The notes beneath the pieces were generated by a model, which saw only the letters and a program-made list of their open reading frames with translations, was not told the origin of the DNA and did no database searches. The translations under genes were made by a program, and so were the position numbers. A stretch of DNA of 64,000 nt from Sphingomonas sp. BGYR3 (lineage in GTDB: Bacteria > Pseudomonadota > Alphaproteobacteria > Sphingomonadales > Sphingomonadaceae), in the NCBI RefSeq assembly GCF_025153455.1, contig NZ_JANZNT010000001.1, positions 1,560,001-1,624,000 on the forward strand. The letters are read 5' to 3'. Within the stretch, counting starts at the first letter, position 1; every line of letters starts with the position of its first letter. Shown piece by piece: positions 1 through 64,000 of this stretch.

Positions 1-1070
1 GTGCCTATGGTCATGCGGTGCTGTGCCGGCGGATGGACTTTCGCGGTCAGGCGGCGGCCAATCTGGCGTCCGCTATTGCCGGTGCCGGTACTGCGCTGAC
101 CTGCGCCCTGTCCGGCTGGGGCATCTGGACCCTGATCGCGGCGCCGATCGCCTTGTTCGGCACCCATGCAACGATCAGCATGATCGCGGCCAATCAATGG
201 GTGCGCCCCAGCTTCCGCTTTTCCGGGTCCGGGGCGATGGCCCGTTACGGCGCGCTAATCGCGACCAGCCAATTCTTCTGGTTCCTGCAAAGCCAGGCAG
301 ATGTCGTCATTGCCGGCCGCGTGCTCGATCCGCACGCGCTGGGCATCTATACCACCAGCCTGTTCCTCACCCAGATCTTCGTCAGCAAATTCGTGCCGCC
401 GCTGAATGAGGTCGCCTTTTCCGCCTATGCCCGGATCCAGGAGGATCGCGCGGCGGTGGCCGGCGGCTTTGCCCGGTCGGTGCGGCTGATCCTGCTGATC
501 GGTGCGCCCTTCTATATGGGCCTGTTCGCGGTTGCCGATCCGCTGGTGGCGGTCATTCTGGGCGACAAATGGCTGGCGGCGGCGGACGTCATCCGAATCA
601 TCGTCTTTGCCATGCCGTTCATGACGGTGCAGGTCCTCTTCTCTCCCGCCACCGATGCCATGGGCCGCCCGGATATCAGCGTCGGCAACGGCGCACTCGC
701 CGCCCTGCTCTTTCCGGTCTGCTTCCTTGTCGGCATTCAGTTCGGGGTGGCCGGTCTGGCGGCAAGCTGGCTGGTGGCGCATCCGCTCTATCTGGCGTGG
801 TGCGCGCGCCGCTCGCTGCCGGTCATCGGCCTGTCGCCCCGCGCGCTGGCCGCCGCTGCCGCCCCGCCGATGCTCGCCGCGATCGCCATGGCCGGGATCG
901 TGACGCTGATCGACCGGATGACGATGATCGGGGACAGCGTGCCGCGCCTCATCCTGCTCGTCGCGTCGGGCGCCGCCGCCTATGCCGTCTGGCTGATGCT
1001 GTTCGCCCGGCCGACGCTGAACGATGCGATCACGCTGGTGCTCAACCGCAAGGCCCGGGCCGCTACCTGA
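1..1070 (+). CDS. Polysaccharide/lipopolysaccharide flippase (Wzx-like), 5' truncated
   Basis: The reading frame is open from the left edge (frame 3) to a TGA at 1068-1070, so the N-terminus lies outside the window; the GTG at 18 is probably internal. About 355 residues remain. They form a very hydrophobic protein with many membrane segments, a central cytoplasmic stretch rich in Arg/Glu around the motif NEVAFSAYARIQED, and paired C-terminal helices. This matches the polysaccharide_synt / MATE-like exporter family, which flips undecaprenyl-linked oligosaccharides across the inner membrane for exopolysaccharide or O-antigen assembly. An exopolysaccharide cluster probably extends to the left. 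The family call rests on hydropathy and overall resemblance, and the substrate is unknown. Confidence 0.75.
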   Translation, partial: AYGHAVLCRRMDFRGQAAANLASAIAGAGTALTCALSGWGIWTLIAAPIALFGTHATISMIAANQWVRPSFRFSGSGAMARYGALIATSQFFWFLQSQADVVIAGRVLDPHALGIYTTSLFLTQIFVSKFVPPLNEVAFSAYARIQEDRAAVAGGFARSVRLILLIGAPFYMGLFAVADPLVAVILGDKWLAAADVIRIIVFAMPFMTVQVLFSPATDAMGRPDISVGNGALAALLFPVCFLVGIQFGVAGLAASWLVAHPLYLAWCARRSLPVIGLSPRALAAAAAPPMLAAIAMAGIVTLIDRMTMIGDSVPRLILLVASGAAAYAVWLMLFARPTLNDAITLVLNRKARAAT

Positions 1071-1076
1071 CCCAGC

Positions 1077-1505
1077 TCAGGACTGCTGGATATAGCTGCG
1101 CAGGGCATCGGCCTCCTGCTCGATGCGGTCGATGCGGAATTTGACGAGGTCGCCGATCGACACAAATCCGATCAGCGCCCCGTCCTCCACCACCGGCAGG
1201 TGGCGGATTCGCCGCTGCGTCATCAGCGACAGGGCGGCGATCACCGCATCGCCCGGCGCAACCGTGATGGCGGGCGCAGTCATCAGCGCGCTGACCGGCC
1301 GGTCCAGCGCGCCTGCCCCTTCGCGTTCCAGGGCATAGATCACGTCGCGTTCGGAAAAGACGCCGGCCACCCGGTCGTCCGTCATCACCGGCACGCATCC
1401 GATGCGGCGCGTCGCCAGCAATGCCACCGCCTCGCGGACCGGGCGATCGGCGGCGATGGACACGACGTCGGCGCCCTTGGTCGATAAAATCGCGGCAATC
1501 GTCAT
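1077..1505 (-). CDS. Tandem CBS-domain protein
   Basis: This 142-residue protein consists almost entirely of two CBS repeats, at about residues 8-60 and 73-130. The motifs are typical: GCVPVMTDDRVAGVFSERDV in the first and RRIRHLPVVEDGALIGFVSI in the second. Stand-alone CBS pairs bind adenine nucleotides and sense energy state, usually by acting on a partner protein that cannot be told from the sequence. It is transcribed away from the small membrane gene at 1571, with a 65-base gap between the two starts, and ends 6 bases past the stop of the convergent flippase gene. The domain call is secure; the role is not. Confidence 0.88.
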   Translation of the reverse strand: MTIAAILSTKGADVVSIAADRPVREAVALLATRRIGCVPVMTDDRVAGVFSERDVIYALEREGAGALDRPVSALMTAPAITVAPGDAVIAALSLMTQRRIRHLPVVEDGALIGFVSIGDLVKFRIDRIEQEADALRSYIQQS

Positions 1506-1570
1506 GGCTTCCCCTCCTGCCTGTTCTTATCGGGTTGAGAATCCCATGAATCGGCCCCAATTGAAAGGGC

Positions 1571-1876
1571 ATGAGCATTCCCGACCACGGCCTCGACGAT
1601 CCGGATTACGCCGCCTTTGCGTGGGGCCGCTATCGGCGGATCATGGCATGGATGCTGGGGCTGTCCGTCGTGCTGGCGGCGGTGATGCTGGGCATCCTCT
1701 ATTGGTCGATGGGCGAATTGCCGCTGCTGATGGCGATTTTCGTCGCATTCGGCGTATTCGGCACCGTCGCGCTGACCGCGGCGCTGATGGGCCTTGTCTT
1801 CCTGTCGTCCGGCAGCGGCCATGACGCCCGTGTCGAGGACCGGGTGTCAAAGGAAGTGCTGATCGAAGACGACTGA
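1571..1876 (+). CDS. Small two-helix membrane protein, unknown function
   Basis: The protein has 101 residues. A charged N-terminus (about 20 residues) precedes two hydrophobic helices at about residues 25-46 and 50-78, followed by a soluble acidic tail ending in EDD. The ATG at 1571 is preceded by GAAAGGGC, a usable ribosome-binding site. The gene is divergent from the CBS gene and convergent with the DUF4139 pair. No family motif is recognised. The strong bias of codon third positions to G/C and the plausible membrane topology support a real gene. It may be a small inner-membrane protein of the kind often annotated only as hypothetical in sphingomonads. Confidence 0.65.
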   Translation: MSIPDHGLDDPDYAAFAWGRYRRIMAWMLGLSVVLAAVMLGILYWSMGELPLLMAIFVAFGVFGTVALTAALMGLVFLSSGSGHDARVEDRVSKEVLIEDD

Positions 1877-1883
1877 CCGTGCG

Positions 1884-3425
1884 TCAGTCCTTCGGCCCGC
1901 GCACGCGATAGGTCAGGACGGCCCGCCCGTTTGCCGGCACCGTCGGCGTCCAGATCGGCTGCCCCTCCTTCCGGCCCAGCCGGGCGGACGCGCGCGCAAT
2001 GCGCTCACCATCGTCCAGGATTATTCGCCCTTCGAACAGCACCGGCCACGGATTGGCGTTGCTGACGGTCACGCGATATTCGGACCAGTCATCGCCGTCG
2101 CCGATCTCTTCCCCCTCGGCCGTCACCTGAGTCGAATCGCCGACCGCGATCTCCACCTCCTCGCCCACCGCCTTGTCGGCCAGCGCGGATTCGCCGATCA
2201 ACAGCGGCTCGCCATCCTGCGGCTCGAACAAAGCGACCGGCCCGGCGGGCAATGGCACGCCCAGCCCCTCGCTCGCCTTGTTCATCGCCCGCAGTTCGAT
2301 GGTCACATCATCGGGATTGCCCGAAAAAATGTCCGTCGTGTGCACGACCTTCACCGGCACACCGGGCTTGTTCAGCATCCCCACCTGCTTCTGCGCATTG
2401 GCGGCCACCGTGGTCGGAAACGGCATGCGATACAGCTTCAGGTCGCCCAGTTCCTCCTGCGCTACCGCCACGGCCTTGGCACGCGCACCGGTAACGACAA
2501 TGCTGCCGATGTCTTCGGCCACCATGGCCATTGGCGCCGCCATCATCGCGGGCGGCGGCGGTGCCGGGGGTGGAGGAGGTGGCGGCGGAGGCGGTTTGGC
2601 GAAGCATTCGAAATCGAGTTCTCCGTCCGGCTCGCTCGGATAGCCCGCCTCATCCTCCCGGTTGACCTCGCCCGCAACCACAGCGGTCGTCGCACCCTCG
2701 AAACTCGTCACATCCTGACTGGCCAGCGTGACCCAGGCGAACAGTTCCGCCCGCCCCGCCCGCGTCTGATCCAGCGTCACGACATAATTGGCCTGCCAGT
2801 CGAATCCCCAGGCAAGGTAGCTCAGCTTCAGCCGCACCTGCCCGCCCTGCGGCGCGTTGGTTTCCACCGACAGGGTCGGCCGCGCCGACAATCCGGCAGG
2901 CAGCGAATCATAGACCAGCGCGTCATCCAGCGGCCCGCACGTCACCGCCTCGAACCCCTTTGCCGTCTGCAGGATGGCCGCGCCATCGGGGCTGGACCGG
3001 ATGATCGCACGCTCCTCGCTCACCTGGCCATTGGCGCGGTTGGTCCGCCGCAGCGTCACCGGCCGGCCATAGGCGCGGTCGAACAGGCTGCGCGGCGACA
3101 GCAGATCGGCATCCAGGTTCTTCTCGGTCACCCCGGAAGGCAGGCCGGTCACCAGCGCGCTTTCGGGCAGCATCCCGCTCGCCACCCCTTCGAACCGGAT
3201 CACCGCCCGGCCCGCGGGCACATTCACCACCCGCTCCTCGGTAATCAGCGCATATCCTTGCAGCCAGTCGCGATCGATCGCCTCATCCGCATCCCGGTCC
3301 GGCGCGCGATAGATGGTGACCGCAACCGTATCCGGCCGCTCCGATGTCACCACCGTCTGCGCAGCAGCGGGCAGGGCCGCCCATGAAACGGCCAGCGCCG
3401 TCAGCAAGGCAAGGAACAGGCGCAT
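1884..3425 (-). CDS. Secreted DUF4139-domain protein (downstream paralog)
   Basis: This 513-residue protein starts with a clear signal peptide (cleavage near AALPAAAQ, residues 16-23). An N-terminal beta-rich part contains LSYLAWGFDWQANYV, which corresponds to the LAYLTGGLSWKADYV segment of its neighbour, and a C-terminal DUF4139 domain ends in an immunoglobulin-like strand pattern. A run of prolines and alanines (about residues 277-292) links the halves. It is followed by DIGSIVVTGARAKA, which resembles the start of a TonB-dependent receptor plug. The gene lies 12 bases after the similar DUF4139 gene at 3438, so the pair is probably one transcript from a local duplication. The biochemical role is unknown; an envelope location is inferred from the signal peptide. 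Confidence 0.82.
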   Translation of the reverse strand: MRLFLALLTALAVSWAALPAAAQTVVTSERPDTVAVTIYRAPDRDADEAIDRDWLQGYALITEERVVNVPAGRAVIRFEGVASGMLPESALVTGLPSGVTEKNLDADLLSPRSLFDRAYGRPVTLRRTNRANGQVSEERAIIRSSPDGAAILQTAKGFEAVTCGPLDDALVYDSLPAGLSARPTLSVETNAPQGGQVRLKLSYLAWGFDWQANYVVTLDQTRAGRAELFAWVTLASQDVTSFEGATTAVVAGEVNREDEAGYPSEPDGELDFECFAKPPPPPPPPPPAPPPPAMMAAPMAMVAEDIGSIVVTGARAKAVAVAQEELGDLKLYRMPFPTTVAANAQKQVGMLNKPGVPVKVVHTTDIFSGNPDDVTIELRAMNKASEGLGVPLPAGPVALFEPQDGEPLLIGESALADKAVGEEVEIAVGDSTQVTAEGEEIGDGDDWSEYRVTVSNANPWPVLFEGRIILDDGERIARASARLGRKEGQPIWTPTVPANGRAVLTYRVRGPKD

Positions 3426-3437
3426 CGCCCGGCCGGA

Positions 3438-4916
3438 TCAATAACGCGTGTCGAACGTGACAGTCAGCACCGTCTCGCCATTGGCGGGCACCGGCACCAT
3501 CCATGCCCGCTCGTCCAGCGACCGCTGCTCGCCCCTGATGCTCTCGCTCGGCACGCGGGTGTCGGCATAATAACCGCCAAGGCCGGATTGAACGACCTCC
3601 ACCGTCACCGGCGCGGGCCGCGCATTGGTGACGACGTATCGCATGGTCGTGCGCCACAGATCGACCGTCCGGTCGACGGTCACGATCCGCTCGCCATCCT
3701 TGCTGTCGTTGATGCGGAACCGTGCGGTCCGCTCCCATTCGTCGGTCGTGATCTTCTCGCGTTTCTCGACGATCGGCTGCACCTTCACGTCGAATGCCTC
3801 GCCGGTCTTCATCGCGATACGGCTGCCCATCGGCAGGTGCCCGATCTGATTCTCGCCGATGAACTGGGGCGCGCCCTTGGCATCGCGCATATAGACGCGG
3901 ATCGTGCCGGCGGGCAGCGCATCGCCCAGCCCGCCCCCGCCACTCATCGAAGAAAAGCGCAAGATGGTGTCAGCGCTGACCGGATCGTCCTGTCGCCCCA
4001 GCCAGTCATTGCGGAACAGATAGCCCTTGCTGGCATCCGCACCCGATACGTCGAGGAAGCTCACCTGCTTCTGCTGCGCATTGGCGATCGTCGTGCGCCC
4101 GGCAATCGGATAAAGGTAGAAATCGCCCAGCCGTTCGCGGTCGGCACTCTGGGTTCCGGGTTGATTGCCGGGCACCTGGCGCGGACGCGGGGGCTGGTAA
4201 CCGCCCCGCGGATTGCCGCCCTGCCCCACCGCACCCGCGACCAACAGGGTACGCGCGTTGGAATAGGTGGTGCCGCTGTTGTTGGCCAGCGTGATCCAGC
4301 CCTGCACATCGATCTTGCCCGCGCCCTCATCGAACAGCGCGACATAATCCGCCTTCCACGACAGGCCGCCGGTCAGATAGGCGAGCGTCGCGGGCCGCGC
4401 CCCCGCCCGTTCGGCATTCAGCGTCACGGACAGGGTCGGCCGCGCGCGCAGATTGGGCGGCAGGCTGGGAAAGATCAGGCGACGGCCAAATTCGGGCAGC
4501 ACCTCGATCCGCCCGCCGGAGCGGATGATCGTCCCGCCATTATTGGCCAGCACCTCGACAGTATCCGACGTCTCGACGCCGCTTGCCGGGTTCTGCTTCA
4601 CCACGGTGATCGTCCGCCCCACCGACTTGTCGAGCAGCTTGTCCGGCGTCAGCAGGTCGTAATCGAAATTCTGTTCGACAATGGTCGCGCCATCGACGCC
4701 CAGCGTCACCGTTTCCGGCCGGATCTGCGCCGACACGTCGGGAAACTCCTGACGATTGACCCCGTTCGACAGGGTCAGCTGCCGCCGGTCCTGAACCAGC
4801 GCGATATTGTTGTTATAGATGGTGATGGAAACATCGCCCTGCGCCGTGGGTGGTTCGGTCTGCGCCATTGCCGCGCCGGGCACCATCGCCAGTGCCGCCA
4901 CACCCAGAATACGCAT
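3438..4916 (-). CDS. Secreted DUF4139-domain protein (upstream paralog)
   Basis: The protein has 492 residues with an N-terminal signal peptide ending near AMAQ (residues 16-19). It shares with its downstream neighbour the order of motifs: DVSITIYNNNIALVQDRR, then RPTLSVTLNAERAG, LAYLTGGLSWKADYVALFDE, and a C-terminal half with repeated beta strands. This is the DUF4139 architecture. It lacks the poly-proline linker of the neighbour but has a Pro/Arg/Gly-rich stretch at about residues 240-258. The two genes form a likely operon (12-base gap) read towards the window start. Function is unknown; family membership is supported by the duplicated motif order. Confidence 0.82.
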   Translation of the reverse strand: MRILGVAALAMVPGAAMAQTEPPTAQGDVSITIYNNNIALVQDRRQLTLSNGVNRQEFPDVSAQIRPETVTLGVDGATIVEQNFDYDLLTPDKLLDKSVGRTITVVKQNPASGVETSDTVEVLANNGGTIIRSGGRIEVLPEFGRRLIFPSLPPNLRARPTLSVTLNAERAGARPATLAYLTGGLSWKADYVALFDEGAGKIDVQGWITLANNSGTTYSNARTLLVAGAVGQGGNPRGGYQPPRPRQVPGNQPGTQSADRERLGDFYLYPIAGRTTIANAQQKQVSFLDVSGADASKGYLFRNDWLGRQDDPVSADTILRFSSMSGGGGLGDALPAGTIRVYMRDAKGAPQFIGENQIGHLPMGSRIAMKTGEAFDVKVQPIVEKREKITTDEWERTARFRINDSKDGERIVTVDRTVDLWRTTMRYVVTNARPAPVTVEVVQSGLGGYYADTRVPSESIRGEQRSLDERAWMVPVPANGETVLTVTFDTRY

Positions 4917-5013
4917 CGACTCTCTCCCTGCCCGATGGCTTCGGGGGAGGAGCCTAATCGATTGCCGGACAAGCGAAAGCGAAAAGCGCGATGCCCGCTG
5001 CGCGATCCCGAAT

Positions 5014-5048
5014 ACAGAAAAAGGCCCCGGCGATGACCGGAGCCTTTT
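5014..5048 (-). terminator. Rho-independent terminator after the DUF4167 gene
   Basis: An inverted repeat with arms AAAAGGC/CCGG and CCGG/GCCTTTT surrounds the loop CGATGA at about 5019-5047. Read on the minus strand the stem is followed by TTTTTCTG. It lies just past the stop of the DUF4167 gene (5077). The A/T flanks on both sides make it potentially bidirectional. Confidence 0.75.
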
Positions 5049-5076
5049 GCTGTTGTCTCATTCGGACGTCCGCCGA

Positions 5077-5820
5077 TCAGGCGGCGTTGACGCTTTCATC
5101 GCCCGCCTCTGCACGCGGCTTGCGACCCCGGCGGCGCGGCTTTGCCTCGCCCTCGTCGCCGGCCTCGGCCGTATCGACGACGCCGATCGACGGCGGCAGC
5201 ACAGCTGCATCCAGCGCGGCAGGCGCCTCGGCTTCCTCGGCCGCTTCGTTGCGGGGACGACGGCCACGACGGCGCGCGCCGCGATCCTCACCCTCGGCGG
5301 CATTGTCCGCGTCGGCAGCATCGACCGGGCGGTCGGGCCGGGCATAGCCATTCCGGCCATCCTCGCGCGGCTGACCGTCGTCACGCGGGCGGCGATCCTC
5401 GCGGGGCCCGCGCGCCTCACGCTGCGGACGATCCTCGCGCGGCTGGCGCTCGTCGCGGCGCTGCGGCCGGGCTTCCGCCTCGGTTTCGGCCTCGTCGCCG
5501 TCCAGCTCGAAACCGTCCTCGTCGCCATCCTCGTCCTGCGCATCGCCCTGCTGGCGACGGTTCTGCTCCTCGAACCGCGAACGGTTTTCGTTGAGCACGC
5601 GGAAATAATGGTCGGCGAACTGAAGGTAATATTCAGTGTTCACCCGGTCGCCCTGCATCTGCGCATCGCGTGCCAGGTTCTTGTATTTTTCGAGAAGCTG
5701 GGCCGCGTTGCCGCGTGCCCGGTTGTCGATCCGGCTGCCATTGCCCTGATTCGCGCCGCCGCCATTCGGGCGCTGGCCACCACGACCGCGACGGCGGCCG
5801 GCCTGACGATTGTTCATCAA
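5077..5820 (-). CDS. DUF4167 protein, Arg/Asp-rich low-complexity tail
   Basis: The protein has 247 residues. The N-terminus is RG/RGG-like (NNRQAGRRRGRGGQRPNGGG). It is followed by the DUF4167 core at about residues 27-75, containing NAAQLLEKYKNLARDAQMQG and YYLQFADHYFRVL. The rest is strongly charged low-complexity sequence with repeated R-E-D and P-R-E-D units, then a basic tail with PRRRGRKPR. DUF4167 genes are typical of alphaproteobacteria and commonly sit next to prmC-prfA, as here. The RGG-like head and basic tail suggest nucleic-acid binding, but this is inference. It has its own upstream gap (5821-6069) and its own terminator, so it may be transcribed separately from prmC. Confidence 0.88.
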   Translation of the reverse strand: MMNNRQAGRRRGRGGQRPNGGGANQGNGSRIDNRARGNAAQLLEKYKNLARDAQMQGDRVNTEYYLQFADHYFRVLNENRSRFEEQNRRQQGDAQDEDGDEDGFELDGDEAETEAEARPQRRDERQPREDRPQREARGPREDRRPRDDGQPREDGRNGYARPDRPVDAADADNAAEGEDRGARRRGRRPRNEAAEEAEAPAALDAAVLPPSIGVVDTAEAGDEGEAKPRRRGRKPRAEAGDESVNAA

Positions 5821-6069
5821 GATAGTTCGGTCCTGTTTAAAATGTCCGCCGATCCAAACCCGATCCCGGAGAGGTCATAAACCCCGCTGCCGCGCGCCGT
5901 GGGTACGCCGCGTGTGCCGCGCGCCATGGCTACCGGACAAAAGCAGCTTCCATGACTGGAATGGGCAACGCCCTGATTTCAACAGCTTGGCTGAAAAGGC
6001 TTTCCCCGGCGCCGGTGTTAGCCGGTCCCATCCCATTCTCCAAGCGAAATATGTCTTTATGCGCCTATT

Positions 6070-6885
6070 TCAATTGCCGATGATTGCGCGCGGCCGCCCG
6101 GCCAGATCGCGCCGCATCGCCGGGGTCATCCCGGCATCGCGGATCATCGCCGCCACGGCATCGCCCTGTGTCCACCCGATCTCCAGCACCGCCGCACCGC
6201 CGGGTGCCAGCAGCCGGGGAAGGTCGGGAATGATCCGGCGATACTCGTCTAGCCCGTCTGTCCCCGCGAACAGCGCGCCTGCCGGTTCGTGCGCCCGCAC
6301 CTCCGCCCCGATCGCCTCGCCCGTGCCGATATAGGGGGGGTTGCACAGGATCAGGTCGAACGCCCCCTCGATCCCGTCGGTCCAGCTGCCCAGCCGCCAC
6401 GCCGCGCGATCCGGCGCGATCCGCGCGCCATTGGCCCGCGCAAACGCCAGCGCCGCTTCGCTCGCATCGACACCGATGCCCGTCGCCTCCGGCCATTCGG
6501 CCAGCGCGGCCAGCAACAGCGTGCCCGGCCCCGTGCCCAGGTCCAGGATATGGCGCGGCCCCGGCCCGCCGGAAAACCACTCGACCGCCGCCTCGATCAA
6601 TGTCTCGCTATCGGGACGGGGGATCAGCACGCCCGGCCCCACGGCCAGCGTGATGGTCCAGAAATCCCGCGTGCCGGTGATATAGGCAACTGGCTCCAGC
6701 GCCATGCGCCGCTCGATCAGCGCGCCGAACGCATCGGGCGCTGCCTCGTCCAGATGCCGCAGCATCACGTCCGACCTGGAAACGCCCAGCGCGTGCGCCA
6801 TCAGCAATTCGGCATCCAGCCGCGCCGTGTCGCTGATCGCCCCCAGCCGCGCCGTCGCGGCGGCCAGCGCCGCGCGAACGGTCAC
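6070..6885 (-). CDS. prmC: Release factor glutamine methyltransferase PrmC
   Basis: PrmC uses S-adenosylmethionine to methylate the glutamine of the GGQ motif in peptide-chain release factors. The 271-residue product has the usual length. It shows the SAM-binding motif [12 protein letters not shown] (about residues 116-127) and the catalytic NPPY motif in [10 protein letters not shown] (about 181-184) that grips the glutamine side chain. An N-terminal helical domain of about 80 residues precedes the methyltransferase fold. The start overlaps the end of prfA by 4 bases (6882-6885), so the enzyme is translationally coupled to its own substrate. It is the last gene of hisS-prfA-prmC. Confidence 0.96.
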
Positions 6886-7958
6886 TCCCGGTCCAGCTGC
6901 GCCAGCCGGTCCGCCTGATCCGCCGCGATCAGCGCGCCGACCAGCTCGTCCATCTCGCCCTCCAGAATTTCGGGCAGGCGGTGCAACGTCAGGTTGATCC
7001 GATGATCGGTCACGCGCCCTTGCGGGAAATTATAGGTGCGGATCCGCTCCGACCGGTCGCCCGATCCGACCATCGACTTGCGCGTGCCCGCCCGCTCGCT
7101 GGCCAGCCGCTCGCGCTCCGCCTCGTACAGGCGCGTGCGCAGCACCTGCATCGCCTTGGCCTTGTTCTTGTGCTGCGATCGCTCGTCCTGCTGGATGACG
7201 ACCAGGCCCGTGGGAATGTGGGTCAGCCGGACCGCGCTGTCCGTCGTATTGACGTGCTGGCCGCCCGCGCCGGACGCACGATAAATGTCGATGCGCAGAT
7301 CCTTGTCCTCGATCTGCACGTCCACTTCCTGCGCCTCGGGCAGCACCGCGACCGTCGCTGCGCTGGTATGGATGCGCCCGCCGCTTTCGGTGGTCGGCAC
7401 GCGCTGCACCCGGTGGACGCCGCTTTCGAACTTCAGCCGGGCGAACACGCCCTGCCCCGCCACGCTGGCGACGACTTCCTTGTATCCGCCCGCCTCGGAC
7501 GGGCTGGCAGAGATCATCTCGACCCGCCAGCCGTGATTGGCGGCATAGCGTTCGTACATCCGCATCAGGTCGCCGGCGAACAAAGCCGCCTCGTCCCCGC
7601 CGGTGCCCGCCCGGATTTCCAGCATCGCCGCCCGCTCATCGGCGACATCGCGCGGCAACAGGGACAGGGCCAGCCGATGCTCCGCCCCCTCCAGTGCCTG
7701 CCTGTTGGCGCGCAGTTCCTCCGCCGCCATCGCGCGCAGTTCCTCGTCGCCGTCTTGCGTCATATGCGCCAGCGATTCCGCCTCCTGACGCAGGCGGCGC
7801 ACCTCGGCGGCGGCATTGGCCACCGGCTCCAGCTCGGCATATTCCTTGGACACCGCAACGAACCGCTCGCCGGGCAGATCGCCCGTCGCCATCATCGCGG
7901 CAAGCTCATCCCGCCGCGCCTCAATCGCGCGAATGCGGTCCGCGGGGATGCGGGTCAT
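6882..7958 (-). CDS. prfA: Peptide chain release factor 1
   Basis: RF1 recognises UAA and UAG stop codons and triggers peptide release. At 358 residues it is full length. The GGQ motif lies in [21 protein letters not shown] (about residues 226-246), and the stop-codon-reading Pro-x-Thr tripeptide is in [18 protein letters not shown]. The C-terminal [14 protein letters not shown] region and [13 protein letters not shown] end are typical of RF1. It overlaps hisS upstream by 4 bases (7955-7958) and prmC downstream by 4 bases. This arrangement makes one tightly coupled translation operon. Confidence 0.97.
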
Positions 7959-9226
7959 GCTTGATCCGATGTCACGTGCATAGCGGCATAGGGATCGCCG
8001 ATGTCAGCTAGCAATCGAAGCCACCATTCACGCGAATAGCGATCGTGATCGACAACCGTCATATGCAACTGATCGCCTGGCCTGACATAGATTATGCCGG
8101 TCGCCTTTGCTTTTCGAGCAGCTTCCGCCTGCTTTTTGCTGCCGTTTCGGTAACTCTGATAAACGGAATAACCGCAGTTCCGGAGTAACGCAGCCAGGCG
8201 CTTTGCTTCGGGCTCCAGTTCTGGACTGTCAGAAATGACAGCCACATCGACCCGCTCCACGGCAGGCTCAGCGATCAGCATCGCCAGCCGCTCGACCCCA
8301 GCGGCCCAGCCAACGCCCGGCGTGGGGTTGCCGCCCAGGCTTTCGATCAGGCCGTCATAGCGCCCGCCGGCCAGCACGGTGCCCTGTGCCCCCAGCCGGT
8401 CGGTGACAAATTCGAACGCGGTATGCCGGTAATAATCGAGGCCCCGCACCAGCCGCGCATTGCGCGTCCACGCCACCCCCGCCGCGTCCAGCCCGCCCGT
8501 CACCGCGCCAAAGAAATCGGCCGCCTCCGCCGTCAGGAATTGGTCGATATCCGGCGCGCTATCGGCAATCGGCCGATCGCGCGGATCCTTCGAATCCAGA
8601 ATGCGCAGCGGGTTCTTGTCCAGCCGCGCCAGACTGTCCTCGGACAGCTCGGCGCGATGGCTCTGGAAATGCTCGACCAGCGCCGCCCGCCAAGCATCGC
8701 GCGTCGCCGCATCGCCCAGCGTGTTGAGCTGCAGCGTCACGCCGTCGCTGATCCCTAGTTCGCGCAGCAACTGGTCCGCGAACGCCAGCAATTCCACATC
8801 CGCCATCGGCTCGGCCGCGCCGATCACCTCGGCATCGATCTGATGGAACTGGCGAAACCGACCCTTTTGCGGGCGCTCATAGCGGAACACCGGCCCGCTA
8901 GTGGCCAGCTTCAGCGGCGCATATTGCTGCCACCCTTCGGTCAGGAATGCGCGCGCTATCCCGGCCGTGAATTCGGGCCGCAGCGTGATCGAATCCCCGC
9001 CACGATCCTCGAACGTGTACATCTCCTTCGACACCACGTCCGTCGTCTCGCCCAGCGACCGGGCAAAGACCGCCGTGCTCTCGAACACGGGAATATCGAC
9101 CCGCTGGAAACAATACAGCCGGCGCACGCGATCGAACGCATCGAGCACCGCGGCAAACCGCCGCTGCTCCTCGCCGAAAATATCCTGGGTGCCGCGTATC
9201 CGCTGCGGGGTCTGAATCTTGGCCAT
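7955..9226 (-). CDS. hisS: Histidyl-tRNA synthetase
   Basis: This class II synthetase charges tRNA-His. The 423 residues include motif 2 ([18 protein letters not shown], about residues 117-134), the histidine-binding signature [13 protein letters not shown], motif 3 ([14 protein letters not shown]...[14 protein letters not shown]) and a C-terminal anticodon-binding domain. The last 30 residues diverge from the core family. The segment at about 7965-8260 looks less GC-rich than the gene body, so the C-terminal domain may evolve faster. The ATG at 9226 gives an N-terminus [20 protein letters not shown], normal for the family. It is first in the hisS-prfA-prmC operon. Confidence 0.96.
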
Positions 9227-9344
9227 GGCTGGCGGCTATCTAGAAGGGCAGCACCGCAAATGCCAGTAGGCGCAGCGCGATCGCCACATCGGCTTGCCTA
9301 GCCCGCCCGCGCCCGCTAGATAGCGCGCCTGCCCCATGGGCCGG

Positions 9345-9418
9345 GCGGGTATAGCACAATGGTAGTGCAGCAGCCTTCCAAGCTGAATACACGGGTTCGA
9401 TTCCCGTTACCCGCTCCA
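9345..9418 (+). tRNA. tRNA-Gly (anticodon UCC)
   Basis: The sequence folds as a complete cloverleaf. The acceptor stem is GCGGGTA (9345-9351) paired with TACCCGC (9408-9414). The D-loop contains the A-ATGGTAG pattern, the anticodon loop CTTCCAA contains TCC, and the T-arm is CGGGTTCGATTCCCG. Discriminator T (9415) and an encoded CCA (9416-9418) follow. It reads GGA and, by wobble, GGG glycine codons. It lies between convergent genes: the hisS start is on its left and the DNA ligase stop is 9 bases to the right on the opposite strand. Confidence 0.97.
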
Positions 9419-9426
9419 CTCCGCCC

Positions 9427-11004
9427 TTATCCCACCATCCGCAGCAGCGTCTCGATCCGGTCCGCTTCCGCCGCCGGCTTGTCCCGCCTGATCCGCGCGA
9501 TCCGGGGAAAGCGCATCGCCAAGCCGGATTTGTGCCGCTTGCTTTCGTGGATCGAATCGAACGCCACCTCCAGCACCAGCGTCTTTTCCACCTCGCGCAC
9601 CGGACCAAATCGGTTCACCGTATTCGCCCGAACGAACCGGTCGAGCCATTTGAGTTCCTCGTCGGTAAACCCCGAATAGGCCTTGCCCACCGGCAGCAAT
9701 TCGCCATCCTCGGTCCAGCAGCCAAAGGTATAATCGCTGTAGAAACTCGACCGTTTGCCGTTGCCGCGCTGGGCGTACATCATCACGCAATCGGCGGTCA
9801 GCGGATCGCGCTTCCATTTGTACCACAGGCCGACCCGCCGCCCGCCGACATAGGGGGCATCGCGCCGTTTCAGCATCACCCCCTCGATCGCCGCATCGCG
9901 CGCACCCGCGCGGATTTCCGCCAGCGCATCGAAATCCGCCGCATCGATCACTGTCGACAGGTCGAATCGTTCGGCGGGCAGGCGCGGCACGAACGCCTCC
10001 AGCCGGGCGCGCCGCTCGGCCCAGCCCATCTCGCGCAGGTCCGCCTTTCCATCGAACAGGATGTCGTACAGGCGGACGAACGCCGGATAATCGGCCAGCA
10101 TCCTGGCCGACACCGTCTTTCGCCCCAGCCGCTGTTGCAGCGCGTTGAAACTGGCCGCGCCGCCCTCCTCGCCGCCCTGCACGGTCCCGCGCACCATCAA
10201 TTCGCCATCGACCGCGCCGGGCACGCGAAAATCGGCCGCCACTTCCGGAAAACTGCCCGTGATGTCGTCGCCGCCCCGGCTGTACAGCCGCGTCTCGCCG
10301 CCCGCATGGACGATCTGCACGCGGATGCCGTCCCATTTCCATTCGGCGGCATAGTCGGTCAGGTCGACCGTCCCGTCCTCCAGCGGATGGGCCAGCATGA
10401 ACGGGCGGAACACCGGCACGTCCTCGACGCGCGGGGCGAGCGCGCGGCCCTCGGCCCAATCGAACAGCGGGGCGTATGGCGGCGCGATGCCGTGCCACAG
10501 TTCCTCGACCTGATCGACGTCCAGCCCAAATGCCTGGGCGAACGCCGTTTTGGCCAGCCGCGCCGACACCCCGATGCGCAGCCCCCCGGTCGCCAGCTTC
10601 AGCAGCGCATAGCGGCCGTCCGCATCCAGCGCGTCCAGCATCCGCGCCAGTTCCGCCGGTGCCTCCGCCCGGCTCAGGCTGTTCAGCCGTTCGATCACCG
10701 CCGCCACGCCCAGCTGGCCCGCATCGCCGCCTCGCGCCGGCCAGATCAGGGCAACCGTCTCGGCCGTATCGCCCACATAATCGCGGCTCATCCGGAACAG
10801 CACGGGATCGACCCGTTCCTCGATCAGCGCGCGGACAACGGCGGGCTTCACCCCCTTGATATCCACCTCGCCGGTCAGCGCCGCCAGCGCCCATCCGCGA
10901 TCGGGGTCGGGCGTGGCGCGCAGATACTCCGCGATCAGCCGCAATTTCTGGTTGCGGGACCGGGTATAGACCAGCCGGTCAATCAGGTCGGCAAAGGCGC
11001 GCAT
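9427..11004 (-). CDS. ATP-dependent DNA ligase (stand-alone, damage-response type)
   Basis: The 525-residue protein seals nicks using ATP. The adenylation lysine is in EWKWDGIRVQ (K at about residue 223). Later nucleotidyltransferase motifs include DGELMVRG and EGVMLKRRDAPY, and an OB-fold with WYKWKRDPLTADCVMMYAQ follows. An N-terminal helical domain of about 200 residues begins FADLIDRLVYTRSRNQKLRL. This is the bacterial family annotated as cisplatin-damage-response ATP-dependent ligase. In many proteobacteria it sits with an Lhr-like helicase, an exonuclease and the PdeM nuclease. Those partners are absent here: the neighbour is a different, membrane-anchored metallophosphoesterase. It is additional to the essential NAD-dependent ligase, not seen in this window. 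Confidence 0.9.
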   Translation of the reverse strand: MRAFADLIDRLVYTRSRNQKLRLIAEYLRATPDPDRGWALAALTGEVDIKGVKPAVVRALIEERVDPVLFRMSRDYVGDTAETVALIWPARGGDAGQLGVAAVIERLNSLSRAEAPAELARMLDALDADGRYALLKLATGGLRIGVSARLAKTAFAQAFGLDVDQVEELWHGIAPPYAPLFDWAEGRALAPRVEDVPVFRPFMLAHPLEDGTVDLTDYAAEWKWDGIRVQIVHAGGETRLYSRGGDDITGSFPEVAADFRVPGAVDGELMVRGTVQGGEEGGAASFNALQQRLGRKTVSARMLADYPAFVRLYDILFDGKADLREMGWAERRARLEAFVPRLPAERFDLSTVIDAADFDALAEIRAGARDAAIEGVMLKRRDAPYVGGRRVGLWYKWKRDPLTADCVMMYAQRGNGKRSSFYSDYTFGCWTEDGELLPVGKAYSGFTDEELKWLDRFVRANTVNRFGPVREVEKTLVLEVAFDSIHESKRHKSGLAMRFPRIARIRRDKPAAEADRIETLLRMVG

Positions 11005-11051
11005 TATCCGAACAGATGGCGTGTCCGCCCCGCCGCCGCTAGAGGGGCGCG

Positions 11052-11879
11052 ATGCTGCGCCGCCTGTTCCGCCTTGCCCTGTTCCTCGCCGTGCTGGGGG
11101 CGGTGCTTGCCGCCTGGGGCTATATCAACAGCATTGCCGATCCGGTTGCGCGCACCGCCCGGCTGTCGCTGCCCGGCTGGCCGGCCAATGCGCCGCCGCT
11201 GCGGGTTGCCCTGTTGTCCGATGTCCATGTGCAGGGGCCGGACATGCCGCCCGATCGCCTTCGCCGCCTGGCCGGACGGGTGAATGCCGCGCGGCCCGAC
11301 GCGGTGCTGATCGCGGGCGATCTGGTGGGCGACCGGTTGGTGGCAACGCGCTGGTACGACGATGCAGCGATTGCGGATGCCATCGCCGCCTTTCGTGCGC
11401 CGCACGGCGTGTTCGTCGTGCTGGGCAATCACGATCACTGGCGCACGCCGCGCGCGCTGGTTGCCGAACTGCGCCGACGGGGGGTCACCGTGCTGTCCAA
11501 TGAAGCCGCGCCTATCGGGCCGCTGACGCTGATCGGCATCGATGACGAATACAGCCATCATGACGACATTCCCGCATCGATTGCCGCGGCCGATCGGCTG
11601 GGCGGCGTGCCCCTGGTCCTGACGCACAGTCCGGACGTGGTGCCGAACCTGCCGCTGCGATGGCGCCATATCTTGGTCGGGCACACCCATTGCGGTCAGG
11701 TCGTCCTGCCGCTGATCGGGGCGCCCATGGTGCCGTCGCGCTATGGCGACCGGTATCGCTGCGGCGTCATCCGCGACGGCGCGCGCACCGTGATTGCCGG
11801 CGCGGGCTGGGGCAACAGCGGGCTTCCGCTCCGCTTTGGCGCCCCGCCCGACTGGTGGCTGATCACCCTGGGGCGATAG
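11052..11879 (+). CDS. Membrane-anchored metallophosphoesterase (YkuE/YaeI-like)
   Basis: The 275-residue protein has one N-terminal membrane helix (about residues 6-24). A calcineurin-like phosphoesterase domain with all the metal-binding blocks follows: LLSDVHV (D, H), IAGDLVG (D), LGNHDHW (N, H), LVLTHSP (H) and GHTHCGQ (H, H). This arrangement fits YkuE/YaeI enzymes, which act on phosphorylated lipids such as UDP-diacylglucosamine-type or related substrates at the inner membrane; the exact substrate is not evident. It is transcribed divergently from the ligase gene with a 47-base gap, too close for large separate promoters. It is too long, and has a membrane anchor, compared with ligase-associated PdeM. 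Confidence 0.88.
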   Translation: MLRRLFRLALFLAVLGAVLAAWGYINSIADPVARTARLSLPGWPANAPPLRVALLSDVHVQGPDMPPDRLRRLAGRVNAARPDAVLIAGDLVGDRLVATRWYDDAAIADAIAAFRAPHGVFVVLGNHDHWRTPRALVAELRRRGVTVLSNEAAPIGPLTLIGIDDEYSHHDDIPASIAAADRLGGVPLVLTHSPDVVPNLPLRWRHILVGHTHCGQVVLPLIGAPMVPSRYGDRYRCGVIRDGARTVIAGAGWGNSGLPLRFGAPPDWWLITLGR

Positions 11880-11881
11880 CG

Positions 11882-12061
11882 TCAGCCGCCCGCAATCTTC
11901 TTGCCGGTGAACAGGCCCAGCACCAGCAGCACCGCGAACACTGCGATGGCGACAAAGAACAGGATCTTGGCAATCTCGACAAAGGCGCCGCCAATGCCGC
12001 CGAAACCGAGCAGCGCCATGACAAGTCCGGCGATCAAAAAGATCAGGGCCCAGCGTAACAT
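11882..12061 (-). CDS. DUF1328 small membrane protein
   Basis: Only 59 residues are encoded if translation starts at the ATG at 12059-12061, which has GGGAG six bases upstream. A longer frame continues to 12190 but its extra N-terminus runs through the neighbouring terminator and looks non-coding. The product is two hydrophobic helices ([20 protein letters not shown] and [20 protein letters not shown]) and a short GKK tail, characteristic of DUF1328/YtjA membrane peptides. These are common in proteobacteria and have been linked to envelope or general stress responses. Dps, another stress protein, is encoded next to it on the same strand. Confidence 0.88.
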
Positions 12062-12140
12062 GATAATCTCCCGTCGTTGGTACCCCCGCAGCAACAGCGG
12101 ATGAACGTCCCGACGGTTCCACCGAACGGCTGGTCGCACG

Positions 12141-12175
12141 AAAAGAAAAACCCCGCCCGGATCGACCGGACGGGG
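12141..12175 (-). terminator. Terminator after dps-like gene
   Basis: CCCCGCCCGG (12151-12160) pairs with CCGGACGGGG (12166-12175), with one internal mismatch and a 5-base loop. On the minus strand it is followed by TTTTTCTTTTC. It lies 30 bases beyond the stop of the Dps gene at 12206 and separates it from the DUF1328 gene. Confidence 0.85.
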
Positions 12176-12205
12176 CGTTTCTCTATCCATCCGGGCTGCC
12201 GGGGA

Positions 12206-12703
12206 TCAGCCCTTGCGGCTGGCCTCGAACAGGAACCAGGCGCGCTCTTCGGCCTCGTCCGTCCAGTCGTCCAGGATGCCGCTGGTCGCATTGTCCTTGG
12301 CCTCGTCGACGATGTCCTTCGCCTCGCGCAGCGACGCGACCAGCGCAAGGTTGTCCTCGCGCAGCTCGGCCAGCATGTCCTCCGGCTTCACAAAGTCCTT
12401 GTCATTGTCCTTGATCGTCTGACGGCGGGCAATGTCGCCGATCGACCGCAGCGTGGTGTTGCCGGTCTTGCGCACCCGCTCCGCAATCGCGTCGGTCGTC
12501 GCCAGGATCTGCGTCGCCTGATCGTCCAGCATCAGGTGATAGTCACGGAAATGCGGGCCGCTGACATGCCAGTGGAAATTCTTGGTCTTCAGGTACAGCG
12601 CATAGCTGTCGGCCAGGATGCCGTTCAGCGCGTCGGCTACCGACTTGGCGGCATTGTCCTTCAGATCGGTGGGCGTGTCGAGCGCGGGGCTGACGTCGGC
12701 CAT
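12206..12703 (-). CDS. dps: Dps-family ferritin-like DNA-protection protein
   Basis: Dps dodecamers oxidise and store iron using hydrogen peroxide, protecting DNA. The start is taken as the ATG at 12703, giving 165 residues, because GGAGG stands six to seven bases upstream and the frame upstream (to 12805) has no ribosome-binding site. The four-helix core shows the ferroxidase signature KNFHWHVSGPHFRDYHLMLD, with the conserved His, and the D-x(3)-D/E position in HLMLDDQ. WFLFEASR closes the C-terminal helix. It ends in a strong terminator, so it is monocistronic. Stress induction is expected from the family but no specific operator is recognised. Confidence 0.93.
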   Translation of the reverse strand: MADVSPALDTPTDLKDNAAKSVADALNGILADSYALYLKTKNFHWHVSGPHFRDYHLMLDDQATQILATTDAIAERVRKTGNTTLRSIGDIARRQTIKDNDKDFVKPEDMLAELREDNLALVASLREAKDIVDEAKDNATSGILDDWTDEAEERAWFLFEASRKG

Positions 12704-12831
12704 GATATCCTCCATCCTGCATTGGAAACTCGGTTCGGCGCTATAACGAAACCGGCGCGGATTTGCTCCATCCGAAACGCAAAACTTTTCGGCAATCATC
12801 CCCATCGCTCGGGTCGATCAGGTCGGATCGT

Positions 12832-13395
12832 TCAGGGAAGCAGCGCCCGAACCGTCAGCACGCCGCCGGGAATCAGCGCGGCAATCGCAATCGCCGGGCG
12901 CAACCAGCGGCGCGGCACCCGGTCCCATGCCCGTTCGCCCAGGGCCATGGCGATGAACGCCGCCCCCATCGCGCCGATCCATCCGCCGACCGCCGCCACC
13001 CAGGGTACCGGCGCTGCCACGGCCAGCGCGAACAACAGGAAATAGGCCCGGTCTCCCCAGATCAGGCTGAACCCGCCCAGCAGCGCGGTAACGAACCCGC
13101 CGGTGCGCCACTGGTCCAGCGCATCCAGCCGCCGCATCGGGATCAGGCCGGCGACCCCCGCGACGATCAGCGCAATGCCCGTCAACAGGGCGCGCGCCGC
13201 GCCCGGCATCGCGGGCTGCACCGCCCCAGCAAACAGCGCGCTCAGGAACGCGGCCAGGCCATGCGCCACGGCCAGCCCGGCCAGCACGCTCAGGATGTTG
13301 CCGAATCGCTCGCCCAGCCGCGCCGCCAGCATCGGCGGCCGGTCGGTCAGGTGCAGCAGCAGTAACGCGGCAAAGGCCGGGAACAGGCCGCTCAT
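12832..13395 (-). CDS. Degenerate GDT1/TMEM165-like membrane protein
   Basis: This 187-residue polytopic membrane protein has about six helices. Starting at the ATG at 13395, it contains two related segments, LLLHLTDRPPMLAARLGERFG (near residue 10) and SLIWGDRAYFLLFALAVA (near residue 110). They sit where UPF0016/GDT1 cation transporters carry their paired E-x-G-D-[KR]-[TS] motifs. Both copies are altered: the first lacks the Glu and Gly, the second lacks the Glu and has Ala for the Thr/Ser. GDT1 proteins move manganese or calcium. This one may be a divergent homolog with altered ion binding, or an unrelated membrane protein. It follows the 13406 gene by 10 bases on the same strand. Confidence 0.55.
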   Translation of the reverse strand: MSGLFPAFAALLLLHLTDRPPMLAARLGERFGNILSVLAGLAVAHGLAAFLSALFAGAVQPAMPGAARALLTGIALIVAGVAGLIPMRRLDALDQWRTGGFVTALLGGFSLIWGDRAYFLLFALAVAAPVPWVAAVGGWIGAMGAAFIAMALGERAWDRVPRRWLRPAIAIAALIPGGVLTVRALLP

Positions 13396-13405
13396 CCGGC
13401 GGCGT

Positions 13406-13747
13406 TCACGATCGCCCGCGAATCGCGCGCACCGAACAGGCTGCGGCAAACAACTGCTCCGCCTCGGCATCCGCCCGGCCACAACCGATCGCATCGCGCA
13501 GCAACAGCATCCAGTCATTCAGGCCCGCGCCATGTTCGCCGCGGGCCAGCGCCGCCTCGATCGCATGGATGACCGGCAATGCCGGGTGCAGGCCCAGCGC
13601 AATCGCCTCTCGCCGGATCGCCTCGACCGCGCGGGCCAGCTCGCCCGGCGCGCGATTGCCCAGCGTCGTCGCAATCCCGTCGATGCGGGTCAGCACGATG
13701 GCCACCGCCTCGCCGCCCGGTCCGCTCGTCATGGCCGTCTGCTGCAT
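13406..13747 (-). CDS. Small helical protein, unknown function
   Basis: The product is about 113 residues starting at the ATG at 13747, which lies 8 bases after AGGGG; a GTG at 13753 would add two residues. The sequence is soluble, Ala/Leu/Arg-rich and predicted mostly helical (for example ELARAVEAIRREAIALGL). Two Cys lie near the C-terminus. No family is recognised. It is probably co-transcribed with the GDT1-like gene 10 bases downstream. The codon-position GC bias supports coding on this strand. Confidence 0.55.
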   Translation of the reverse strand: MQQTAMTSGPGGEAVAIVLTRIDGIATTLGNRAPGELARAVEAIRREAIALGLHPALPVIHAIEAALARGEHGAGLNDWMLLLRDAIGCGRADAEAEQLFAAACSVRAIRGRS

Positions 13748-13928
13748 GGTCACCGCCCCTTTTGCGCAGGTTTGCCCCGGGGTTCAGCATCACCCGGCCA
13801 TGGTTAACGCGCGGTATACGGGGCACGCGCCTTGACATCGGCCGCCGAATCCGCCAATCGCGCTCCCCTGCCAGCGGCCGCCCGTGCGCGCCGCTGTTCC
13901 TTTATTCAGACTCACAGGGATTACGGTC

Positions 13929-14096
13929 ATGGCCAAGCCGACCACCGTCAAGATCAAGCTTGTCAGCACCGCTGACACCGGGTTCTTCTATGTCACCAAG
14001 AAGAATCCCCGGAATCAGACGGAAAAGATGAGCTTCCGCAAGTACGATCCCGTCGTGCGCAAGCATGTCGAGTTCAAGGAAGCGAAGATCAAGTAA
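13929..14096 (+). CDS. rpmG: 50S ribosomal protein L33
   Basis: The 55-residue product is a complete L33 of the Cys-free type: it begins [20 protein letters not shown], continues [20 protein letters not shown] and ends VEFKEAKIK. It is a component of the large ribosomal subunit near the E site. The ATG at 13929 is chosen because the family starts with MAK; a longer frame to 13884 has no support. Lacking the four zinc-binding cysteines of the C+ paralogs, it should be independent of zinc. It stands alone with its own terminator. Its proximity to a divK-like gene and a DUF3572 gene repeats a gene order common in alphaproteobacteria. Confidence 0.97.
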
Positions 14097-14144
14097 TCCC
14101 GGCGGCCGCACCCGCGGCCCCCGCCCGGACGGCATTCGCCCGTT

Positions 14145-14168
14145 CCCGCCAGCCGGGGGCGGGTTTTT
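14145..14168 (+). terminator. Terminator after rpmG
   Basis: CCCGCC (14145-14150) pairs with GGCGGG (14158-14163) around a 7-base loop and is followed directly by TTTTT (14164-14168). It lies about 50 bases after the rpmG stop on the plus strand. Confidence 0.85.
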
Positions 14169-14216
14169 GCTTGTCCGGCGAAGATCGCTGACGGACGGGC
14201 AGAGTCATCCCGCCCC

Positions 14217-14582
14217 TTACCCGGCCAGAGCGCGCACCTCTTCGATGAACCGCATCATCGACACCGGCTTGGACAGATAGCCGCTGGCCCCCGCCTCCCG
14301 CGCGCGGTCTTCCTCGTCCGGCCCGGAATAGGCGGTCAGGGCAAGCACCGGGATGTGACGCAGGACAAGGTCGCGCTTCACCTCTGCAATCAGATCAAGC
14401 CCGTTGACCGTCCCCAGCCGCATGTCCGTGACCATCAGGTCGGGGATCACCGCCTTCAGCCGCTCGATCGCGTCGCGGCCGTCGCTGACCGGATCGACGA
14501 CAAAGCCATGGGCGCGCAGCACGTCGGTGAACAGCTTCAGGTTCAGCTCGTTATCCTCGACAATCACCACGCTTTTTGTCAC
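14217..14582 (-). CDS. divK: DivK-like single-domain response regulator
   Basis: This is a lone receiver domain of about 121 residues with no output domain. Key residues are visible: the acidic pair in VVIVEDNELNLKLF, the phospho-acceptor Asp in DLMVTDMRLGTVNGLDLI, Thr in LALTAYSG and Lys in GYLSKPVSM. The IVEDNELNLKLF start is the DivK signature, and DivK controls the PleC/DivJ/CckA cell-cycle phosphorelay in alphaproteobacteria. GTG at 14582 is preferred over ATG at 14603 because AAGGGG precedes it and the family begins close to that point. It is divergent from the DUF3572 gene, matching the usual divK neighbourhood; pleD does not follow here. Confidence 0.85.
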   Translation of the reverse strand: MTKSVVIVEDNELNLKLFTDVLRAHGFVVDPVSDGRDAIERLKAVIPDLMVTDMRLGTVNGLDLIAEVKRDLVLRHIPVLALTAYSGPDEEDRAREAGASGYLSKPVSMMRFIEEVRALAG

Positions 14583-14623
14583 GGGGGCCCCTTCCCGGTT
14601 CATTGACGGACAGGCAATAGGCC

Positions 14624-14902
14624 ATGCTGCCCCCCGAAACAAATCCTGCCAGCGATTCCAGCATCATCGCGCTTCATGCGCTGGCCTGGGTGCTGGGCGA
14701 TTCGGGCCGGGCCACACGGTTTGTCGACCTGACGGGGCTCGACCCGGAAACAATGCGGGCACGGGCCGGCGACCCCGCGCTGCTGGCCGCGGTGATCGAT
14801 CATCTCGCTGCCCATGAACCCGATCTGGTCGCCTGCGCCGATGCCATCCACCAATCGCCCGATGCGCTGATCCGCGCGGGCAGGGACCTGAAATCCGCAT
14901 GA
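14624..14902 (+). CDS. DUF3572 family protein
   Basis: The 92-residue protein is soluble, small and acidic, with the DUF3572 pattern ALHALAWVLGDSGRATRFVDLTGLDPETMRARAGDPALLAAVIDHL. Families of this type are found beside divK in alphaproteobacteria, as here, where the two genes are transcribed apart. The function is not known to me. Its stop overlaps the start of the HAD-hydrolase gene by 4 bases (14899-14902), so the two are translated together. Confidence 0.85.
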   Translation: MLPPETNPASDSSIIALHALAWVLGDSGRATRFVDLTGLDPETMRARAGDPALLAAVIDHLAAHEPDLVACADAIHQSPDALIRAGRDLKSA

Positions 14903-15525
14903 AACCGCTGCTGATCTGTGATTGTGACGAAGTGCTGCTGCACATGGTCCGCCATTTCGCCGACTGGCTCGATCGCGCGCATCAGATCGATTTCGTCCTG
15001 CACAACAGCGAATTCGGTCGCGCCATGCGTCGCCGGTCGGACGGGATGCTGGTGCCGCAGGAACAGGCATGGGATTATCTCGGCGGCTTCTTCACCACCG
15101 AAATCCACAGCCAGACGCCGATCCCCGGCGCGATCGAATCTATCCAGGCACTGGCGAAGGAGGCGGATATCGTCATCCTGACCAACCTGATCGACGATCA
15201 TCGCGACCGCCGCATCGATCAGCTGGCCCGTCACGGCCTGCTCCACCGCGTCGAAACCAATCAGGGTGGCAAGGGGCATCCCGTGCGACGCCTGATGCGC
15301 GAACATGGCGATCCGGTCACGGTGTTCGTCGACGACCTGGCCGTGCATCACCAATCGGTCGCCGAACACGCGCCGCTGGCCCACCGGCTGCACCTTGTCG
15401 GGTGTCACGACGTCGCCTCGACCACCCTGCCCGCGCCCCATGCCCATGCGCGGATCGACCGCTGGGACGATGCACTGCCGTGGATCCGGTCGCGCTTTGC
15501 GATGGGGCACGCCGTCCCGGCTTGA
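14899..15525 (+). CDS. HAD-superfamily hydrolase
   Basis: The 208-residue protein has the HAD core. Motif I is in ICDCDEVLLHM, where the nucleophile Asp is followed by C-D rather than the usual D-x-D-G-T. Motif II is VILTNL (Thr), and motif IV is FVDDLAVHHQSV (paired Asp). A short cap with W/D/Y residues sits between motifs I and II. It overlaps the DUF3572 gene by 4 bases and appears to be its operon partner. HAD enzymes hydrolyse phosphate esters; no substrate can be assigned. Confidence 0.82.
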   Translation: MKPLLICDCDEVLLHMVRHFADWLDRAHQIDFVLHNSEFGRAMRRRSDGMLVPQEQAWDYLGGFFTTEIHSQTPIPGAIESIQALAKEADIVILTNLIDDHRDRRIDQLARHGLLHRVETNQGGKGHPVRRLMREHGDPVTVFVDDLAVHHQSVAEHAPLAHRLHLVGCHDVASTTLPAPHAHARIDRWDDALPWIRSRFAMGHAVPA

Positions 15526-15557
15526 CGCGCGGCGGGCGGCATGGTGTGGCTGCGCCC

Positions 15558-16028
15558 ATGACGCAGCGCATCGAAGCCCGCCTGGCCGAACTCGGCCTCA
15601 CCCTGCCCGCTCCGGCGGCCCCCGTTGCCGCCTATGTCCCCGCCGTGATCGCGGGCGGCCTGCTGCACCTGTCGGGTCAGCTGCCGTTCGCCGCCGATGG
15701 CGCGCTGATGACCGGCCGGCTGGGTGAGGATCGCGATCTGGACTTCGGTCAGGAAGCGGCCCGGCGCTGCGGCCTGATGATCATCGCCCAGGCGCGTGCC
15801 GCGCTGGACGGCGATCTGGGCCGCATCGCCCGCGTCGTGAAGCTGGGCGTGTTCGTCAATTCCGCCGCCAGCTTCACCGATCAGCCAAAGGTGGCGAACG
15901 GCGCATCGGAACTGATGGTCGCGCTGCTCGGCGATTCGGGCCGCCATGCCCGTTCGGCGGTCGGCGTGCCCACCCTGCCGCTCGGCGCGGCGGTCGAGGT
16001 GGATGCCATCCTCGCCCTCAACGCCTGA
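15558..16028 (+). CDS. RidA/YjgF-family protein, catalytic Arg absent
   Basis: The 156-residue protein has the YjgF fold signature: GLLHLSGQLPF near the N-terminus, INLA-like VVKLGVFVNSAASFTDQPKVANGASELMVALLG, and the C-terminal VGVPTLPLGAAVEVDAILAL. In classical RidA the last segment carries an Arg that hydrolyses 2-aminoacrylate. Here that position reads VGVPTLP with no Arg, so deaminase activity is doubtful. It fits the longer (about 150 residues) YjgF subgroup that lacks this residue. It starts at the ATG at 15558, 32 bases past the HAD gene, and ends before a hairpin terminator. Confidence 0.88.
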   Translation: MTQRIEARLAELGLTLPAPAAPVAAYVPAVIAGGLLHLSGQLPFAADGALMTGRLGEDRDLDFGQEAARRCGLMIIAQARAALDGDLGRIARVVKLGVFVNSAASFTDQPKVANGASELMVALLGDSGRHARSAVGVPTLPLGAAVEVDAILALNA

Positions 16029-16030
16029 AC

Positions 16031-16050
16031 AGGTCCGCATCGGACCTTTC
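16031..16050 (+). terminator. Short hairpin terminator after Rid-like gene
   Basis: AGGTCCG (16031-16037) and CGGACCT (16041-16047) form a perfect 7-bp stem with a CAT loop, followed by TTC. It begins 3 bases past the stop codon. The T-run is short, so efficiency is uncertain. Confidence 0.6.
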
Positions 16051-16283
16051 TAGTCAGCACAATCTCCCGGTGACGCATGTTTCGCCCGCCGGTCTTGTTG
16101 CTGCGATGCAACACCCGCATCGCGAACGTAACCCATGCTGTCTTAATTCTATTGCGTAGCAAGCCGCGAATCGGCAATCTTGTTGCCGTCGCGCAGGATC
16201 ACACGGCCGCATTTTCGCGGAACAGATGTGACGAAGCGCAGCGCAGGCGGAGCCTTACGTATGGACAAGACGAAAGGGATACG

Positions 16284-17123
16284 ATGCGCTTCTCTCACCT
16301 CATGCTGGGCGCCGTAGCGCTCGTTGCAGCCGCGCCGGCCTATGCGCAGGAAGAAACCGAGGCTCCTTCCGAACTCACCGTTTCGGGCAGCGTTGCTCTG
16401 GTTTCCGACTATCGCTTCCGCGGCGTGTCGCAGTCGGACAAGGAACTGGCCGTTCAGGGCGGCGTGACCGTCAGCCATGACAGCGGCTTCTATGTCGGCA
16501 CCTGGGCGTCGAACCTGGCCGGCTGGGGCACGTTCGGCGGCTCCAACACCGAACTCGACCTGTTCGGCGGCTTCAAGTTCCCGGTTGGCGAAGGCACGCT
16601 GGACACCGGCCTTGTGTGGTACATGTATCCGGGCGGCGCGGACAAAACCGACTTTGCCGAACTTTATGCCAAGCTGTCCGGCACGGTCGGCCCGCTCGGC
16701 CTGACCGCCGGCGTCGCCTACGCCCCGGCTCAGGAAGCGTTGGGCAAGTGGTACAATACCGGTGCCGATGCGGCGGCCGGCGTGTTCAACAATCCGGGTG
16801 ACAAGGAAGACAATCTCTACGTCTCCGGCGACGCCACCTATGCGCTTCCCGAAACGCCGATCACGCTCAAGGGGCATGTCGGCTATTCGAACGGCAATTC
16901 CGGCCTTGGCCCGAACGGCACCTCGGTTGCACCGACCGGCGAATATTTCGACTGGTCGCTGGGCGCGGACGTTGCCGTTTCCGGCCTGACGCTGGGCGTG
17001 TCGTACATCGATACCGATATCAGCGCGTCGGACGGCGCCTATCTGGCCCCGAACTTCCTGACCGTCGATGGCGGCCAGATCGCGGATGCGACGATCGTCT
17101 TCTCGGTCAGCGCCGCCTTCTGA
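16284..17123 (+). CDS. TorF-family putative outer-membrane porin
   Basis: The 279-residue protein has a signal peptide (residues 1-21, ending PAYAQ) and mostly beta-strand sequence after it, ending in VFSVSAAF. This is a terminal-Phe sequence expected for an outer-membrane beta barrel. The N-terminal pattern LTVSGSVALVSDYRFRGVSQSDKELAVQGG is diagnostic of the gcw_chp/TorF family. Its natural substrate is unknown. The ATG at 16284 has AAGGGA upstream. The 255 bases before it (16029-16283) hold no other gene and presumably its promoter; I see no clear operator there. Confidence 0.88.
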   Translation: MRFSHLMLGAVALVAAAPAYAQEETEAPSELTVSGSVALVSDYRFRGVSQSDKELAVQGGVTVSHDSGFYVGTWASNLAGWGTFGGSNTELDLFGGFKFPVGEGTLDTGLVWYMYPGGADKTDFAELYAKLSGTVGPLGLTAGVAYAPAQEALGKWYNTGADAAAGVFNNPGDKEDNLYVSGDATYALPETPITLKGHVGYSNGNSGLGPNGTSVAPTGEYFDWSLGADVAVSGLTLGVSYIDTDISASDGAYLAPNFLTVDGGQIADATIVFSVSAAF

Positions 17124-17142
17124 TCGGCCCGGAGTAAAAAAA

Positions 17143-17171
17143 GGGGGGCGGTCCGCCGGGCCGCCCCCTTT
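17143..17171. terminator. Bidirectional terminator between porin and aminopeptidase P genes
   Basis: GGGGGCGG (17144-17151) pairs with CCGCCCCC (17161-17168). The plus-strand side ends TTT, and the minus-strand side ends in a run of seven T. The site serves both convergent genes, the porin (ends 17123) and the aminopeptidase (ends 17202). Confidence 0.85.
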
Positions 17172-17201
17172 CTCATGCCCGCCGCGCGGCGCACCCGGCG
17201 T

Positions 17202-18995
17202 TCAGATCGCGGCGCACTTTTCCGCCAACCACGCCCGGTCGGCATCGTCCAGCTGCGGCCCGATCCGCGCCAGCACCTCGGCATGATAGGCGTCGAGCCA
17301 CGCCCGCTCCGCCACAGTCAGCAGCGCCGGTTCGATCAGCGTCCGCTCGATGGGCGCAAAGGTCAGCGTCTCGAACCCCAGCATCGCCTGTTCGCCGCCC
17401 GCGATCGAACGCGGCTCGACCAGCACCAGATTCTCGATGCGGATGCCATATTCGCCGGCCTTGTAATATCCCGGCTCGTTGGACAGGAACATGCCCGCAC
17501 GCAGCGGCTCGGCCGGTCCGCCGCCCGGATAATTGGGCTTGGCGATCCGCTGCGGCCCTTCATGCACCGCCAGATAGGCGCCGACGCCGTGGCCGGTGCC
17601 ATGCGCGAAATCCAGCCCCGCGTCCCACAGCGGTCGGCGCGCGAAACTGTCCAGCTGACCGCCCGTCGTCCCTTCCGGAAACACGGCGGTGGCGATGGCG
17701 ATATGGCCCTGCAGCACGCGGGTGAACCGGTCGCGCATCTCCGCCGTCGGTTCGCCCACCGGCATCACGCGGGTCACATCGGTGGTGCCATCGGCATATT
17801 GCCCGCCCGAATCGACCAGATACAGCTGACCCGGCCGGATCGGCGCGTCGCTTTCCTCCGTCACCTTGTAATGCGGGCTGGCCCCGTGCGCGCCGGTGGC
17901 GGAAATGGTGTCGAAACTCGTGTCCTTCAGAACGCCGGTCGCCTGCCGGAACTCCAGCAGCTTCGCCGCCGCCGACAGCTCGGTCAGCGCGCCCTCAGGG
18001 GCCGTCTCCTCGAACCATTTCAGGAACCGGACCAGCGCCGCGCCGTCCCGCGCCTGTGCCGCTCGGTGGCCGTCGATCTCGGCCTGGTTCTTCACCGCCT
18101 TGGCCAGCACCACGGGATCGCGCGTCGCGATCACCCGCGCGCCGCCCGCCTCCAGCGCGTCGAATATGGCGGCCACGCAGAACCCCGGATCGGCGACCAC
18201 CGCCTTGCCGGCAAATCCGCCCAGCGCCTCGGCAAAGGCCGCCCGGTCCCGCACCCGCACGCCATTGCCCAGATGGCGAAGGACCGCATCGTCCACCTTG
18301 TCCGGCGCGACGAACAGCTCGGCGGTGCCATCGGCATGAACGATGGAATAGGCGAGCGCGACCGGTGTATGCGCCACGTCGCGGCCGCGCACGTTCAGCG
18401 TCCAGGCAATCGAATCGAGCGCGGCAATCACCACCGCATCGGCCCCGCGATCGGTCAGCCAGTCGGCGATCCGCTGCCGCTTGGTGGCGGAACTTTCGCC
18501 CGCCAGCGCATCGTCATACGCCTCCAGCCGCTCGTCCGACGGCCGCGGCCGGTCGGCCCAGATCGCATCGATGGGATTGTCGGTAACGGGCACCAGCGTC
18601 GCGCCCCGCGCCGCCAGCGCATCGCGCGCCTCGCTCACCCAGGCGCGAGTATGCAGCCACGGGTCGTATCCGATCCGCGCGCCCTGCCCGGCATGGTCCT
18701 TCAGCCAGTCGGCGATGCTGGTATCCGGCACCTGCACATACTGGAAATGCTCGCCCGATACCTGCTCGCGCACCTGCAGCGTATAGCGCCCGTCGGTAAA
18801 GATCGCCGCTTCGGCCGGCAGCACCACGGCACTGCCCGCCGACCCCTGAAACCCGGTCAGCCAGGCAAGCCTTTGCGCATAATCGCCGACATATTCGCTC
18901 ATATGCTCATCGGTCAGCGGCACGACGAAACCGTCCAGCGAAACGGCGGCGAGTTGGTCGCGGAGCGCCTTCAGGCGATCGGCGGTGGTGGACAT
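17202..18995 (-). CDS. pepP: Xaa-Pro aminopeptidase (three-domain, M24B)
   Basis: The 597-residue enzyme removes an N-terminal residue preceding proline. Two creatinase-like N-terminal domains (about residues 1-300) precede the pita-bread catalytic domain. Metal ligands are visible: two Asp in LVDSGGQYADGTTDVTR, His in HGTGHGVGAYLAVHEG, Glu in LSNEPGYY and Glu in GIRIENLV. The long form with two pre-domains resembles eukaryotic cytosolic APP1 rather than E. coli PepP. There is no signal peptide, so it is cytoplasmic. It is monocistronic and shares a terminator with the porin gene. Confidence 0.93.
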   Translation of the reverse strand: MSTTADRLKALRDQLAAVSLDGFVVPLTDEHMSEYVGDYAQRLAWLTGFQGSAGSAVVLPAEAAIFTDGRYTLQVREQVSGEHFQYVQVPDTSIADWLKDHAGQGARIGYDPWLHTRAWVSEARDALAARGATLVPVTDNPIDAIWADRPRPSDERLEAYDDALAGESSATKRQRIADWLTDRGADAVVIAALDSIAWTLNVRGRDVAHTPVALAYSIVHADGTAELFVAPDKVDDAVLRHLGNGVRVRDRAAFAEALGGFAGKAVVADPGFCVAAIFDALEAGGARVIATRDPVVLAKAVKNQAEIDGHRAAQARDGAALVRFLKWFEETAPEGALTELSAAAKLLEFRQATGVLKDTSFDTISATGAHGASPHYKVTEESDAPIRPGQLYLVDSGGQYADGTTDVTRVMPVGEPTAEMRDRFTRVLQGHIAIATAVFPEGTTGGQLDSFARRPLWDAGLDFAHGTGHGVGAYLAVHEGPQRIAKPNYPGGGPAEPLRAGMFLSNEPGYYKAGEYGIRIENLVLVEPRSIAGGEQAMLGFETLTFAPIERTLIEPALLTVAERAWLDAYHAEVLARIGPQLDDADRAWLAEKCAAI

Positions 18996-19077
18996 GAGCA
19001 GGTTCCCGTTTAGAAGATGACGGGCCTAACATAGGCGGCCGGGCGTTGCACGGCCAGCGCCCAGACCGGAGCCATCC

Positions 19078-21207
19078 ATGCGCCAGTTGTTGACCGGCAT
19101 CGCCCTGATCTTCTCCGCCGCCACCCCTGCATCAGCCCAGAAAGTGACCATGACCGACGTAAAGCCGCCCGTCGCGCAGCAGCGCCCCTACAGCTACGAA
19201 CGCCACGGTATCACGATCAGCGATCCGTACCACTGGCTGAAGGATCAGGGGTATCCGACCGTCGATGACGCGGATGTGCTGGCGTATCTCAAGGCTGAAA
19301 ACGCGTATTTCGAGGCGCAGATGGCCCCGCACAAGGCGCTGGTCGACACGCTGTACGAGGAGATGAAGGGCCGCATCAAGGAAGACGACAGCTCCGTTCC
19401 GGCCAAGGACGGCGCCTATCTGTACTGGCGCGCGTTCGAGGAAGGGGCGCAGTATCGCAAATGGTGGCGCCGGCCGGTGGCGGGCGGTGCGGACGAACTG
19501 ATCCTCGACGAACCGGCGCTTGCGACGGGCAAGGAATATTTCAGCCTGGGCGCGATCGAGGTTGCGCCCAACGACCGGCTGATGGCCTATGCCACCGACA
19601 CCAACGGCTCCGAACGCTACACCGTCCGCATCCGCGACCTGTCCACCGGACAGGATCTGCCGGACGTCATTCCGGGCATGAAATCCGCCATCGTCTGGTC
19701 GGCCGATTCGTCGGGCTTCTTCTACGGCAACGCCAATGACAGCTGGCGGACCGACACGATCTTCTACCACCGCCTCGGCGACGATCCAAAGAATGACCGG
19801 GTGGTCTACAAGGAATCGGATGACGGGTTTCAGGCCGGCGTCGGCATGACCCACAGCCGCCGGTTCATCCTCATCGAAACCGGCGATCAGGTGACCAGCG
19901 AGATTCGCCTGATCCCGGTGGACAAGCCCGATGCCCAGCCGATCCTGGTCCGTGCGCGCCAGCCGGGGGTCAGCTATTCGGTGGAGGAGCATGACGGCAC
20001 GCTGTTCATCCACACCAACGATACCGACACCCAGTTCCGCCTGGTCACCGCCAGCCTCGACAAGCCCGGCGAGTGGAAGGAACTGATCGCCCCGTCAAAG
20101 ACCTTCTACATGACCGACGTCAGCACCTTTGCCGACTTCTTCGTGGTGGAGGGGCGCGAAAACGGCCTCGATCAGATTGATCTCCACCGCTATTCCGGCG
20201 GCGCGCCGACGCGGATCGCGTTTGACGAGGCAAGCTATGTCGCCGGCCTCGATGAAAACCCCGAATATGACGTCGACACGCTGCGCCTGAACTATCAGTC
20301 GATGGTCACGCCCGGCACGGTGATGAACTATCGCCTGTCGGACGGCGAAAAGACGGTGCTGAAGGTTCAGCAGATCCCGTCCGGCTATGACGCCAGCCAG
20401 TATGAAACCGAACGGCTGATGATCCCCGCCCGCGACGGGACGCAGGTGCCCGTGTCGATCGTCTATAAAAAGGGGTTCAAGCGCGACGGCAGCCAGCCGC
20501 TGCACCTCTATGCCTATGGCGCCTATGGCTATGCCATCCCGCCCGGCTTTTCGACCGGCCGGCTGTCCCTGCTCGATCGCGGCTTTGCCTATGCCATCGC
20601 GCATATCCGGGGCGGCGACGACCTTGGCTATCAATGGTATCTCGACGGCAAGCTGGAAAAGCGCACCAACACCTTCAACGACTTCGTCGATGTGGCGCGT
20701 GGCCTGATCGATCGCGGCTATACCTCGACGGGCAAGCTGACGGCTTCGGGCGGCTCGGCGGGCGGCGAACTGATGGGCGCGGTGGTCAATCAGGCGCCGG
20801 AACTGTTCGGCGCGGTCGCCGCGCACGTCCCCTTTGTCGATGTGCTCAACACCATGCAGGACGAAAGCCTGCCGCTCACCCCCGGCGAATGGCCGGAATG
20901 GGGCAACCCCATCACCGACAAGGCGGCGTTCGAACTGATCCGCAGCTACAGCCCCTATGACAATGTGACGGCAAAGGCGTATCCGCCGCTGCTGATCACC
21001 GGCGGCCTCAACGATCCGCGCGTCACCTATTGGGAACCGGCCAAATGGGCGGCAAAACTGCGCGCGACCAAGACGGACCAGAACGTCCTCCTGCTCAAGA
21101 CCAACATGGGCGCTGGCCATGGCGGCAAGTCGGGCCGCTTCGAATCGCTGCGCGAGGATGCGGAGGAACAGGCATTCCTGCTGTGGCAGCTCGGCCTGAC
21201 CAACTGA
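19078..21207 (+). CDS. Prolyl oligopeptidase (S9A), secreted
   Basis: The 709-residue serine peptidase cleaves short peptides after proline. It has a signal peptide (residues 1-20, ending ASAQ), an N-terminal segment typical of S9A enzymes (ERHGITISDPYHWLKD), a central beta-propeller of about 330 residues, and a C-terminal alpha/beta-hydrolase domain. The catalytic triad is Ser in SGGSAGGEL (about residue 560), Asp in GGLNDPRV (about 646) and His in GAGHGGKSG (about 681). It is divergent from the aminopeptidase P gene, so two proline-specific peptidases lie back to back. A palindromic repeat follows immediately. Confidence 0.95.
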   Translation: MRQLLTGIALIFSAATPASAQKVTMTDVKPPVAQQRPYSYERHGITISDPYHWLKDQGYPTVDDADVLAYLKAENAYFEAQMAPHKALVDTLYEEMKGRIKEDDSSVPAKDGAYLYWRAFEEGAQYRKWWRRPVAGGADELILDEPALATGKEYFSLGAIEVAPNDRLMAYATDTNGSERYTVRIRDLSTGQDLPDVIPGMKSAIVWSADSSGFFYGNANDSWRTDTIFYHRLGDDPKNDRVVYKESDDGFQAGVGMTHSRRFILIETGDQVTSEIRLIPVDKPDAQPILVRARQPGVSYSVEEHDGTLFIHTNDTDTQFRLVTASLDKPGEWKELIAPSKTFYMTDVSTFADFFVVEGRENGLDQIDLHRYSGGAPTRIAFDEASYVAGLDENPEYDVDTLRLNYQSMVTPGTVMNYRLSDGEKTVLKVQQIPSGYDASQYETERLMIPARDGTQVPVSIVYKKGFKRDGSQPLHLYAYGAYGYAIPPGFSTGRLSLLDRGFAYAIAHIRGGDDLGYQWYLDGKLEKRTNTFNDFVDVARGLIDRGYTSTGKLTASGGSAGGELMGAVVNQAPELFGAVAAHVPFVDVLNTMQDESLPLTPGEWPEWGNPITDKAAFELIRSYSPYDNVTAKAYPPLLITGGLNDPRVTYWEPAKWAAKLRATKTDQNVLLLKTNMGAGHGGKSGRFESLREDAEEQAFLLWQLGLTN

Positions 21208-21210
21208 CCC

Positions 21211-21304
21211 CCCTCACCCTTCCGCCGCGGTCGCGCCTCCCTCCCTCTCCCATCGGGAGGGGGAAGGGGCCCGCCGCCGAAGGGCGGTGGGAAGGGTCAG
21301 GGTG
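21211..21304. repeat. Dispersed palindromic repeat, copy 1
   Basis: A long imperfect palindrome fills the gap after the S9 peptidase gene. Outer arms are CCCTCACCCTTCC (21211-21223) and the near-complement GGAAGGGTCAGGG (21290-21302), with an inner arm pair CTCCC/GGGAG at about 21247-21259. A second copy with the same motif order, in reverse orientation, lies inside ileS at 42443-42499. It is a REP-like extragenic element and may also act as a terminator for the peptidase gene. Confidence 0.85.
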
Positions 21305-21357
21305 ATCAGGGCTTTCCCGTCATCCTTTTGTCACTGTTTACGGCGATATCCACTCCC

Positions 21358-22737
21358 ATGACCTTCACGCCCTCCCGCCGGCAGTTCGGGGCCGGCCTTG
21401 CCTCTCTGGCCTTTGCCGGCTTTGCCGCGCGTACCGGCCTTGCCCAGGATGTCCGCTATCGCAGCGAGGTGACGGGATACGGCCCCTTGGTCCGCGATCC
21501 CGCCGGGCTGCTCGATCTGCCGCAGGGCTTTTCCTATCGGGTGCTGTCCGAACTGGGCCAGCGGATGGACGACGGGTTTCGCGTGCCCGATGCCGCCGAC
21601 GGCATGGGCCTTGTCCCGCTCGCCGCTGGCCGCGTCGCCCTGATCCGCAATCACGAGCTAAAGGACAGCGCGATCGAACGCGGCCCGACCGGCGGGGACA
21701 AGGCGCTGATCGACCGGCTGGCCCGCCTGTCCACCTATGACGGCACGCTGCCCGGCGGCACCTCCACCCTGATCGTCGACACCCGCACCAACCGGCTGGT
21801 CAGCCAGCATCTGAGCCTAGCCGGCACCGCCGTGAACTGTGCGGGCGGGGTCACCCCCTGGGGCAGCTGGATCAGCTGCGAGGAAACGGTGGCGCGCGCG
21901 GGCGGCGGGCGGACACGCGATCATGGCTGGGCGTTCGAGGTTCCGGCCAATGCGCGCGGCCTGTCCGACGCGGTGCCGCTGACGGGGCTTGGCCGCTTCA
22001 AGCATGAAGCCGCCGCCGTCGATCCACGCACCGGCATCGTCTATCTGACCGAGGATGAGCAGGAGGGGCTGTTCTACCGCTTCCTGCCCAATGTGCGCGG
22101 GCGGCTGTCCGCCGGCGGCCGGCTTCAGGCGATGGGCTTTGCCGATGCGCCCCAGGGCGGCGATGGCCGCAACTGGGCGGGATCGCGGCCTTGGACGCCG
22201 GGATCGTGGAAACGCGCGGTGTGGATCGATGTCGACGGGCCGGACAATCCCGATGGCGACCTGCGCCTGCGGATGCACAAGGCGGGTGCCGCCCGCATGG
22301 CCCGGCTCGAAGGGGTGCATTTCGGCAAGGACGAACTCTATTTCACCTGCACGTCGGGCGGCACACGCAAATGCGGCCAGATCATGCGCTATGTCCCCAG
22401 CCGCCACGAAGGCCAGCCGGGCGAGCGCGACGATCCGGGCATGATCCAGCTGTTCGTCGAATCGACCGACCCTTCCGTCCTCGATTTCGCCGACAACATC
22501 ACCCTTGCGCCCTGGGGGCATCTGGTGGTGTGCGAGGACAAATATGTCGAAAACCCGATGGATTGCCTGCGCGGCATCACGCCAGAGGGCAAGGTCTATG
22601 CGCTGGCTCAGGTGCGGATCGACACCGAACCGGCCGGCGTCTGTTTCTCGCCCGATGGCCGGACGCTGTTCGTGAACATCTATTCCCCGGCCAAAACGCT
22701 GGCGATCACCGGTCCTTGGAACAGCTTTCGCGCATGA
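21358..22737 (+). CDS. PhoX-like (DUF839) secreted protein with Tat signal
   Basis: From the ATG at 21358 the product has 459 residues; a TTG at 21328 would add ten residues but has no better ribosome-binding site. The N-terminus TPSRRQFGAGLASLAFAGFA is a twin-arginine signal, so it is exported folded to the periplasm. The body has DUF839/PhoX beta-propeller motifs: IRNHELKDS, CAGGVTPWGSWISCEET, GRFKHEAAAVDPRTGIVYLTED and DFADNITLAPWGHLVVCEDKY. PhoX proteins bind calcium and iron and are usually alkaline phosphatases. Whether this shorter member is a phosphatase is uncertain. It is followed by its own terminator. Confidence 0.85.
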   Translation: MTFTPSRRQFGAGLASLAFAGFAARTGLAQDVRYRSEVTGYGPLVRDPAGLLDLPQGFSYRVLSELGQRMDDGFRVPDAADGMGLVPLAAGRVALIRNHELKDSAIERGPTGGDKALIDRLARLSTYDGTLPGGTSTLIVDTRTNRLVSQHLSLAGTAVNCAGGVTPWGSWISCEETVARAGGGRTRDHGWAFEVPANARGLSDAVPLTGLGRFKHEAAAVDPRTGIVYLTEDEQEGLFYRFLPNVRGRLSAGGRLQAMGFADAPQGGDGRNWAGSRPWTPGSWKRAVWIDVDGPDNPDGDLRLRMHKAGAARMARLEGVHFGKDELYFTCTSGGTRKCGQIMRYVPSRHEGQPGERDDPGMIQLFVESTDPSVLDFADNITLAPWGHLVVCEDKYVENPMDCLRGITPEGKVYALAQVRIDTEPAGVCFSPDGRTLFVNIYSPAKTLAITGPWNSFRA

Positions 22738-22740
22738 CAA

Positions 22741-22770
22741 AACGGCCGCCCCTGCGGGGGGGCGGCCGTT
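22741..22770 (+). terminator. Terminator after PhoX-like gene
   Basis: AACGGCCGCC (22741-22750) pairs perfectly with GGCGGCCGTT (22761-22770) around a C/G-rich 10-base loop. It begins 4 bases after the stop of the upstream gene. The T-run after it (TT-CTT) is short. Confidence 0.75.
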
Positions 22771-22851
22771 CTTGCTGACGGGCCGGGTCGGCCGGGCGGA
22801 TCAGTCGCCGCCCGCGCCCCGGTGTCGCGATGGAATGGCCGCGGCCAGATC

Positions 22852-23169
22852 CTACTCGACCGTCACCGTGCCACGCCGGAACAGGACGCCGCGCTCCGCC
22901 ATTTCCTTGCGGAAATCGCCCTCGGCATCGGCAACCTCGCGCTCATATTCGGCATAGGCCTCGATCCGGTCCGAATCGCTGTCCGCACTGCGCAGGTCGT
23001 TTTGCAGCTCGCGCTTCGCCTCGGACAGGTCCGTCTGGTAATCCAGGTAATGCGAATTGCTGTCGCTGAAGATCGCGGCATGGCGGTCGCCCCGCTCATG
23101 CCCGCCCGCCAGTGCGGGAACCGAAATCAGCATCGTCGCCGTCGCAGCGGCGGTCATCAGACTCTTCAT
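22852..23169 (-). CDS. Small exported charged protein, unknown function
   Basis: The 105-residue product starts at the ATG at 23169 with AGGAG seven bases upstream; a longer frame to 23238 lacks a ribosome-binding site. A signal peptide of about 21 residues ends in PALAGG. The mature part is a helical, highly charged stretch (KRELQNDLRSADSDSDRIEA, EYEREVADAEGDFRKEMAER) ending VTVE. No family is recognised. It is monocistronic between convergent and co-directional neighbours. It may be a small periplasmic coiled-coil protein. Confidence 0.65.
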   Translation of the reverse strand: MKSLMTAAATATMLISVPALAGGHERGDRHAAIFSDSNSHYLDYQTDLSEAKRELQNDLRSADSDSDRIEAYAEYEREVADAEGDFRKEMAERGVLFRRGTVTVE

Positions 23170-23382
23170 GGCGTGCTCCTTTCGCCGTTCGCTGAACTTT
23201 CTGATGGTCCAACGGCTGCCGACCGGATTCTCATCCACGCCCTGTCGTCAAAATCGGTCGCCCGCGGGCCGATGCGACCCGGAACGGGGATGGACGCCCC
23301 CGGCCGATCCCGGCTCACGCCGCCAGGTCGCCCCGACGGCCCCGAATCCGCACCAATCCCCGCGTTTAGCGCAGGCGCGCCG

Positions 23383-25026
23383 CTATCCCCGGAACAGCCC
23401 GCCCAGCACGCCGCGGACCAGCCCGCCGACGATCCCGCCGCTCTTGGACCGGGATGATCCGAAAATCGCCTTGGTCACCTCGTTCGCCACCTGCCGTCCC
23501 ACGGTCGAACTGGCGGATCGCGTCGCGCTGGTGACGGCCTTGGTCCACGGGCTGTTCGCTGCCTCGCGTGCGGCGGCGCGCTCTGCCCGCTCCTGCTCCT
23601 TTGCCGCTGCGATGCGGGCGCGTTCCTGCTCCTTGGCGATTCGCGCCTCGACCTTGGCCCGCTCTGCCTCGGCCTTGTCGGCTTCCGCCTCGGCCTTGGC
23701 GGCGGCAGCGGCGGCCTTGGCCTCCGCCATCTTGGCATCCAGCAACTCGGCGGCCGATTCCCGGTCGATGGGCGTGTCATATTTGTCGCCGACCAGATCG
23801 ACGGTCAGCATGATCGCCCGCTCCTTGGCATCCAGCGGCCCGACGCGCGACCGGGCCGGCGCGATCAGCGTGCGCGTCACCGGGCTGGGCGACCCGTCGG
23901 GCTGGAGAAGGGAGACGAGCGCCTCGCCGACCTTCAGCTCGGTAATCGCCGTTTCCACATCCACGCCGGGATTGGCGCGGAACGTCTCTGCCGCCGCCCG
24001 GATCGCCTTCTGCTCCTTGGGCGTAAAGGCGCGCAGCGCGTGCTGCACCCGGTTGCCCAGCTGGCCCGACACGCTGTCCGGCACGTCGATCGGGTTCTGC
24101 GTGACGAAATAGACGCCGACCCCCTTTGACCGGATCAGGCGCACGACCTGCTCGATCTTGTCAACGAGCGCATCCGGCGCATCGTCGAACAGCAGATGCG
24201 CCTCGTCAAAGAAGAAGACGAGCTTCGGCTTGTCGGGATCGCCCACCTCGGGCAGCGTCTCGAACAGTTCGGACAGCAGCCACAACAGGAACGTGGCATA
24301 GAGCCGCGGGGACGCCATCAGCTTGTCCGCGGCCAGGATATTGATGACGCCGCGCCCGGTGTCATCCACCTTCATGAAATCATTCAGGTCCAGCGCCGGT
24401 TCGCCAAAGAAATTGGCCCCGCCCTGCGACCGCAGCTGAAGCAGCTGGCGCTGGATCGCGCCCAGGCTCGCCTTGCTCACATTGCCATATTTGGTGGTCA
24501 GCTCGTCCGCCCGCTCCCCGCAATGGACCAGCATCGCCTGCAGATCGTCCAGGTCGATCAGCAGCAACCCTTCCTCGTCGGCCAGGGTGAAGGCGATGGT
24601 CAGAACGCCTTCCTGCGTTTCATTCAGGCCCATCAGCCGCGACAGCAGCAGCGGCCCCATCTCCGACACCGTCGCGCGAATCGGGTGCCCCTGTTCGCCG
24701 AACAGGTCCCAAAAGGTGACGGGATTGTCGGCATAGGCATAATCGGTGATGCCAATCTCCGCCGCGCGCGCGGTGAACGGCGCATGGGTCTTGGCGGTGG
24801 GCGATCCCGCCATCGCCATGCCGGACAGGTCGCCCTTAACGTCGGACACGAACACCGGCACGCCCGCCCGGCTCAGCCCCTCGGCCATGCCCTGCAACGT
24901 CACCGTCTTGCCCGTGCCCGTCGCGCCCGCGATCAACCCGTGGCGATTGGCGCGCTTCAGCACCAGCGATTGCGGATCCGCGCCCCCCGGCCCGGCCCCG
25001 ATGAACAGAACACCCGCATCGCTCAT
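23383..25026 (-). CDS. HerA-like ATPase (DUF853)
   Basis: The 547-residue P-loop ATPase belongs to the HerA/FtsK superfamily. Walker A is in [15 protein letters not shown] (about residues 31-45), Walker B in [15 protein letters not shown], and the arginine-finger region follows [15 protein letters not shown]. After residue about 420 comes an Ala/Glu/Lys-rich coiled coil with repeated K-A-E units, then a Gly-rich C-terminal tail. DUF853 proteins are widespread; their DNA substrate and process are not settled. ATG at 25026 follows AAGGGG and gives [10 protein letters not shown]; the frame extends to 25044 without a ribosome-binding site. It lies alone between the small secreted gene and the DegP/Q-like gene. 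Confidence 0.88.
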
Positions 25027-25084
25027 GGCAAAACCCCTTCCCATCGGTGGATGGAAAGGGGTCTAGCGCGAATTTTCTGCTGCG

Positions 25085-26602
25085 TCAGCCGGACCAGCGG
25101 CCGATGTTCACCGCAATATATCCGGTCACGCCGCCGCGCCGCTGCACATACAGCAGCACGTTGTTGCGGCCCGCCGACTTGGCTTCGTTGACGATGCGGG
25201 TGATGTCCGCGGCAGAGGCGACGGGCGTGCGGTTGACCGTGACGATCAGGTCGCCGCGACGCAGGCCCTTGGACGCGGCATCGCTGGACGGGTCGGCAGA
25301 AACCACCACCACGCCCTTTGCCTCGACCGGAACGCCGATGCTGCGCGCGATCTGAGGCGTCAGCGGGGTGACGTTCAGGCCCAGCGACGCCGAACCGTCC
25401 TGCTGCGCGCCCTCGTCCGGCATCCCGCCCTGCTCGGCATCGGGATCGAACCCGGCGATCTGATCTTCGGGCGGACGGGTGCCGACCGTGGCGGTCAGCG
25501 TCTGGCGCTTGCCGTCGCGGATCAGCTCAAGCTGCACGCGCTCGCCCGGCTTCACCGCCGCGATCAGCGACGACAGGTTTTGCTCGGGCGTCACGTCCTT
25601 GCTGCCGACTTTGACGATCACGTCGCCCTGGCGAATGCCGGCCTTGTCGGCGGCCTCGCCCGGCTCGACCCGCTGGATCAGCTCGCCGCGATCCTTGGGC
25701 AGGCCCATGGCATCGGCGATGTCGGGGGTCAGCGGCTGGATACCGATGCCCAGATAGCCGCGCTGCACCGACTGGCCCTTCATCAGCGTCTGGACGATGG
25801 GGCTGGCCTGTTCCGCCGGAATGGCGAAACCGATGCCCACATTGCCGCCGGTCGGCGACAGGATCTGGCTGTTGATGCCGATCACATTGCCGCGCAGGTC
25901 GAACAGCGGGCCGCCGGAATTGCCCCGGTTGATCGACGCGTCCGTCTGGATGAACTTGTCGTAATTGCCCGCGCCGACGCGGTTGACGGCCGAAATGATA
26001 CCGGCGGTCACCGATCCGCCCAGGCCGAACGGGTTGCCGATCGCCACGACCCAGTCACCGACCCGCGACTGGGTGGAATCGCCAAACCGGACGAACGGCA
26101 GGTTGGTGCCGTCGATCTTCAGCACCGCCAGGTCGGATGCCGGATCGCGGCCGACGACGCGCGCGGTATATTCCTTGCGGTCGTTCAGCGTGACGGTGAT
26201 CGATTCGACCGCCGCGTTGCGATTGCCCTCGGCCGAAATGACGTGGTTGTTGGTGACGACATACCCGTCGGCGGAAATAATGAATCCCGATCCCAGCGAC
26301 TGCGCCTCGCGCGTCACCGGGCGGCCGCCCTGCCCGCCGCCGAACAGGTCGGCGAACGGCGTGCCGGCGAACGGGTTGGCGTTCACCTGCACCCGCTGGG
26401 TGGTGGAAATGTTGACGACCGCCGGCTGCAGCCGGGCGACCATGTCGGCAAAGCTCATCGGGGCGCCGGCCGCGGGGGCCTGGGCCTGGATTGCGCCGGG
26501 TTCGTTCTGGGCGGTTTGCGCGCCGACCGGGCTCTGCATGGCGAGCGTCGCGGCCGCGCCGCCCAGCAACAGGGCAGAAGTGATGGCGTATGTGTAACGC
26601 AC
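25085..26602 (-). CDS. DegP/DegQ-family periplasmic serine protease
   Basis: The 505-residue Do-family protease degrades misfolded periplasmic proteins. A signal peptide (to about residue 29) precedes a trypsin-like domain with His in VVTNNHVIS (about 120), Asp in DPASDLAVLKID and Ser in INRGNSGGPLFD (about 229). Two PDZ domains follow (about 290-370 and 410-500), each with the carboxylate-binding GYLGI- or GVVVVS-type loop. It lies 96 bases upstream of hflC's stop on the same strand, so hflK-hflC and this protease form an envelope protein-quality cluster in the order hflK, hflC, degP/Q, as in many alphaproteobacteria. Confidence 0.95.
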   Translation of the reverse strand: MRYTYAITSALLLGGAAATLAMQSPVGAQTAQNEPGAIQAQAPAAGAPMSFADMVARLQPAVVNISTTQRVQVNANPFAGTPFADLFGGGQGGRPVTREAQSLGSGFIISADGYVVTNNHVISAEGNRNAAVESITVTLNDRKEYTARVVGRDPASDLAVLKIDGTNLPFVRFGDSTQSRVGDWVVAIGNPFGLGGSVTAGIISAVNRVGAGNYDKFIQTDASINRGNSGGPLFDLRGNVIGINSQILSPTGGNVGIGFAIPAEQASPIVQTLMKGQSVQRGYLGIGIQPLTPDIADAMGLPKDRGELIQRVEPGEAADKAGIRQGDVIVKVGSKDVTPEQNLSSLIAAVKPGERVQLELIRDGKRQTLTATVGTRPPEDQIAGFDPDAEQGGMPDEGAQQDGSASLGLNVTPLTPQIARSIGVPVEAKGVVVVSADPSSDAASKGLRRGDLIVTVNRTPVASAADITRIVNEAKSAGRNNVLLYVQRRGGVTGYIAVNIGRWSG

Positions 26603-26698
26603 GGTTCGCTATTCCTCTCAATTGGACCGGTCTGGGGAACCGGTCACTGTACGGTTAAGCCAATCGTCGCTGAACGGCGATTGAATATGAACGGTTCG

Positions 26699-27562
26699 TC
26701 AGCGTTGGCCGCGGCCCTCGAACTGGCGAAGATACTCGTTGTCGGGCGACAGGATGATCGCCGTCTCGCCGCTGGTGGTGTTGCCGTCCGCGCCGAACGT
26801 GCGGCGATAGGACTGCATGGCCCGCCAGAAGTCATAGAATTGCGCATCCTTGCCGAACGACTGGGCATAGATTTGCGCGGCCTGCGCCTCGGCCTCGGCC
26901 CGCACGATCTGCGCCTGCTTGAACCCCTGCGCCTCGATGGTGCGGGCTTCCTGCTGGCGGGCGGACCGCATCCGGTTGAGCGCGCTGTCCAGCGGGCTGC
27001 CGCTCGGCAGTTCCGCCTGCTTGATGCGCACGTCCACGATCTCCGCACCGAACTGGCGTGCCTGCCGGTTCAGCGCGACCTGGATATTCTCCATCACCTG
27101 ACCCCGTTCGGGGCTCAGCAGCGTGGCAAAGGGCCGCTTGGACAATTCGTTGCGCAGCGACGAGGCAAGGATGGTGCGCAGCTGCTGCCGCGCGCCATCC
27201 TCGGTCCGCACGGAAACCACCATCTGCAACGGATCGACGATGCGGAACCGGGCAAAGGCATCGACCTGAAGCCGCAGCTGATCGATCGACAGCACGGGCT
27301 GGTTGTCGAGGTCGATCGACAGGACGCGCTTGTCGACCCACACAACCCGGTCAAGGAACGGCATCCGCAAAAAGATACCCGCGCCGGTCGCGCCCAGCGG
27401 CTGTCCCTCGCGATAGGGGTTCACGACGCCCACCGGCCGCTGCAGCCGCAGGATCACGGCCTGCTTGGATTCGGGAACGACCGCGACCGATCCGAACAGC
27501 AGCACCGCGGCCAGCACCAAAAGGATGCCGATGGCGACGGGATTGCGATACCAGGCGGTCAT
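26699..27562 (-). CDS. hflC: HflC, SPFH-domain FtsH modulator
   Basis: The 287-residue protein has one N-terminal membrane helix (about residues 8-28), then a periplasmic SPFH/band-7 domain with typical segments VVWVDKRVLSIDLDNQP and FARFRIVDPLQM, and a coiled coil ending in a short unstructured tail. With HflK it forms a large cage around the membrane protease FtsH and limits its access to substrates. It overlaps hflK by 4 bases (27559-27562). Confidence 0.95.
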   Translation of the reverse strand: MTAWYRNPVAIGILLVLAAVLLFGSVAVVPESKQAVILRLQRPVGVVNPYREGQPLGATGAGIFLRMPFLDRVVWVDKRVLSIDLDNQPVLSIDQLRLQVDAFARFRIVDPLQMVVSVRTEDGARQQLRTILASSLRNELSKRPFATLLSPERGQVMENIQVALNRQARQFGAEIVDVRIKQAELPSGSPLDSALNRMRSARQQEARTIEAQGFKQAQIVRAEAEAQAAQIYAQSFGKDAQFYDFWRAMQSYRRTFGADGNTTSGETAIILSPDNEYLRQFEGRGQR

Positions 27563-28686
27563 TGTGCGCCTCCCTGCGGCTGGGCAGGCTGGGCCGGGGC
27601 CGCAGCGGGAGCCGGGTTCTGCGCCTCTGGCGGCGGGTTGTTCTGCCGCCCCTTCACCGCGGGCAGCGGCAGGTAGGGCGCGACGCCCGGCGTCTCGACG
27701 ATCGTCTTGTTCGATCGCGCCAGCACTTCCTCCATCGTCTCGTAATAGATGCGGCGACGCGTCACTTCGGGCGCGGCGCGATACTGTTCGTAAATCTTGT
27801 CGAACTGCGCGGCATCGCCCTGGGCGCGGGCAATCACCTGCTGGGCATAGGCGCGGGCGTTGTTGACATTGGCCTGCGCCTGCTGCTGCGATGCGGTCAC
27901 TTCCTTGAACGCGTCATCAACCGCCGCCGGGGCAGTCGCCTGATTGACGGCAACGCCCAGCACTTCGACGCCCGACCGATATTCGTCCAGCATCGCCTGC
28001 ATCCGGTTCTGCACATCGACCTCGATCGCGCCACGACCGTCACCGATCGCCTGGTTCAACGAGACATTGGCGATCGCCGCGCGCATCGCGCTTTCCGCCG
28101 CCGCCTTCACCGTGCCCTCGGCATCCGCGATCTGGAAGGTGAAGTTCTCGGCGCTCTTGATGCGCCAGCGGACGGTATAGGTCACATCGACGATGTTCTG
28201 GTCGCCGGTCAGCATCAGGTTCTCGGCCGTGCCTTCGGGAAAGCGTTCCTCGCGCACCCGGTCCACGTCCACCGTCTCGACCAGCATGATCGGCGCCGGC
28301 GCCGTCACCTGCACCCCGGGGGTCAGCGTCTCGTAATATTTGCCGAACAGCGTGACCACGCCGCGCTCCTGCGGCCCGATCGAATGCAGGCTGGTGAACA
28401 CGACATACAGGCCCAGCACCAGCGCAGCGATCAGGACCCAGATATTGCGGGTGATCGTCACTGGCAGTTTCGGGCCGCCCCCGCCGCCGCGCGTCCGCTT
28501 CAGGAACTCGTCGAGCGAGCTTGCATTGCCGCGCGGGCGTCCGCCGCCGGGCGGGGGGCTCCACGGATTGCGGGGAGGCTCGCCGCCGGAACCGCCGCTT
28601 CCGCCGCCATTTCCGCCCCACGGGCTCTTGCCGCCGTCATTGTTGAGGATTCCGAAGCGCGGCTTCCAGCCGAAAATGGTCTTCAT
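27559..28686 (-). CDS. hflK: HflK, SPFH-domain FtsH modulator
   Basis: The 375-residue partner of HflC begins at the ATG at 28686, just after AGGAGG. Its N-terminal 60 residues are Gly/Pro/Arg-rich and cytoplasmic (NPWSPPPGGGRPRG and similar). One membrane helix (about residues 75-98) and a band-7 domain with LFGKYYETLTPGVQVTAPAP and YTVRWRIKSAENFTF follow, then a long coiled coil. The start lies 49 bases from the divergent mrp start. HflK-HflC regulates FtsH proteolysis at the inner membrane; the following DegP/Q gene extends the quality-control theme. Confidence 0.95.
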   Translation of the reverse strand: MKTIFGWKPRFGILNNDGGKSPWGGNGGGSGGSGGEPPRNPWSPPPGGGRPRGNASSLDEFLKRTRGGGGGPKLPVTITRNIWVLIAALVLGLYVVFTSLHSIGPQERGVVTLFGKYYETLTPGVQVTAPAPIMLVETVDVDRVREERFPEGTAENLMLTGDQNIVDVTYTVRWRIKSAENFTFQIADAEGTVKAAAESAMRAAIANVSLNQAIGDGRGAIEVDVQNRMQAMLDEYRSGVEVLGVAVNQATAPAAVDDAFKEVTASQQQAQANVNNARAYAQQVIARAQGDAAQFDKIYEQYRAAPEVTRRRIYYETMEEVLARSNKTIVETPGVAPYLPLPAVKGRQNNPPPEAQNPAPAAAPAQPAQPQGGAQ

Positions 28687-28734
28687 TCCTCCTTTATAGG
28701 CAGGCTTGCGGCGAATTACAGTGGCAACACGCAC

Positions 28735-29724
28735 ATGACCGACTATCTGCTCGCCGACATGACCGACACCGCTGCGCTTTCCGCCCTGATCGCCCCCCTA
28801 GCCGCCGGCCGGGCCACCGTCCGGATCGACGGCGCGCGGGCGAACATCGTCCTCGACGTCACCGGGCTGGATCCCGCCACGCGCGATGCGCTGGCCGCCG
28901 ATGTCCGCGCCGCCGCGCTGGGAGCGCCGGGCATCGACGATGTGCGCGTGCTGCAAACCGCAGAACGCGTGAACCGCCGCCTCATCGCCGTGGCCAGCGG
29001 CAAGGGCGGGGTCGGCAAATCCACCGTTTCGGCCAATCTTGCCATCGCGCTGCATCGGGCGGGGCATCGCATCGGCCTGATCGATGCCGACATCTATGGC
29101 CCGTCCCAGCCCCGGCTGATGGGCGTGGACGGCATCAAGCCGCAGGCGCGCGACAAGACGCTGATCCCCGTTCCCACCCCCTATGGCGTGCCCCTCCTTT
29201 CGATGGGCCAGCTGGTGGCAGAGGGGCAGGCGATCGCCTGGCGCGGGCCGATGGCGGGCGGCGCGCTGGGTCAGCTGGCCGATGGCGACTGGGCGGGCAC
29301 CGACACGCTGATCCTCGACCTGCCGCCCGGAACCGGCGATGTTCAGCTGACGATGATCCAGAAGCACCGCCCGGCCGGCGCGGTGATCGTCTCCACGCCG
29401 CAGGATCTGGCGCTGATCGACGCGACCCGCGCGATCGACCTGTTCAACAAGGCGAATGTGCCGATCATCGGCTTGGTCGAAAACATGGCCGGCTATGCCT
29501 GCCCGGCCTGCGGCGACGTGTCGGACCCCTTCGGCTCTGGCGGGGCACAGGCGGCGGCAGAGCGGCTGGGCATCCCGTTCCTTGGCCGCATCCCCCTGAC
29601 GCTCGCCATCCGCACCGGCTCCGATGCGGGCCAGCCCCCGGCCGCCGGAACCGGGGCGGAGGGCGCGGTGTTTCACCAACTGGCCGCCCGTGTCAGCGAC
29701 TGGCTGGCCCAGCAGGGGAAATGA
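28735..29724 (+). CDS. mrp: Mrp/ApbC-type Fe-S carrier ATPase
   Basis: The 329-residue MinD-like ATPase is thought to carry and hand over iron-sulfur clusters. Its deviant Walker A motif is in VASGKGGVGKSTVSANLA (about residues 85-102). The switch segments LIDADIYGPSQPRLMG and LPPGTGDVQLTM are present, and the cluster-binding CxxC is in GYACPACGDV. The short N-terminal DUF59-like domain (about 80 residues) is degenerate. It is divergent from hflK and followed 3 bases later by a CoA-binding protein gene, forming a two-gene unit. Confidence 0.93.
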   Translation: MTDYLLADMTDTAALSALIAPLAAGRATVRIDGARANIVLDVTGLDPATRDALAADVRAAALGAPGIDDVRVLQTAERVNRRLIAVASGKGGVGKSTVSANLAIALHRAGHRIGLIDADIYGPSQPRLMGVDGIKPQARDKTLIPVPTPYGVPLLSMGQLVAEGQAIAWRGPMAGGALGQLADGDWAGTDTLILDLPPGTGDVQLTMIQKHRPAGAVIVSTPQDLALIDATRAIDLFNKANVPIIGLVENMAGYACPACGDVSDPFGSGGAQAAAERLGIPFLGRIPLTLAIRTGSDAGQPPAAGTGAEGAVFHQLAARVSDWLAQQGK

Positions 29725-29727
29725 ACC

Positions 29728-30162
29728 ATGCCGATCACCGATGATGCGGGAAAAAAGGCGCTGCTCGACGGCGTCACCACGATTGCGCTGGTCGGCGCGT
29801 CGAACAAGCCGGATCGCGCCGCCTATGGCGTGATGGGCGCGCTCATCGACTGGGGCTGGCACGTCATCCCGGTCAATCCCGGCCTGGCGGGCCAGACGAT
29901 CCATGATCAGCCGGTCGTCGCCAGCCTGGCGGACATTGCCGGGCCGGTCGACATGGTCGAAATCTTTCGCAACGCCGAAGCCGCCGGCGCGGTGGTGGAC
30001 GAAGCCATCGCCATCGGCGCGAAATCGGTGTGGATGCAGCTGGGCGTCGTGAATGACGAAGCCGCCGCCCGGGCCGAGGCGGCGGGACTGGCCGTGGTCA
30101 TGGACGATTGCCCGATGCGCGCCGTCCCCCGCGCCGGAGTGACCGTCCCCAACCGCCGCTGA
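29728..30162 (+). CDS. CoA-binding domain protein (YccU-like)
   Basis: This 144-residue single-domain protein has a Rossmann-type CoA-binding fold. Visible motifs are IALVGASNKPDRAAYGVMGALIDWGWHVIPVNPGLAGQ and AKSVWMQLGVVNDEAAARAEAAGL, with the conserved MDDCPMRA near the end. The family is widespread, binds CoA, and has no firmly assigned activity. It starts 3 bases after the mrp stop, so the two are co-transcribed. Confidence 0.9.
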   Translation: MPITDDAGKKALLDGVTTIALVGASNKPDRAAYGVMGALIDWGWHVIPVNPGLAGQTIHDQPVVASLADIAGPVDMVEIFRNAEAAGAVVDEAIAIGAKSVWMQLGVVNDEAAARAEAAGLAVVMDDCPMRAVPRAGVTVPNRR

Positions 30163-30168
30163 CCGCCC

Positions 30169-30813
30169 CTACCACCGGATCAGCCGGGGCACCGCGATCC
30201 GCCCGGCGACCGCGCTCGCCGTCACCGCCGCGCCGTACCAGATCGCGATGTAATGCACCGAGTTCTCGCCGCAGTGCAGGCTATAGGCCAGCGTGCCGAA
30301 CGCACCCGCCGCCAGCCCGGTCAGCCATCCCGCCCGCGCCGGATTGACCACCGCTCCCTGCCTCAGCCACAGGATCATCGCCGTGCCGATGGCCAGTGCA
30401 CCCGACAGGCTCAGCCTCAGGCAGTCGCGCGCCGCGCCGTTCATCACCGCTTCCATCGGCACCCGGCCCTCGTCGATCATGCCGATGATGCTGGCCAGCG
30501 GGAACAGCAGCGCCGCCGCCAGCATCCACATCCATCCGCGCTGCGCGCCTCCGATCGCCGGCCGCGCCATCGCCGTCACTGCCTTCAGCGTGGCAAGGCC
30601 CAGCAGCAACAGCGTGCCCGACCGCAGCACGACGATGGGCAGCGGCCGCATCGCCGCGATATCGGCCCGGATGCCGCTGGTCAGCGCGATGATCACCGCC
30701 ACGGCGGCCGCCAGCATCAGCCCCAGCATCATCCCCTGCCCCGGCCGCATCCGCCGGACGGGGGTCAGCCCGTCGACCAGTGTCTCGATGTTCAACGCCT
30801 CACGCATCGTCAC
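30169..30813 (-). CDS. nrsF: NrsF-type anti-sigma factor (DUF1109)
   Basis: The 214-residue inner-membrane protein has six predicted helices and belongs to the NrsF/DUF1109 family, which sequesters SigF-type ECF sigma factors. Two cysteines fall at residues 131 (AARDCLRL) and 181 (SLHCGENSVHYIAIWYG), the positions I recall as conserved and needed for signalling in Caulobacter NrsF. The reaction of these thiols with heavy metals or oxidants is thought to release the sigma factor. Its start overlaps the end of sigF by 4 bases (30810-30813), so sigma and anti-sigma are made together. Confidence 0.9.
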   Translation of the reverse strand: MTMREALNIETLVDGLTPVRRMRPGQGMMLGLMLAAAVAVIIALTSGIRADIAAMRPLPIVVLRSGTLLLLGLATLKAVTAMARPAIGGAQRGWMWMLAAALLFPLASIIGMIDEGRVPMEAVMNGAARDCLRLSLSGALAIGTAMILWLRQGAVVNPARAGWLTGLAAGAFGTLAYSLHCGENSVHYIAIWYGAAVTASAVAGRIAVPRLIRW

Positions 30814-31334
30814 TCGCTCTCGATCAGTATGGCGAGCCGTTTCAGCCCGCGATGGATGTTCACCTTGACCAGCGGCACGGACTGGCCCGCCTGTTCGGCG
30901 GCCTCCGCGACCGACAGGCCGTCGATCTTGACCAGCCGGATCGCCAGCGCCTGGCCGGGGGGCAGCATCGCCAGCAACCGGTCGATGCCGATCGCGGCCA
31001 TCACCGCCTCCTCATGGTCCGCCACCGACAGGTCGGCGGGCAATTCGGTTTCGTCGGCGCGATAGCTGCGCCGCAACTGATCGACCCAGCGATAGCGCGC
31101 GATCGCAGCCAGCCACGGCAGATACGGGCGCGCCGGGTCGTATGTCGCCCGCTTGCGGTGCACGGACATCAGCGTCTCCTGCACCAGGTCGTCGAGCAGC
31201 GCGGGCGCGATCCGCCGCGCGAAATACCGCTCCAGCCAGCGCTGGCTGGCCATCAGCACATCCCGATACGCTGCCTTGTCGCCGCCCTGCGCCAGCGCCA
31301 TCAGCCGCGCCAGCGTCTCGTCATCGGCGGTCAT
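30810..31334 (-). CDS. sigF: ECF sigma factor SigF
   Basis: The 174-residue ECF sigma factor has region 2 (DDLVQETLMSVHRKRATYDP and PWLAAIARYRWVDQLRR) and region 4 (LPPGQALAIRLVKIDGLSVAEAAEQAGQSVPLVKVNIHRGLKRL). There is no additional domain. It is paired with nrsF downstream by a 4-base overlap. Its start lies 39 bases from a GTAACC-N16-CGAA element on its own strand (31373-31398), the pattern I recall for Caulobacter SigF promoters, so autoregulation is likely. A matching element faces the opposite way towards the thioredoxin gene. Confidence 0.93.
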   Translation of the reverse strand: MTADDETLARLMALAQGGDKAAYRDVLMASQRWLERYFARRIAPALLDDLVQETLMSVHRKRATYDPARPYLPWLAAIARYRWVDQLRRSYRADETELPADLSVADHEEAVMAAIGIDRLLAMLPPGQALAIRLVKIDGLSVAEAAEQAGQSVPLVKVNIHRGLKRLAILIESE

Positions 31335-31372
31335 CGGTATTCCATGGTCCGTATTCGATCAGTCGCACGCCA

Positions 31373-31398
31373 TTCGGCCGCATCGCCGGATCGGTTAC
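31373..31398 (-). promoter_or_regulatory. SigF-type promoter of sigF-nrsF
   Basis: Read on the minus strand, GTAACC (31398-31393) and CGAA (31376-31373) are separated by exactly 16 bases. This equals the -35/-10 pattern I recall for Caulobacter SigF-dependent promoters. It ends 39 bases before the sigF ATG. Confidence 0.75.
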
Positions 31399-31435
31399 AG
31401 CGCCGGGGGAAACGGCCTGTTTCCATCCCGTGCCG

Positions 31436-31461
31436 GTAACTTTCCGCGAATCCCGACCGAA
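31436..31461 (+). promoter_or_regulatory. SigF-type promoter of thioredoxin-ccdA
   Basis: GTAACT (31436-31441) and CGAA (31458-31461) are separated by exactly 16 bases, the same arrangement as the divergent sigF promoter. It lies 55 bases upstream of the thioredoxin-like gene and points to it. Confidence 0.72.
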
Positions 31462-31515
31462 CTGCCGGTCAGCGCACCCGGATGGCGGGATGACGCACCC
31501 GTCCGGAGACAGAAG

Positions 31516-31932
31516 ATGAAAGCCCCTCTGATCGCCGCCGCGCTTGGCGTGGCGGGTACCGCCGCACTGCCTGCGCTGTTCGCCTCGCCCGTCGCTGCAG
31601 CCCCGGCGGTTGCGCCCCGCCCCTTTACCCAGGCCGCGTTCGATGCGGCAAAGCGCGCGGGCAAGCCGATCCTGATCGACGTTCATGCCCCCTGGTGCCC
31701 CGTCTGCGCTGCACAGCAAAAGGTGATCGCCTCCGTCACTGCCGATCCCCGCTACAAGGATCTCGTGATCCTGCGCGTCGATTATGACACGCAGAAACCG
31801 GTGTGGAAGGCATTGGGCGCGCAAAAGCAATCGACCCTGATCGGCTATCGCGGTGCCAGCGAAACCGGTCGCCTCGCCTATACCGCCGACCCGGAAAAAG
31901 TCCGCGCCGTCATCGCCGGCACGGTGGGCTGA
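31516..31932 (+). CDS. Exported thioredoxin-family protein (CPVC)
   Basis: The 138-residue protein starts at the ATG at 31516 after GGAGACAGAAG. A signal peptide of about 29 residues leads to a thioredoxin fold with the active site APWCPVCAAQQ (Cys 61 and 64). The pattern GKPILIDVHAPWCPVC is close to the soluble domain of DsbD and to DUF953-like thioredoxins. It should sit in the periplasm as a thiol reductant. The gene is 3 bases before ccdA, whose product can pass electrons to such a domain. Together they look like a split DsbD. The likely SigF promoter upstream ties it to thiol or metal stress. Confidence 0.88.
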   Translation: MKAPLIAAALGVAGTAALPALFASPVAAAPAVAPRPFTQAAFDAAKRAGKPILIDVHAPWCPVCAAQQKVIASVTADPRYKDLVILRVDYDTQKPVWKALGAQKQSTLIGYRGASETGRLAYTADPEKVRAVIAGTVG

Positions 31933-31935
31933 TCG

Positions 31936-32661
31936 ATGGCAAGCGGCCTTAATCCCCTGCTCGGCTATGCGGCGGGCGCACTCACGATCCTGTCGCCCTG
32001 CGTCCTCCCGCTGGTGCCCATCGTGCTGGGCGGCGCGGCACAGGCCGGGCGGCTGGGGCCGCTTGCGCTGGCCGGCGGGCTGGTCGTCTCGTTCACCGGC
32101 ACCGGCTTCCTGCTGGCGACGGCAGGCGTATCGGCCGGGCTGGACGGCGATCTGTTCCGCCTGTCCGGCGCGCTGATGCTGGCGCTGTTCGGCCTGTTCC
32201 TGCTCGTGCCCCGTGCCCAGGCTGTGCTGGCGACGGCGGCCGGGCCGCTTTCCGGCTGGGCAAGCGATCGACAGGCGGGCCTTGAACAGCGGGGCCTTGC
32301 CGGACAGGCGGCGATCGGCGTGCTGCTCGGCCTGGTCTGGAGCCCCTGCGTCGGCCCAACGCTTGGCGCGGCAACCCTGCTTGCGGCGCAGGGGGACAGC
32401 CTTGGCGCGGTCGCGGCCGTCATGTTCGCCTTCGGTCTCGGCATCGCCAGCGTGCTCGTCCTCATCGCCGTTGCCGGGCAAAGCGTCATGGCGCGCTGGC
32501 GCGGGCGGCTGATGGGGGCGGGTTCCGGTGGCCGCCGCGTGCTCGGCTGGCTGCTGCTCGGCGTCGGGCTGGCGATCCTGACCGGCCTCGACAAGGCGCT
32601 CGAATCGGCGATCATCGCGATCTCACCCGACTGGCTGATCGCCGCCTCCTCCTCGATCTGA
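31936..32661 (+). CDS. ccdA: CcdA/DsbD-type transmembrane thiol reductase
   Basis: The 241-residue membrane protein has six or more helices. It carries the two redox-active Cys-Pro motifs of the CcdA/DsbD-beta family, LSPCVLPLVPI (Cys 22) and WSPCVGPTLGA (Cys 138). These carry electrons from cytoplasmic thioredoxin across the membrane. The partner would be the periplasmic thioredoxin encoded 3 bases upstream. The last 39 bases of the gene overlap the convergent phospholipase-D-like gene (32623-32661). Confidence 0.92.
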   Translation: MASGLNPLLGYAAGALTILSPCVLPLVPIVLGGAAQAGRLGPLALAGGLVVSFTGTGFLLATAGVSAGLDGDLFRLSGALMLALFGLFLLVPRAQAVLATAAGPLSGWASDRQAGLEQRGLAGQAAIGVLLGLVWSPCVGPTLGAATLLAAQGDSLGAVAAVMFAFGLGIASVLVLIAVAGQSVMARWRGRLMGAGSGGRRVLGWLLLGVGLAILTGLDKALESAIIAISPDWLIAASSSI

Positions 32662-33840
32662 GCGGGACAGGCGGGCGCGCGTGCGCTCGCCCCACCCGAC
32701 CAGCCGCCGCGACACGATGGGGTCCAGCACGCTCATCCCGAAATAGGCGATGGCCTGCCCGATCCGGCGGGGCAGCGTGGATCGCGCCTTGTGCATCGCC
32801 GCCGTCACCTCCGCCGAATCGGCAACCTCACCGTCGATATAGGCGCGGACATGGGCGGCAAACGCCGCATCCTCGATGCGCAGCATCACCTCAAGGTTCA
32901 GGAACAGGCTGCGGAAATCGAAATTGGCCGATCCGATATGCACCGCATCGTCGATGACCAGCAATTTGGTGTGCAGCTTGGTCCGCCGATATTCAAAGAT
33001 CCGCACCCCCCGCCGCAGCAGCCCGGCATAGGTAAAGCGCGACGCCCAGATCGCGGCCCAGTTGTCGGTGACGGACGGCAGGACGATGCGGACCCGGCCC
33101 CGCCTGCCCGCCTTGCCCAGCCGTCGCAGCATCCCCGGACCCGGCGCGAAATAGGCCGCGATCATGTCCACCCGCCTTGCCCGCCGCATCCCGCGTTTCA
33201 CCATCCGCGCCCAGGGGGACAGCCGCCGCGTCGGCCCGCCCATCAGCCAGCGGACCGCCCCCTGCGGCTCGCTCCAGTCGGCCAGCAGCCGGTTCAGCGC
33301 CCGGATCGGCGCACGCGGCCGGGCGGTCCATTCGGCGAGCCCCGCGAAATAATCGGCCAGCCGCGCCGCCGCCGGCCCCTCGACCCACAGGCCCAGGTCG
33401 CGCCACGCGCCCTTGTCGGCCAGCCCGAAATAATCCGCCTTGATGTTGAACCCGCCGACGATCACCCGCGCCCGGTCGGCAATCGCGAACTTCTGATGAT
33501 TGCGCAGCAGGTATTTGCGGCCCAGCTTGGGGATGAACAACCGAACCACGCCGCCCGCCGCGATCAGCGGGCGAAAGAAATCACGGTCCGCTGCCGGATC
33601 GCTGCCCAGGCCATCGACGATCAGCGTCACGGCCACGCCCCGCCCGGCCGCGCGCACCATCGCGTTCAGCACCGCCGCGCCCGCATCGTCCGGCTCGTAA
33701 ATGTAATACAGCACGTCCAGCCGCTCGCTGGCCCCATCGATCAGGTCGATCAGCGCGGCATAGCGGCGCGGGCCGGTATCCAGCAGGCGCAGCCGATGCC
33801 CCGCCACCACGAACTCCGGCTGCTCCGGCGGCTCGGTCAT
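32623..33840 (-). CDS. Phospholipase D/cardiolipin synthase-like protein
   Basis: The 405-residue protein has two HKD motifs, [19 protein letters not shown] (His about 115) and [21 protein letters not shown] (His about 290), as required for one PLD-superfamily active site. The order and spacing match bacterial cardiolipin synthases, but the N-terminal membrane helices of ClsA are missing, so it is more like ClsB/YbhO or a related phosphatidyltransferase. The ATG at 33840 overlaps the recF stop by 4 bases, so it is translationally coupled to recF. The product probably works at the inner membrane on phosphatidylglycerol. Confidence 0.87.
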
Positions 33841-34883
33841 CCCCCGATCCGCACCCAGCTTGCCTGATCGCCCAGCATGGCGAATGGCGCGGTTTCCGTC
33901 CCCGTCATCCACACCTGCCCCCGCCCGGCCAGCCGCTCGAACAAAGCGGCGCGCGCATGGGGGTCCAGGTGCGCCGCCACCTCGTCCAGCAACAGAACCG
34001 GCGGCGCGCCCCGCCGTTCCTCGACCAGCGCGGCATGGCCCAGCATGATCGACAGCAGCAGCGCCTTTTGCTCGCCGGTCGAACAATTCGCCGCCGCCTG
34101 CCCCTTGCCCAGATGGGTGACGGAAAGGTCGACCCGGTGCGGCCCCTCGATCGCGCGGCCCGCCGCCGCATCGCGCGCCCGCCCGCGCCGCAGGATCGCG
34201 GCCAGGTCCGCTTGGCTGTCCCATCCCTCCAGCACCGCCGACATCGCCGGAAACCGGTCGGCCGGTGCCTCAGCCAGCCGCTCGCCCAGCATCGCCACCG
34301 TCGCTGTCCGCGCCGCGTGAACCGCCCGGCCATGCTCGGCCATCCGCGCCTCCAGCGCATCCAGCCATTGCGGATCGGCCGGCCGCTCGTCCGCCAGCAA
34401 CCGCCCGCGCTGGCGCATCGCCGCCTCGTACCGCGTCACCTCCGTCCCGTGGCGCGGGGCCAGCGCCAGCGTCAGCCGGTCCAGAAACCGCCGCCGCTCC
34501 GATGCCGCCTCGACGAACAACCGGTCCATCGCCGGGGTCAGCCACAGGACGCTCAGCCATTCGGCCAGCGCGGCGGCGGGCGCATTGGCCCCGTTCACGC
34601 GCACGATCCGGCGTTCGGGCGCACTGGCCGCCGTGCCGGTGCCGACCCGCGTCCCGCCATCCAGTTCGGCGGTCACCGCGAAATTGCCCGGCCCCCCGTC
34701 GCGCGCCATGGCGGACAGCGCGGCCCGGCGCAGCCCCCGGCCGGGCGCAAACAGGCTCACCGCCTCCAGCACATTGGTCTTGCCCGCGCCATTGTCGCCG
34801 GTCAGCACGACGAACCCGGCACCGGGATCCAGGTCCAGCGCGGCATGATTGCGAAAATCGGTCAGGGTCAGGCGGGACAGCAC
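33837..34883 (-). CDS. recF: DNA replication/repair protein RecF
   Basis: The 348-residue SMC-like ATPase helps load RecA at single-strand gaps. Walker A is in [21 protein letters not shown] (about residues 26-46), the ABC signature is [16 protein letters not shown], and Walker B is [14 protein letters not shown]. The coiled arm between is short, as usual for RecF. The opening [19 protein letters not shown] is typical. It is coupled by a 4-base overlap to the PLD-like gene and is not next to dnaN or gyrB. Confidence 0.95.
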
Positions 34884-34992
34884 GGGGGGCAGCGTTACGC
34901 CTCGTTCATTTCATCGGGAACCCCAAACGCATCAGCGCGCTTTTCATTTCCCCGGCGCATCGACTAAAGCTGCGCCGACAGGAGAACTTCGC

Positions 34993-35331
34993 ATGATCCG
35001 CACCGCCCTGATCCTCGCCACCCTGACGCTGGCCGCCTGCTCGCCTCAGACGCCGCAGGAGAAACAGGCCGATCAGCTGCGCGACGAGGCTGCGGCCCGT
35101 GCCGAATCGGTGATGGCAGAGGCGGGCAACGTCACCGCCGGCATGGAAAGCCAGGCAGAGGCGCTGATGAACGAGGCAGGGCAGATGGGCACGTACGAGG
35201 CCAAGCGGCTTCAGGTCCGCGCCGACGCCCTGAAGCGCGAGGCCGATGTCGTCACTGAACAGGCAGAAGCAAAGGCCCGCGCGATCAAGGCAGAGGGCGA
35301 GGCAAAGGCAAGCGCAATTCTGGCGCAGTAA
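34993..35331 (+). CDS. Small lipoprotein with coiled-coil
   Basis: The 112-residue protein has a lipoprotein signal, with the lipobox Leu-Ala-Ala-Cys in LATLTLAACSP (Cys 16). A continuous helical stretch rich in Ala, Glu, Lys and Arg follows (RDEAAARAESVMAEAG, EAKRLQVRADALKREADVV). It resembles the small helical lipoproteins of the YgdI/OmpA-linker type or Lpp-like tethers, but no family is certain. The start at 34993 follows GGAGAACTTC. It is convergent with map. Confidence 0.72.
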   Translation: MIRTALILATLTLAACSPQTPQEKQADQLRDEAAARAESVMAEAGNVTAGMESQAEALMNEAGQMGTYEAKRLQVRADALKREADVVTEQAEAKARAIKAEGEAKASAILAQ

Positions 35332-35344
35332 CGGCTTCGGGTCG

Positions 35345-36133
35345 CTACGCCGCGGCCTTCGCCACCCGCTCGTCCTTGCGCAGCGTCAGCACCTCGGCTC
35401 CGGTGCGCGTCACCGCTACCGTGTGCTCGAACTGTGCCGACAGCCGGTCGTCGTCGGTCACCACCGTCCAGCCATCTCCCAGTGTCGAGACGCGCCGCGT
35501 CCCCTGATTGATCATCGGCTCGACGGTGAACACCATGCCCTCGCGCAGCATCATGCCGGTGCCGGGCCGCCCGAAATTCAGCACCGATGGTTCCTCGTGC
35601 ATCTCCCGCCCGATGCCGTGGCCGCAATAGTCGCGCACTACCGAATAACCGTGCTTCTTCGCGTGCCGTTCGATGGCATGGCCGATATCGCCCAGATGCG
35701 CGCCCGCGCGCACCGCGCCGATCCCCTTCCACATCGCTTCCTGCGCCACCTGCACCAGCCGCCGGGCGTGCGGCGCGACATTGCCGACCATGTATGTCTT
35801 GCTGGAATCGGCGATGAACCCGTTCTTTTCCAGCGTGATGTCCAGATTGACGATATCGCCATCGCGGATGATCGTCGCCGCATCGGGGACGCCGTGGCAC
35901 ACCACATTGTTCACCGAGCTGTTGAGGACATAGGCAAAGCCATACTGCCCCTTGCTCGCCGGTCGCGCCTGCAACTCCTCGACGATGAACCGCTCGACCC
36001 GGTCGTTGATCGCCAGGGTGGACAGGCCGGTCAGGTCGATCCCGTCCAGCATCTCGAACACCTGCGCCAGCAACCGGCCCGATATCCGCATCAGCTCCAG
36101 TTCGGCGGGCGTCTTGATCAGATCAGGCGACAC
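35345..36133 (-). CDS. map: Methionine aminopeptidase
   Basis: The 262-residue type I enzyme removes the initiator methionine. The five metal ligands are visible: Asp in GDIVNLDITLEKNGF, Asp in IADSSKTYMVG, His in YCGHGIGREMHEEP, Glu in FTVEPMIN and Glu in AQFEHTVAVT. Its start overlaps the end of the ParD-like gene by 11 bases (36123-36133). The only intergenic space upstream of map on this strand is therefore the operator-containing gap in front of the ParD-like gene. Map is normally essential, so its regulation here is unusual. Confidence 0.95.
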   Translation of the reverse strand: MSPDLIKTPAELELMRISGRLLAQVFEMLDGIDLTGLSTLAINDRVERFIVEELQARPASKGQYGFAYVLNSSVNNVVCHGVPDAATIIRDGDIVNLDITLEKNGFIADSSKTYMVGNVAPHARRLVQVAQEAMWKGIGAVRAGAHLGDIGHAIERHAKKHGYSVVRDYCGHGIGREMHEEPSVLNFGRPGTGMMLREGMVFTVEPMINQGTRRVSTLGDGWTVVTDDDRLSAQFEHTVAVTRTGAEVLTLRKDERVAKAAA

Positions 36134-36329
36134 GGGCGTGATCCGGCTCGATCCGCGCCCGCTGCATCTCCATCTGCACGATCTCGGTAAAACTCATCGC
36201 GGGATTGGCCTCGGCCAGCATCCCGATCTTCATCCAGAATTCGGCCTGCGCGTTGATCGACCGGCACATGACTGCGCTCGCCCGTCGCACCGCCTCGTGC
36301 AGTTCGTCCTCGATCTTTACGATGCCCAT
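36123..36329 (-). CDS. ParD-like type II antitoxin, no toxin partner
   Basis: This 68-residue protein matches the ParD-like antitoxin pattern: an N-terminal ribbon-helix-helix (MGIVKIEDELHEAVRRAS), then RSINAQAEFWMKIGMLAEANP and a helical end. There is no ParE-type toxin beside it: downstream it overlaps map by 11 bases, and upstream is the COQ4-like gene. GGAGG lies 10 bases before the ATG. Inverted repeats built on ATACG units, within a good promoter, sit 18-49 bases upstream. These suggest autoregulation of this gene and of map behind it. Confidence 0.82.
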   Translation of the reverse strand: MGIVKIEDELHEAVRRASAVMCRSINAQAEFWMKIGMLAEANPAMSFTEIVQMEMQRARIEPDHARVA

Positions 36330-36346
36330 GCGCCGCCATCCTCCAT

Positions 36347-36387
36347 GAATATACGAACCATATACGATCCGTATATTCCGGGGTCAA
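36347..36387 (-). promoter_or_regulatory. Promoter and palindromic operator of ParD-like gene and map
   Basis: GAATATACG (36347-36355) and CGTATATTC (36370-36378) form a perfect 9-bp inverted repeat, and an inner TATACG (36361-36366) also mirrors CGTATA (36370-36375). On the minus strand, TTGACC (36387-36382), a 17-base spacer and TATATG (36364-36359) make a sigma-70-like promoter. The repeat covers the spacer and -10. Confidence 0.7.
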
Positions 36388-36399
36388 TCGTGCCGGGGT

Positions 36400-37206
36400 T
36401 CAGATGCCCTGAATGCCCTGTTCGCGAAGCCGCGCCTGCGCTGCCTTGTACTTCACCGGCTCGGCGATGTTCAGGCGGCGGCGCGCGGCGTCCAGCGGCT
36501 CGGCCAGCAGCGCCTCATAATCCTCGCCATGCAGCCAGGATGCGCGCTTGCCGTTGCGATATCCCTCGATCACCGCCGCCGCGAAATGCCGCTCGCCCGT
36601 GACCTTCAGGCTCTTGAGCGCCGCCGCCACGCCGATCGCGGCCCAGCCCAGCCCGCCGGTCTGAGCATAGGAGAACGCGACCAGGCACGCCTCGCCCAGA
36701 TGCTCCTCGGCGGTGTATCCGGTCAGCACGTGCCAGATGTCGTGAATGTCGCGCTCGCGCCGCCCCATCCATGCAACGGGATGCTCGATCGACTGCCAGC
36801 CCTCGTTGTCGGCCACCGAAATCTCCGCCAGCCCCTTGGCCGAAAATCCGGTGCGGTCCAGAAACGCGCGGTAATGCGCGCCCACCGTCCCTTCGGGCAG
36901 CGCGTCCAGCCATGCCCGGTCGCAAAACCGCTCGGACAGCTCGGTCCGGTGATAGGCCAGCCGCCCGCCCTGGGGGTGCGCCAGCATCCGGCGGTAATTG
37001 CGCAGCGTCACATCGCCGTTCAGCGCCCGCATGATGCGGAACACCTGCACCGTATCGTCGCCATTCGCCAACAGCGCGCGCGTCGCGGTCCATGCCGCCC
37101 GCCAGTTGCGCCGCATCGGCACGCCCGGATTGTGCTGCGGCTGCGCTGCCTCGACGCCGGGGGCCGGGGCGGGGTCAATACGGATCAATTCAGCCTGGGT
37201 CGCCAT
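36400..37206 (-). CDS. COQ4-like ubiquinone biosynthesis protein
   Basis: The 268-residue product carries the COQ4 signature H-D-x-x-H followed by Glu (RDIHDIWHVLTGYTAEEHLGEA, His 155 and 159, Glu about 171). COQ4 was recently linked to C1 decarboxylation/hydroxylation of ubiquinone precursors; bacterial homologs occur in alphaproteobacteria. Start at 37206 (AGGAAGGTGGCG precedes it) gives MATQAELIRI. The frame continues to 37608 but that extension is non-coding repeat sequence. coq7 also occurs in this window, at 46848. Confidence 0.85.
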   Translation of the reverse strand: MATQAELIRIDPAPAPGVEAAQPQHNPGVPMRRNWRAAWTATRALLANGDDTVQVFRIMRALNGDVTLRNYRRMLAHPQGGRLAYHRTELSERFCDRAWLDALPEGTVGAHYRAFLDRTGFSAKGLAEISVADNEGWQSIEHPVAWMGRRERDIHDIWHVLTGYTAEEHLGEACLVAFSYAQTGGLGWAAIGVAAALKSLKVTGERHFAAAVIEGYRNGKRASWLHGEDYEALLAEPLDAARRRLNIAEPVKYKAAQARLREQGIQGI

Positions 37207-37281
37207 CGCCACCTTCCTACTTACACCAGTGTTAATAGTCTGTGTGCACTGCGGAATCAAGAGGGGGTGCGCCATCCCCTT

Positions 37282-37373
37282 CGTCATGCCGGACTTGTTC
37301 CGGCATCCAGCGTGCATCGGCGTCCAAACCTCACAGCGGTGCCCTTGACCCCGCCACAAGGCCGGGGTGACGG
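37282..37373. repeat. Dispersed palindromic repeat of two hairpins
   Basis: The left unit is a hairpin ATGCCGGA (37286-37293), loop CTTGT, TCCGGCAT (37299-37306). The right unit reads CCCCGCCACAAGGCCGGGG (about 37350-37367), with imperfect arms CCCCG/CGGGG. The outer ends CGTCA (37282-37286) and TGACG (37369-37373) mirror each other. This is the layout of a common sphingomonad intergenic element. It lies upstream of the COQ4-like gene and beside a transposase remnant. Confidence 0.75.
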
Positions 37374-37380
37374 ACGATCG

Positions 37381-37530
37381 CATCTCAAGCGCTATTTGGC
37401 TGAATTCGATTTCCGCTGCACGAACCGCGTTGCCCTTGGCGTGAATGACGACAGCCGCGCTGAAATCGCGCTGCGTAGAATTGCTGGCAAGCGCCTCACC
37501 TATCGGCGGATTGGTCCAGGCACAGCCTAA
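37381..37530 (+). pseudogene. Transposase C-terminal remnant (IS1595-type)
   Basis: Codons from 37381 to the TAA at 37528-37530 encode a 49-residue tail beginning HLKRYLAEFDFRCTNRVALG and containing AEIALRRIAGKRLTYRR. This is the conserved end of IS1595/ISXO2-type transposases, in which HL-x-RY-x-x-EFxFRYNNR is typical. The rest of the transposase, the DDE residues and the terminal repeats are missing. The remnant abuts the palindromic repeat at 37373, so the element was cut at its 5' side. It sits at the left edge of a lower-GC accessory patch. Confidence 0.75.
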
Positions 37531-37629
37531 GCATCCGCCGCTGGGCAGAAATCGACAGAGACAGGCGAAATAAGACCTATGGAATACAAACCGCCTTGGG
37601 AGCAGCAATCAGGCTAGCCATGCTTCCTT
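37531..37629. other. Short spacer in accessory patch
   Basis: This 99-base stretch between the transposase remnant and the small minus-strand frame has a lower GC content. A 12-codon frame starts with ATG at 37579 (MEYKPPWEQQSG, stop 37615-37617) but is too short to call. No repeat ends that could be IS termini are recognised. Confidence 0.5.
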
Positions 37630-37731
37630 TCAAAACGGTGGCTCGCTTGACTCTTTCCGCTTGTCGTGCGGCTTTGAAGGCGTGTTCAACATCTTGCGAA
37701 GTACGTCGTCTTCGTTCTTGGTATCGGCCAT
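37630..37731 (-). CDS. Possible 33-residue peptide divergent from DUF3800 gene
   Basis: The frame encodes MADTKNEDDVLRKMLNTPSK followed by a basic PHDKRKESSEPPF tail. The L-x-x-M-L-x-T-P-x-K-P-H pattern resembles short proteins I recall from other alphaproteobacterial accessory regions, but no name can be given. Its ATG (37731-37729) overlaps the DUF3800 ATG (37730-37732) on the opposite strand within the palindrome CATG. No clear ribosome-binding site is seen for either. It may be an antitoxin-like partner or a chance frame. Confidence 0.35.
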   Translation of the reverse strand: MADTKNEDDVLRKMLNTPSKPHDKRKESSEPPF

Positions 37732-38494
37732 GTCAGTTCCGCCTTCGAACTTTACAGCTTTCATTGATGAAAGCGGATGCTCCGGAAACAGGTTTGGCGA
37801 AGGCTCTAGCCAATTTTTGGCTATGACGGCAGTCATTGTGCGCGATGATTGGCTAGGCCAGGCCACTAGCATTTTTAGAGAGTGCCGCGATGCAGCTAGC
37901 AGCGACCGGCGCTATCAAAAGTTTTCCAGAGAATCAGATAAAAATCGGTTTCTTCTGAGTCAGCAGCTTGGGCGAGCGAAGGTTGCTACTGTGTTCGTCG
38001 CGGCTCACAAGCCATCCATGGGCGGTACATACATCCGCGATAATCATTCAAACGAATACAACTATCTCTTGAAGATGCTGGTCGAAAGGGTGTCGTGGGC
38101 TGTGCGCGATGCTAAAACGCTGCCAGATCGAGCAAATGGCCCTTGCAAATTGGTGCTCTCCGAGCAGCGAATGTATCCATATCCAGAGATGTTCGATTAT
38201 TTCCGCCGTCTTCGTCGGTGTGCACACAACTGTAGCGCTGAATGGTCCGCGATTTCTAATGATGATCCCATCGTGACCAAACACGAGGATGAAACGCCTG
38301 TCCATTTAGCTGACATTGCAGCGTCATCATTTGCAATGGCTATCGAACCGAAAATGTTTGGTATGACCGACGACCGCTTTTTGAGAAATCTATCTGCCAC
38401 CATCTACACGCGATACGGCAAGCGCTTCGGGCTGAAATTATTCCCTGACGAATCTATGCGCGAAACCGCGCAGAGGCTTAACAAGCTTTTGTGA
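37730..38494 (+). CDS. DUF3800 protein (RNase H-like fold)
   Basis: The 254-residue protein has DUF3800 features: the N-terminal FIDESG (Asp 13, Glu 14), Glu 145 in LVLSEQR and Asp 195 in VHLADIAASSFAMA. These acidic residues could form an RNase H-like metal site. DUF3800 genes are common in mobile and defence-associated regions; their activity is largely unproven. The gene looks clearly AT-richer than the window (line 38041-38100 has 26 G/C of 60), pointing to transfer. The ATG at 37730 is chosen because the next residues fit the family; the frame begins at 37661. It lies beside an IS1595-type remnant. Confidence 0.78.
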   Translation: MSVPPSNFTAFIDESGCSGNRFGEGSSQFLAMTAVIVRDDWLGQATSIFRECRDAASSDRRYQKFSRESDKNRFLLSQQLGRAKVATVFVAAHKPSMGGTYIRDNHSNEYNYLLKMLVERVSWAVRDAKTLPDRANGPCKLVLSEQRMYPYPEMFDYFRRLRRCAHNCSAEWSAISNDDPIVTKHEDETPVHLADIAASSFAMAIEPKMFGMTDDRFLRNLSATIYTRYGKRFGLKLFPDESMRETAQRLNKLL

Positions 38495-38834
38495 TAGACT
38501 ATCTGCCCGCCCTCAGTGTCCGCACTCTAGCTGGGCCACATCATCGGGCGGGCAGTGCCTGATTAGTCCGTCGCGAACAGACTTTCACTGACCGACTTGA
38601 CATACAAAAATCTTCCCAAAAAGTCAAGCGAATCAGTGACTTCGTAAGCTATTGTGCAGATTCGATTTTTCGGTCTTGTGCTTCTGTGCGTCAAAATTCC
38701 CGTCGACATCCGCCCAAGCTCATCGACGAAAAATTCGTTTGGTCATGCATATCATGTCCAACACTCTTTACATCCGGGCCGAATCATGACAAGAAATCTT
38801 GTCATATGGACCAGAGTGTTTGTCAGGTGCGGGC
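38495..38834. other. AT-rich intergenic region with inverted repeats
   Basis: 340 bases without a gene. At 38585-38639 nested inverted repeats occur: TCACTGA (38585-38591) with TCAGTGA (38633-38639), and CTTGAC (38596-38601) with GTCAAG (38623-38628), around an A-rich centre. No T-run follows, so it is not an obvious terminator. The right end holds the operator of the HTH gene (38786-38805). A frame from 38654 covers part of it but lacks coding character. Confidence 0.6.
38786..38805 (+). promoter_or_regulatory. Perfect palindrome upstream of HTH regulator
   Basis: ATGACAAGA (38786-38794) and TCTTGTCAT (38797-38805) form a 9-bp perfect inverted repeat with a 2-base centre. It lies 30 bases before the regulator start and probably binds that regulator. 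No matching -35/-10 pair is obvious. Confidence 0.7.
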
Positions 38835-39089
38835 GTGAAGAACCGGCTGCGCGTCATGCGCGCCGAAGCGGGGATCAGTCAGGGCGATCTGGCCCGGATG
38901 CTCGGCGTGTCGCGTCAGACGATCAACGCGGTCGAAACCGACAAATACGACCCCAGCCTGCCGCTCGCGCTCAGGCTGGCCAGATTGTTCGGCACGGGTG
39001 TCGATTCGATCTTTCTCGACGACTGGACGCCCCCCGAACCGCTGACGGGAGCAACGGGTGATGACGGGAACGGCGACGATGGCGAATGA
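38835..39089 (+). CDS. Small XRE-family transcriptional regulator
   Basis: From the GTG at 38835 the product has 84 residues: a classic HTH_3 domain (KNRLRVMRAEAGISQGDLARMLGVSRQTINAVETDKYDPSLPLALRLARLFG) and an acidic tail. Such YozG-like regulators often pair with a small membrane protein and repress their own operon. The next gene, a membrane protein, overlaps its end by 29 bases. The palindrome at 38786-38805 is a likely operator. Confidence 0.85.
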   Translation: MKNRLRVMRAEAGISQGDLARMLGVSRQTINAVETDKYDPSLPLALRLARLFGTGVDSIFLDDWTPPEPLTGATGDDGNGDDGE

Positions 39090-39750
39090 CGTGGCAGGCT
39101 GGCGGCAGAAACTGGTCGGCATCGGCCTTAAGCTTCTGGCCGGTGCGGTGGTGGGCGGGCTGGTCGGCTTTCTGTTCGGCAAATGGCTGAAGGCGTCGGG
39201 CCGGCTCGATGGCGCGGCCCCCTGGCCAGGGGAAGATATCGCCTCGCTCGCCATCGCCGCGATCCTCATTTTTGCAGGCGTCATGACGTGGTTCGCCGCG
39301 TCCAGCCCGGCGCGCTATGCCCGGATGATCGACAAGACGATGGAACCGGGCGAAACGGTCGATCCCGACGCCATCTGGTCCGCGCGGATGCAGGCCGCGC
39401 TGTGCACGCTGGCCGGCCTGTTGTTCGCCGCCCCGCCGCTGCTCGCCAACCTGGCCGATCTGTCCGCCATCGGCGTGCCCGCTGCCGTCGCGATCCTGGC
39501 GCTGGTGGCGGTGGAAAGCTGGCTCAACATCCGTCTGTGGCGGCGGTCGGACGAGCTGAACCGATCGATCATCGCACAAACAGGCGCGGTCTGTTTCTGG
39601 ACGATGCAGCTTGCCCTGTTCATCTGGGCGACGCTGGCCAAGCTGGCGCTGGTGCCCGACGTGTCCAGCTGGACGATGCTGACCGTGCTGATGGCCGGGT
39701 ATCTGCTCGCCTCGATCTGGGTCGGCTGGCGGCGCGGTCTGGTACAGTAA
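39061..39750 (+). CDS. Polytopic membrane protein, HTH partner
   Basis: The 229-residue protein has about six hydrophobic helices, with glycine-rich segment GLKLLAGAVVGGLVGFLFGK near the N-terminus. Starts at 39058 (GTG), 39061 (ATG) and 39079 (ATG) are possible; 39061 is used. Its 5' end overlaps the XRE gene, so the two are coupled. The layout, a small XRE regulator followed by a membrane protein, recurs in proteobacteria, where the membrane protein may sense a signal. No specific family is recognised. Confidence 0.7.
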   Translation: MTGTATMANDVAGWRQKLVGIGLKLLAGAVVGGLVGFLFGKWLKASGRLDGAAPWPGEDIASLAIAAILIFAGVMTWFAASSPARYARMIDKTMEPGETVDPDAIWSARMQAALCTLAGLLFAAPPLLANLADLSAIGVPAAVAILALVAVESWLNIRLWRRSDELNRSIIAQTGAVCFWTMQLALFIWATLAKLALVPDVSSWTMLTVLMAGYLLASIWVGWRRGLVQ

Positions 39751-39834
39751 CGGGCGCGGCACGAAACCGCCCCTCCAGATACCGCCCGCCGACGGCATTG
39801 GCTTCCGGGTCCGCCGCCCCTATAGCCCGGCGCC

Positions 39835-40761
39835 ATGGAGCGGCTTGACGGCGGCTCGGCGCTGCCCCCGGCGTTTCGCGGCGGCATCGTCGCGCTGGGC
39901 AATTTCGACGGGTTTCACGCCGGGCATCAGGCCGTGGCGGATGAGGCGATCCGCTGGGCGCACGCGCTTGGCCGCCCGGCGATCATCGCCACCTTCGATC
40001 CGCATCCCGTCCGCTTCTTTCGCCCCGACACCCCGCCCTTCCGCCTGACCACGCTGGATCAGCGGCAGCGATTGTTCGCGCAGGCCGGGGCCGATGCGAT
40101 GCTCGTCTTCGGCTTTGACGCCGCGCTTGCCGGCCTGTCCGCCCGGCAATTCTGCGGCGAACGGTTGGTCGCCCATGCCGGGGCGGCGGGGGTCGTCACC
40201 GGCGCTGACTTCACCTTTGGCAAGGGCCGCGACGGCGATGTCCATGTGCTGGCGATGCTGGGCGAAACCCTCGGCTTTTCCGCCCGCATCGTCGCCCCGG
40301 TCAGCGATGGCGAGGTCATTTCCTCCAGCCGCATCCGCGCCGCGCTTCAGGCGGGCGATCCGCGGGAAGCCACGCGCCTGCTCACCCGCCCCTTCGCGGT
40401 CGAGGGGGTGGTGGAACATGGCGCAAAGCTGGGGCGGCAACTCGGCTATCCCACCGCCAACCTGTCGATGGGCCAGTATCTGCGCCCGGCCTATGGCATC
40501 TATGCCGTGCGCGGCCATCTTGCCGACGGGCGCGTGCTGGACGGCGCGGCCAATCTCGGCATCCGCCCGACGATCGAGGGTCAGGCCACAGAGCTGCTCG
40601 AACCCTATTTCTTCGATTTTTCGGGCGACCTCTATGGACAGCGGATCGAGGTTGAATTCATCGACTTCATCCGGCCGGAGGGGCGGTTCGACAGCCTTGA
40701 TGCGCTCAAGGATCAGATGGCGCGCGATTGCGATGCGGCCCGCGCGGCGCTCGCCCGCTAA
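39835..40761 (+). CDS. ribF: Bifunctional riboflavin kinase/FAD synthetase
   Basis: The 308-residue enzyme makes FMN from riboflavin, then FAD. The N-terminal FAD-synthetase domain has the nucleotidyltransferase motif ALGNFDGFHAGHQAV (about residues 18-32) and ATFDPHPVRFF. The C-terminal riboflavin-kinase domain has GRQLGYPTANLSM, YGIYAVRG and the acid pair in LEPYFFDFSGDLYGQRIEVEFIDFIRPE. It is co-directional with ileS and lspA, a conserved order in many bacteria, but a 209-base gap separates it from ileS. Confidence 0.96.
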   Translation: MERLDGGSALPPAFRGGIVALGNFDGFHAGHQAVADEAIRWAHALGRPAIIATFDPHPVRFFRPDTPPFRLTTLDQRQRLFAQAGADAMLVFGFDAALAGLSARQFCGERLVAHAGAAGVVTGADFTFGKGRDGDVHVLAMLGETLGFSARIVAPVSDGEVISSSRIRAALQAGDPREATRLLTRPFAVEGVVEHGAKLGRQLGYPTANLSMGQYLRPAYGIYAVRGHLADGRVLDGAANLGIRPTIEGQATELLEPYFFDFSGDLYGQRIEVEFIDFIRPEGRFDSLDALKDQMARDCDAARAALAR

Positions 40762-40970
40762 ACCGCTGGAAATGTAGGATTTCGTCTGCTTCGCTGGCGC
40801 CATGACCGCGTCCGCCTCGCCCGCCTGTACCCCCGCATGGCCGGTCGACGTCGCTCGTAAACCGGGTCATTGTGTCAAAACTGTCAAAACTCGCCCGTCA
40901 ACCGCCCGCCACCCCGCTAGCGCAAACGGTTTGTCACCCCAGCCTGCCCGCGCTAATGCGCGCAGTTCCT

Positions 40971-43937
40971 ATGACCGACACGACCGATCCCAAGCGCGCC
41001 ACGAATCAGGTGGATTACCGCGACACCGTCTTCCTTCCCGTCACCGACTTTCCGATGAAGGCCGGGCTTGCGGGCAAGGAACCGCAGATCCTCGATCGCT
41101 GGGCGCGGATCGGCATTTACGATGCCCTGCGCAAACAGCGCGCCGGGCGCGAACGCTTCATCCTGCACGACGGCCCGCCCTATGCGAATGGCGACATTCA
41201 CATGGGCCATGCGATGAACAAGGTGCTGAAGGACATCATCGTCCGCAGCCAGTCGCTGATGGGCAAGGACGCACCCTATGTCCCCGGCTGGGATTGCCAC
41301 GGCCTGCCGATCGAATGGAAGATCGAGGAGGCGTATCGCAAGAAAAAGCAGTCGAAGGACGAGGTGCCCCCGTCCGAATTCCGCGCCGAATGTCGCGCCT
41401 ATGCCCAGCATTGGGTGGGCGTGCAGAGCGCGCAGTTCCAGCGGCTCGGCGTCATGGGCGACTGGACCGACCCCTACCTGACCATGAAGTTCGAGGCCGA
41501 GGCGACGATCGCGGGCGAGCTTTTGAAGTTCGCGGAAAGCGGTCAGCTCTATCGCGGTGCCAAGCCGGTGATGTGGTCCCCCGTCGAAAAAACCGCCCTG
41601 GCCGAGGCCGAGGTGGAATATGAAGACGTCACCTCGACCCAGATCGACGTCGCCTTCGAGATCGTGGAAGCCCCCAACGCCCCCGAACTGGTCGGCGCTC
41701 ACGCGGTGATCTGGACCACCACCCCCTGGACCATCCCGGTGAACCAGGCCTTGGCCTATGGGCCGGAGGTTGAGTACTGTCTGGCCCATTGCTATCTGGC
41801 AACCGACGCCGGCGGCGATTATGAAGGTGCGTTTTCCTATATCGAGAGCACTTATCCGCTGCTCTCTCAACAGAACGTGCTAATCGCACGCCATCTCCAA
41901 GGCGCTTTCGAGGACCGCATAAACGCAGAGTTGGCAAAGCTTGACCTAAGCGGCTTCGGCATCTCCAAAGCTTGGGTTTGGCTCGATGAGACGAAAGTTC
42001 TGAAGGGCTCCGCACTCGCCGGAGCCACCGCTCGTCACCCGATGCACGAACTGGGCGGCTTTTTCGCCAAGCCGCGCCCCTTCCTGCCGGGCGATTTCGT
42101 CACCACCGATGCGGGAACCGGCCTTGTCCACATGGCGCCGGATCATGGCGAGGACGACTTTGCCCTGTGCAAGGCGAACGGGATCGAACCCGTCTTTGCG
42201 GTGATGGACGATGGGCGCTACCGCGACGACTGGGCGTGGCTGGGCGGTGCGGACGAACGCCGCCTCAGCGTCATCAACGCCAAGTTCAACGCCCCCGAAG
42301 GCCCGATCTGCGCCGACCTGCGCACCGCTGGCGCGCTGCTCTCCGCCGCCCCTTTCCAGCACAGCTATCCGCATAGCTGGCGGAGCAAGGCGCGGATCAT
42401 CTTCCGCTGCACCCCCCAATGGTTCATCCCGATGGACCGCAACTCCCTCTCCCAATGGGAGAGGGAGGGAGCGCCGGAGGCGCGGAAGGGTGAGGGTGAC
42501 ACGGCCAACGCCCCCACCCTGCGCAACCTTGCGCTCGACGCCATCGACCGCACCCGCTTCGTTCCGGAAAAGGGCCGCAACCGCATCCGGTCGATGGTGG
42601 AGGGCCGCCCCGACTGGGTGATCAGCCGCCAGCGCGCCTGGGGCGTGCCTATCGCGCTCTACGTCAATCGCCAGACGGGCGATTACCTCCGCGATCCGGC
42701 CGTCAACGCCCGCATCCTCGATGCCTTCCGCACCGGCGGGGCGGACGCCTGGTACGTCGCCGATCATCAGGCGCTGCTCGGCCCCGACCACAATCTCGCG
42801 GATTATGACGTCGTCACCGACATCCTCGACGTCTGGTTCGACAGCGGTTCCACCCACAGCTTCGTGGTCGAGGCACGCTATGGTGTTGGCACCCGCGCGA
42901 ACCTGTATCTGGAGGGGTCGGATCAGCATCGCGGCTGGTTCCAGTCCAGCTTGCTGGAAAGCTGCGGCACGCGCGGCCGCGCGCCCTATGATGCCGTCCT
43001 GACCCACGGCTTCGCCCTTGATGGCCAGGGCCGCAAGATGTCGAAATCGCTGGGCAATGTCGTCGATCCGCTCAAGGTGATCGACGAATCGGGCGCCGAT
43101 ATCCTCCGCCTCTGGGTCGCGCAGACCGATTATTTCGAGGATGTGCGCATCGGCAAGGAAGTGCTGGCCGGCACGGGCGATGCCTACCGGAAACTGCGCA
43201 ATACCTTCCGCTACCTTCTTGGCGCGCTGGCCGGGTTCACCGATGCCGAAAAGCTGCCGGTCGAACAGATGCCGGAGCTTGAGCGGTACATCCTGACCCG
43301 CCTCGGCGCGCTGGATGCCGAACTGCGCGCAGCGGCCGAGGCGTTCGAGTTCAACCGCTACAGCCGCGCCCTGATCGACTTTGCACAGGACGATCTGTCG
43401 GCCTTCTTCTTCGATATCCGCAAGGATTCACTCTATTGCGATGCGGCCGACAGCGTGAAGCGCCGCGCCTGCCGCACCGTGATGGACGTGCTGTTCCACG
43501 CCCTTGTCCGCTATGCCGCGCCAATCCTGTGCTTCACGGCAGAGGAAGTGTGGCAGGCCCGTTTCCCGTCGGACGACGGCTCGGTCCACTTCCTTGAATG
43601 GCCGGAACTGCCTGCGCTTCCCGGCGACGATCCGATGATGACCGAATGGGCCGATATCCGCCGCCAGCGCGAAGCGGTAACCGAGGCGATCGAGCCGCTG
43701 CGCCGCGAAAAGATCGTCCGCTCCAGCCTGGAGGCGGAGGTGACGGTGCCGAACCTGCTGCGTCCCGCCGCCGAACTGGCCGAAATCTTCATCGTCGCCG
43801 CCGTGCATGACGGGTCGGATGACAGCATCGCCGTCGCCCGTACCGCACATCACAAATGCGGCCGCTGCTGGCGTCTGCTGCCCGAGGTTGTCGAGGACGG
43901 CGCGCTGTGCGACCGGTGCGCAGAGGTGATTGCATGA
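40971..43937 (+). CDS. ileS: Isoleucyl-tRNA synthetase with two unusual insertions
   Basis: The 988-residue class I enzyme charges tRNA-Ile and edits valine. HIGH-type motif is PYANGDIHMGH, KMSKS is in GRKMSKSLGNVVDP, the editing-domain segment is WTTTPWTIPVNQALAYGP, and a C-terminal zinc-binding pair is in HKCGRCWRLLPEVV...CDRC. Residues about 491-510 (SLSQWEREGAPEARKGEGD) are encoded by a palindromic repeat element (42443-42499), an in-frame insertion after FIPMDRN. Bases 41772-42010, encoding part of the editing domain (about residues 268-347), have lower GC (31 of 60 in 41941-42000) and look recombined. The start at 40971 follows family homologs; earlier ATGs exist. It overlaps lspA by 4 bases. 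Confidence 0.96.
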   Translation: MTDTTDPKRATNQVDYRDTVFLPVTDFPMKAGLAGKEPQILDRWARIGIYDALRKQRAGRERFILHDGPPYANGDIHMGHAMNKVLKDIIVRSQSLMGKDAPYVPGWDCHGLPIEWKIEEAYRKKKQSKDEVPPSEFRAECRAYAQHWVGVQSAQFQRLGVMGDWTDPYLTMKFEAEATIAGELLKFAESGQLYRGAKPVMWSPVEKTALAEAEVEYEDVTSTQIDVAFEIVEAPNAPELVGAHAVIWTTTPWTIPVNQALAYGPEVEYCLAHCYLATDAGGDYEGAFSYIESTYPLLSQQNVLIARHLQGAFEDRINAELAKLDLSGFGISKAWVWLDETKVLKGSALAGATARHPMHELGGFFAKPRPFLPGDFVTTDAGTGLVHMAPDHGEDDFALCKANGIEPVFAVMDDGRYRDDWAWLGGADERRLSVINAKFNAPEGPICADLRTAGALLSAAPFQHSYPHSWRSKARIIFRCTPQWFIPMDRNSLSQWEREGAPEARKGEGDTANAPTLRNLALDAIDRTRFVPEKGRNRIRSMVEGRPDWVISRQRAWGVPIALYVNRQTGDYLRDPAVNARILDAFRTGGADAWYVADHQALLGPDHNLADYDVVTDILDVWFDSGSTHSFVVEARYGVGTRANLYLEGSDQHRGWFQSSLLESCGTRGRAPYDAVLTHGFALDGQGRKMSKSLGNVVDPLKVIDESGADILRLWVAQTDYFEDVRIGKEVLAGTGDAYRKLRNTFRYLLGALAGFTDAEKLPVEQMPELERYILTRLGALDAELRAAAEAFEFNRYSRALIDFAQDDLSAFFFDIRKDSLYCDAADSVKRRACRTVMDVLFHALVRYAAPILCFTAEEVWQARFPSDDGSVHFLEWPELPALPGDDPMMTEWADIRRQREAVTEAIEPLRREKIVRSSLEAEVTVPNLLRPAAELAEIFIVAAVHDGSDDSIAVARTAHHKCGRCWRLLPEVVEDGALCDRCAEVIA
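42443..42499. repeat. Dispersed palindromic repeat, copy 2, inside ileS
   Basis: Read on the minus strand the stretch runs CACCCTCACCCTTCCGCGCC, then GCTCCCTCCCTCTCCCATTG and GGAGAGGGAG. This is the same order as the plus-strand copy at 21211-21304. It interrupts ileS in frame (no stop in the ileS reading) and adds about 19 residues. Confidence 0.82.
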
Positions 43938-44467
43938 TCCGCAACCTGACCGGCCTTGGCGGCATCACCGCCCTTCTCGTCCTGATCGCCGATCAGGTGG
44001 TGAAATATGTCGTCACCGGCCCGCTCGGCCTGACGCAGGAGGGACAGGAAATCGCCGTCCTGCCCATCTTTACCCTGCGCTTCGTGATGAACGAGGGGGT
44101 GTCGATGGGGATGCTTCAGGCGGAAAATGACCTGATGCGCTGGGCCCTGGTCGCGATGACCGGCGCCATCGCCATTGCCGTTGCCTGGTGGATCACGCGG
44201 GAAACCAGCCGCCCGGATCTGTTCGCGCTTGGCCTGGTGCTGGGCGGGGCCATCGGCAACATCATCGACCGCATCCGTTTTGGCTATGTCGTCGATTATG
44301 CCGACCTGCATTTCGGCGACTGGTCGCCGTTTCTGGTGTTCAACGTGGCCGATGCCGCGATCAGCATCGGCGTCGTTATCCTGCTTGCGCGCGCCCTGCT
44401 TGTGCGCGACAAGCCGCAGCAACAGGGCGGACCCAGCGATTCCGCGACGGAGAATGTGAATGCGTAA
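43934..44467 (+). CDS. lspA: Lipoprotein signal peptidase
   Basis: The 177-residue aspartic peptidase cleaves signal peptides of lipoproteins in the inner membrane. Catalytic Asp residues are in GNIIDRIRFGYVVDYADL and FNVADAAISIGVV. Four membrane helices are evident. The ATG at 43934 overlaps the ileS stop by 4 bases. The C-terminal 20 residues are hydrophilic (DKPQQQGGPSDSATENVNA). Its end overlaps the start of the next lipoprotein gene by 8 bases, so the peptidase and one likely substrate are made together. Confidence 0.95.
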   Translation: MIRNLTGLGGITALLVLIADQVVKYVVTGPLGLTQEGQEIAVLPIFTLRFVMNEGVSMGMLQAENDLMRWALVAMTGAIAIAVAWWITRETSRPDLFALGLVLGGAIGNIIDRIRFGYVVDYADLHFGDWSPFLVFNVADAAISIGVVILLARALLVRDKPQQQGGPSDSATENVNA

Positions 44468-44873
44468 GGCCATCCTTGCCGCCGGACTTGCCGGCATCGT
44501 GCTCAGCACCGCTGCCTGTGGCGGCCGTGGCGGTCTCGACCGCAACCGGCCCGACGAATTTGCCGTCGCGCGTCAGGCGCCGCTGGTGATCCCGCCCGAT
44601 TTCGCGCTCGTGCCGCCGCAGCCCGGCGCCGCCCGCCCGCAGGAAAACGGCCCGCAGCAAGAGGCGCTGGAGGCGTTGTTCGGCAAGCCTGCACCGCGCA
44701 GCGCCACCGAAACCTCGATGCTGGAAGCCGCAGGCGCTTCGGGTGCAGAGGTCGGCGTGCGCTCCTCGGTCGGTGATCCCGACACCAGCGTGGTGAACAA
44801 GGGCACGACCACCCGCGACATCATCGCCGCGCCGCAGGGCGATGGCGAAACGGCCCGCGTCGTTACCCCCTGA
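44460..44873 (+). CDS. DUF3035 lipoprotein (BamF-like)
   Basis: The 137-residue protein has a lipoprotein signal with Ser-Thr-Ala-Ala-Cys (Cys 20). The mature sequence has the DUF3035 pattern RNRPDEFAVARQAPLVIPPDFALVPPQPGAARPQE. Proteins of this family have been proposed as alphaproteobacterial BAM-complex accessory lipoproteins (BamF). It is coupled to lspA by an 8-base overlap, as is common for this family. Confidence 0.85.
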   Translation: MRKAILAAGLAGIVLSTAACGGRGGLDRNRPDEFAVARQAPLVIPPDFALVPPQPGAARPQENGPQQEALEALFGKPAPRSATETSMLEAAGASGAEVGVRSSVGDPDTSVVNKGTTTRDIIAAPQGDGETARVVTP

Positions 44874-44942
44874 TTGCGCTTCATCCGGCGTTCATCGCGG
44901 CAGGCCTTTGCTAGTGGCGATTTAAGCCGCTAGTCTGGTGCC

Positions 44943-46358
44943 ATGGCCACTTCAAAAGCGATCCGCCCGATGATCCGTCCCCTGCTGCAAGCCACTGCCC
45001 TGGTGGGCGCGTTGGCGATGGTCCCGGTCGCCACCGGCGCGATGGCGCAGGTCGATACCGAAAGCTATCGCGAGCTGGACGCCTTTATGGACGTCTACAC
45101 CCGCGTGCGCGCCCAATATGTCGATCAGGTGGACGACAAGACGCTGATGAAGGGCGCGATCCAGGGGATGCTGGCCGCGCTCGATCCGCACAGCTCCTAT
45201 GTCGATGCGCTCGATTTCGAGAATATGCGCATCGCGACCGAAGGGAATTATGGCGGCCTTGGCCTGTCGGTGACGATGGAGGACGGGGTGGTCAAGGTGA
45301 TTGCCCCGACCGAAGACACCCCCGCCTTCCGCGCCGGGATCAAGGCGGGCGACTACATCACCCATATCGACAACAAGCTGATCTATGGCGAAACGCTCGA
45401 CGCCGCGGTCACCTCGATGCGCGGTCCGCCGGGCAGCAAGATCACCATCACCATCGTCCGCCCCGGCCGCGAAAAGCCGATGGACGTTCAGCTGACCCGC
45501 GAAACCATCGTTCAAAAGGCGGTGAAGTGGGAGGTGAAGGACGGCATCGGCATCATCAACATCAACACCTTTTCCGGCACCACCGGCGCCGAAACCCGTG
45601 CCGCGATCGCGGCGATCGACAAGACGCTGGGCAAAAAGCCGCTCGGCTATGTCATCGACCTGCGCGACAATGGCGGCGGCCTGCTGTCCCAGGCGGTCGA
45701 GGTATCCGACATCTTTCTGGCCAATGGCGAAATCGTGTCCCAGCGCGGCCGGGAAAAGGGCGATATCGAACGCTATTTCGCCGATCAGCCGGATCGGTAC
45801 CAGTCAGGCCGCACCGTGGTGAAGGGCGATCTGACCGGCGGATTGCCGCTGATCGTCCTGGTCGATGCCGGCACCGCTTCTGCATCCGAAATCGTCGCCG
45901 GCGCGGTTCAGGATCACCATCGCGGCCTCGTGATGGGCGAAACCACCTTTGGAAAGGGGTCGGTGCAGACCCTGATTCAGGTCGGCCCGCAATCGGCGCT
46001 GCGCCTGACGACGGCGCGCTATTACACGCCGTCCGGCCGGTCGGTGCAGGAAGGCGGCATCAGCCCCGACCTTGCCGTGCCCCAGATCAGCGATCCGGAC
46101 CGGCGCAGCCGCCGCGTAATCCGCGAGGCGGACCTGCGCCGCCATCTGGTCAACGAGGCAAAGGTCGACGACAAGCTGCTCGAAGACGATGCCAAGGACG
46201 ATCCCCGCTTTTCCGCCAAGCCAGAGGACCTGAAGAAGCAGGGCATCGAGGATTTCCAGCTGCATTACGCGCTGCAGACCATCGGCCGCCTTGGCCCGAA
46301 CGTGCGACAGGCCGCGACGGAAAAGGCGGCGGCGGGCAAGCCCGCGGGCGGCCGCTGA
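44943..46358 (+). CDS. ctpA: Carboxy-terminal processing protease (S41)
   Basis: The 471-residue exported protease has a signal peptide to about residue 36, a PDZ domain (about 95-180, GLGLSVTMEDGVVKVIAPTEDTPAFRAGIKAGD) and an S41 catalytic core. Catalytic Ser is in VDAGTASASEIVAGAVQDH (about 315) and Lys in GETTFGKGSVQTL (about 340). The family trims C-termini of envelope proteins. It is 69 bases after the DUF3035 gene and followed 19 bases later by dsbB. Confidence 0.95.
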   Translation: MATSKAIRPMIRPLLQATALVGALAMVPVATGAMAQVDTESYRELDAFMDVYTRVRAQYVDQVDDKTLMKGAIQGMLAALDPHSSYVDALDFENMRIATEGNYGGLGLSVTMEDGVVKVIAPTEDTPAFRAGIKAGDYITHIDNKLIYGETLDAAVTSMRGPPGSKITITIVRPGREKPMDVQLTRETIVQKAVKWEVKDGIGIININTFSGTTGAETRAAIAAIDKTLGKKPLGYVIDLRDNGGGLLSQAVEVSDIFLANGEIVSQRGREKGDIERYFADQPDRYQSGRTVVKGDLTGGLPLIVLVDAGTASASEIVAGAVQDHHRGLVMGETTFGKGSVQTLIQVGPQSALRLTTARYYTPSGRSVQEGGISPDLAVPQISDPDRRSRRVIREADLRRHLVNEAKVDDKLLEDDAKDDPRFSAKPEDLKKQGIEDFQLHYALQTIGRLGPNVRQAATEKAAAGKPAGGR

Positions 46359-46377
46359 TCCCCGGTAGCACCGCCGC

Positions 46378-46851
46378 ATGAGCCCGTCCCTCCGGCTGGC
46401 GCGCTGGATCGCGTTTCTGCTGCCGCTGTCCCTGATCCTGGGGGCGCTGGCGTCGCAATATCTGGGCGGGCTGTATCCGTGCGAGCTGTGCCACTGGCAA
46501 CGCTGGCCGCATTATGCCGCGATCGTGCTGGCCGGACTGGCTTTTGTCATTCCGGGCCGCAGCCAGCGGACCGGCCTGGTCACGCTGGCGATGCTGGCCA
46601 TCCTGATCAGCGGCATGATCGGCGTCTATCATGCCGGGGTCGAATATCACTGGTGGCCCAACCTTGCGCCCTGCGCATCGACCATGACCGGTGCGGGCAC
46701 CATCGAGGATATCCTGGCGATGCCGGTCATTTCCTGCGACCAGCCGCAATGGACCTTTGCCGGTATTTCCCTTGCCGGGTTCAATGCGCTGTTGTCGCTG
46801 GGCGGCGCCCTCACCATCTTGGCGCTGTTGTTCAAGAGGAAGCCGCTATGA
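46378..46851 (+). CDS. dsbB: Disulfide bond formation protein DsbB
   Basis: The 157-residue four-helix membrane protein re-oxidises DsbA using ubiquinone. The first Cys pair is in YPCELCHWQRW (35 and 38). The second pair, in APCAST and VISCDQP, lies in the second periplasmic loop. It overlaps coq7 by 4 bases. This links disulfide formation to ubiquinone synthesis in one transcript. Confidence 0.93.
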   Translation: MSPSLRLARWIAFLLPLSLILGALASQYLGGLYPCELCHWQRWPHYAAIVLAGLAFVIPGRSQRTGLVTLAMLAILISGMIGVYHAGVEYHWWPNLAPCASTMTGAGTIEDILAMPVISCDQPQWTFAGISLAGFNALLSLGGALTILALLFKRKPL

Positions 46852-47381
46852 CCATCGCAGCCCCCCGCTCCGCCCCGAACATCGAATCGATGATTCGCGT
46901 CAATCAGGCGGGCGAATATGGCGCGACCCGCATCTATGCCGGCCAGCTTGCCGTGATGGGCGATCGCGGTGAGGCCGCCCGCGCAATCGCCGGCATGGCC
47001 CGGCAGGAAGAGCGCCACCGCGCCTTTTTCGACCGGATGATGGCGGAACGGCGTGTGCGGCCGACCATCCTGCATCCACTGTGGGACGCGGCGGGGTTTG
47101 CGCTGGGTGCTGTCACCGCGGCGATCGGCCCGAAGGCGGCGATGGCCTGCACCGTCGCGGTCGAAACAGAGATTGACCGCCATTATCGCGATCAGCTGGA
47201 CGAACTGGGCGATACCGACCCCGAATTGTCGGCGGCGGTGGCGGAGTTTCGGGCCGAAGAGCTGGAGCACAAGGACGCGGCATTAGAGGCCGGCGCCGAA
47301 CAGGCCGTCGCCTATCCCGTGCTGTCCGGCGTGATCCGCCTGGGCTGCCGCGCCGCCATCGCGCTGTCGAAGCGAATTTGA
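46848..47381 (+). CDS. coq7: Demethoxyubiquinone hydroxylase (Coq7)
   Basis: The 177-residue di-iron enzyme adds the last hydroxyl in ubiquinone synthesis. Its iron-binding Glu/His set is visible: NQAGEYGATRIYAGQL, RQEERHRAFFDRMM, VETEIDRHYRDQLDEL and AEELEHKDAALEAGA. The ATG at 46848 overlaps dsbB by 4 bases. DsbB uses ubiquinone, so the coupling makes sense. In Alphaproteobacteria coq7 replaces UbiF/UbiH-type hydroxylases for this step. Confidence 0.95.
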   Translation: MTIAAPRSAPNIESMIRVNQAGEYGATRIYAGQLAVMGDRGEAARAIAGMARQEERHRAFFDRMMAERRVRPTILHPLWDAAGFALGAVTAAIGPKAAMACTVAVETEIDRHYRDQLDELGDTDPELSAAVAEFRAEELEHKDAALEAGAEQAVAYPVLSGVIRLGCRAAIALSKRI

Positions 47382-47433
47382 TGCCATTCGCCCTCGTCAT
47401 GCGTTAATGGTGCAGAGAGAGGAGCTTAACAGG

Positions 47434-47835
47434 ATGACCCGCACTGCACTGATCGCGTTGGCGGCCCTTGCCGGCCTTGCAACGATCCCCGCCCCTGCCA
47501 GCGCGCAGACGGTGCGCGGCGGCGTGCTCGACATCTTTGGCGATGACAAATGCCCGACCAATTCGGATGGCGAAGAGATTTATGTCTGCCGTCGCCTGCC
47601 CGAGGGTGAGCGGTTCCGCATCCCTCAGAAACTGCGCGACCCGGAAATCGCACCCAGCAAGGAAAGCTGGGCCGTGCGGCAGGAAGATGCGCTGCGTGTC
47701 GGCGATTTCGGCACGGGCAGCTGCTCGACCGTCGGTGCCGGCGGTGGCACCGGGTGCTTCGCCCGCGCCGCCCGCGCGTCCAAGGCCGATTCGCGCGCCC
47801 GGCGTGAAGCAGAGACGGATCTGCCGCTGGAATAA
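47434..47835 (+). CDS. Exported Cys-containing protein, unknown function
   Basis: The 133-residue product starts at the ATG at 47434 with GGAG about ten bases upstream. A signal peptide ends near PASAQT (residue 25). The mature part holds a GDDKCPTNSDGEEIYVCRRLPEGERFRIP segment and a second Cys pair in GSCSTVGAGGGTGCF. Four cysteines suggest two disulfides. Similar proteins recur in sphingomonads without a known role, from memory. It may be part of the envelope set with dsbB, 52 bases after coq7. Confidence 0.65.
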   Translation: MTRTALIALAALAGLATIPAPASAQTVRGGVLDIFGDDKCPTNSDGEEIYVCRRLPEGERFRIPQKLRDPEIAPSKESWAVRQEDALRVGDFGTGSCSTVGAGGGTGCFARAARASKADSRARREAETDLPLE

Positions 47836-47891
47836 CCCGCCCCGCCCGCGTTCCGCTTGCCCTTTGCGGCAACAGAACATAAAAGGAACGA

Positions 47892-49139
47892 ATGGCACAG
47901 CTCGATACGCGGCAGAAACTGGAAATCCTTGCCGACGCGGCAAAATATGATGCCAGCTGCGCGTCATCGGGCACGACCAAGCGCCATTCGCGCGATGGAA
48001 AAGGGCTGGGTTCGACCACCGGGTCGGGCATCTGCCACGCCTACACCCCCGATGGTCGGTGCATCAGCCTGTTGAAGATCCTGCTGACCAACAGCTGCGT
48101 GTTTGATTGCCATTATTGCATCAACCGGAAGAGCAGCAATGTGCGCCGCGCCCGCTTTACCGCGCGCGAAGTGGTTGATCTGACGCTGAATTTCTATCGC
48201 CGCAATTATATCGAGGGCTTGTTCCTGTCCTCCGGCATCATCCACTCGTCCAACTATACCATGGAACAGCTGGTCGAGGTTGCCCGATCGTTGCGCGAGG
48301 ATCACCAGTTTCGCGGCTATATCCACCTGAAGACGATCCCGGACGCGGACCCGGAACTGATCGCGGCGGCGGGCCGACATGCCGATCGCATTTCGATCAA
48401 CATCGAATTGCCGACCGCTGCGGGCCTGAAGCGCCTGGCTCCGGAAAAGTCGGAGGGGCAGATCGAAGGCGCGATGGGCGGCATGGCCCGGTCGATCCTG
48501 GACGCGCGCGATGCGCGCAAACGCTATCGATCGGCGCCGCGCTTTGCCCCTGGGGGTCAGTCGACGCAGATGATCGTCGGCGCTGACGCCGCGTCCGACC
48601 GCGACATCGTGGGCCGGGCAGCGACGCTGTATGACCGGTTTGCGCTGCGCCGCGTCTATTATTCGGCGTTCAGCCCGATCCCGTCGGCCAGCACGGTCCT
48701 GCCGCTGAAACGGCCGCCGCTGATGCGGGAACATCGCCTGTATCAATCGGACTGGCTGATGCGGTTTTACGGTTTTGCGCCAGCCGAGGTTGCCGATGCG
48801 GCAGACAGCGGAACGGGGATGCTGCCGCTCGACATCGACCCCAAATTGGCCTGGGCGCTCAAGCACCGGGAACGGTTTCCGGTCGACATCAACCGGGCAC
48901 CGCGCGAAATGCTGCTCCGGGTACCGGGTCTGGGCGTCAAGGCGGTCAACGCCATCCTTGCGGCGCGGCGCCATCGGCGTCTTCGGCTGGAGGATGTCGC
49001 CCGGCTGACGGTTTCCATTGCCAGGCTTCGACCGTTCCTTGTCGCGGCGGACTGGCGCCCGGTGATGCTCAGCGACAGCCTGGCGATCGAACACAGCCTC
49101 CGGCCGCAGCGCGAGCAGCTGGAGCTGTTTCCGGCTTGA
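47892..49139 (+). CDS. Putative DNA modification/repair radical SAM protein
   Basis: The 415-residue protein carries a radical SAM motif Cys-x3-Cys-x2-Cys in NSCVFDCHYCINRKSS (Cys 69, 73 and 76). The remainder is a TIM-barrel, and a C-terminal helix-hairpin-helix DNA-binding motif occurs in VPGLGVKAVNAILAARRHRRL (about 345-365). This matches the family annotated as a putative DNA modification/repair radical SAM protein (related in outline to spore photoproduct lyase). It lies at an AAAGGAACGA ribosome-binding site and overlaps the UdgX-fusion gene, sharing the bases TTGA. The substrate lesion is unknown. Confidence 0.9.
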   Translation: MAQLDTRQKLEILADAAKYDASCASSGTTKRHSRDGKGLGSTTGSGICHAYTPDGRCISLLKILLTNSCVFDCHYCINRKSSNVRRARFTAREVVDLTLNFYRRNYIEGLFLSSGIIHSSNYTMEQLVEVARSLREDHQFRGYIHLKTIPDADPELIAAAGRHADRISINIELPTAAGLKRLAPEKSEGQIEGAMGGMARSILDARDARKRYRSAPRFAPGGQSTQMIVGADAASDRDIVGRAATLYDRFALRRVYYSAFSPIPSASTVLPLKRPPLMREHRLYQSDWLMRFYGFAPAEVADAADSGTGMLPLDIDPKLAWALKHRERFPVDINRAPREMLLRVPGLGVKAVNAILAARRHRRLRLEDVARLTVSIARLRPFLVAADWRPVMLSDSLAIEHSLRPQREQLELFPA

Positions 49140-50551
49140 CGCATCAGATCACGCTGGATGAGCCGGACGATTTCGACGGCTGGCGACAGGCGGCCCGGGC
49201 GCTGGCGCTGGCCCGCGTTGCGCCCGATGGCGCGGTCTGGCGCGTGGCGGGCGATGCGGGTGATCTGTTCGGCGCCGATGCTCCGCTGCCGCCGCCATCC
49301 GATCCGCCCGTCAATCTGCGCGTGCCCCGGGCGTTTCTCGACCTTGCCCGAAGCGCCATCCAGCATAGCGACCCCAGCCGGTTCGCGCGCCTCTATGCCC
49401 TGCTGATCCGGCTGCAGCGGCAACCGGGGGCGATCGAGGACCGGGCGGACCCGTCGCTTCGCCAGCTGGAGGACATGGCCAAGGCGGTGCGGCGGGACAT
49501 TCACAAGATGCGCGCCTTTGTCCGCTTCCGCACCGTGATGGATCAGGACGGGGAACGGTTCGTCGCGTGGTTCGAACCGCAGCATCATATCGTGCGGCAT
49601 AATGCCCGGTTCTTCGTCGATCGCTTTGCCGCGATGCGCTGGTCGATCCTGACACCGGCGCTGTCGATCCACTGGGACGGATCGACGCTGGTCGAAGGGC
49701 CCGGCGCAACGCGCGCCGATGCGCCCGCGGACGACCCGGTCGAGGCGATCTGGAAGACCTATTACGGCGCGATCTTCAATCCCGCGCGCGTCAAGATCGG
49801 CGCGATGCTGAAGGAAATGCCGCGCAAATACTGGCACAACATGGCCGAAACCGCGTTGATCGGACAGTTGATTGCGGGGGCGCATCAACGGGAAAGCCGC
49901 ATGATCGACACCGCCGCGCAGCCATCCCCATCCGGCAACGCCGCCGGCGCCATCGCCGCCCTGCGGGAAGAGGCGGCAAGCTGTCGCCGCTGTCCCCTGT
50001 GGCAACCCGCAAGGCAAACGGTGTTCGGCGAAGGGCCGCCGGATGCGGACATCATGCTGGTCGGCGAGCAGCCGGGCGATCAGGAGGATCTGGCCGGCCA
50101 TCCCTTTGTCGGCCCGGCGGGTCAGGTGCTGGACGCCGCGCTGGCCCAGGCCGGGCTGGATCGCGCGCGGTTGTATGTCACCAACGCGGTGAAGCATTTC
50201 AAGTTCGAGCCGCGCGGCAAGCGGCGGATCCATCAATCGCCCGTCACGGACGAAATCCGGGCATGCCAATGGTGGCTGGATCAGGAGCGGGCGATCGTGC
50301 GGCCGCGGCTGACCATCGCGCTGGGTGCAACGGCGGCGCGCGCACTTGCCGGAAAGGCCGTTACCATTGGGCGAGAGCGGGGACGGCCGGTGCAGTTTGC
50401 GGACGGGGGTGCGGGCTGGATCACGGTGCATCCCAGCTATCTGCTGCGCCTGCCCGATCCAGAGCTTGCCGAAAGGGAGCGGCGCAGATTCGTCGAGGAA
50501 CTGGCCGCTGCCCGGGCCTGGGTCGAGGCCGGGGCCGGTGCGTCAGGATGA
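49136..50551 (+). CDS. udgX: DUF4130-like domain fused to UdgX uracil-DNA glycosylase
   Basis: The 471-residue protein has two parts. The N-terminal about 255 residues resemble the DUF4130 DNA-metabolism family (HQITLDEPDDFDGWRQAARA, and RFVAWFEPQHHIVRHNARFF). The C-terminal about 215 residues are UdgX: GEQPGDQEDLAGHPFVGPAG, the R-loop GKRRIHQSP with the His (366) that forms a covalent bond with the abasic site in UdgX, and ITVHPSYLLRL. Only three Cys (CRRC pair and RACQW) are visible for the Fe-S cluster, with His at the fourth family-4 position (AVKHFKF). The TTG start at 49136 overlaps the previous stop and gives the family N-terminus. Confidence 0.92.
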   Translation: MTHQITLDEPDDFDGWRQAARALALARVAPDGAVWRVAGDAGDLFGADAPLPPPSDPPVNLRVPRAFLDLARSAIQHSDPSRFARLYALLIRLQRQPGAIEDRADPSLRQLEDMAKAVRRDIHKMRAFVRFRTVMDQDGERFVAWFEPQHHIVRHNARFFVDRFAAMRWSILTPALSIHWDGSTLVEGPGATRADAPADDPVEAIWKTYYGAIFNPARVKIGAMLKEMPRKYWHNMAETALIGQLIAGAHQRESRMIDTAAQPSPSGNAAGAIAALREEAASCRRCPLWQPARQTVFGEGPPDADIMLVGEQPGDQEDLAGHPFVGPAGQVLDAALAQAGLDRARLYVTNAVKHFKFEPRGKRRIHQSPVTDEIRACQWWLDQERAIVRPRLTIALGATAARALAGKAVTIGRERGRPVQFADGGAGWITVHPSYLLRLPDPELAERERRRFVEELAAARAWVEAGAGASG

Positions 50552-50587
50552 TTGACGATCCAGTGCTTTGCCGTCAGGACTTGCGGA

Positions 50588-51607
50588 GTGACAGGGGCAA
50601 AGAGGACAACGATCCGGGAGGTCGCGGAGCGCGCTGGCGTTTCCACCAAGACGGTGTCGCGCGTCCTGAACAACGAACCCCATGTGACCGCGGCAGTACG
50701 CGAACGCGTGAACGCCGCCACACGGGAACTGGATTACCACCCCAATATGCTGGCCCAGGGGCTGGTGCGGCGTCGCTCCTATCTGCTGGGTCTGGTCTAT
50801 GAAAAGCCCAGCCCCAGCTATGTCGTCGACCTTCAGATGGGCGTGCTCGACCGGTTGCGGGAGGAGCGGTATCGCCTGATCGTGCTGCCGGTTCACTCGA
50901 TCGCCACGCGCGCGCATGAGGTGACGGGACTGTTGCGGTCGGCGGCGCTGGACGGCGTCGTGCTGGCCCCGCCGGCATCGGATCATCCCCGTATCCTGCG
51001 CGAACTGACATCGGCGCAGCTCCCCTTTGCCCGCATTGCGCCAACGCAAATGCTGGAACTGGGCAACAACAACCTGCTGGACGATGTGGCGGCGGCGCGC
51101 GGCATTGCCGATCACGTGCTTGCACAGGGGCACCGGCGGGTCGCGATCATCCTGGGCGATCCGACCCATTCCGCCAGCCAGGCCCGCCTTGAAGGGTTCG
51201 GACAGGCCTTTGCCGAGCATGGCCTGGACATGGCAGAGACGCCGCGCGGCCAGGGCTATTTCACCTTTGAATCCGGGTTCGAGGCGGCGCAGGCATTGCT
51301 GTCCGCCAAGCCGCGACCCACGGCCATTCTGGCGCAGAATGACGACATGGCAGTCGGTGCGCTGATGGCCGCCCGGGATCTGGGGCTGGACGTGCCGGGC
51401 GATGTTTCAATCGTCGGATTTGACGATTCCGAGGTTTCCCGGATCACCTGGCCCCGGATCACGACCGTGAAACAGCCAGTGTACGACATGGCTTTTCGCG
51501 CCGCAGAGATGCTGATCCAGCAGCTGGAACAGGGCGAACGTGCCGACAGCGTCGTGCATCCCCACACGCTGATGCTGCGCGATTCGGTGGCGCCGCCGCG
51601 CCGGTGA
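50588..51607 (+). CDS. LacI-family transcriptional regulator
   Basis: The 339-residue regulator has an N-terminal HTH (TTIREVAERAGVSTKTVSRVLNNEPHVTAAVRERV) with the conserved hinge RELDYHPN, and a periplasmic-binding-protein-like sensing domain with AILAQNDDMAVGALMAARDLGLDVPGDVSIVGFDD. GTG at 50588 (preceded by AGGA) is preferred over TTG at 50552. It opens the carbohydrate locus. Its likely targets are two 14-base sites at 52922-52935 and 62809-62822. It is related in family to repressors of sugar genes in Caulobacter and Xanthomonas. Confidence 0.9.
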   Translation: MTGAKRTTIREVAERAGVSTKTVSRVLNNEPHVTAAVRERVNAATRELDYHPNMLAQGLVRRRSYLLGLVYEKPSPSYVVDLQMGVLDRLREERYRLIVLPVHSIATRAHEVTGLLRSAALDGVVLAPPASDHPRILRELTSAQLPFARIAPTQMLELGNNNLLDDVAAARGIADHVLAQGHRRVAIILGDPTHSASQARLEGFGQAFAEHGLDMAETPRGQGYFTFESGFEAAQALLSAKPRPTAILAQNDDMAVGALMAARDLGLDVPGDVSIVGFDDSEVSRITWPRITTVKQPVYDMAFRAAEMLIQQLEQGERADSVVHPHTLMLRDSVAPPRR

Positions 51608-51617
51608 TGGTCGCCGC

Positions 51618-52871
51618 ATGATCACGCGGCGGGAACGGATTGCCTATGCCGCGGGCGATCTGGGCTTCAATTTCGTCTGGCAGTCGATGGAGCTGTTCCT
51701 GCTCTTTTTCTACCTGCGCGGGCTAGGCCTGTCCGCAGGGGCGGCATCGCTGATATTTCTGATCGGTTCGGTCATCGACTGGGTTGCCGATCCGACCGTC
51801 GGTGCGGTTGCAGACCGGATGAGCCGGACGCGCCCGATGCGCATCTGGGTCGGCATTGGCGGCCCGCTGTCCGGCCTGTTGCTTGCACTGGCGTTCATGC
51901 CGTTGCCGCTGGACGGATGGCCGCTGTTCGCCGCCGTGCTGGCGATCCATGTCGCGCTGCGCTTTTGCTACAGCCTTGGCAACATCCCCTATGCCGCGCT
52001 GACCGCGCGAATTTCGGACCGGCCGCTCGACCATCTGGCACTGACCGGCGCCCGGATGCAGGGTGCGGCGATCGGCGGGATGATCGCGGCCGGCGTCTAT
52101 TTCGCGATGCCGGCCAATGGCAGCGGGATTGCCGATTTCCGCAGCGGCGCGCTGTTGCTGGCGGTGCTGGCCCTGCCCGCCTTTCTGGCGACGGTGATCG
52201 GCGTGCGGGAACGGATCAGCACCGCCGCAGCACCAGAAAGCCGGTCGTTGATGGCGACCATGGCCGCCCTGCCCGTCATGCTGCGGGGATCGGCCGTGCT
52301 GCGCCGGCTGCTTGCCACCATCCTGGTCGCGGGATGCGCCGTGACGGTGGTCAACAAGACGCTGCTGTTGCTATTCGAGGAACAGGGATCGCTGCGTGCG
52401 GGCTATCTTGCCACGTTCCTGCCCGGCCTGACGCTATTGCTTGCAACGCCGCTATGGGCCGCCGCGGCAAGGCGGCGGGGACGTGTCGCCGTGCTGGTTA
52501 TTGCGGGCGTGCTGAATGTTGCGGCTGTCCTGGCGCTGATCCTGCCGTTTGGCCTGCCCTTTCACCTTGGGGCGATCACGCTGGCGATCACGGCAGGGAA
52601 CGGCATGTCGGTCATGTTCTGGGCGCTGGTCCCGGTGGTGGTCGAACGATCGGGCGATCAGGGAACGGGCTTTGCCGCGCGCACCTATGCGCTGTGCTCC
52701 ATCGCCCGGAAACTGGCGCAGGCGATTGCACCGCAGCTGATCGCGCTCAGCCTTACCGGAACGCGCTCCGTCATTCCGGCAATCATCGTGAGTGCGATCG
52801 TTGCGCTGATCGTCATCGTCGTCTTTCGCCCGTCCGGATCGACGCCATCGCTGCGCGAGGCCGCTCGTTGA
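51618..52871 (+). CDS. MFS sugar transporter (GPH/MelB-like)
   Basis: The 417-residue protein has about 12 membrane helices. The glycoside-pentoside-hexuronide signature D-x(3)-D-P occurs in SVIDWVADPTVGAVADRMS (about residues 50-68), and RFCYSLGNIPYAALTARIS is a second MelB-like block. It probably imports a mono- or oligosaccharide with a cation. It starts 10 bases after the LacI gene and precedes GH3, so it fits the uptake step of this locus. Confidence 0.9.
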   Translation: MITRRERIAYAAGDLGFNFVWQSMELFLLFFYLRGLGLSAGAASLIFLIGSVIDWVADPTVGAVADRMSRTRPMRIWVGIGGPLSGLLLALAFMPLPLDGWPLFAAVLAIHVALRFCYSLGNIPYAALTARISDRPLDHLALTGARMQGAAIGGMIAAGVYFAMPANGSGIADFRSGALLLAVLALPAFLATVIGVRERISTAAAPESRSLMATMAALPVMLRGSAVLRRLLATILVAGCAVTVVNKTLLLLFEEQGSLRAGYLATFLPGLTLLLATPLWAAAARRRGRVAVLVIAGVLNVAAVLALILPFGLPFHLGAITLAITAGNGMSVMFWALVPVVVERSGDQGTGFAARTYALCSIARKLAQAIAPQLIALSLTGTRSVIPAIIVSAIVALIVIVVFRPSGSTPSLREAAR

Positions 52872-52921
52872 TCGTTTGCACGACAAAAGGTGCAGCAGCG
52901 GGAACGCAGGCAACAGGAACT

Positions 52922-52935
52922 TGTCAGCGTTGTCA
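52922..52935. promoter_or_regulatory. Candidate LacI operator before GH3
   Basis: TGTCAGCGTTGTCA with a central CG shares TG-x-x-AGCGTT-x-x-CA with the site at 62809-62822. It lies 46 bases before the GH3 start. Confidence 0.6.
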
Positions 52936-52980
52936 GGCTGAGGCATGGAAGGCGCGACAATGGAGCCGATGGGGGAGAGG

Positions 52981-55536
52981 ATGATGTTCGCACGCGCCGG
53001 TTTGGCCGCATCGGCCAGCATGTTGCTGGCGGGATGCGCGGCCACTGTGACACAGGCAAACACGGCACAGAGCAACGCTGCCGCCGCTGGTGCCGATCCG
53101 CTGGCCGTTCCGGCCGCAGCGCAGGTGCATCCGGAAAAGTGGCCCGCGCCGCAATGGAAGGTGCCGGTCAATGCCGATCACGAAGCCCGCATCAAGGCGC
53201 TCATCGCGCGGATGAGCGTCGAGGAAAAGGTCGGCCAGATCCTTCAGGCCGACCTGGCGGCGGTCACGCCCGAGGATGTGCGCAAATATCACCTGGGATC
53301 GGTGCTGAACGGCGGCAATTCCGGCCCCTATGGCAATGATCTTGGCCCGGCGCAGGACTGGCTGAAGCTGGCGGACGAATTCTACGCCGCGTCCATGGAC
53401 GAACGCGACGGTAAGCAGGGCATCCCGATCGTCTGGGGGACCGATGCCGTGCACGGCCATTCCAACATCATCGGGGCGACGCTGTTTCCGCACAATGTCG
53501 GCCTGGGCGCGATGCGGGATCCGGACCTGATCGAGAAGATCGGCAAGGCGACCGCCGTGGAAATCCGGGTGACCGGTCAGGAATGGACCTTTGCCCCCAC
53601 GATCACCGTGCCGCAGGATTATCGGTGGGGCCGCGCCTATGAGGGCTATTCATCCGATCCCGCGCTGGTCGCCAGCTATGTCGGCCGGATGATCAAGGGG
53701 CTGCAGGGCCCCGTCGATGGCGGCCCGATGCTGAAAGGGCCTTATGTCCTTGCCAGCACCAAGCATTTTCTGGCCGATGGCGGCACGACCGACGGCCGGG
53801 ATCAGGGCGACGCCGCGATCGATGAGGATACGCTGATCCGCATCCATGGGGCCCCCTATGTCCCGGCGATCGAGGCGGGCGTTGAAACGGTGATGACCAG
53901 CTTTTCCAGCTGGAACGGCGTCAAGATTGCCGGCCATCGCGGGCTGGTGACCGATGTGCTGAAGAACCGGATGAACTTTGGCGGCTTCATCGTGACCGAC
54001 TGGAACGCGCATGGACAGCTGAAGGGGTGCACCAACGCCAGCTGCGCCACGGCGGTGAATGCCGGCATCGACATGTACATGGCGCCGGACACGTGGAAGG
54101 ACCTCTATGCCTCGCTCACCGCACAGGTGAAGTCGGGCGAGGTGCCGATGGCACGGCTGGACGAGGCGGTGGCCCGGGTTCTGCGCGTCAAGATGCGGCT
54201 TGGCCTGTTCGAGGCGGGCAAGCCGTCATCGCGTCCCTATTCTGGCCAGTGGAACCTGCTCGGCGCGCCCGAACATCGCGCCATCGCGCGGGAGGCGGTT
54301 GCCAAGTCGCTGGTCCTGTTGAAGAATCAGGGCTCCCTTCTGCCGCTGAAGCCGGGCGCGAATGTGCTGGTCGCTGGCGACGCGGCGGACGATATCGCGC
54401 GGCAGGCTGGCGGCTGGACGCTGACGTGGCAGGGAACCGGCCTCAATAACAGTCAGTTTCCGGGCGCGACCAGCATCTGGAAGGGGCTGGAAACCGCTGT
54501 GAAGGATGCCGGGGGCAGTGCGTCCCTGTCGCCCGATGGCAGCTATACCAAAAAGCCGGATGTCGCCGTCGTCGTGTTCGGCGAAACCCCCTATGCCGAG
54601 TTTCAGGGCGACATTCAGTCGCTGCAGCTCAAGGCGGAGCTGACCGGTCCCATCGAAACGATGAAAAAGCTGAAGGCACAGGGCATTCCCGTGGTCGCCG
54701 TGATGATCACGGGCCGGCCACTCTACATGAATCCGGCGCTCAACGCGGCTGACGCATTCGTCGTCGCCTGGTTGCCGGGGTCGGAGGGCGCAGGTGTCGC
54801 CGATGTAATGGTGGCGGGCCGTAATGGTCAGGCAAAGCGCGACTTTACCGGCAAGCTGCCGACCGCATGGCCGGCCAATGCGGTGCATGGCGGCCCGACC
54901 CTCTATCCCTTTGGCTACGGCCTGTCCGCACGGACGGCGCAACCGACGTGGAAGCCCCTGTCCGAAGATGCCGGGATCCGGGAGACGGCGGAAAACGGCG
55001 TCTATTTCGCCCGCGGCGTGCCCGCGTCCAGCTGGTCGCTGATCGTTGCCGGCGGGTCCGATGGCGGCACGCGCATCACGACGGGATCGGCCAGCGCGCT
55101 GGACGGCCGCGTGACCGTGACGCCGGTCGATTACGGGATCCAGGAAGGGGCACGGCGTTTCGTCATGGCTGGCGGCGGGCGTCAGGTGGTGCAACTGAAC
55201 AATTTCACACCGGTCGACGTATCGCGGGAAACGAATGGCGAGGTGCTGTTGCTGACTACGCTGCGCATCGATGAAAAGCCCGCATCCGCCATGCAGTTCA
55301 GCCTGACCAGCGCGGATGGCAAGACGGCGACCGTCGCTGCGCCCGAACTGGCTGCGCTGCCGGTCGGCGAGTGGAAGACCGTGGCCGTGCCGCTGCAATG
55401 CTTCCGGGCAGGCGGTGCTGACATGAGCCGGGTGAGCACGCCGTTCCAGCTGGAAACGGCGGGCCGCGTGACGTTCAGCCTGGGCCGGGTCGCACTGGGC
55501 ACCGTGGCCGACGTGACGGTCAAGTGCGCGGGCTGA
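52981..55536 (+). CDS. Glycoside hydrolase family 3 beta-glucosidase-like lipoprotein
   Basis: The 851-residue enzyme releases terminal beta-linked glucose or xylose. The start at 52981 (or ATG 52984) follows GGGGGAGAGG; upstream ATGs at 52945 and 52960 lack a site. A lipobox is present in LLAGCAA. The (alpha/beta)8 domain has WGTDAVHGHSN and the nucleophile Asp (about 340) in FIVTDWNAHGQ. The second domain holds VAKSLVLLKNQGSLLPL, and a C-terminal beta-sandwich follows. The overall form matches ExoP-like GH3 enzymes. It is convergent with the SMP-30 gene. As a lipoprotein it should be outer-membrane or periplasm-bound. Confidence 0.93.
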   Translation: MMFARAGLAASASMLLAGCAATVTQANTAQSNAAAAGADPLAVPAAAQVHPEKWPAPQWKVPVNADHEARIKALIARMSVEEKVGQILQADLAAVTPEDVRKYHLGSVLNGGNSGPYGNDLGPAQDWLKLADEFYAASMDERDGKQGIPIVWGTDAVHGHSNIIGATLFPHNVGLGAMRDPDLIEKIGKATAVEIRVTGQEWTFAPTITVPQDYRWGRAYEGYSSDPALVASYVGRMIKGLQGPVDGGPMLKGPYVLASTKHFLADGGTTDGRDQGDAAIDEDTLIRIHGAPYVPAIEAGVETVMTSFSSWNGVKIAGHRGLVTDVLKNRMNFGGFIVTDWNAHGQLKGCTNASCATAVNAGIDMYMAPDTWKDLYASLTAQVKSGEVPMARLDEAVARVLRVKMRLGLFEAGKPSSRPYSGQWNLLGAPEHRAIAREAVAKSLVLLKNQGSLLPLKPGANVLVAGDAADDIARQAGGWTLTWQGTGLNNSQFPGATSIWKGLETAVKDAGGSASLSPDGSYTKKPDVAVVVFGETPYAEFQGDIQSLQLKAELTGPIETMKKLKAQGIPVVAVMITGRPLYMNPALNAADAFVVAWLPGSEGAGVADVMVAGRNGQAKRDFTGKLPTAWPANAVHGGPTLYPFGYGLSARTAQPTWKPLSEDAGIRETAENGVYFARGVPASSWSLIVAGGSDGGTRITTGSASALDGRVTVTPVDYGIQEGARRFVMAGGGRQVVQLNNFTPVDVSRETNGEVLLLTTLRIDEKPASAMQFSLTSADGKTATVAAPELAALPVGEWKTVAVPLQCFRAGGADMSRVSTPFQLETAGRVTFSLGRVALGTVADVTVKCAG

Positions 55537-55549
55537 TCCCGCTGGCGGG

Positions 55550-56572
55550 TCAGGATGCGGGGCGCACCCGGGTCCTGACCCGCGCGACCATGTCGCTTGA
55601 GGTAAGGTAGAGCCAGCCGTTCGGCGCCAGCGCGCAATTGGCGATCGCCTTGCCCGTCCCGATCGTGCCGAGATGCCGGCCGTCCGGGGTAAAGACGAGC
55701 ACGCCGCCCGGCCCGGTCATGAACAGGTGACCCGTGGCCGCCACCTTCATCCCGTCGGGCAGTCCGGGCTTGCCGGCGGCGACGCCTGCCCGGAAATTGC
55801 CCAGCACCCGCCGCTCGCCAAAGCTGCCATCGACCTGCCGCGAATAGGCGTAAAGCTCGGGCACATCAGGATCGGATTGGGTGACGTACAGCGTGCGCTG
55901 ATCCGGTGACAGCGCGATTCCATTTGGCCGCTTCACCGTGGCGTCGATCCGGCTGACGGTGCCATCCGGTGCAAGCTGATAGACGCCATTGGCCGCCTGT
56001 TCCTTCAACGGCGACTGATCGCCGTCGGCCAGGCCATAGGGCGGATCCGTGAAATAGATGCTGCCATCGCGCCCCTCGATCAGGTCGTTGCAGCTGTTGA
56101 ACCGCTTGCCGTCGAACCGGTTGGCCAGGATGGTGCGGATCCGCGTTTTCAGGTCCAGCCGCTCGATCGCGCGCGTCCCGCTGCCCGCCATCAGCAGCCG
56201 CCCCTGACGATCCAGTGCCAGCCCGTTCGCACCGGCCTCACGCACACCGGCGGGGATGGGCGACGGCCCGGACGGGTCAAGGAACGGCACCGGCGCGCCC
56301 GCTCCCGGTGTCCAGCGCCAGATGCGGTTGCCCGGCACGTCGGTGAACAGCAGATAGCCGCCGTCCGGCACCCAGACCGGCCCTTCTGCCCAGCCATAGC
56401 CAGTGCCCAGCACCTCGATCGGCGCATCCGGGTCAATCACCGCGTCCAGTCCGGGATCCATCCGGTTGATGGCGCCGATGCGGGTATCTTGCGCCCTCAG
56501 CGGCCTGGCGACGCAAGCGACTGGCGCCAGTGCGGCGATCCCGGCGATCAGATGGCGTCTGGTCAATGTCAT
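55550..56572 (-). CDS. SMP-30/gluconolactonase-like secreted protein
   Basis: The 340-residue protein begins at ATG 56572 (AAGGGA, 8 bases upstream) with a signal containing TRRHLIAGIAALAPVACV. The beta-propeller has typical SMP-30/LRE motifs: YGWAEGPVWVPDGGYLLFTD, NSCNDLIEGRDGSIYFTDPP and RPNGIALSPDQRTLYVTQSD, which include metal-binding Glu/Asn/Asp positions. Such proteins open sugar lactones. It lies 60 bases downstream of GH9 on the same strand. It could act on lactones produced from the GH9/GH3 sugars by an oxidase not seen here. Confidence 0.88.
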   Translation of the reverse strand: MTLTRRHLIAGIAALAPVACVARPLRAQDTRIGAINRMDPGLDAVIDPDAPIEVLGTGYGWAEGPVWVPDGGYLLFTDVPGNRIWRWTPGAGAPVPFLDPSGPSPIPAGVREAGANGLALDRQGRLLMAGSGTRAIERLDLKTRIRTILANRFDGKRFNSCNDLIEGRDGSIYFTDPPYGLADGDQSPLKEQAANGVYQLAPDGTVSRIDATVKRPNGIALSPDQRTLYVTQSDPDVPELYAYSRQVDGSFGERRVLGNFRAGVAAGKPGLPDGMKVAATGHLFMTGPGGVLVFTPDGRHLGTIGTGKAIANCALAPNGWLYLTSSDMVARVRTRVRPAS

Positions 56573-56632
56573 CGGAAAATCCCTTGTTGTGCCACCCATC
56601 TGTCCCGGATCACCCCGACGATGGCGGACGCC

Positions 56633-59197
56633 CTATCGCTTGCGACCAGCGAAATGCCGGTCTGCGGCAAGGGCCAGAAACATGAAATTGGTTTCGCCGC
56701 CGCCCATGACATATTCGGTCTGTTGCCAGAAATAGGGCCAAGTCTTCAGCTCTGGCAGATCGGGCCGGATCAGGTTTGTGCCGGAAATCACGCCGCCGGG
56801 GATGTAACTCCAATCCGCCCGGTTGACCCCATAGGCAACGGTTGCCGAATGGCTGCCGACTCCCGATACGAAACTGGCGGTGTTTTCCCCCGGATGCACG
56901 CCCAGCACGAAATTGAGCGCATTCAGCCAGCTGTCGGGATCTACTGCCTCTGGCCATCCCCTGGCGAACAGCCATTGCTCGACACCGCGCCGCTGAATGT
57001 CCCATCCCGCACCCCAGATCTGAGGCTTGTAGGGGATACCATAGGGGCTGTCGGTACGGGCATCGCGCTGCACGCCCGCCTGATACTCCAGCACCGCGCG
57101 GTCCAGCCGGTCCCGGAACGGGCGCGGCAGGCGGCCGCGCAGTCCGGCCAACATCCATCCCGTTTTCGATACGTCCTTCAACGCAAGGTCGACCAGTGCA
57201 GCAATCCGGTCGACATAGCGTTGTTCGCCCGTCGCGAGCGCGAGTTCGGCAAGCGCGAAAATGCGGTTCGGGCTGTCCCCGCCCCGATCGATCGCCGCAT
57301 CGGTGATGGCACGCGCCGCCGCCAGCGCCTCTGCCGCCAGAACGGGGTTTTCCCTGCGCAGCGCCCGGGCAGCACCGGCAAGGCCGGCCGCGACATAAAG
57401 CTCGCGCTCGGGATTGTCCTCGGTAAACACCCACCGATCGTCCGCGGTGACGGGGCCGCCATTCGCATCGACGCCCAGCCCGTCCACCGGCTTCATTGGC
57501 TCATTGTCGCTGTGGCTGCCGGCATCGCCAAGCATCACATAGCGACGCAGGCTGGGCGTGATGATGCCGCGATAGAGCCGCCCCAGCGAACGATAGCCGC
57601 CAAGGACGCTGGCCAAGCCATGTTCGATCTGCTGGATGGCATCGTTCCGGCCGTCCGGATCATGGATCTCAACCGTCTTTGCCTGCGGATCGATGCGGGT
57701 CGCATCGTAATCCAGGTCGAATTCCTCGACCATCTTCGCGAGCAGCCAGACCGTGCCGATCTGCGATTCAACCCGCAGGTCGTAATCCCCCGCATCGTGC
57801 CAGCCCCCGGCGTTCAGGCCGGGCACCGGATCGCCAGGCCGAAACCGGGTCAGCGTTTGCGGCCCCTGCACATAACCGTCGAAATGATTGAGGCTGACGG
57901 GTGCCATCCTGGCGTCGTCCAGATGGTCGTGCCCATGCCACACCCGGTATTTCTGACTGACCCGCATGTGGCACATCTGCACCGGCAGGAAGGTTTCCAG
58001 CGTCGGCTGCCACACGTCGCGGGAAAAGACGTCATCAGCAATGCGGAACGGCTGGGACCGCTGGTCGCCATAGCCGATGCGGTACATGCCCGGCGTCTTC
58101 ACTGAACTGAAGTCGAAGGCACGATAGCGATAGCGCAGAAAGCTGCCCCATTCGCGGGGCGAATCGCGCAGCACCGCCTGTTCGCCGGCTTCGGTGAGAC
58201 GATACAGCACCGCTTCACCAACGTCTGTGCTGCGCGCATCCAGTTCGAACAAGGCCCGCTTCGACTGGGCAGGCGCATAGCCGACCTGCGACACCTGAAT
58301 CACCGGGCGATAGGTCCATCCGGGCTCGCTATCGACCGTTACCGTCCATTCGAGTGCGTGCGCGGTACGCCCCGCGGGCAGAACCCCGCGCACGATGTAC
58401 CAGCCATTATTGTGCGCGCTGCGCCCGTCGATCAGCTCGATCCCGTCGGCGCTTTCGATGATGATCCGCTGACCCGGCGTTTCCGGTGCGACGACCAGCT
58501 TGCGGCCCCTGGCCAATGGCGCACCCAGCGCCTGGCCATTGGGATCCTGAACCGGCCCGTTCGCCTCTGCGTTGCGCGGCACCGGAACAGTGCTGCCCTT
58601 GCTGCGGATGATCGGGCCGTTCGGCTGGCGGGGGAAAATGCCACCAACCCTGTCCATCAGCCATGCCTTGCCGAACAGTTCGGTTGGGAAAAGCTCCAGG
58701 TTGAACCCGGCCCGGCCGCGCCATTCCGATGGCACCGGGCGATCCAGGTCGACGCGGATCCGAAACCGGTTGGCGCCCGCCGGGGTCACCGTGACCGAAT
58801 AGGAAAGATCAACCGGCGGATAGAAGATCGGATTGAACCCACGCCCGTTTTTCGATGGATCGGGGAAGGACAGGCGCTGGGTGATGCTGCGCGATGCTGC
58901 ATCGACGCTGCGCTCCCCGCCCTTTGGCATGGGCGACCATTGCCCGGGCATAGCATCCAGCCGAACATCGCCATTTGCGGCGACCCGCCTGCCCTGCTGG
59001 ATGATGGTGACGCCGGTCTGATGGCCATCAGGATAAATGTCGTCGAATACGATCACGTCAACGCCGGGCCGCGTCAGATAGCCTTTCTCGGACAGGACAA
59101 AGCCGTCCGACATCGCAGCATCCTGCCCCAGAACCGGTATTGTCATCGCTGTCAGCGTGGTGCCAGCCGCAATCGCCAAGGCGAGTTTGATGCGCAT
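56633..59197 (-). CDS. Glycoside hydrolase family 9 with large N-terminal extension
   Basis: The 854-residue secreted enzyme starts at ATG 59197 after GGAGAGGAT; a signal peptide ends near PVLGQ. About 250 residues of unrecognised beta-rich sequence come first, followed by a CelD_N Ig-like domain (RPVIQVSQVGYAPAQSKRALFE, about 290-385). The GH9 (alpha/alpha)6 domain has catalytic Asp in GGWHDAGDYDLR (about 463-474) and the terminal Glu in GGGETNFMFLA (about 832). GH9 enzymes cleave beta-1,4-glucan or related chains. With GH3 downstream it suggests beta-glucan breakdown. The gene upstream is the receptor, separated by a terminator. Confidence 0.93.
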   Translation of the reverse strand: MRIKLALAIAAGTTLTAMTIPVLGQDAAMSDGFVLSEKGYLTRPGVDVIVFDDIYPDGHQTGVTIIQQGRRVAANGDVRLDAMPGQWSPMPKGGERSVDAASRSITQRLSFPDPSKNGRGFNPIFYPPVDLSYSVTVTPAGANRFRIRVDLDRPVPSEWRGRAGFNLELFPTELFGKAWLMDRVGGIFPRQPNGPIIRSKGSTVPVPRNAEANGPVQDPNGQALGAPLARGRKLVVAPETPGQRIIIESADGIELIDGRSAHNNGWYIVRGVLPAGRTAHALEWTVTVDSEPGWTYRPVIQVSQVGYAPAQSKRALFELDARSTDVGEAVLYRLTEAGEQAVLRDSPREWGSFLRYRYRAFDFSSVKTPGMYRIGYGDQRSQPFRIADDVFSRDVWQPTLETFLPVQMCHMRVSQKYRVWHGHDHLDDARMAPVSLNHFDGYVQGPQTLTRFRPGDPVPGLNAGGWHDAGDYDLRVESQIGTVWLLAKMVEEFDLDYDATRIDPQAKTVEIHDPDGRNDAIQQIEHGLASVLGGYRSLGRLYRGIITPSLRRYVMLGDAGSHSDNEPMKPVDGLGVDANGGPVTADDRWVFTEDNPERELYVAAGLAGAARALRRENPVLAAEALAAARAITDAAIDRGGDSPNRIFALAELALATGEQRYVDRIAALVDLALKDVSKTGWMLAGLRGRLPRPFRDRLDRAVLEYQAGVQRDARTDSPYGIPYKPQIWGAGWDIQRRGVEQWLFARGWPEAVDPDSWLNALNFVLGVHPGENTASFVSGVGSHSATVAYGVNRADWSYIPGGVISGTNLIRPDLPELKTWPYFWQQTEYVMGGGETNFMFLALAADRHFAGRKR

Positions 59198-59255
59198 ATC
59201 CTCTCCACTGAACTGCCCGCGATGATGCGCGATCCCCATGTCACGCGCAAAGAAA

Positions 59256-59287
59256 AAGGGGGGCCTTCGTTGCCGAAGACCCCCCTT
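59256..59287 (-). terminator. Terminator after TonB-dependent receptor gene
   Basis: AAGGGGGG with CTTCG (59256-59269) pairs with CGAAG and CCCCCCTT (59274-59287), with one mismatch and a TTGC loop. On the minus strand it is followed by TTTCTTTG. It lies 17 bases past the receptor stop and would limit read-through into GH9. Confidence 0.82.
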
Positions 59288-59303
59288 GATCAGGGATCGT
59301 AGA

Positions 59304-62300
59304 TCAGAAGCTGCCGCGAACGATGAAGGCGAAGCGACGATCGTTGATGAAGTAGGAACGCGGTCCGACATAGGTGTTCGGCAGACCGGTATATTGCTGC
59401 AGCGTCCGGGTGGTTTCGTTGAGCAGGTTCACACCCTGCACACCCACCTTGATCACCGGCGACAGCGAGAAGAACGCAGAGGCATCCAGCTGTCCCGTCT
59501 CATCATTGAAGATGGGATAGAAAGGATGGATCACGTCCGCCGCCGTCAGCAGGAACCGCGAGCGCCAGTTATAGGCGGCACGCAGAGAGACCGGGCCCTT
59601 TTCATAGAACACCGACGCATTGACGTTGTGCCGTGACAGCTGTTCCAGCGGCAGCGGACCGGGATCCAGGTTGGTCGCCGGACCAAAGACCGGCCGGTTT
59701 GCCGGCAGGCCTTCGCTGTCGATGAAGGTGTAGCTGCCACTGAAGCCAAGGCCGCTCAGGAAACCAGGCAGGAAATCAAAGGTCTGCTGATAGGCGACCT
59801 CAAAGCCCTTCACCTTGCCGGACCCGTCGAAATTGTCCGGCTGGCGCACGTTGGCGGTCAGGGTGACGCCATTGTTGGTCAGCTGGATCGGGATGACGTT
59901 CTGGTAGAAGAAGCCCTTGATATCCTTGTAGAACCCGTTGACCGTCAGCGAACCGACGCGAGCGAAATACCATTCCAGCGTCACGTCGAACTGGTCGGAA
60001 ATCGCAGGCTTCAGGAACGGATTGCCCGCATTGCCCTGCAGTCGGCTTGGATCGTTCTGGTTCGAGCCAAAGGTGAAGAAATTGCGGATCTGGTTCATCT
60101 CCGGACGGGCAAGCGCCCGCGATCCGGCAAATCGCGCAATCAGGTTGTCGGTCAGCTGAACCTTCAGGTTCAGGCTGGGCAGGAAGTAGCGATACTTGTT
60201 GACCGCGGTATTCGGATCGCTCCGGCCATCCGCGAACAGCCGGACCTGATCATAAGCCGCCTGACCAAGGACGCAGATCCCTCCCGCAGGCCGCGTGGTG
60301 TTCGGCGGCGCGGGCGGCGAAGGCAGCGTCACGTCCCGGCAGCGCGTTGCAAAATCATCGGCAACGCCGACTTCCTGCCGCGTGGGGAAGGTGAAGGCAC
60401 CGACCGAACGGACTTCGGTATCAACGAAACGGACGCCGATATTGCCGCTGACCGCAAGGCCGCCATTGCCGCGATCGCTGTCGAAGCTCAGCATGGCATA
60501 GGCGTTGATGTTGCGTTCGGAGACCTGCTGGATCTCATCCGGGCGGAAACCCGTCAGCGGATCGGCATTGGCGCGCTGAGCCGCAGGACGCCAGGAGCCA
60601 CCGATACCGCCGGCATCGGAAACCTGACGGGCGAACCGCACGGCCTGATCATAATTCTCGATCAGATCGCCGTTGTAGTAGAAGCCGCCGATCGGCCCCG
60701 GCGTCGCCCCGCGGAAGAAGTTGTCGAACGAGAAGAACGACACGTTGTTGCGGAACCGCGGATCGTCCATCCACTGCGGGCCATTGCCGCCCCAGGTTTC
60801 GGACAAGGTGCCCCAGTTGTAATTGCTGTAGCGGACAGTCTGATCGCGGTCGGCATAGCGACCACCGACCTTCAGCCGCTTCAGGAACGAATCCTCGTCG
60901 AAATTATACTGGATGTCGCCGCGGAACGCCGCTTCCTCACCCTGCGACTTTTCGAAATGGTCCATCGCAGCGCGGAAGAAGTAGTTACCCGGATCAGTGA
61001 AATACTGCTGATCGTTCTGGCCATTGATGCGTGCGTTGGGCGAACACGTACCGGGCGTGGGGCACGGCGATCCATTGGGACTTGTCGCCCCGGCCCAGTC
61101 GGCCGACAGCCAGAGCGGCTTGTGATTGACGACGACCGGAATCTTGCCGGAAATGTCCAGCTCCTGGTCGGCAAAGCCGCCACCAAACAGGCTGAAATCG
61201 ATCTGATCCCGGCGCGCCTGCACGAATTGCGCATCCGCCTGGAACGACCAGCGATCGTTCGGGGTGAATTTGAAGTTCAGGCCATAATCGGCGACGATAT
61301 TCTTTTCATCGACCTCGCGGCGGGAATATTCCTGCTGCATACCGCCGGTCGGCGTCCGCCACGTGCCACCCGAATCCTGCGAGCGCCAGCCCGACCCGGG
61401 CAGCGTGATGTAGCCGCGCTCGAACACGCCATTCTCGTCATATTCGAAGTTCCGGAACGGCAGCGACCCGGTCAGCGGACATTCCGCGCGGGTGGTCGAA
61501 CCACCGGTCGGCAGCCCCTGGTTGACGACATTGGCGCCGTTGCCGTTGGGACGGCAGCCATAGGGATAGGTGTTGAAATCCGACAGATCGGGCGCAGCCG
61601 CAGCCGTATATTCGCCCCAGCGCTGCGTGGCTTCGGTGCGCAGGAACTGGGCGGTCAGCATCGCCCGGCGATCAAGGCTTTCCCACTGACCGGCCAGTGC
61701 CACACCCTTGCGGCGCCGGTCATAATCCTGGGTCCGGAACTGCCCGCCCAGCGGCGCGTACAGCAGGCTGGCCCAGTCGGCCAGGCCGTCAGCGCCCGCC
61801 GTCTGCGGCGTGCCGCACAGGGCGTTGTTGCCCGGCAGGGTCTGCGTATCCGAATTGCCGGGCAGCGGGTTTGCGCAACGCTGCACCGAGGAGTCGGAGC
61901 TGTTGGCCTCGACCGCCAGCTGATAGTCGCGGGTCTGGAAATTCGCGACCTGAATGCCGTCGGAGCGGCTGAGCAGCTGCGAATAGCTGACATTGGCCAG
62001 CAGGCCGAACGTGCCGGCACCCGTGTCCCAGGTGTTCGACAGCAGCGCGGACATGGTGGGCGACGCCTGCTTGGCAAGATCGCCGTAATTCGCCTCAAGG
62101 TTGAAGCCGCCGTGCAGGCCGCGCCGGTCGAACGGCAGGCGCGTGCGCAGATCGACGACACCCGACAGGCCGCCCTCGATCATTTCGGCGGTCAGGTTCT
62201 TGGCGACGACGACCGAGCCGAGCAGTTCGGCAGGCACGTCCGCAAAGTTGATCGACTGTCCGCCGACGCCGGTGGAAAAGGTATCGCGGCCGTTGAATTC

Positions 62301-62732
62301 GGACCGAACATAGCTGAGGCCGCGGATGACGACGCCGGACCCTTCGACCGAGAAGTGGTCGGGGTCGTTCGAACCGGCAAAGCGGTTGATCGAAACGCCG
62401 GGGATGCGCTGCAGCGCTTCGGTCACCGACCGATCGGGCAGAGCGCCGATGTCCTGGGCGGTGATGGCGTCGACAACCGTGTCGGATCCGCGCTTGATCG
62501 ACTGCGCATTGGCAAGGCTGGCACGAATGCCGGTCACGGTGATCACGTCATCGCCGGACGGCGCGTCCTGCGCGGCAGCGGCATCCGATTCGGCCGCAGC
62601 ATCCTGTGCGAATGCGGGGGCCGCAGCAGCCATGGCGCAGATCGCCACCAGCGATGCACTTCCGCGCAGCAATTTCGCGATGTTGGATGGTGATTGAATT
62701 TCAGACCGCAGACCGTCGCGATGACGCATCAT
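59304..62732 (-). CDS. TonB-dependent receptor (Caulobacter/Xanthomonas type)
   Basis: The 1142-residue outer-membrane receptor begins at ATG 62732 or 62729, just after GGGGGAGGGC. A signal peptide ends near APAFAQ. The TonB-box/plug region begins DDVITVTGIRASLANAQSIK, and the plug includes TVVDAITAQDIGALPDRSVTEALQRIPGVSI. A large beta-barrel follows, ending in FAFIVRGSF with the terminal Phe. It probably imports oligosaccharides released by the locus's glycosidases. It is divergent from the halogenase-like gene; a candidate operator lies in between. The extracellular loops are unusually long and rich in Gly/Asn, as in carbohydrate receptors. Confidence 0.94.
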   Translation of the reverse strand: MMRHRDGLRSEIQSPSNIAKLLRGSASLVAICAMAAAAPAFAQDAAAESDAAAAQDAPSGDDVITVTGIRASLANAQSIKRGSDTVVDAITAQDIGALPDRSVTEALQRIPGVSINRFAGSNDPDHFSVEGSGVVIRGLSYVRSEFNGRDTFSTGVGGQSINFADVPAELLGSVVVAKNLTAEMIEGGLSGVVDLRTRLPFDRRGLHGGFNLEANYGDLAKQASPTMSALLSNTWDTGAGTFGLLANVSYSQLLSRSDGIQVANFQTRDYQLAVEANSSDSSVQRCANPLPGNSDTQTLPGNNALCGTPQTAGADGLADWASLLYAPLGGQFRTQDYDRRRKGVALAGQWESLDRRAMLTAQFLRTEATQRWGEYTAAAAPDLSDFNTYPYGCRPNGNGANVVNQGLPTGGSTTRAECPLTGSLPFRNFEYDENGVFERGYITLPGSGWRSQDSGGTWRTPTGGMQQEYSRREVDEKNIVADYGLNFKFTPNDRWSFQADAQFVQARRDQIDFSLFGGGFADQELDISGKIPVVVNHKPLWLSADWAGATSPNGSPCPTPGTCSPNARINGQNDQQYFTDPGNYFFRAAMDHFEKSQGEEAAFRGDIQYNFDEDSFLKRLKVGGRYADRDQTVRYSNYNWGTLSETWGGNGPQWMDDPRFRNNVSFFSFDNFFRGATPGPIGGFYYNGDLIENYDQAVRFARQVSDAGGIGGSWRPAAQRANADPLTGFRPDEIQQVSERNINAYAMLSFDSDRGNGGLAVSGNIGVRFVDTEVRSVGAFTFPTRQEVGVADDFATRCRDVTLPSPPAPPNTTRPAGGICVLGQAAYDQVRLFADGRSDPNTAVNKYRYFLPSLNLKVQLTDNLIARFAGSRALARPEMNQIRNFFTFGSNQNDPSRLQGNAGNPFLKPAISDQFDVTLEWYFARVGSLTVNGFYKDIKGFFYQNVIPIQLTNNGVTLTANVRQPDNFDGSGKVKGFEVAYQQTFDFLPGFLSGLGFSGSYTFIDSEGLPANRPVFGPATNLDPGPLPLEQLSRHNVNASVFYEKGPVSLRAAYNWRSRFLLTAADVIHPFYPIFNDETGQLDASAFFSLSPVIKVGVQGVNLLNETTRTLQQYTGLPNTYVGPRSYFINDRRFAFIVRGSF

Positions 62733-62808
62733 GCCCTCCCCCTGTGTTTTATACCCCGGCGCCACCAGTGCCCCTGATATGCGCTCAACTCAAATTGTTA
62801 TCTGTTGA

Positions 62809-62822
62809 TGGTAGCGTTAGCA
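62809..62822. promoter_or_regulatory. Candidate LacI operator between receptor and halogenase-like gene
   Basis: TGGTAGCGTTAGCA is close to a LacI-family box I recall from Xanthomonas sugar loci (TGGTAGCGCTAACA). It shares TG-x-x-AGCGTT-x-x-CA with the site at 52922-52935. On the minus strand a GATAAT (62843-62838) -10-like element stands 16 bases upstream. Confidence 0.65.
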
Positions 62823-63000
62823 AGGGCCGATTCTACCATTATCTGAGAATGTGTGGCGACATTGACACAGTTGTCATACCGATTTGACGGACTTGCCCCA
62901 TGGCGCTTACTCTCCATCAGGCTGCCGTGAAGACTGTTATGAGTTATGCCGGCAAGCCAATGCAGCATAAGCGCAGCACGGTCGATGCCGGGGAGCAGGA

Positions 63001-64000
63001 ATGACGAAGCAGATCGAGCGGGTAGTCATTGTGGGTGGCGGCACGGCCGGCTGGATGACGGCGGCGGCGCTGTCCAGAATGCTGGCGCGGGACCGGACCC
63101 GCATCACCCTGATCGAATCCGACGCCATCGGTACGGTTGGTGTGGGAGAGGCGACCATCCCGCCCATCCTGACGTTCAACCAGATGCTTGGCATCAACGA
63201 GAACGAGTTCATCGCCGCGACGAACGGCACGTTCAAACTGGGGATCGAATTCGTCAACTGGGCGCGCCAGGGCGACCGCTATTTCCACCCGTTCGGCCAT
63301 TACGGCCATCCGGTGAACGGCGTTCCCTTTCACCAGCTTTACCTGCGCGAGCGGGCGCGCCGGCCGATGCCCGACATTTCCGCCTATTCGATGCCGTCGA
63401 TGGCAGCCGCGCACAACCGGTTCGCCCGCCCCGCGGCAACGGCACAGTCCATCGTCCGTGAAATGATCTATGCCTTTCACTTCGATGCCTCGCTCTATGC
63501 CCGGTTCCTGCGCGATTATTCGGAACGCGGCGGCGTCACCCGGATCGAAGGCCGGATCGTGGGCGCGCATCGCGATGGCGAAAGCGGCGACATCGCGTCG
63601 GTCCAGATGGAGAATGGCGAACGCATCGCGGGTGACTTGTTCGTTGATTGCTCGGGCTTTCGCGGGCTGCTGATCGAAGAGGCGCTGGGTGCGGGCTATG
63701 ACGATTGGAGCCACTGGCTGCCCTGCGACCGGGCCGTTGCGGTGCCCAGCGCGAATGTGGGGCCGCTGACGCCCTATACCCGATCGATCGCGCATTCGGC
63801 GGGATGGCAATGGCGGATTCCGCTGCAGCATCGGACCGGGAACGGCCATGTATTTTCGACTGCGCACATCAGCGAGGATGAGGCAACGGCGACCCTGCTG
63901 GCGAACCTGGAGGGCGAAGCACTGGCCGAGCCGCGAACCATCCGGTTCAAGACGGGGCGGCGGCGCAAGACATGGAGCCATAATGTCGTGGCGATCGGCC
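63001..64000 (+). CDS. Tryptophan-halogenase-like flavoprotein, 3' truncated
   Basis: The start at ATG 63001 follows GGGGAGCAGGA. At least 333 residues are seen; the rest lies outside the window. The FAD-binding GGGTAGW is at residues 12-18, Lys 79 falls at the position of the catalytic lysine of PrnA (in ATNGTFKLGIEF), and the family motif W-x-W-x-I-P appears in GWQWRIPL. The family halogenates tryptophan, but members placed beside TonB-dependent receptors in sphingomonads and xanthomonads are of unproven function. The glutamate equivalent to PrnA Glu 346 is not covered. The gene shares its upstream region with the receptor. Confidence 0.9.
   Translation, partial: MTKQIERVVIVGGGTAGWMTAAALSRMLARDRTRITLIESDAIGTVGVGEATIPPILTFNQMLGINENEFIAATNGTFKLGIEFVNWARQGDRYFHPFGHYGHPVNGVPFHQLYLRERARRPMPDISAYSMPSMAAAHNRFARPAATAQSIVREMIYAFHFDASLYARFLRDYSERGGVTRIEGRIVGAHRDGESGDIASVQMENGERIAGDLFVDCSGFRGLLIEEALGAGYDDWSHWLPCDRAVAVPSANVGPLTPYTRSIAHSAGWQWRIPLQHRTGNGHVFSTAHISEDEATATLLANLEGEALAEPRTIRFKTGRRRKTWSHNVVAIG

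Follow-up and report, generated by a model that had tools for sequence, protein, structure and literature searches.

An ECF16 (SigF/NrsF) stress switch in Sphingomonas and a divergent thioredoxin-CcdA operon that probably serves exported methionine sulfoxide reductases

The window, i.e. the whole stretch of 64,000 nucleotides from Sphingomonas sp. BGYR3 analysed here, contains two divergent gene pairs, each headed by a SigF-type element:

30169..30813, minus strand: nrsF, six-helix membrane anti-sigma factor with C131 and C181 (PF06532, E = 4.6e-42; helices from AlphaFold2)
30810..31334, minus strand: sigF, ECF16-type sigma factor (Pfam Sigma70_r2 and Sigma70_r4_2)
31373-31398, minus strand: SigF-type element GTAACC-N16-CGAA of sigF-nrsF, 38 bp before the sigF ATG (31334)
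31436-31461, plus strand: SigF-type element GTAACT-N16-CGAA of trx-ccdA, 54 bp before the thioredoxin ATG (31516)
31516..31932, plus strand: trx, exported thioredoxin with CPVC at residues 61-64 (Pfam Thioredoxin_7 and Thioredoxin; signal peptide called by eye)
31936..32661, plus strand: ccdA, membrane electron transporter with C22 and C138 (DsbD_TM, E = 4e-10)

The frames of sigF and nrsF overlap by 4 bp. The locus displays the features of ECF16 SigF/NrsF systems, namely, a sigma factor containing regions 2 and 4, encoded together with an NrsF/DUF1109 anti-sigma factor in one operon, GTAAC-N16-CGAA sequences at the putative target promoters, its own included, and a conserved cysteine pair on a six-helix protein, predicted to lie on the periplasmic side. 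Scoring 51.2 bits against the NCBIfam equivalog AntiSigF_NrsF (NF042994; cut-off 300 bits), the window NrsF is a member of the wider Pfam family and stands outside the Caulobacter equivalog. The closest solved chain to the ccdA product by sequence is CcdA 5vkv (E = 2.4e-11), and the combination of a DsbD_TM membrane protein having a single cysteine pair with a periplasmic thioredoxin corresponds to a CcdA/DsbD-type relay. A gene of the phospholipase D/cardiolipin synthase type (window 32623-34224) is convergent with ccdA and overlaps its end by 39 bp.

The original prediction proposed divergent SigF promoters with 16-bp spacers and 37 bp between the -35 hexamers, and the window sequence confirms all of these. 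GTAACY-N15-17-CGAA matches the 64 kb at these two sites only. In 100 shuffles of the 64 kb the mean number of matches was 0.15 and two matches were never obtained (0/100), while the motif turned up in both orientations in none of 20,000 Markov-generated sequences as long as the 181-bp intergenic region. Genome-wide (3.12 Mb) there are 8 matches to GTAACB-N16-CGWA and 40 to the pattern read backwards, i.e. there is no enrichment over the reversed control. Since the pattern is commoner when reversed, the motif alone is no proof of a promoter, and genome-wide counting was dropped as such a proof; the case for the two promoters rests on their position and conservation in sequence comparisons. The same count favours a reading in which the elements are fortuitous or serve a different sigma factor and trx-ccdA is a constitutive housekeeping relay, e.g. 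for cytochrome c maturation.

The family sample comprised 149 genomes, from which 86 NrsF places and 16 CcdA places were fetched. NrsF is present in 75 of the 149, a count that includes G051 (below the curated cut-off) and a few fragment matches. A sigF homologue adjoins nrsF in 83 of the 86 loci; the other three gave no sigF-nrsF pair by profile and were excluded from the 83. Window-type CcdA (E ≤ 1e-15) was found in 18 genomes and retained in 16, with G043 and G077 set aside because their similarity (33-34% identity) falls within a 572-aa DsbD-like frame. NrsF occurs in 15 of these 16 genomes compared with 75/149 overall (Fisher p = 2.6e-4, uncorrected for kinship). In the 15, GTAACC/T-N15/16-CG[A/T/G]A precedes every trx-ccdA site (17/17, the window included and three belonging to G140), although it lies about 500 bp upstream in L154 and the G007 copy of ccdA has a broken frame. 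The sole genome of the 16 without NrsF, G055, has trx-ccdA at a single site, and no SigF-type element was found upstream of it. At the sigF side, 42 of the 83 loci have such an element ahead of sigF (N16 spacer, no more than one mismatch in GTAAC/CGAA), and elements in both orientations are present at 12 of the 83, the window among them; in 9 of the 11 other two-orientation loci a gene of the DUF2282 cluster stands behind an element within the locus. In G114, trx-ccdA is followed by a gene for an AhpC/TSA peroxiredoxin (L154:3432-3953), a possible thiol-dependent client.

The genus was surveyed by a DNA search of 101 genomes, which is insensitive at this divergence; in the 20 stretches fetched, the element is present at all nine ccdA sites, seven of them with trx alongside. 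Looking for the paired elements in other sphingomonads, as had been suggested, we found them kept in Sphingomonas sp. AX6 and S. baiyangensis, together with the divergent arrangement. Eight of eight Dyella loci have trx and ccdA pointing away from each other, the paired elements lying between them; judging by these sequences, gene order changed and the elements went along with the genes. The distance between the -35 hexamers is 37 bp in the window, 25 and 14 bp in two Sphingomonas and 2 to 48 bp in the eight Dyella loci. The mirror-image spacing emphasized in the original prediction is thus not conserved among relatives, and mirror geometry was dropped as a functional feature. A contig labelled Candidatus Eremiobacteraeota (L326) displays divergent trx and ccdA and several neighbour gene families as in Dyella, and is probably a mis-binned Dyella contig.

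Among the best 80 of at least 453 named ccdA loci, the element occurs within 500 bp upstream in 49, compared with 1/80 for the reversed pattern, looked for at N16 only. These loci partly repeat the sampled genomes (L332/G197, L381/G005, L328/G123), so that the tallies overlap in part. With one relaxed pattern used for both and up to 300 bp upstream, the numbers for the same best 80 are 50/80 against 1/80 reversed, the remaining 30 having no such element within that distance; the relaxed pattern is antisense in 13/80, the divergent Dyella sites being part of these. Random 300-bp pieces of the named loci contain the relaxed element in 63 of 1600 cases, far from the 50/80 upstream of trx-ccdA. 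Position, conservation across genera and the missing element in the NrsF-less genome all argue against chance or another sigma factor, a reading that we regard as highly improbable despite the 8 versus 40 whole-genome count. By contrast, the proposed autoregulation of SigF gains support, and its control of trx-ccdA strong support, from comparison of the elements and their conservation, and SigF would be expected to act likewise in BGYR3.

What else SigF may control was approached through 158 elements in the fetched loci, the overlapping L078 and L158-L160 being excluded and 30 of the 158 sites having no called downstream gene. The downstream genes fall into clusters, named from one representative each: sigF (32 loci), DUF2282 (26), DoxX (16), Trx (12), DUF692 (7), DUF1223 (7) and smaller groups. 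A DUF1223 protein, L107:9254-9937, whose cluster follows a SigF-type element in 7 family loci, carries a CSSC motif and what looks like a signal peptide. In the genome of BGYR3, the exported MsrB gene is preceded by the one-mismatch sequence GCAACC-N16-CGAA, 35 bp before the start, and the exported MsrA gene by GAAACC-N16-CGAA, also with one mismatch, 60 bp before the start; the genes for their two cytosolic paralogues have no site at the one-mismatch level. Across 32 genomes, with exported enzymes told from cytosolic ones by a simple hydrophobicity rule rather than by a signal peptide predictor, the site is found at 13/23 exported versus 2/26 cytosolic MsrB genes (p = 4e-4), but at only 5/24 exported versus 1/34 cytosolic MsrA genes (p = 0.07), which counts against the Msr reading. 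Over all 107 Msr genes, the reversed pattern occurs 4 times and the antisense one twice. These tallies exclude 11/60 MsrB and 2/60 MsrA loci unrecognised by the search string, and 13 of the 133 places surveyed had no locus. In G011, trx-ccdA, msrB, msrA and sigF-nrsF are all in one cluster.

Behind an exact GTAACC-N16-CGAA at G000:C1:2128160-2128185 (L162:3161-3186) lie genes for cytochrome b561 (PF01292), a PF00174 molybdenum oxidoreductase and a PF02353 cyclopropane synthase, a run that is probably another operon under SigF. GTAACG-N16-CGAA at G000:C1:2184826-2184851 (L019:1501-1526, minus strand) lies 18 bp before a gene with the FGE-sulfatase/DinB_2 architecture, which we take to be that of EgtB-type ergothioneine enzymes; the gene is a possible further thiol-related target. 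The remaining N16 sites considered in the genome of BGYR3, one overlapping a frame end before ribosomal protein S16, one 117 bp before the gene of a NO VEIN C-terminal domain protein and two within longer frames, are likely due to chance.

Pairing CcdA with a periplasmic thioredoxin is an established way of bringing electrons to the periplasm, and both MsrA and MsrB depend on a reductant. Because a SigF-type element is common to both, recycling of exported Msr enzymes is the most economical role for trx-ccdA here. We consider it likely that the locus is an ECF16 stress switch whose divergent target operon, exported thioredoxin plus CcdA, serves this recycling. Envelope stress would target NrsF, its periplasmic cysteines C181 and C131 being the probable site, and so release SigF. 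Freed SigF would then drive transcription of sigF-nrsF and trx-ccdA, of the exported MsrA and MsrB genes and of the cytochrome b561-molybdenum oxidoreductase operon. CcdA would pass cytoplasmic electrons to the exported thioredoxin, which in turn would recycle the exported methionine sulfoxide reductases; that electrons flow this way, that they end at the Msr enzymes and that envelope stress is the trigger are our inferences. Exported MsrB is found in genomes both with and without trx-ccdA, so co-occurrence cannot single out MsrB as the substrate, and it was dropped as a substrate test.

The closest precedent is EcfF/OsrA of Bradyrhizobium japonicum, where, in the available parts of the paper (PMC3420878), an ECF16 sigma factor, a two-cysteine six-helix anti-sigma factor and a GTAAC promoter motif are likewise described, the ecfF transcription start lying about 6 nt after the -10 element. 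Its regulon contains three Met-sulfoxide reductases together with a DsbD-core/periplasmic thioredoxin pair. In the ecfF-osrA mutant, bll1027 (DsbD-core) is down 15-fold and bll1026 (periplasmic thioredoxin) 20-fold, whereas in the osrA mutant bll1026 is up 92.4-fold and bll1027 89.5-fold, the two strongest rises in the table (PMC3420878, as far as available). The authors speculated that this pair feeds Blr7043, and by analogy we read trx-ccdA as supplying electrons for a SigF-induced repair of methionine sulfoxide in the periplasm. The tags of the Bradyrhizobium pair, a putative counterpart of that in the window, place it by ecfQ (bll1028) and away from ecfF (blr3038) and suggest the reverse gene order, whereas the window pair is divergent from sigF and shares one intergenic region with it (PMC3420878, same parts).

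Other systems are alike in part. According to the accessible text on Caulobacter crescentus (PMC3511200), SigF/NrsF there has the sigF-nrsF operon, GTAACC-N16-CGAA sites, C131/C181 and a molybdenum oxidoreductase target, with SigF-type promoters at both sigF and the adjoining CC3254 operon. However, the latter consists of DUF2282/DUF692/DUF2063/DoxX genes, the place of which is taken by trx-ccdA in the window, and a word search of that paper found neither CcdA nor DsbD. In Brucella, the ECF16 pair BcrS/AbcS governs an HOCl-induced operon for defence against methionine oxidation, as the text available describes, but the operon is bcrXQP and the word thioredoxin is absent from the paper (PMC8315932). 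The msrAB-ccdA-eTrx locus of Fusobacterium combines CcdA and an extracytoplasmic thioredoxin with a Met-sulfoxide reductase in an oxidative stress locus, but, in the part of the source seen, the cluster contains the two-component system ModRS rather than an ECF sigma factor (PMC12288474).

The signal itself may differ from that in Caulobacter. A heavy-metal signal was taken over in the original prediction from that organism, where it holds. The SigF regulon there consists mostly of bufferin-type genes (PMC3511200; bufferin naming, PMC12452194; both in the portions available), while a search of the genome of BGYR3 gave no DUF2282 match, and oxidants are therefore at least as likely a signal here. 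Diamide and peroxides raised the two tested Caulobacter genes no more than twofold according to the accessible text (PMC3511200), which makes a simple thiol-oxidation switch less likely.

The cysteines of NrsF bear on another role of the relay, favoured in the original prediction, in which the exported thioredoxin mainly resets the sensor, reducing C131/C181 and restoring SigF binding as negative feedback. NrsF has no cysteines other than these two, and the conservation proposed for them is borne out: 86 of the 88 distinct NrsF homologues compared carry both (alignment of 92 rows, four duplicating a sequence, with six matches below 100 bits and the overlapping stretch L078 left out). In the AlphaFold2 model (mean pLDDT 76.7), C181 falls in the loop joining TM5 and TM6 and C131 close to where TM4 begins (positions 180 and 130 in the numbering of the model). 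Helix alternation in the model places the two on one side of the membrane, which would be the periplasmic one, in agreement with the available text of the Caulobacter paper (PMC3511200). The model had no match in the PDB at E ≤ 0.001, and a profile search of solved structures gave two matches, the better with E = 0.0084, both to unrelated molecules. With the cysteines on the same side, a reset of NrsF by thioredoxin is spatially possible; trx-ccdA also adjoins sigF-nrsF in several different arrangements, and C179 of OsrA is required for release on H2O2 (PMC3420878, as far as its text is available). However, 60 of the 75 NrsF genomes in the family sample have no window-type CcdA at E ≤ 1e-15, so that a reset is not needed as the main role, although another DsbD could serve in them, and G055 carries trx-ccdA but no NrsF. 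The weak response of the tested Caulobacter SigF genes to diamide also speaks against a reset. Moreover, cysteine mutants disagree: in Caulobacter, C to S changes in NrsF, C181S included, raise SigF targets, whereas OsrA C179S stays off (PMC3511200 and PMC3420878, in the parts at hand), a conflict that weighs against the redox logic of a reset. Papers naming both NrsF and thioredoxin describe, in their available parts, no action of one on the other, and among open-access texts we found no paper on thioredoxin acting on NrsF. Together with the Msr sites, the genomes without window-type CcdA and G055 leave a sensor reset without support as the main function, and we consider it unlikely. We are similarly doubtful of a self-resetting redox switch, in which the relay would recycle exported Msr and also reduce C131/C181, timing its own shut-off.

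Neighbouring genes raise yet another role, namely, that Trx-CcdA serves copper/bufferin chemistry instead of Msr, keeping bufferin or metal-site cysteines reduced. Near the best 80 of at least 453 named ccdA loci, DUF692 is present in 12, DUF2063 in 12 and DUF2282 in 9 (families checked on one representative each), and in G123 (L158:5155-7245) a SigF-type element heads an apparent bufA-doxX-ccdA-trx run, bufA and doxX being assigned by eye. In addition, Caulobacter SigF is copper-induced and its mutant copper-sensitive. Bufferin-type genes by trx-ccdA were seen in L158, L321, L322, L328, L336, L369, L383 and others, so the substrate may vary or be wider. However, the lack of a DUF2282 match in the genome of BGYR3 argues that this class of bufferin is not the role here, and 8 of the 12 DUF692 loci fall among the 30 without a nearby element; in those 8, trx-ccdA may lie within a longer operon or outside SigF control. 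We therefore regard a copper/bufferin role as quite improbable and retain recycling of exported Msr as the preferred function.

The kind of system is known; what the comparison adds is the divergent layout, how widely it occurs and the control genome lacking NrsF, and no paper on a trx-ccdA/sigF-nrsF arrangement in sphingomonads was found among open-access texts. The comparison names candidate sphingomonad targets, i.e. exported MsrA and MsrB and the cytochrome b561-molybdenum oxidoreductase operon, and includes a natural control, as G055, alone in the sample in having trx-ccdA without NrsF, has no element either. Taken together, the results indicate that a coupling between the sensing of envelope stress and a dedicated periplasmic electron supply is widespread in ECF16 regulons, the measured case found in the literature being Bradyrhizobium.
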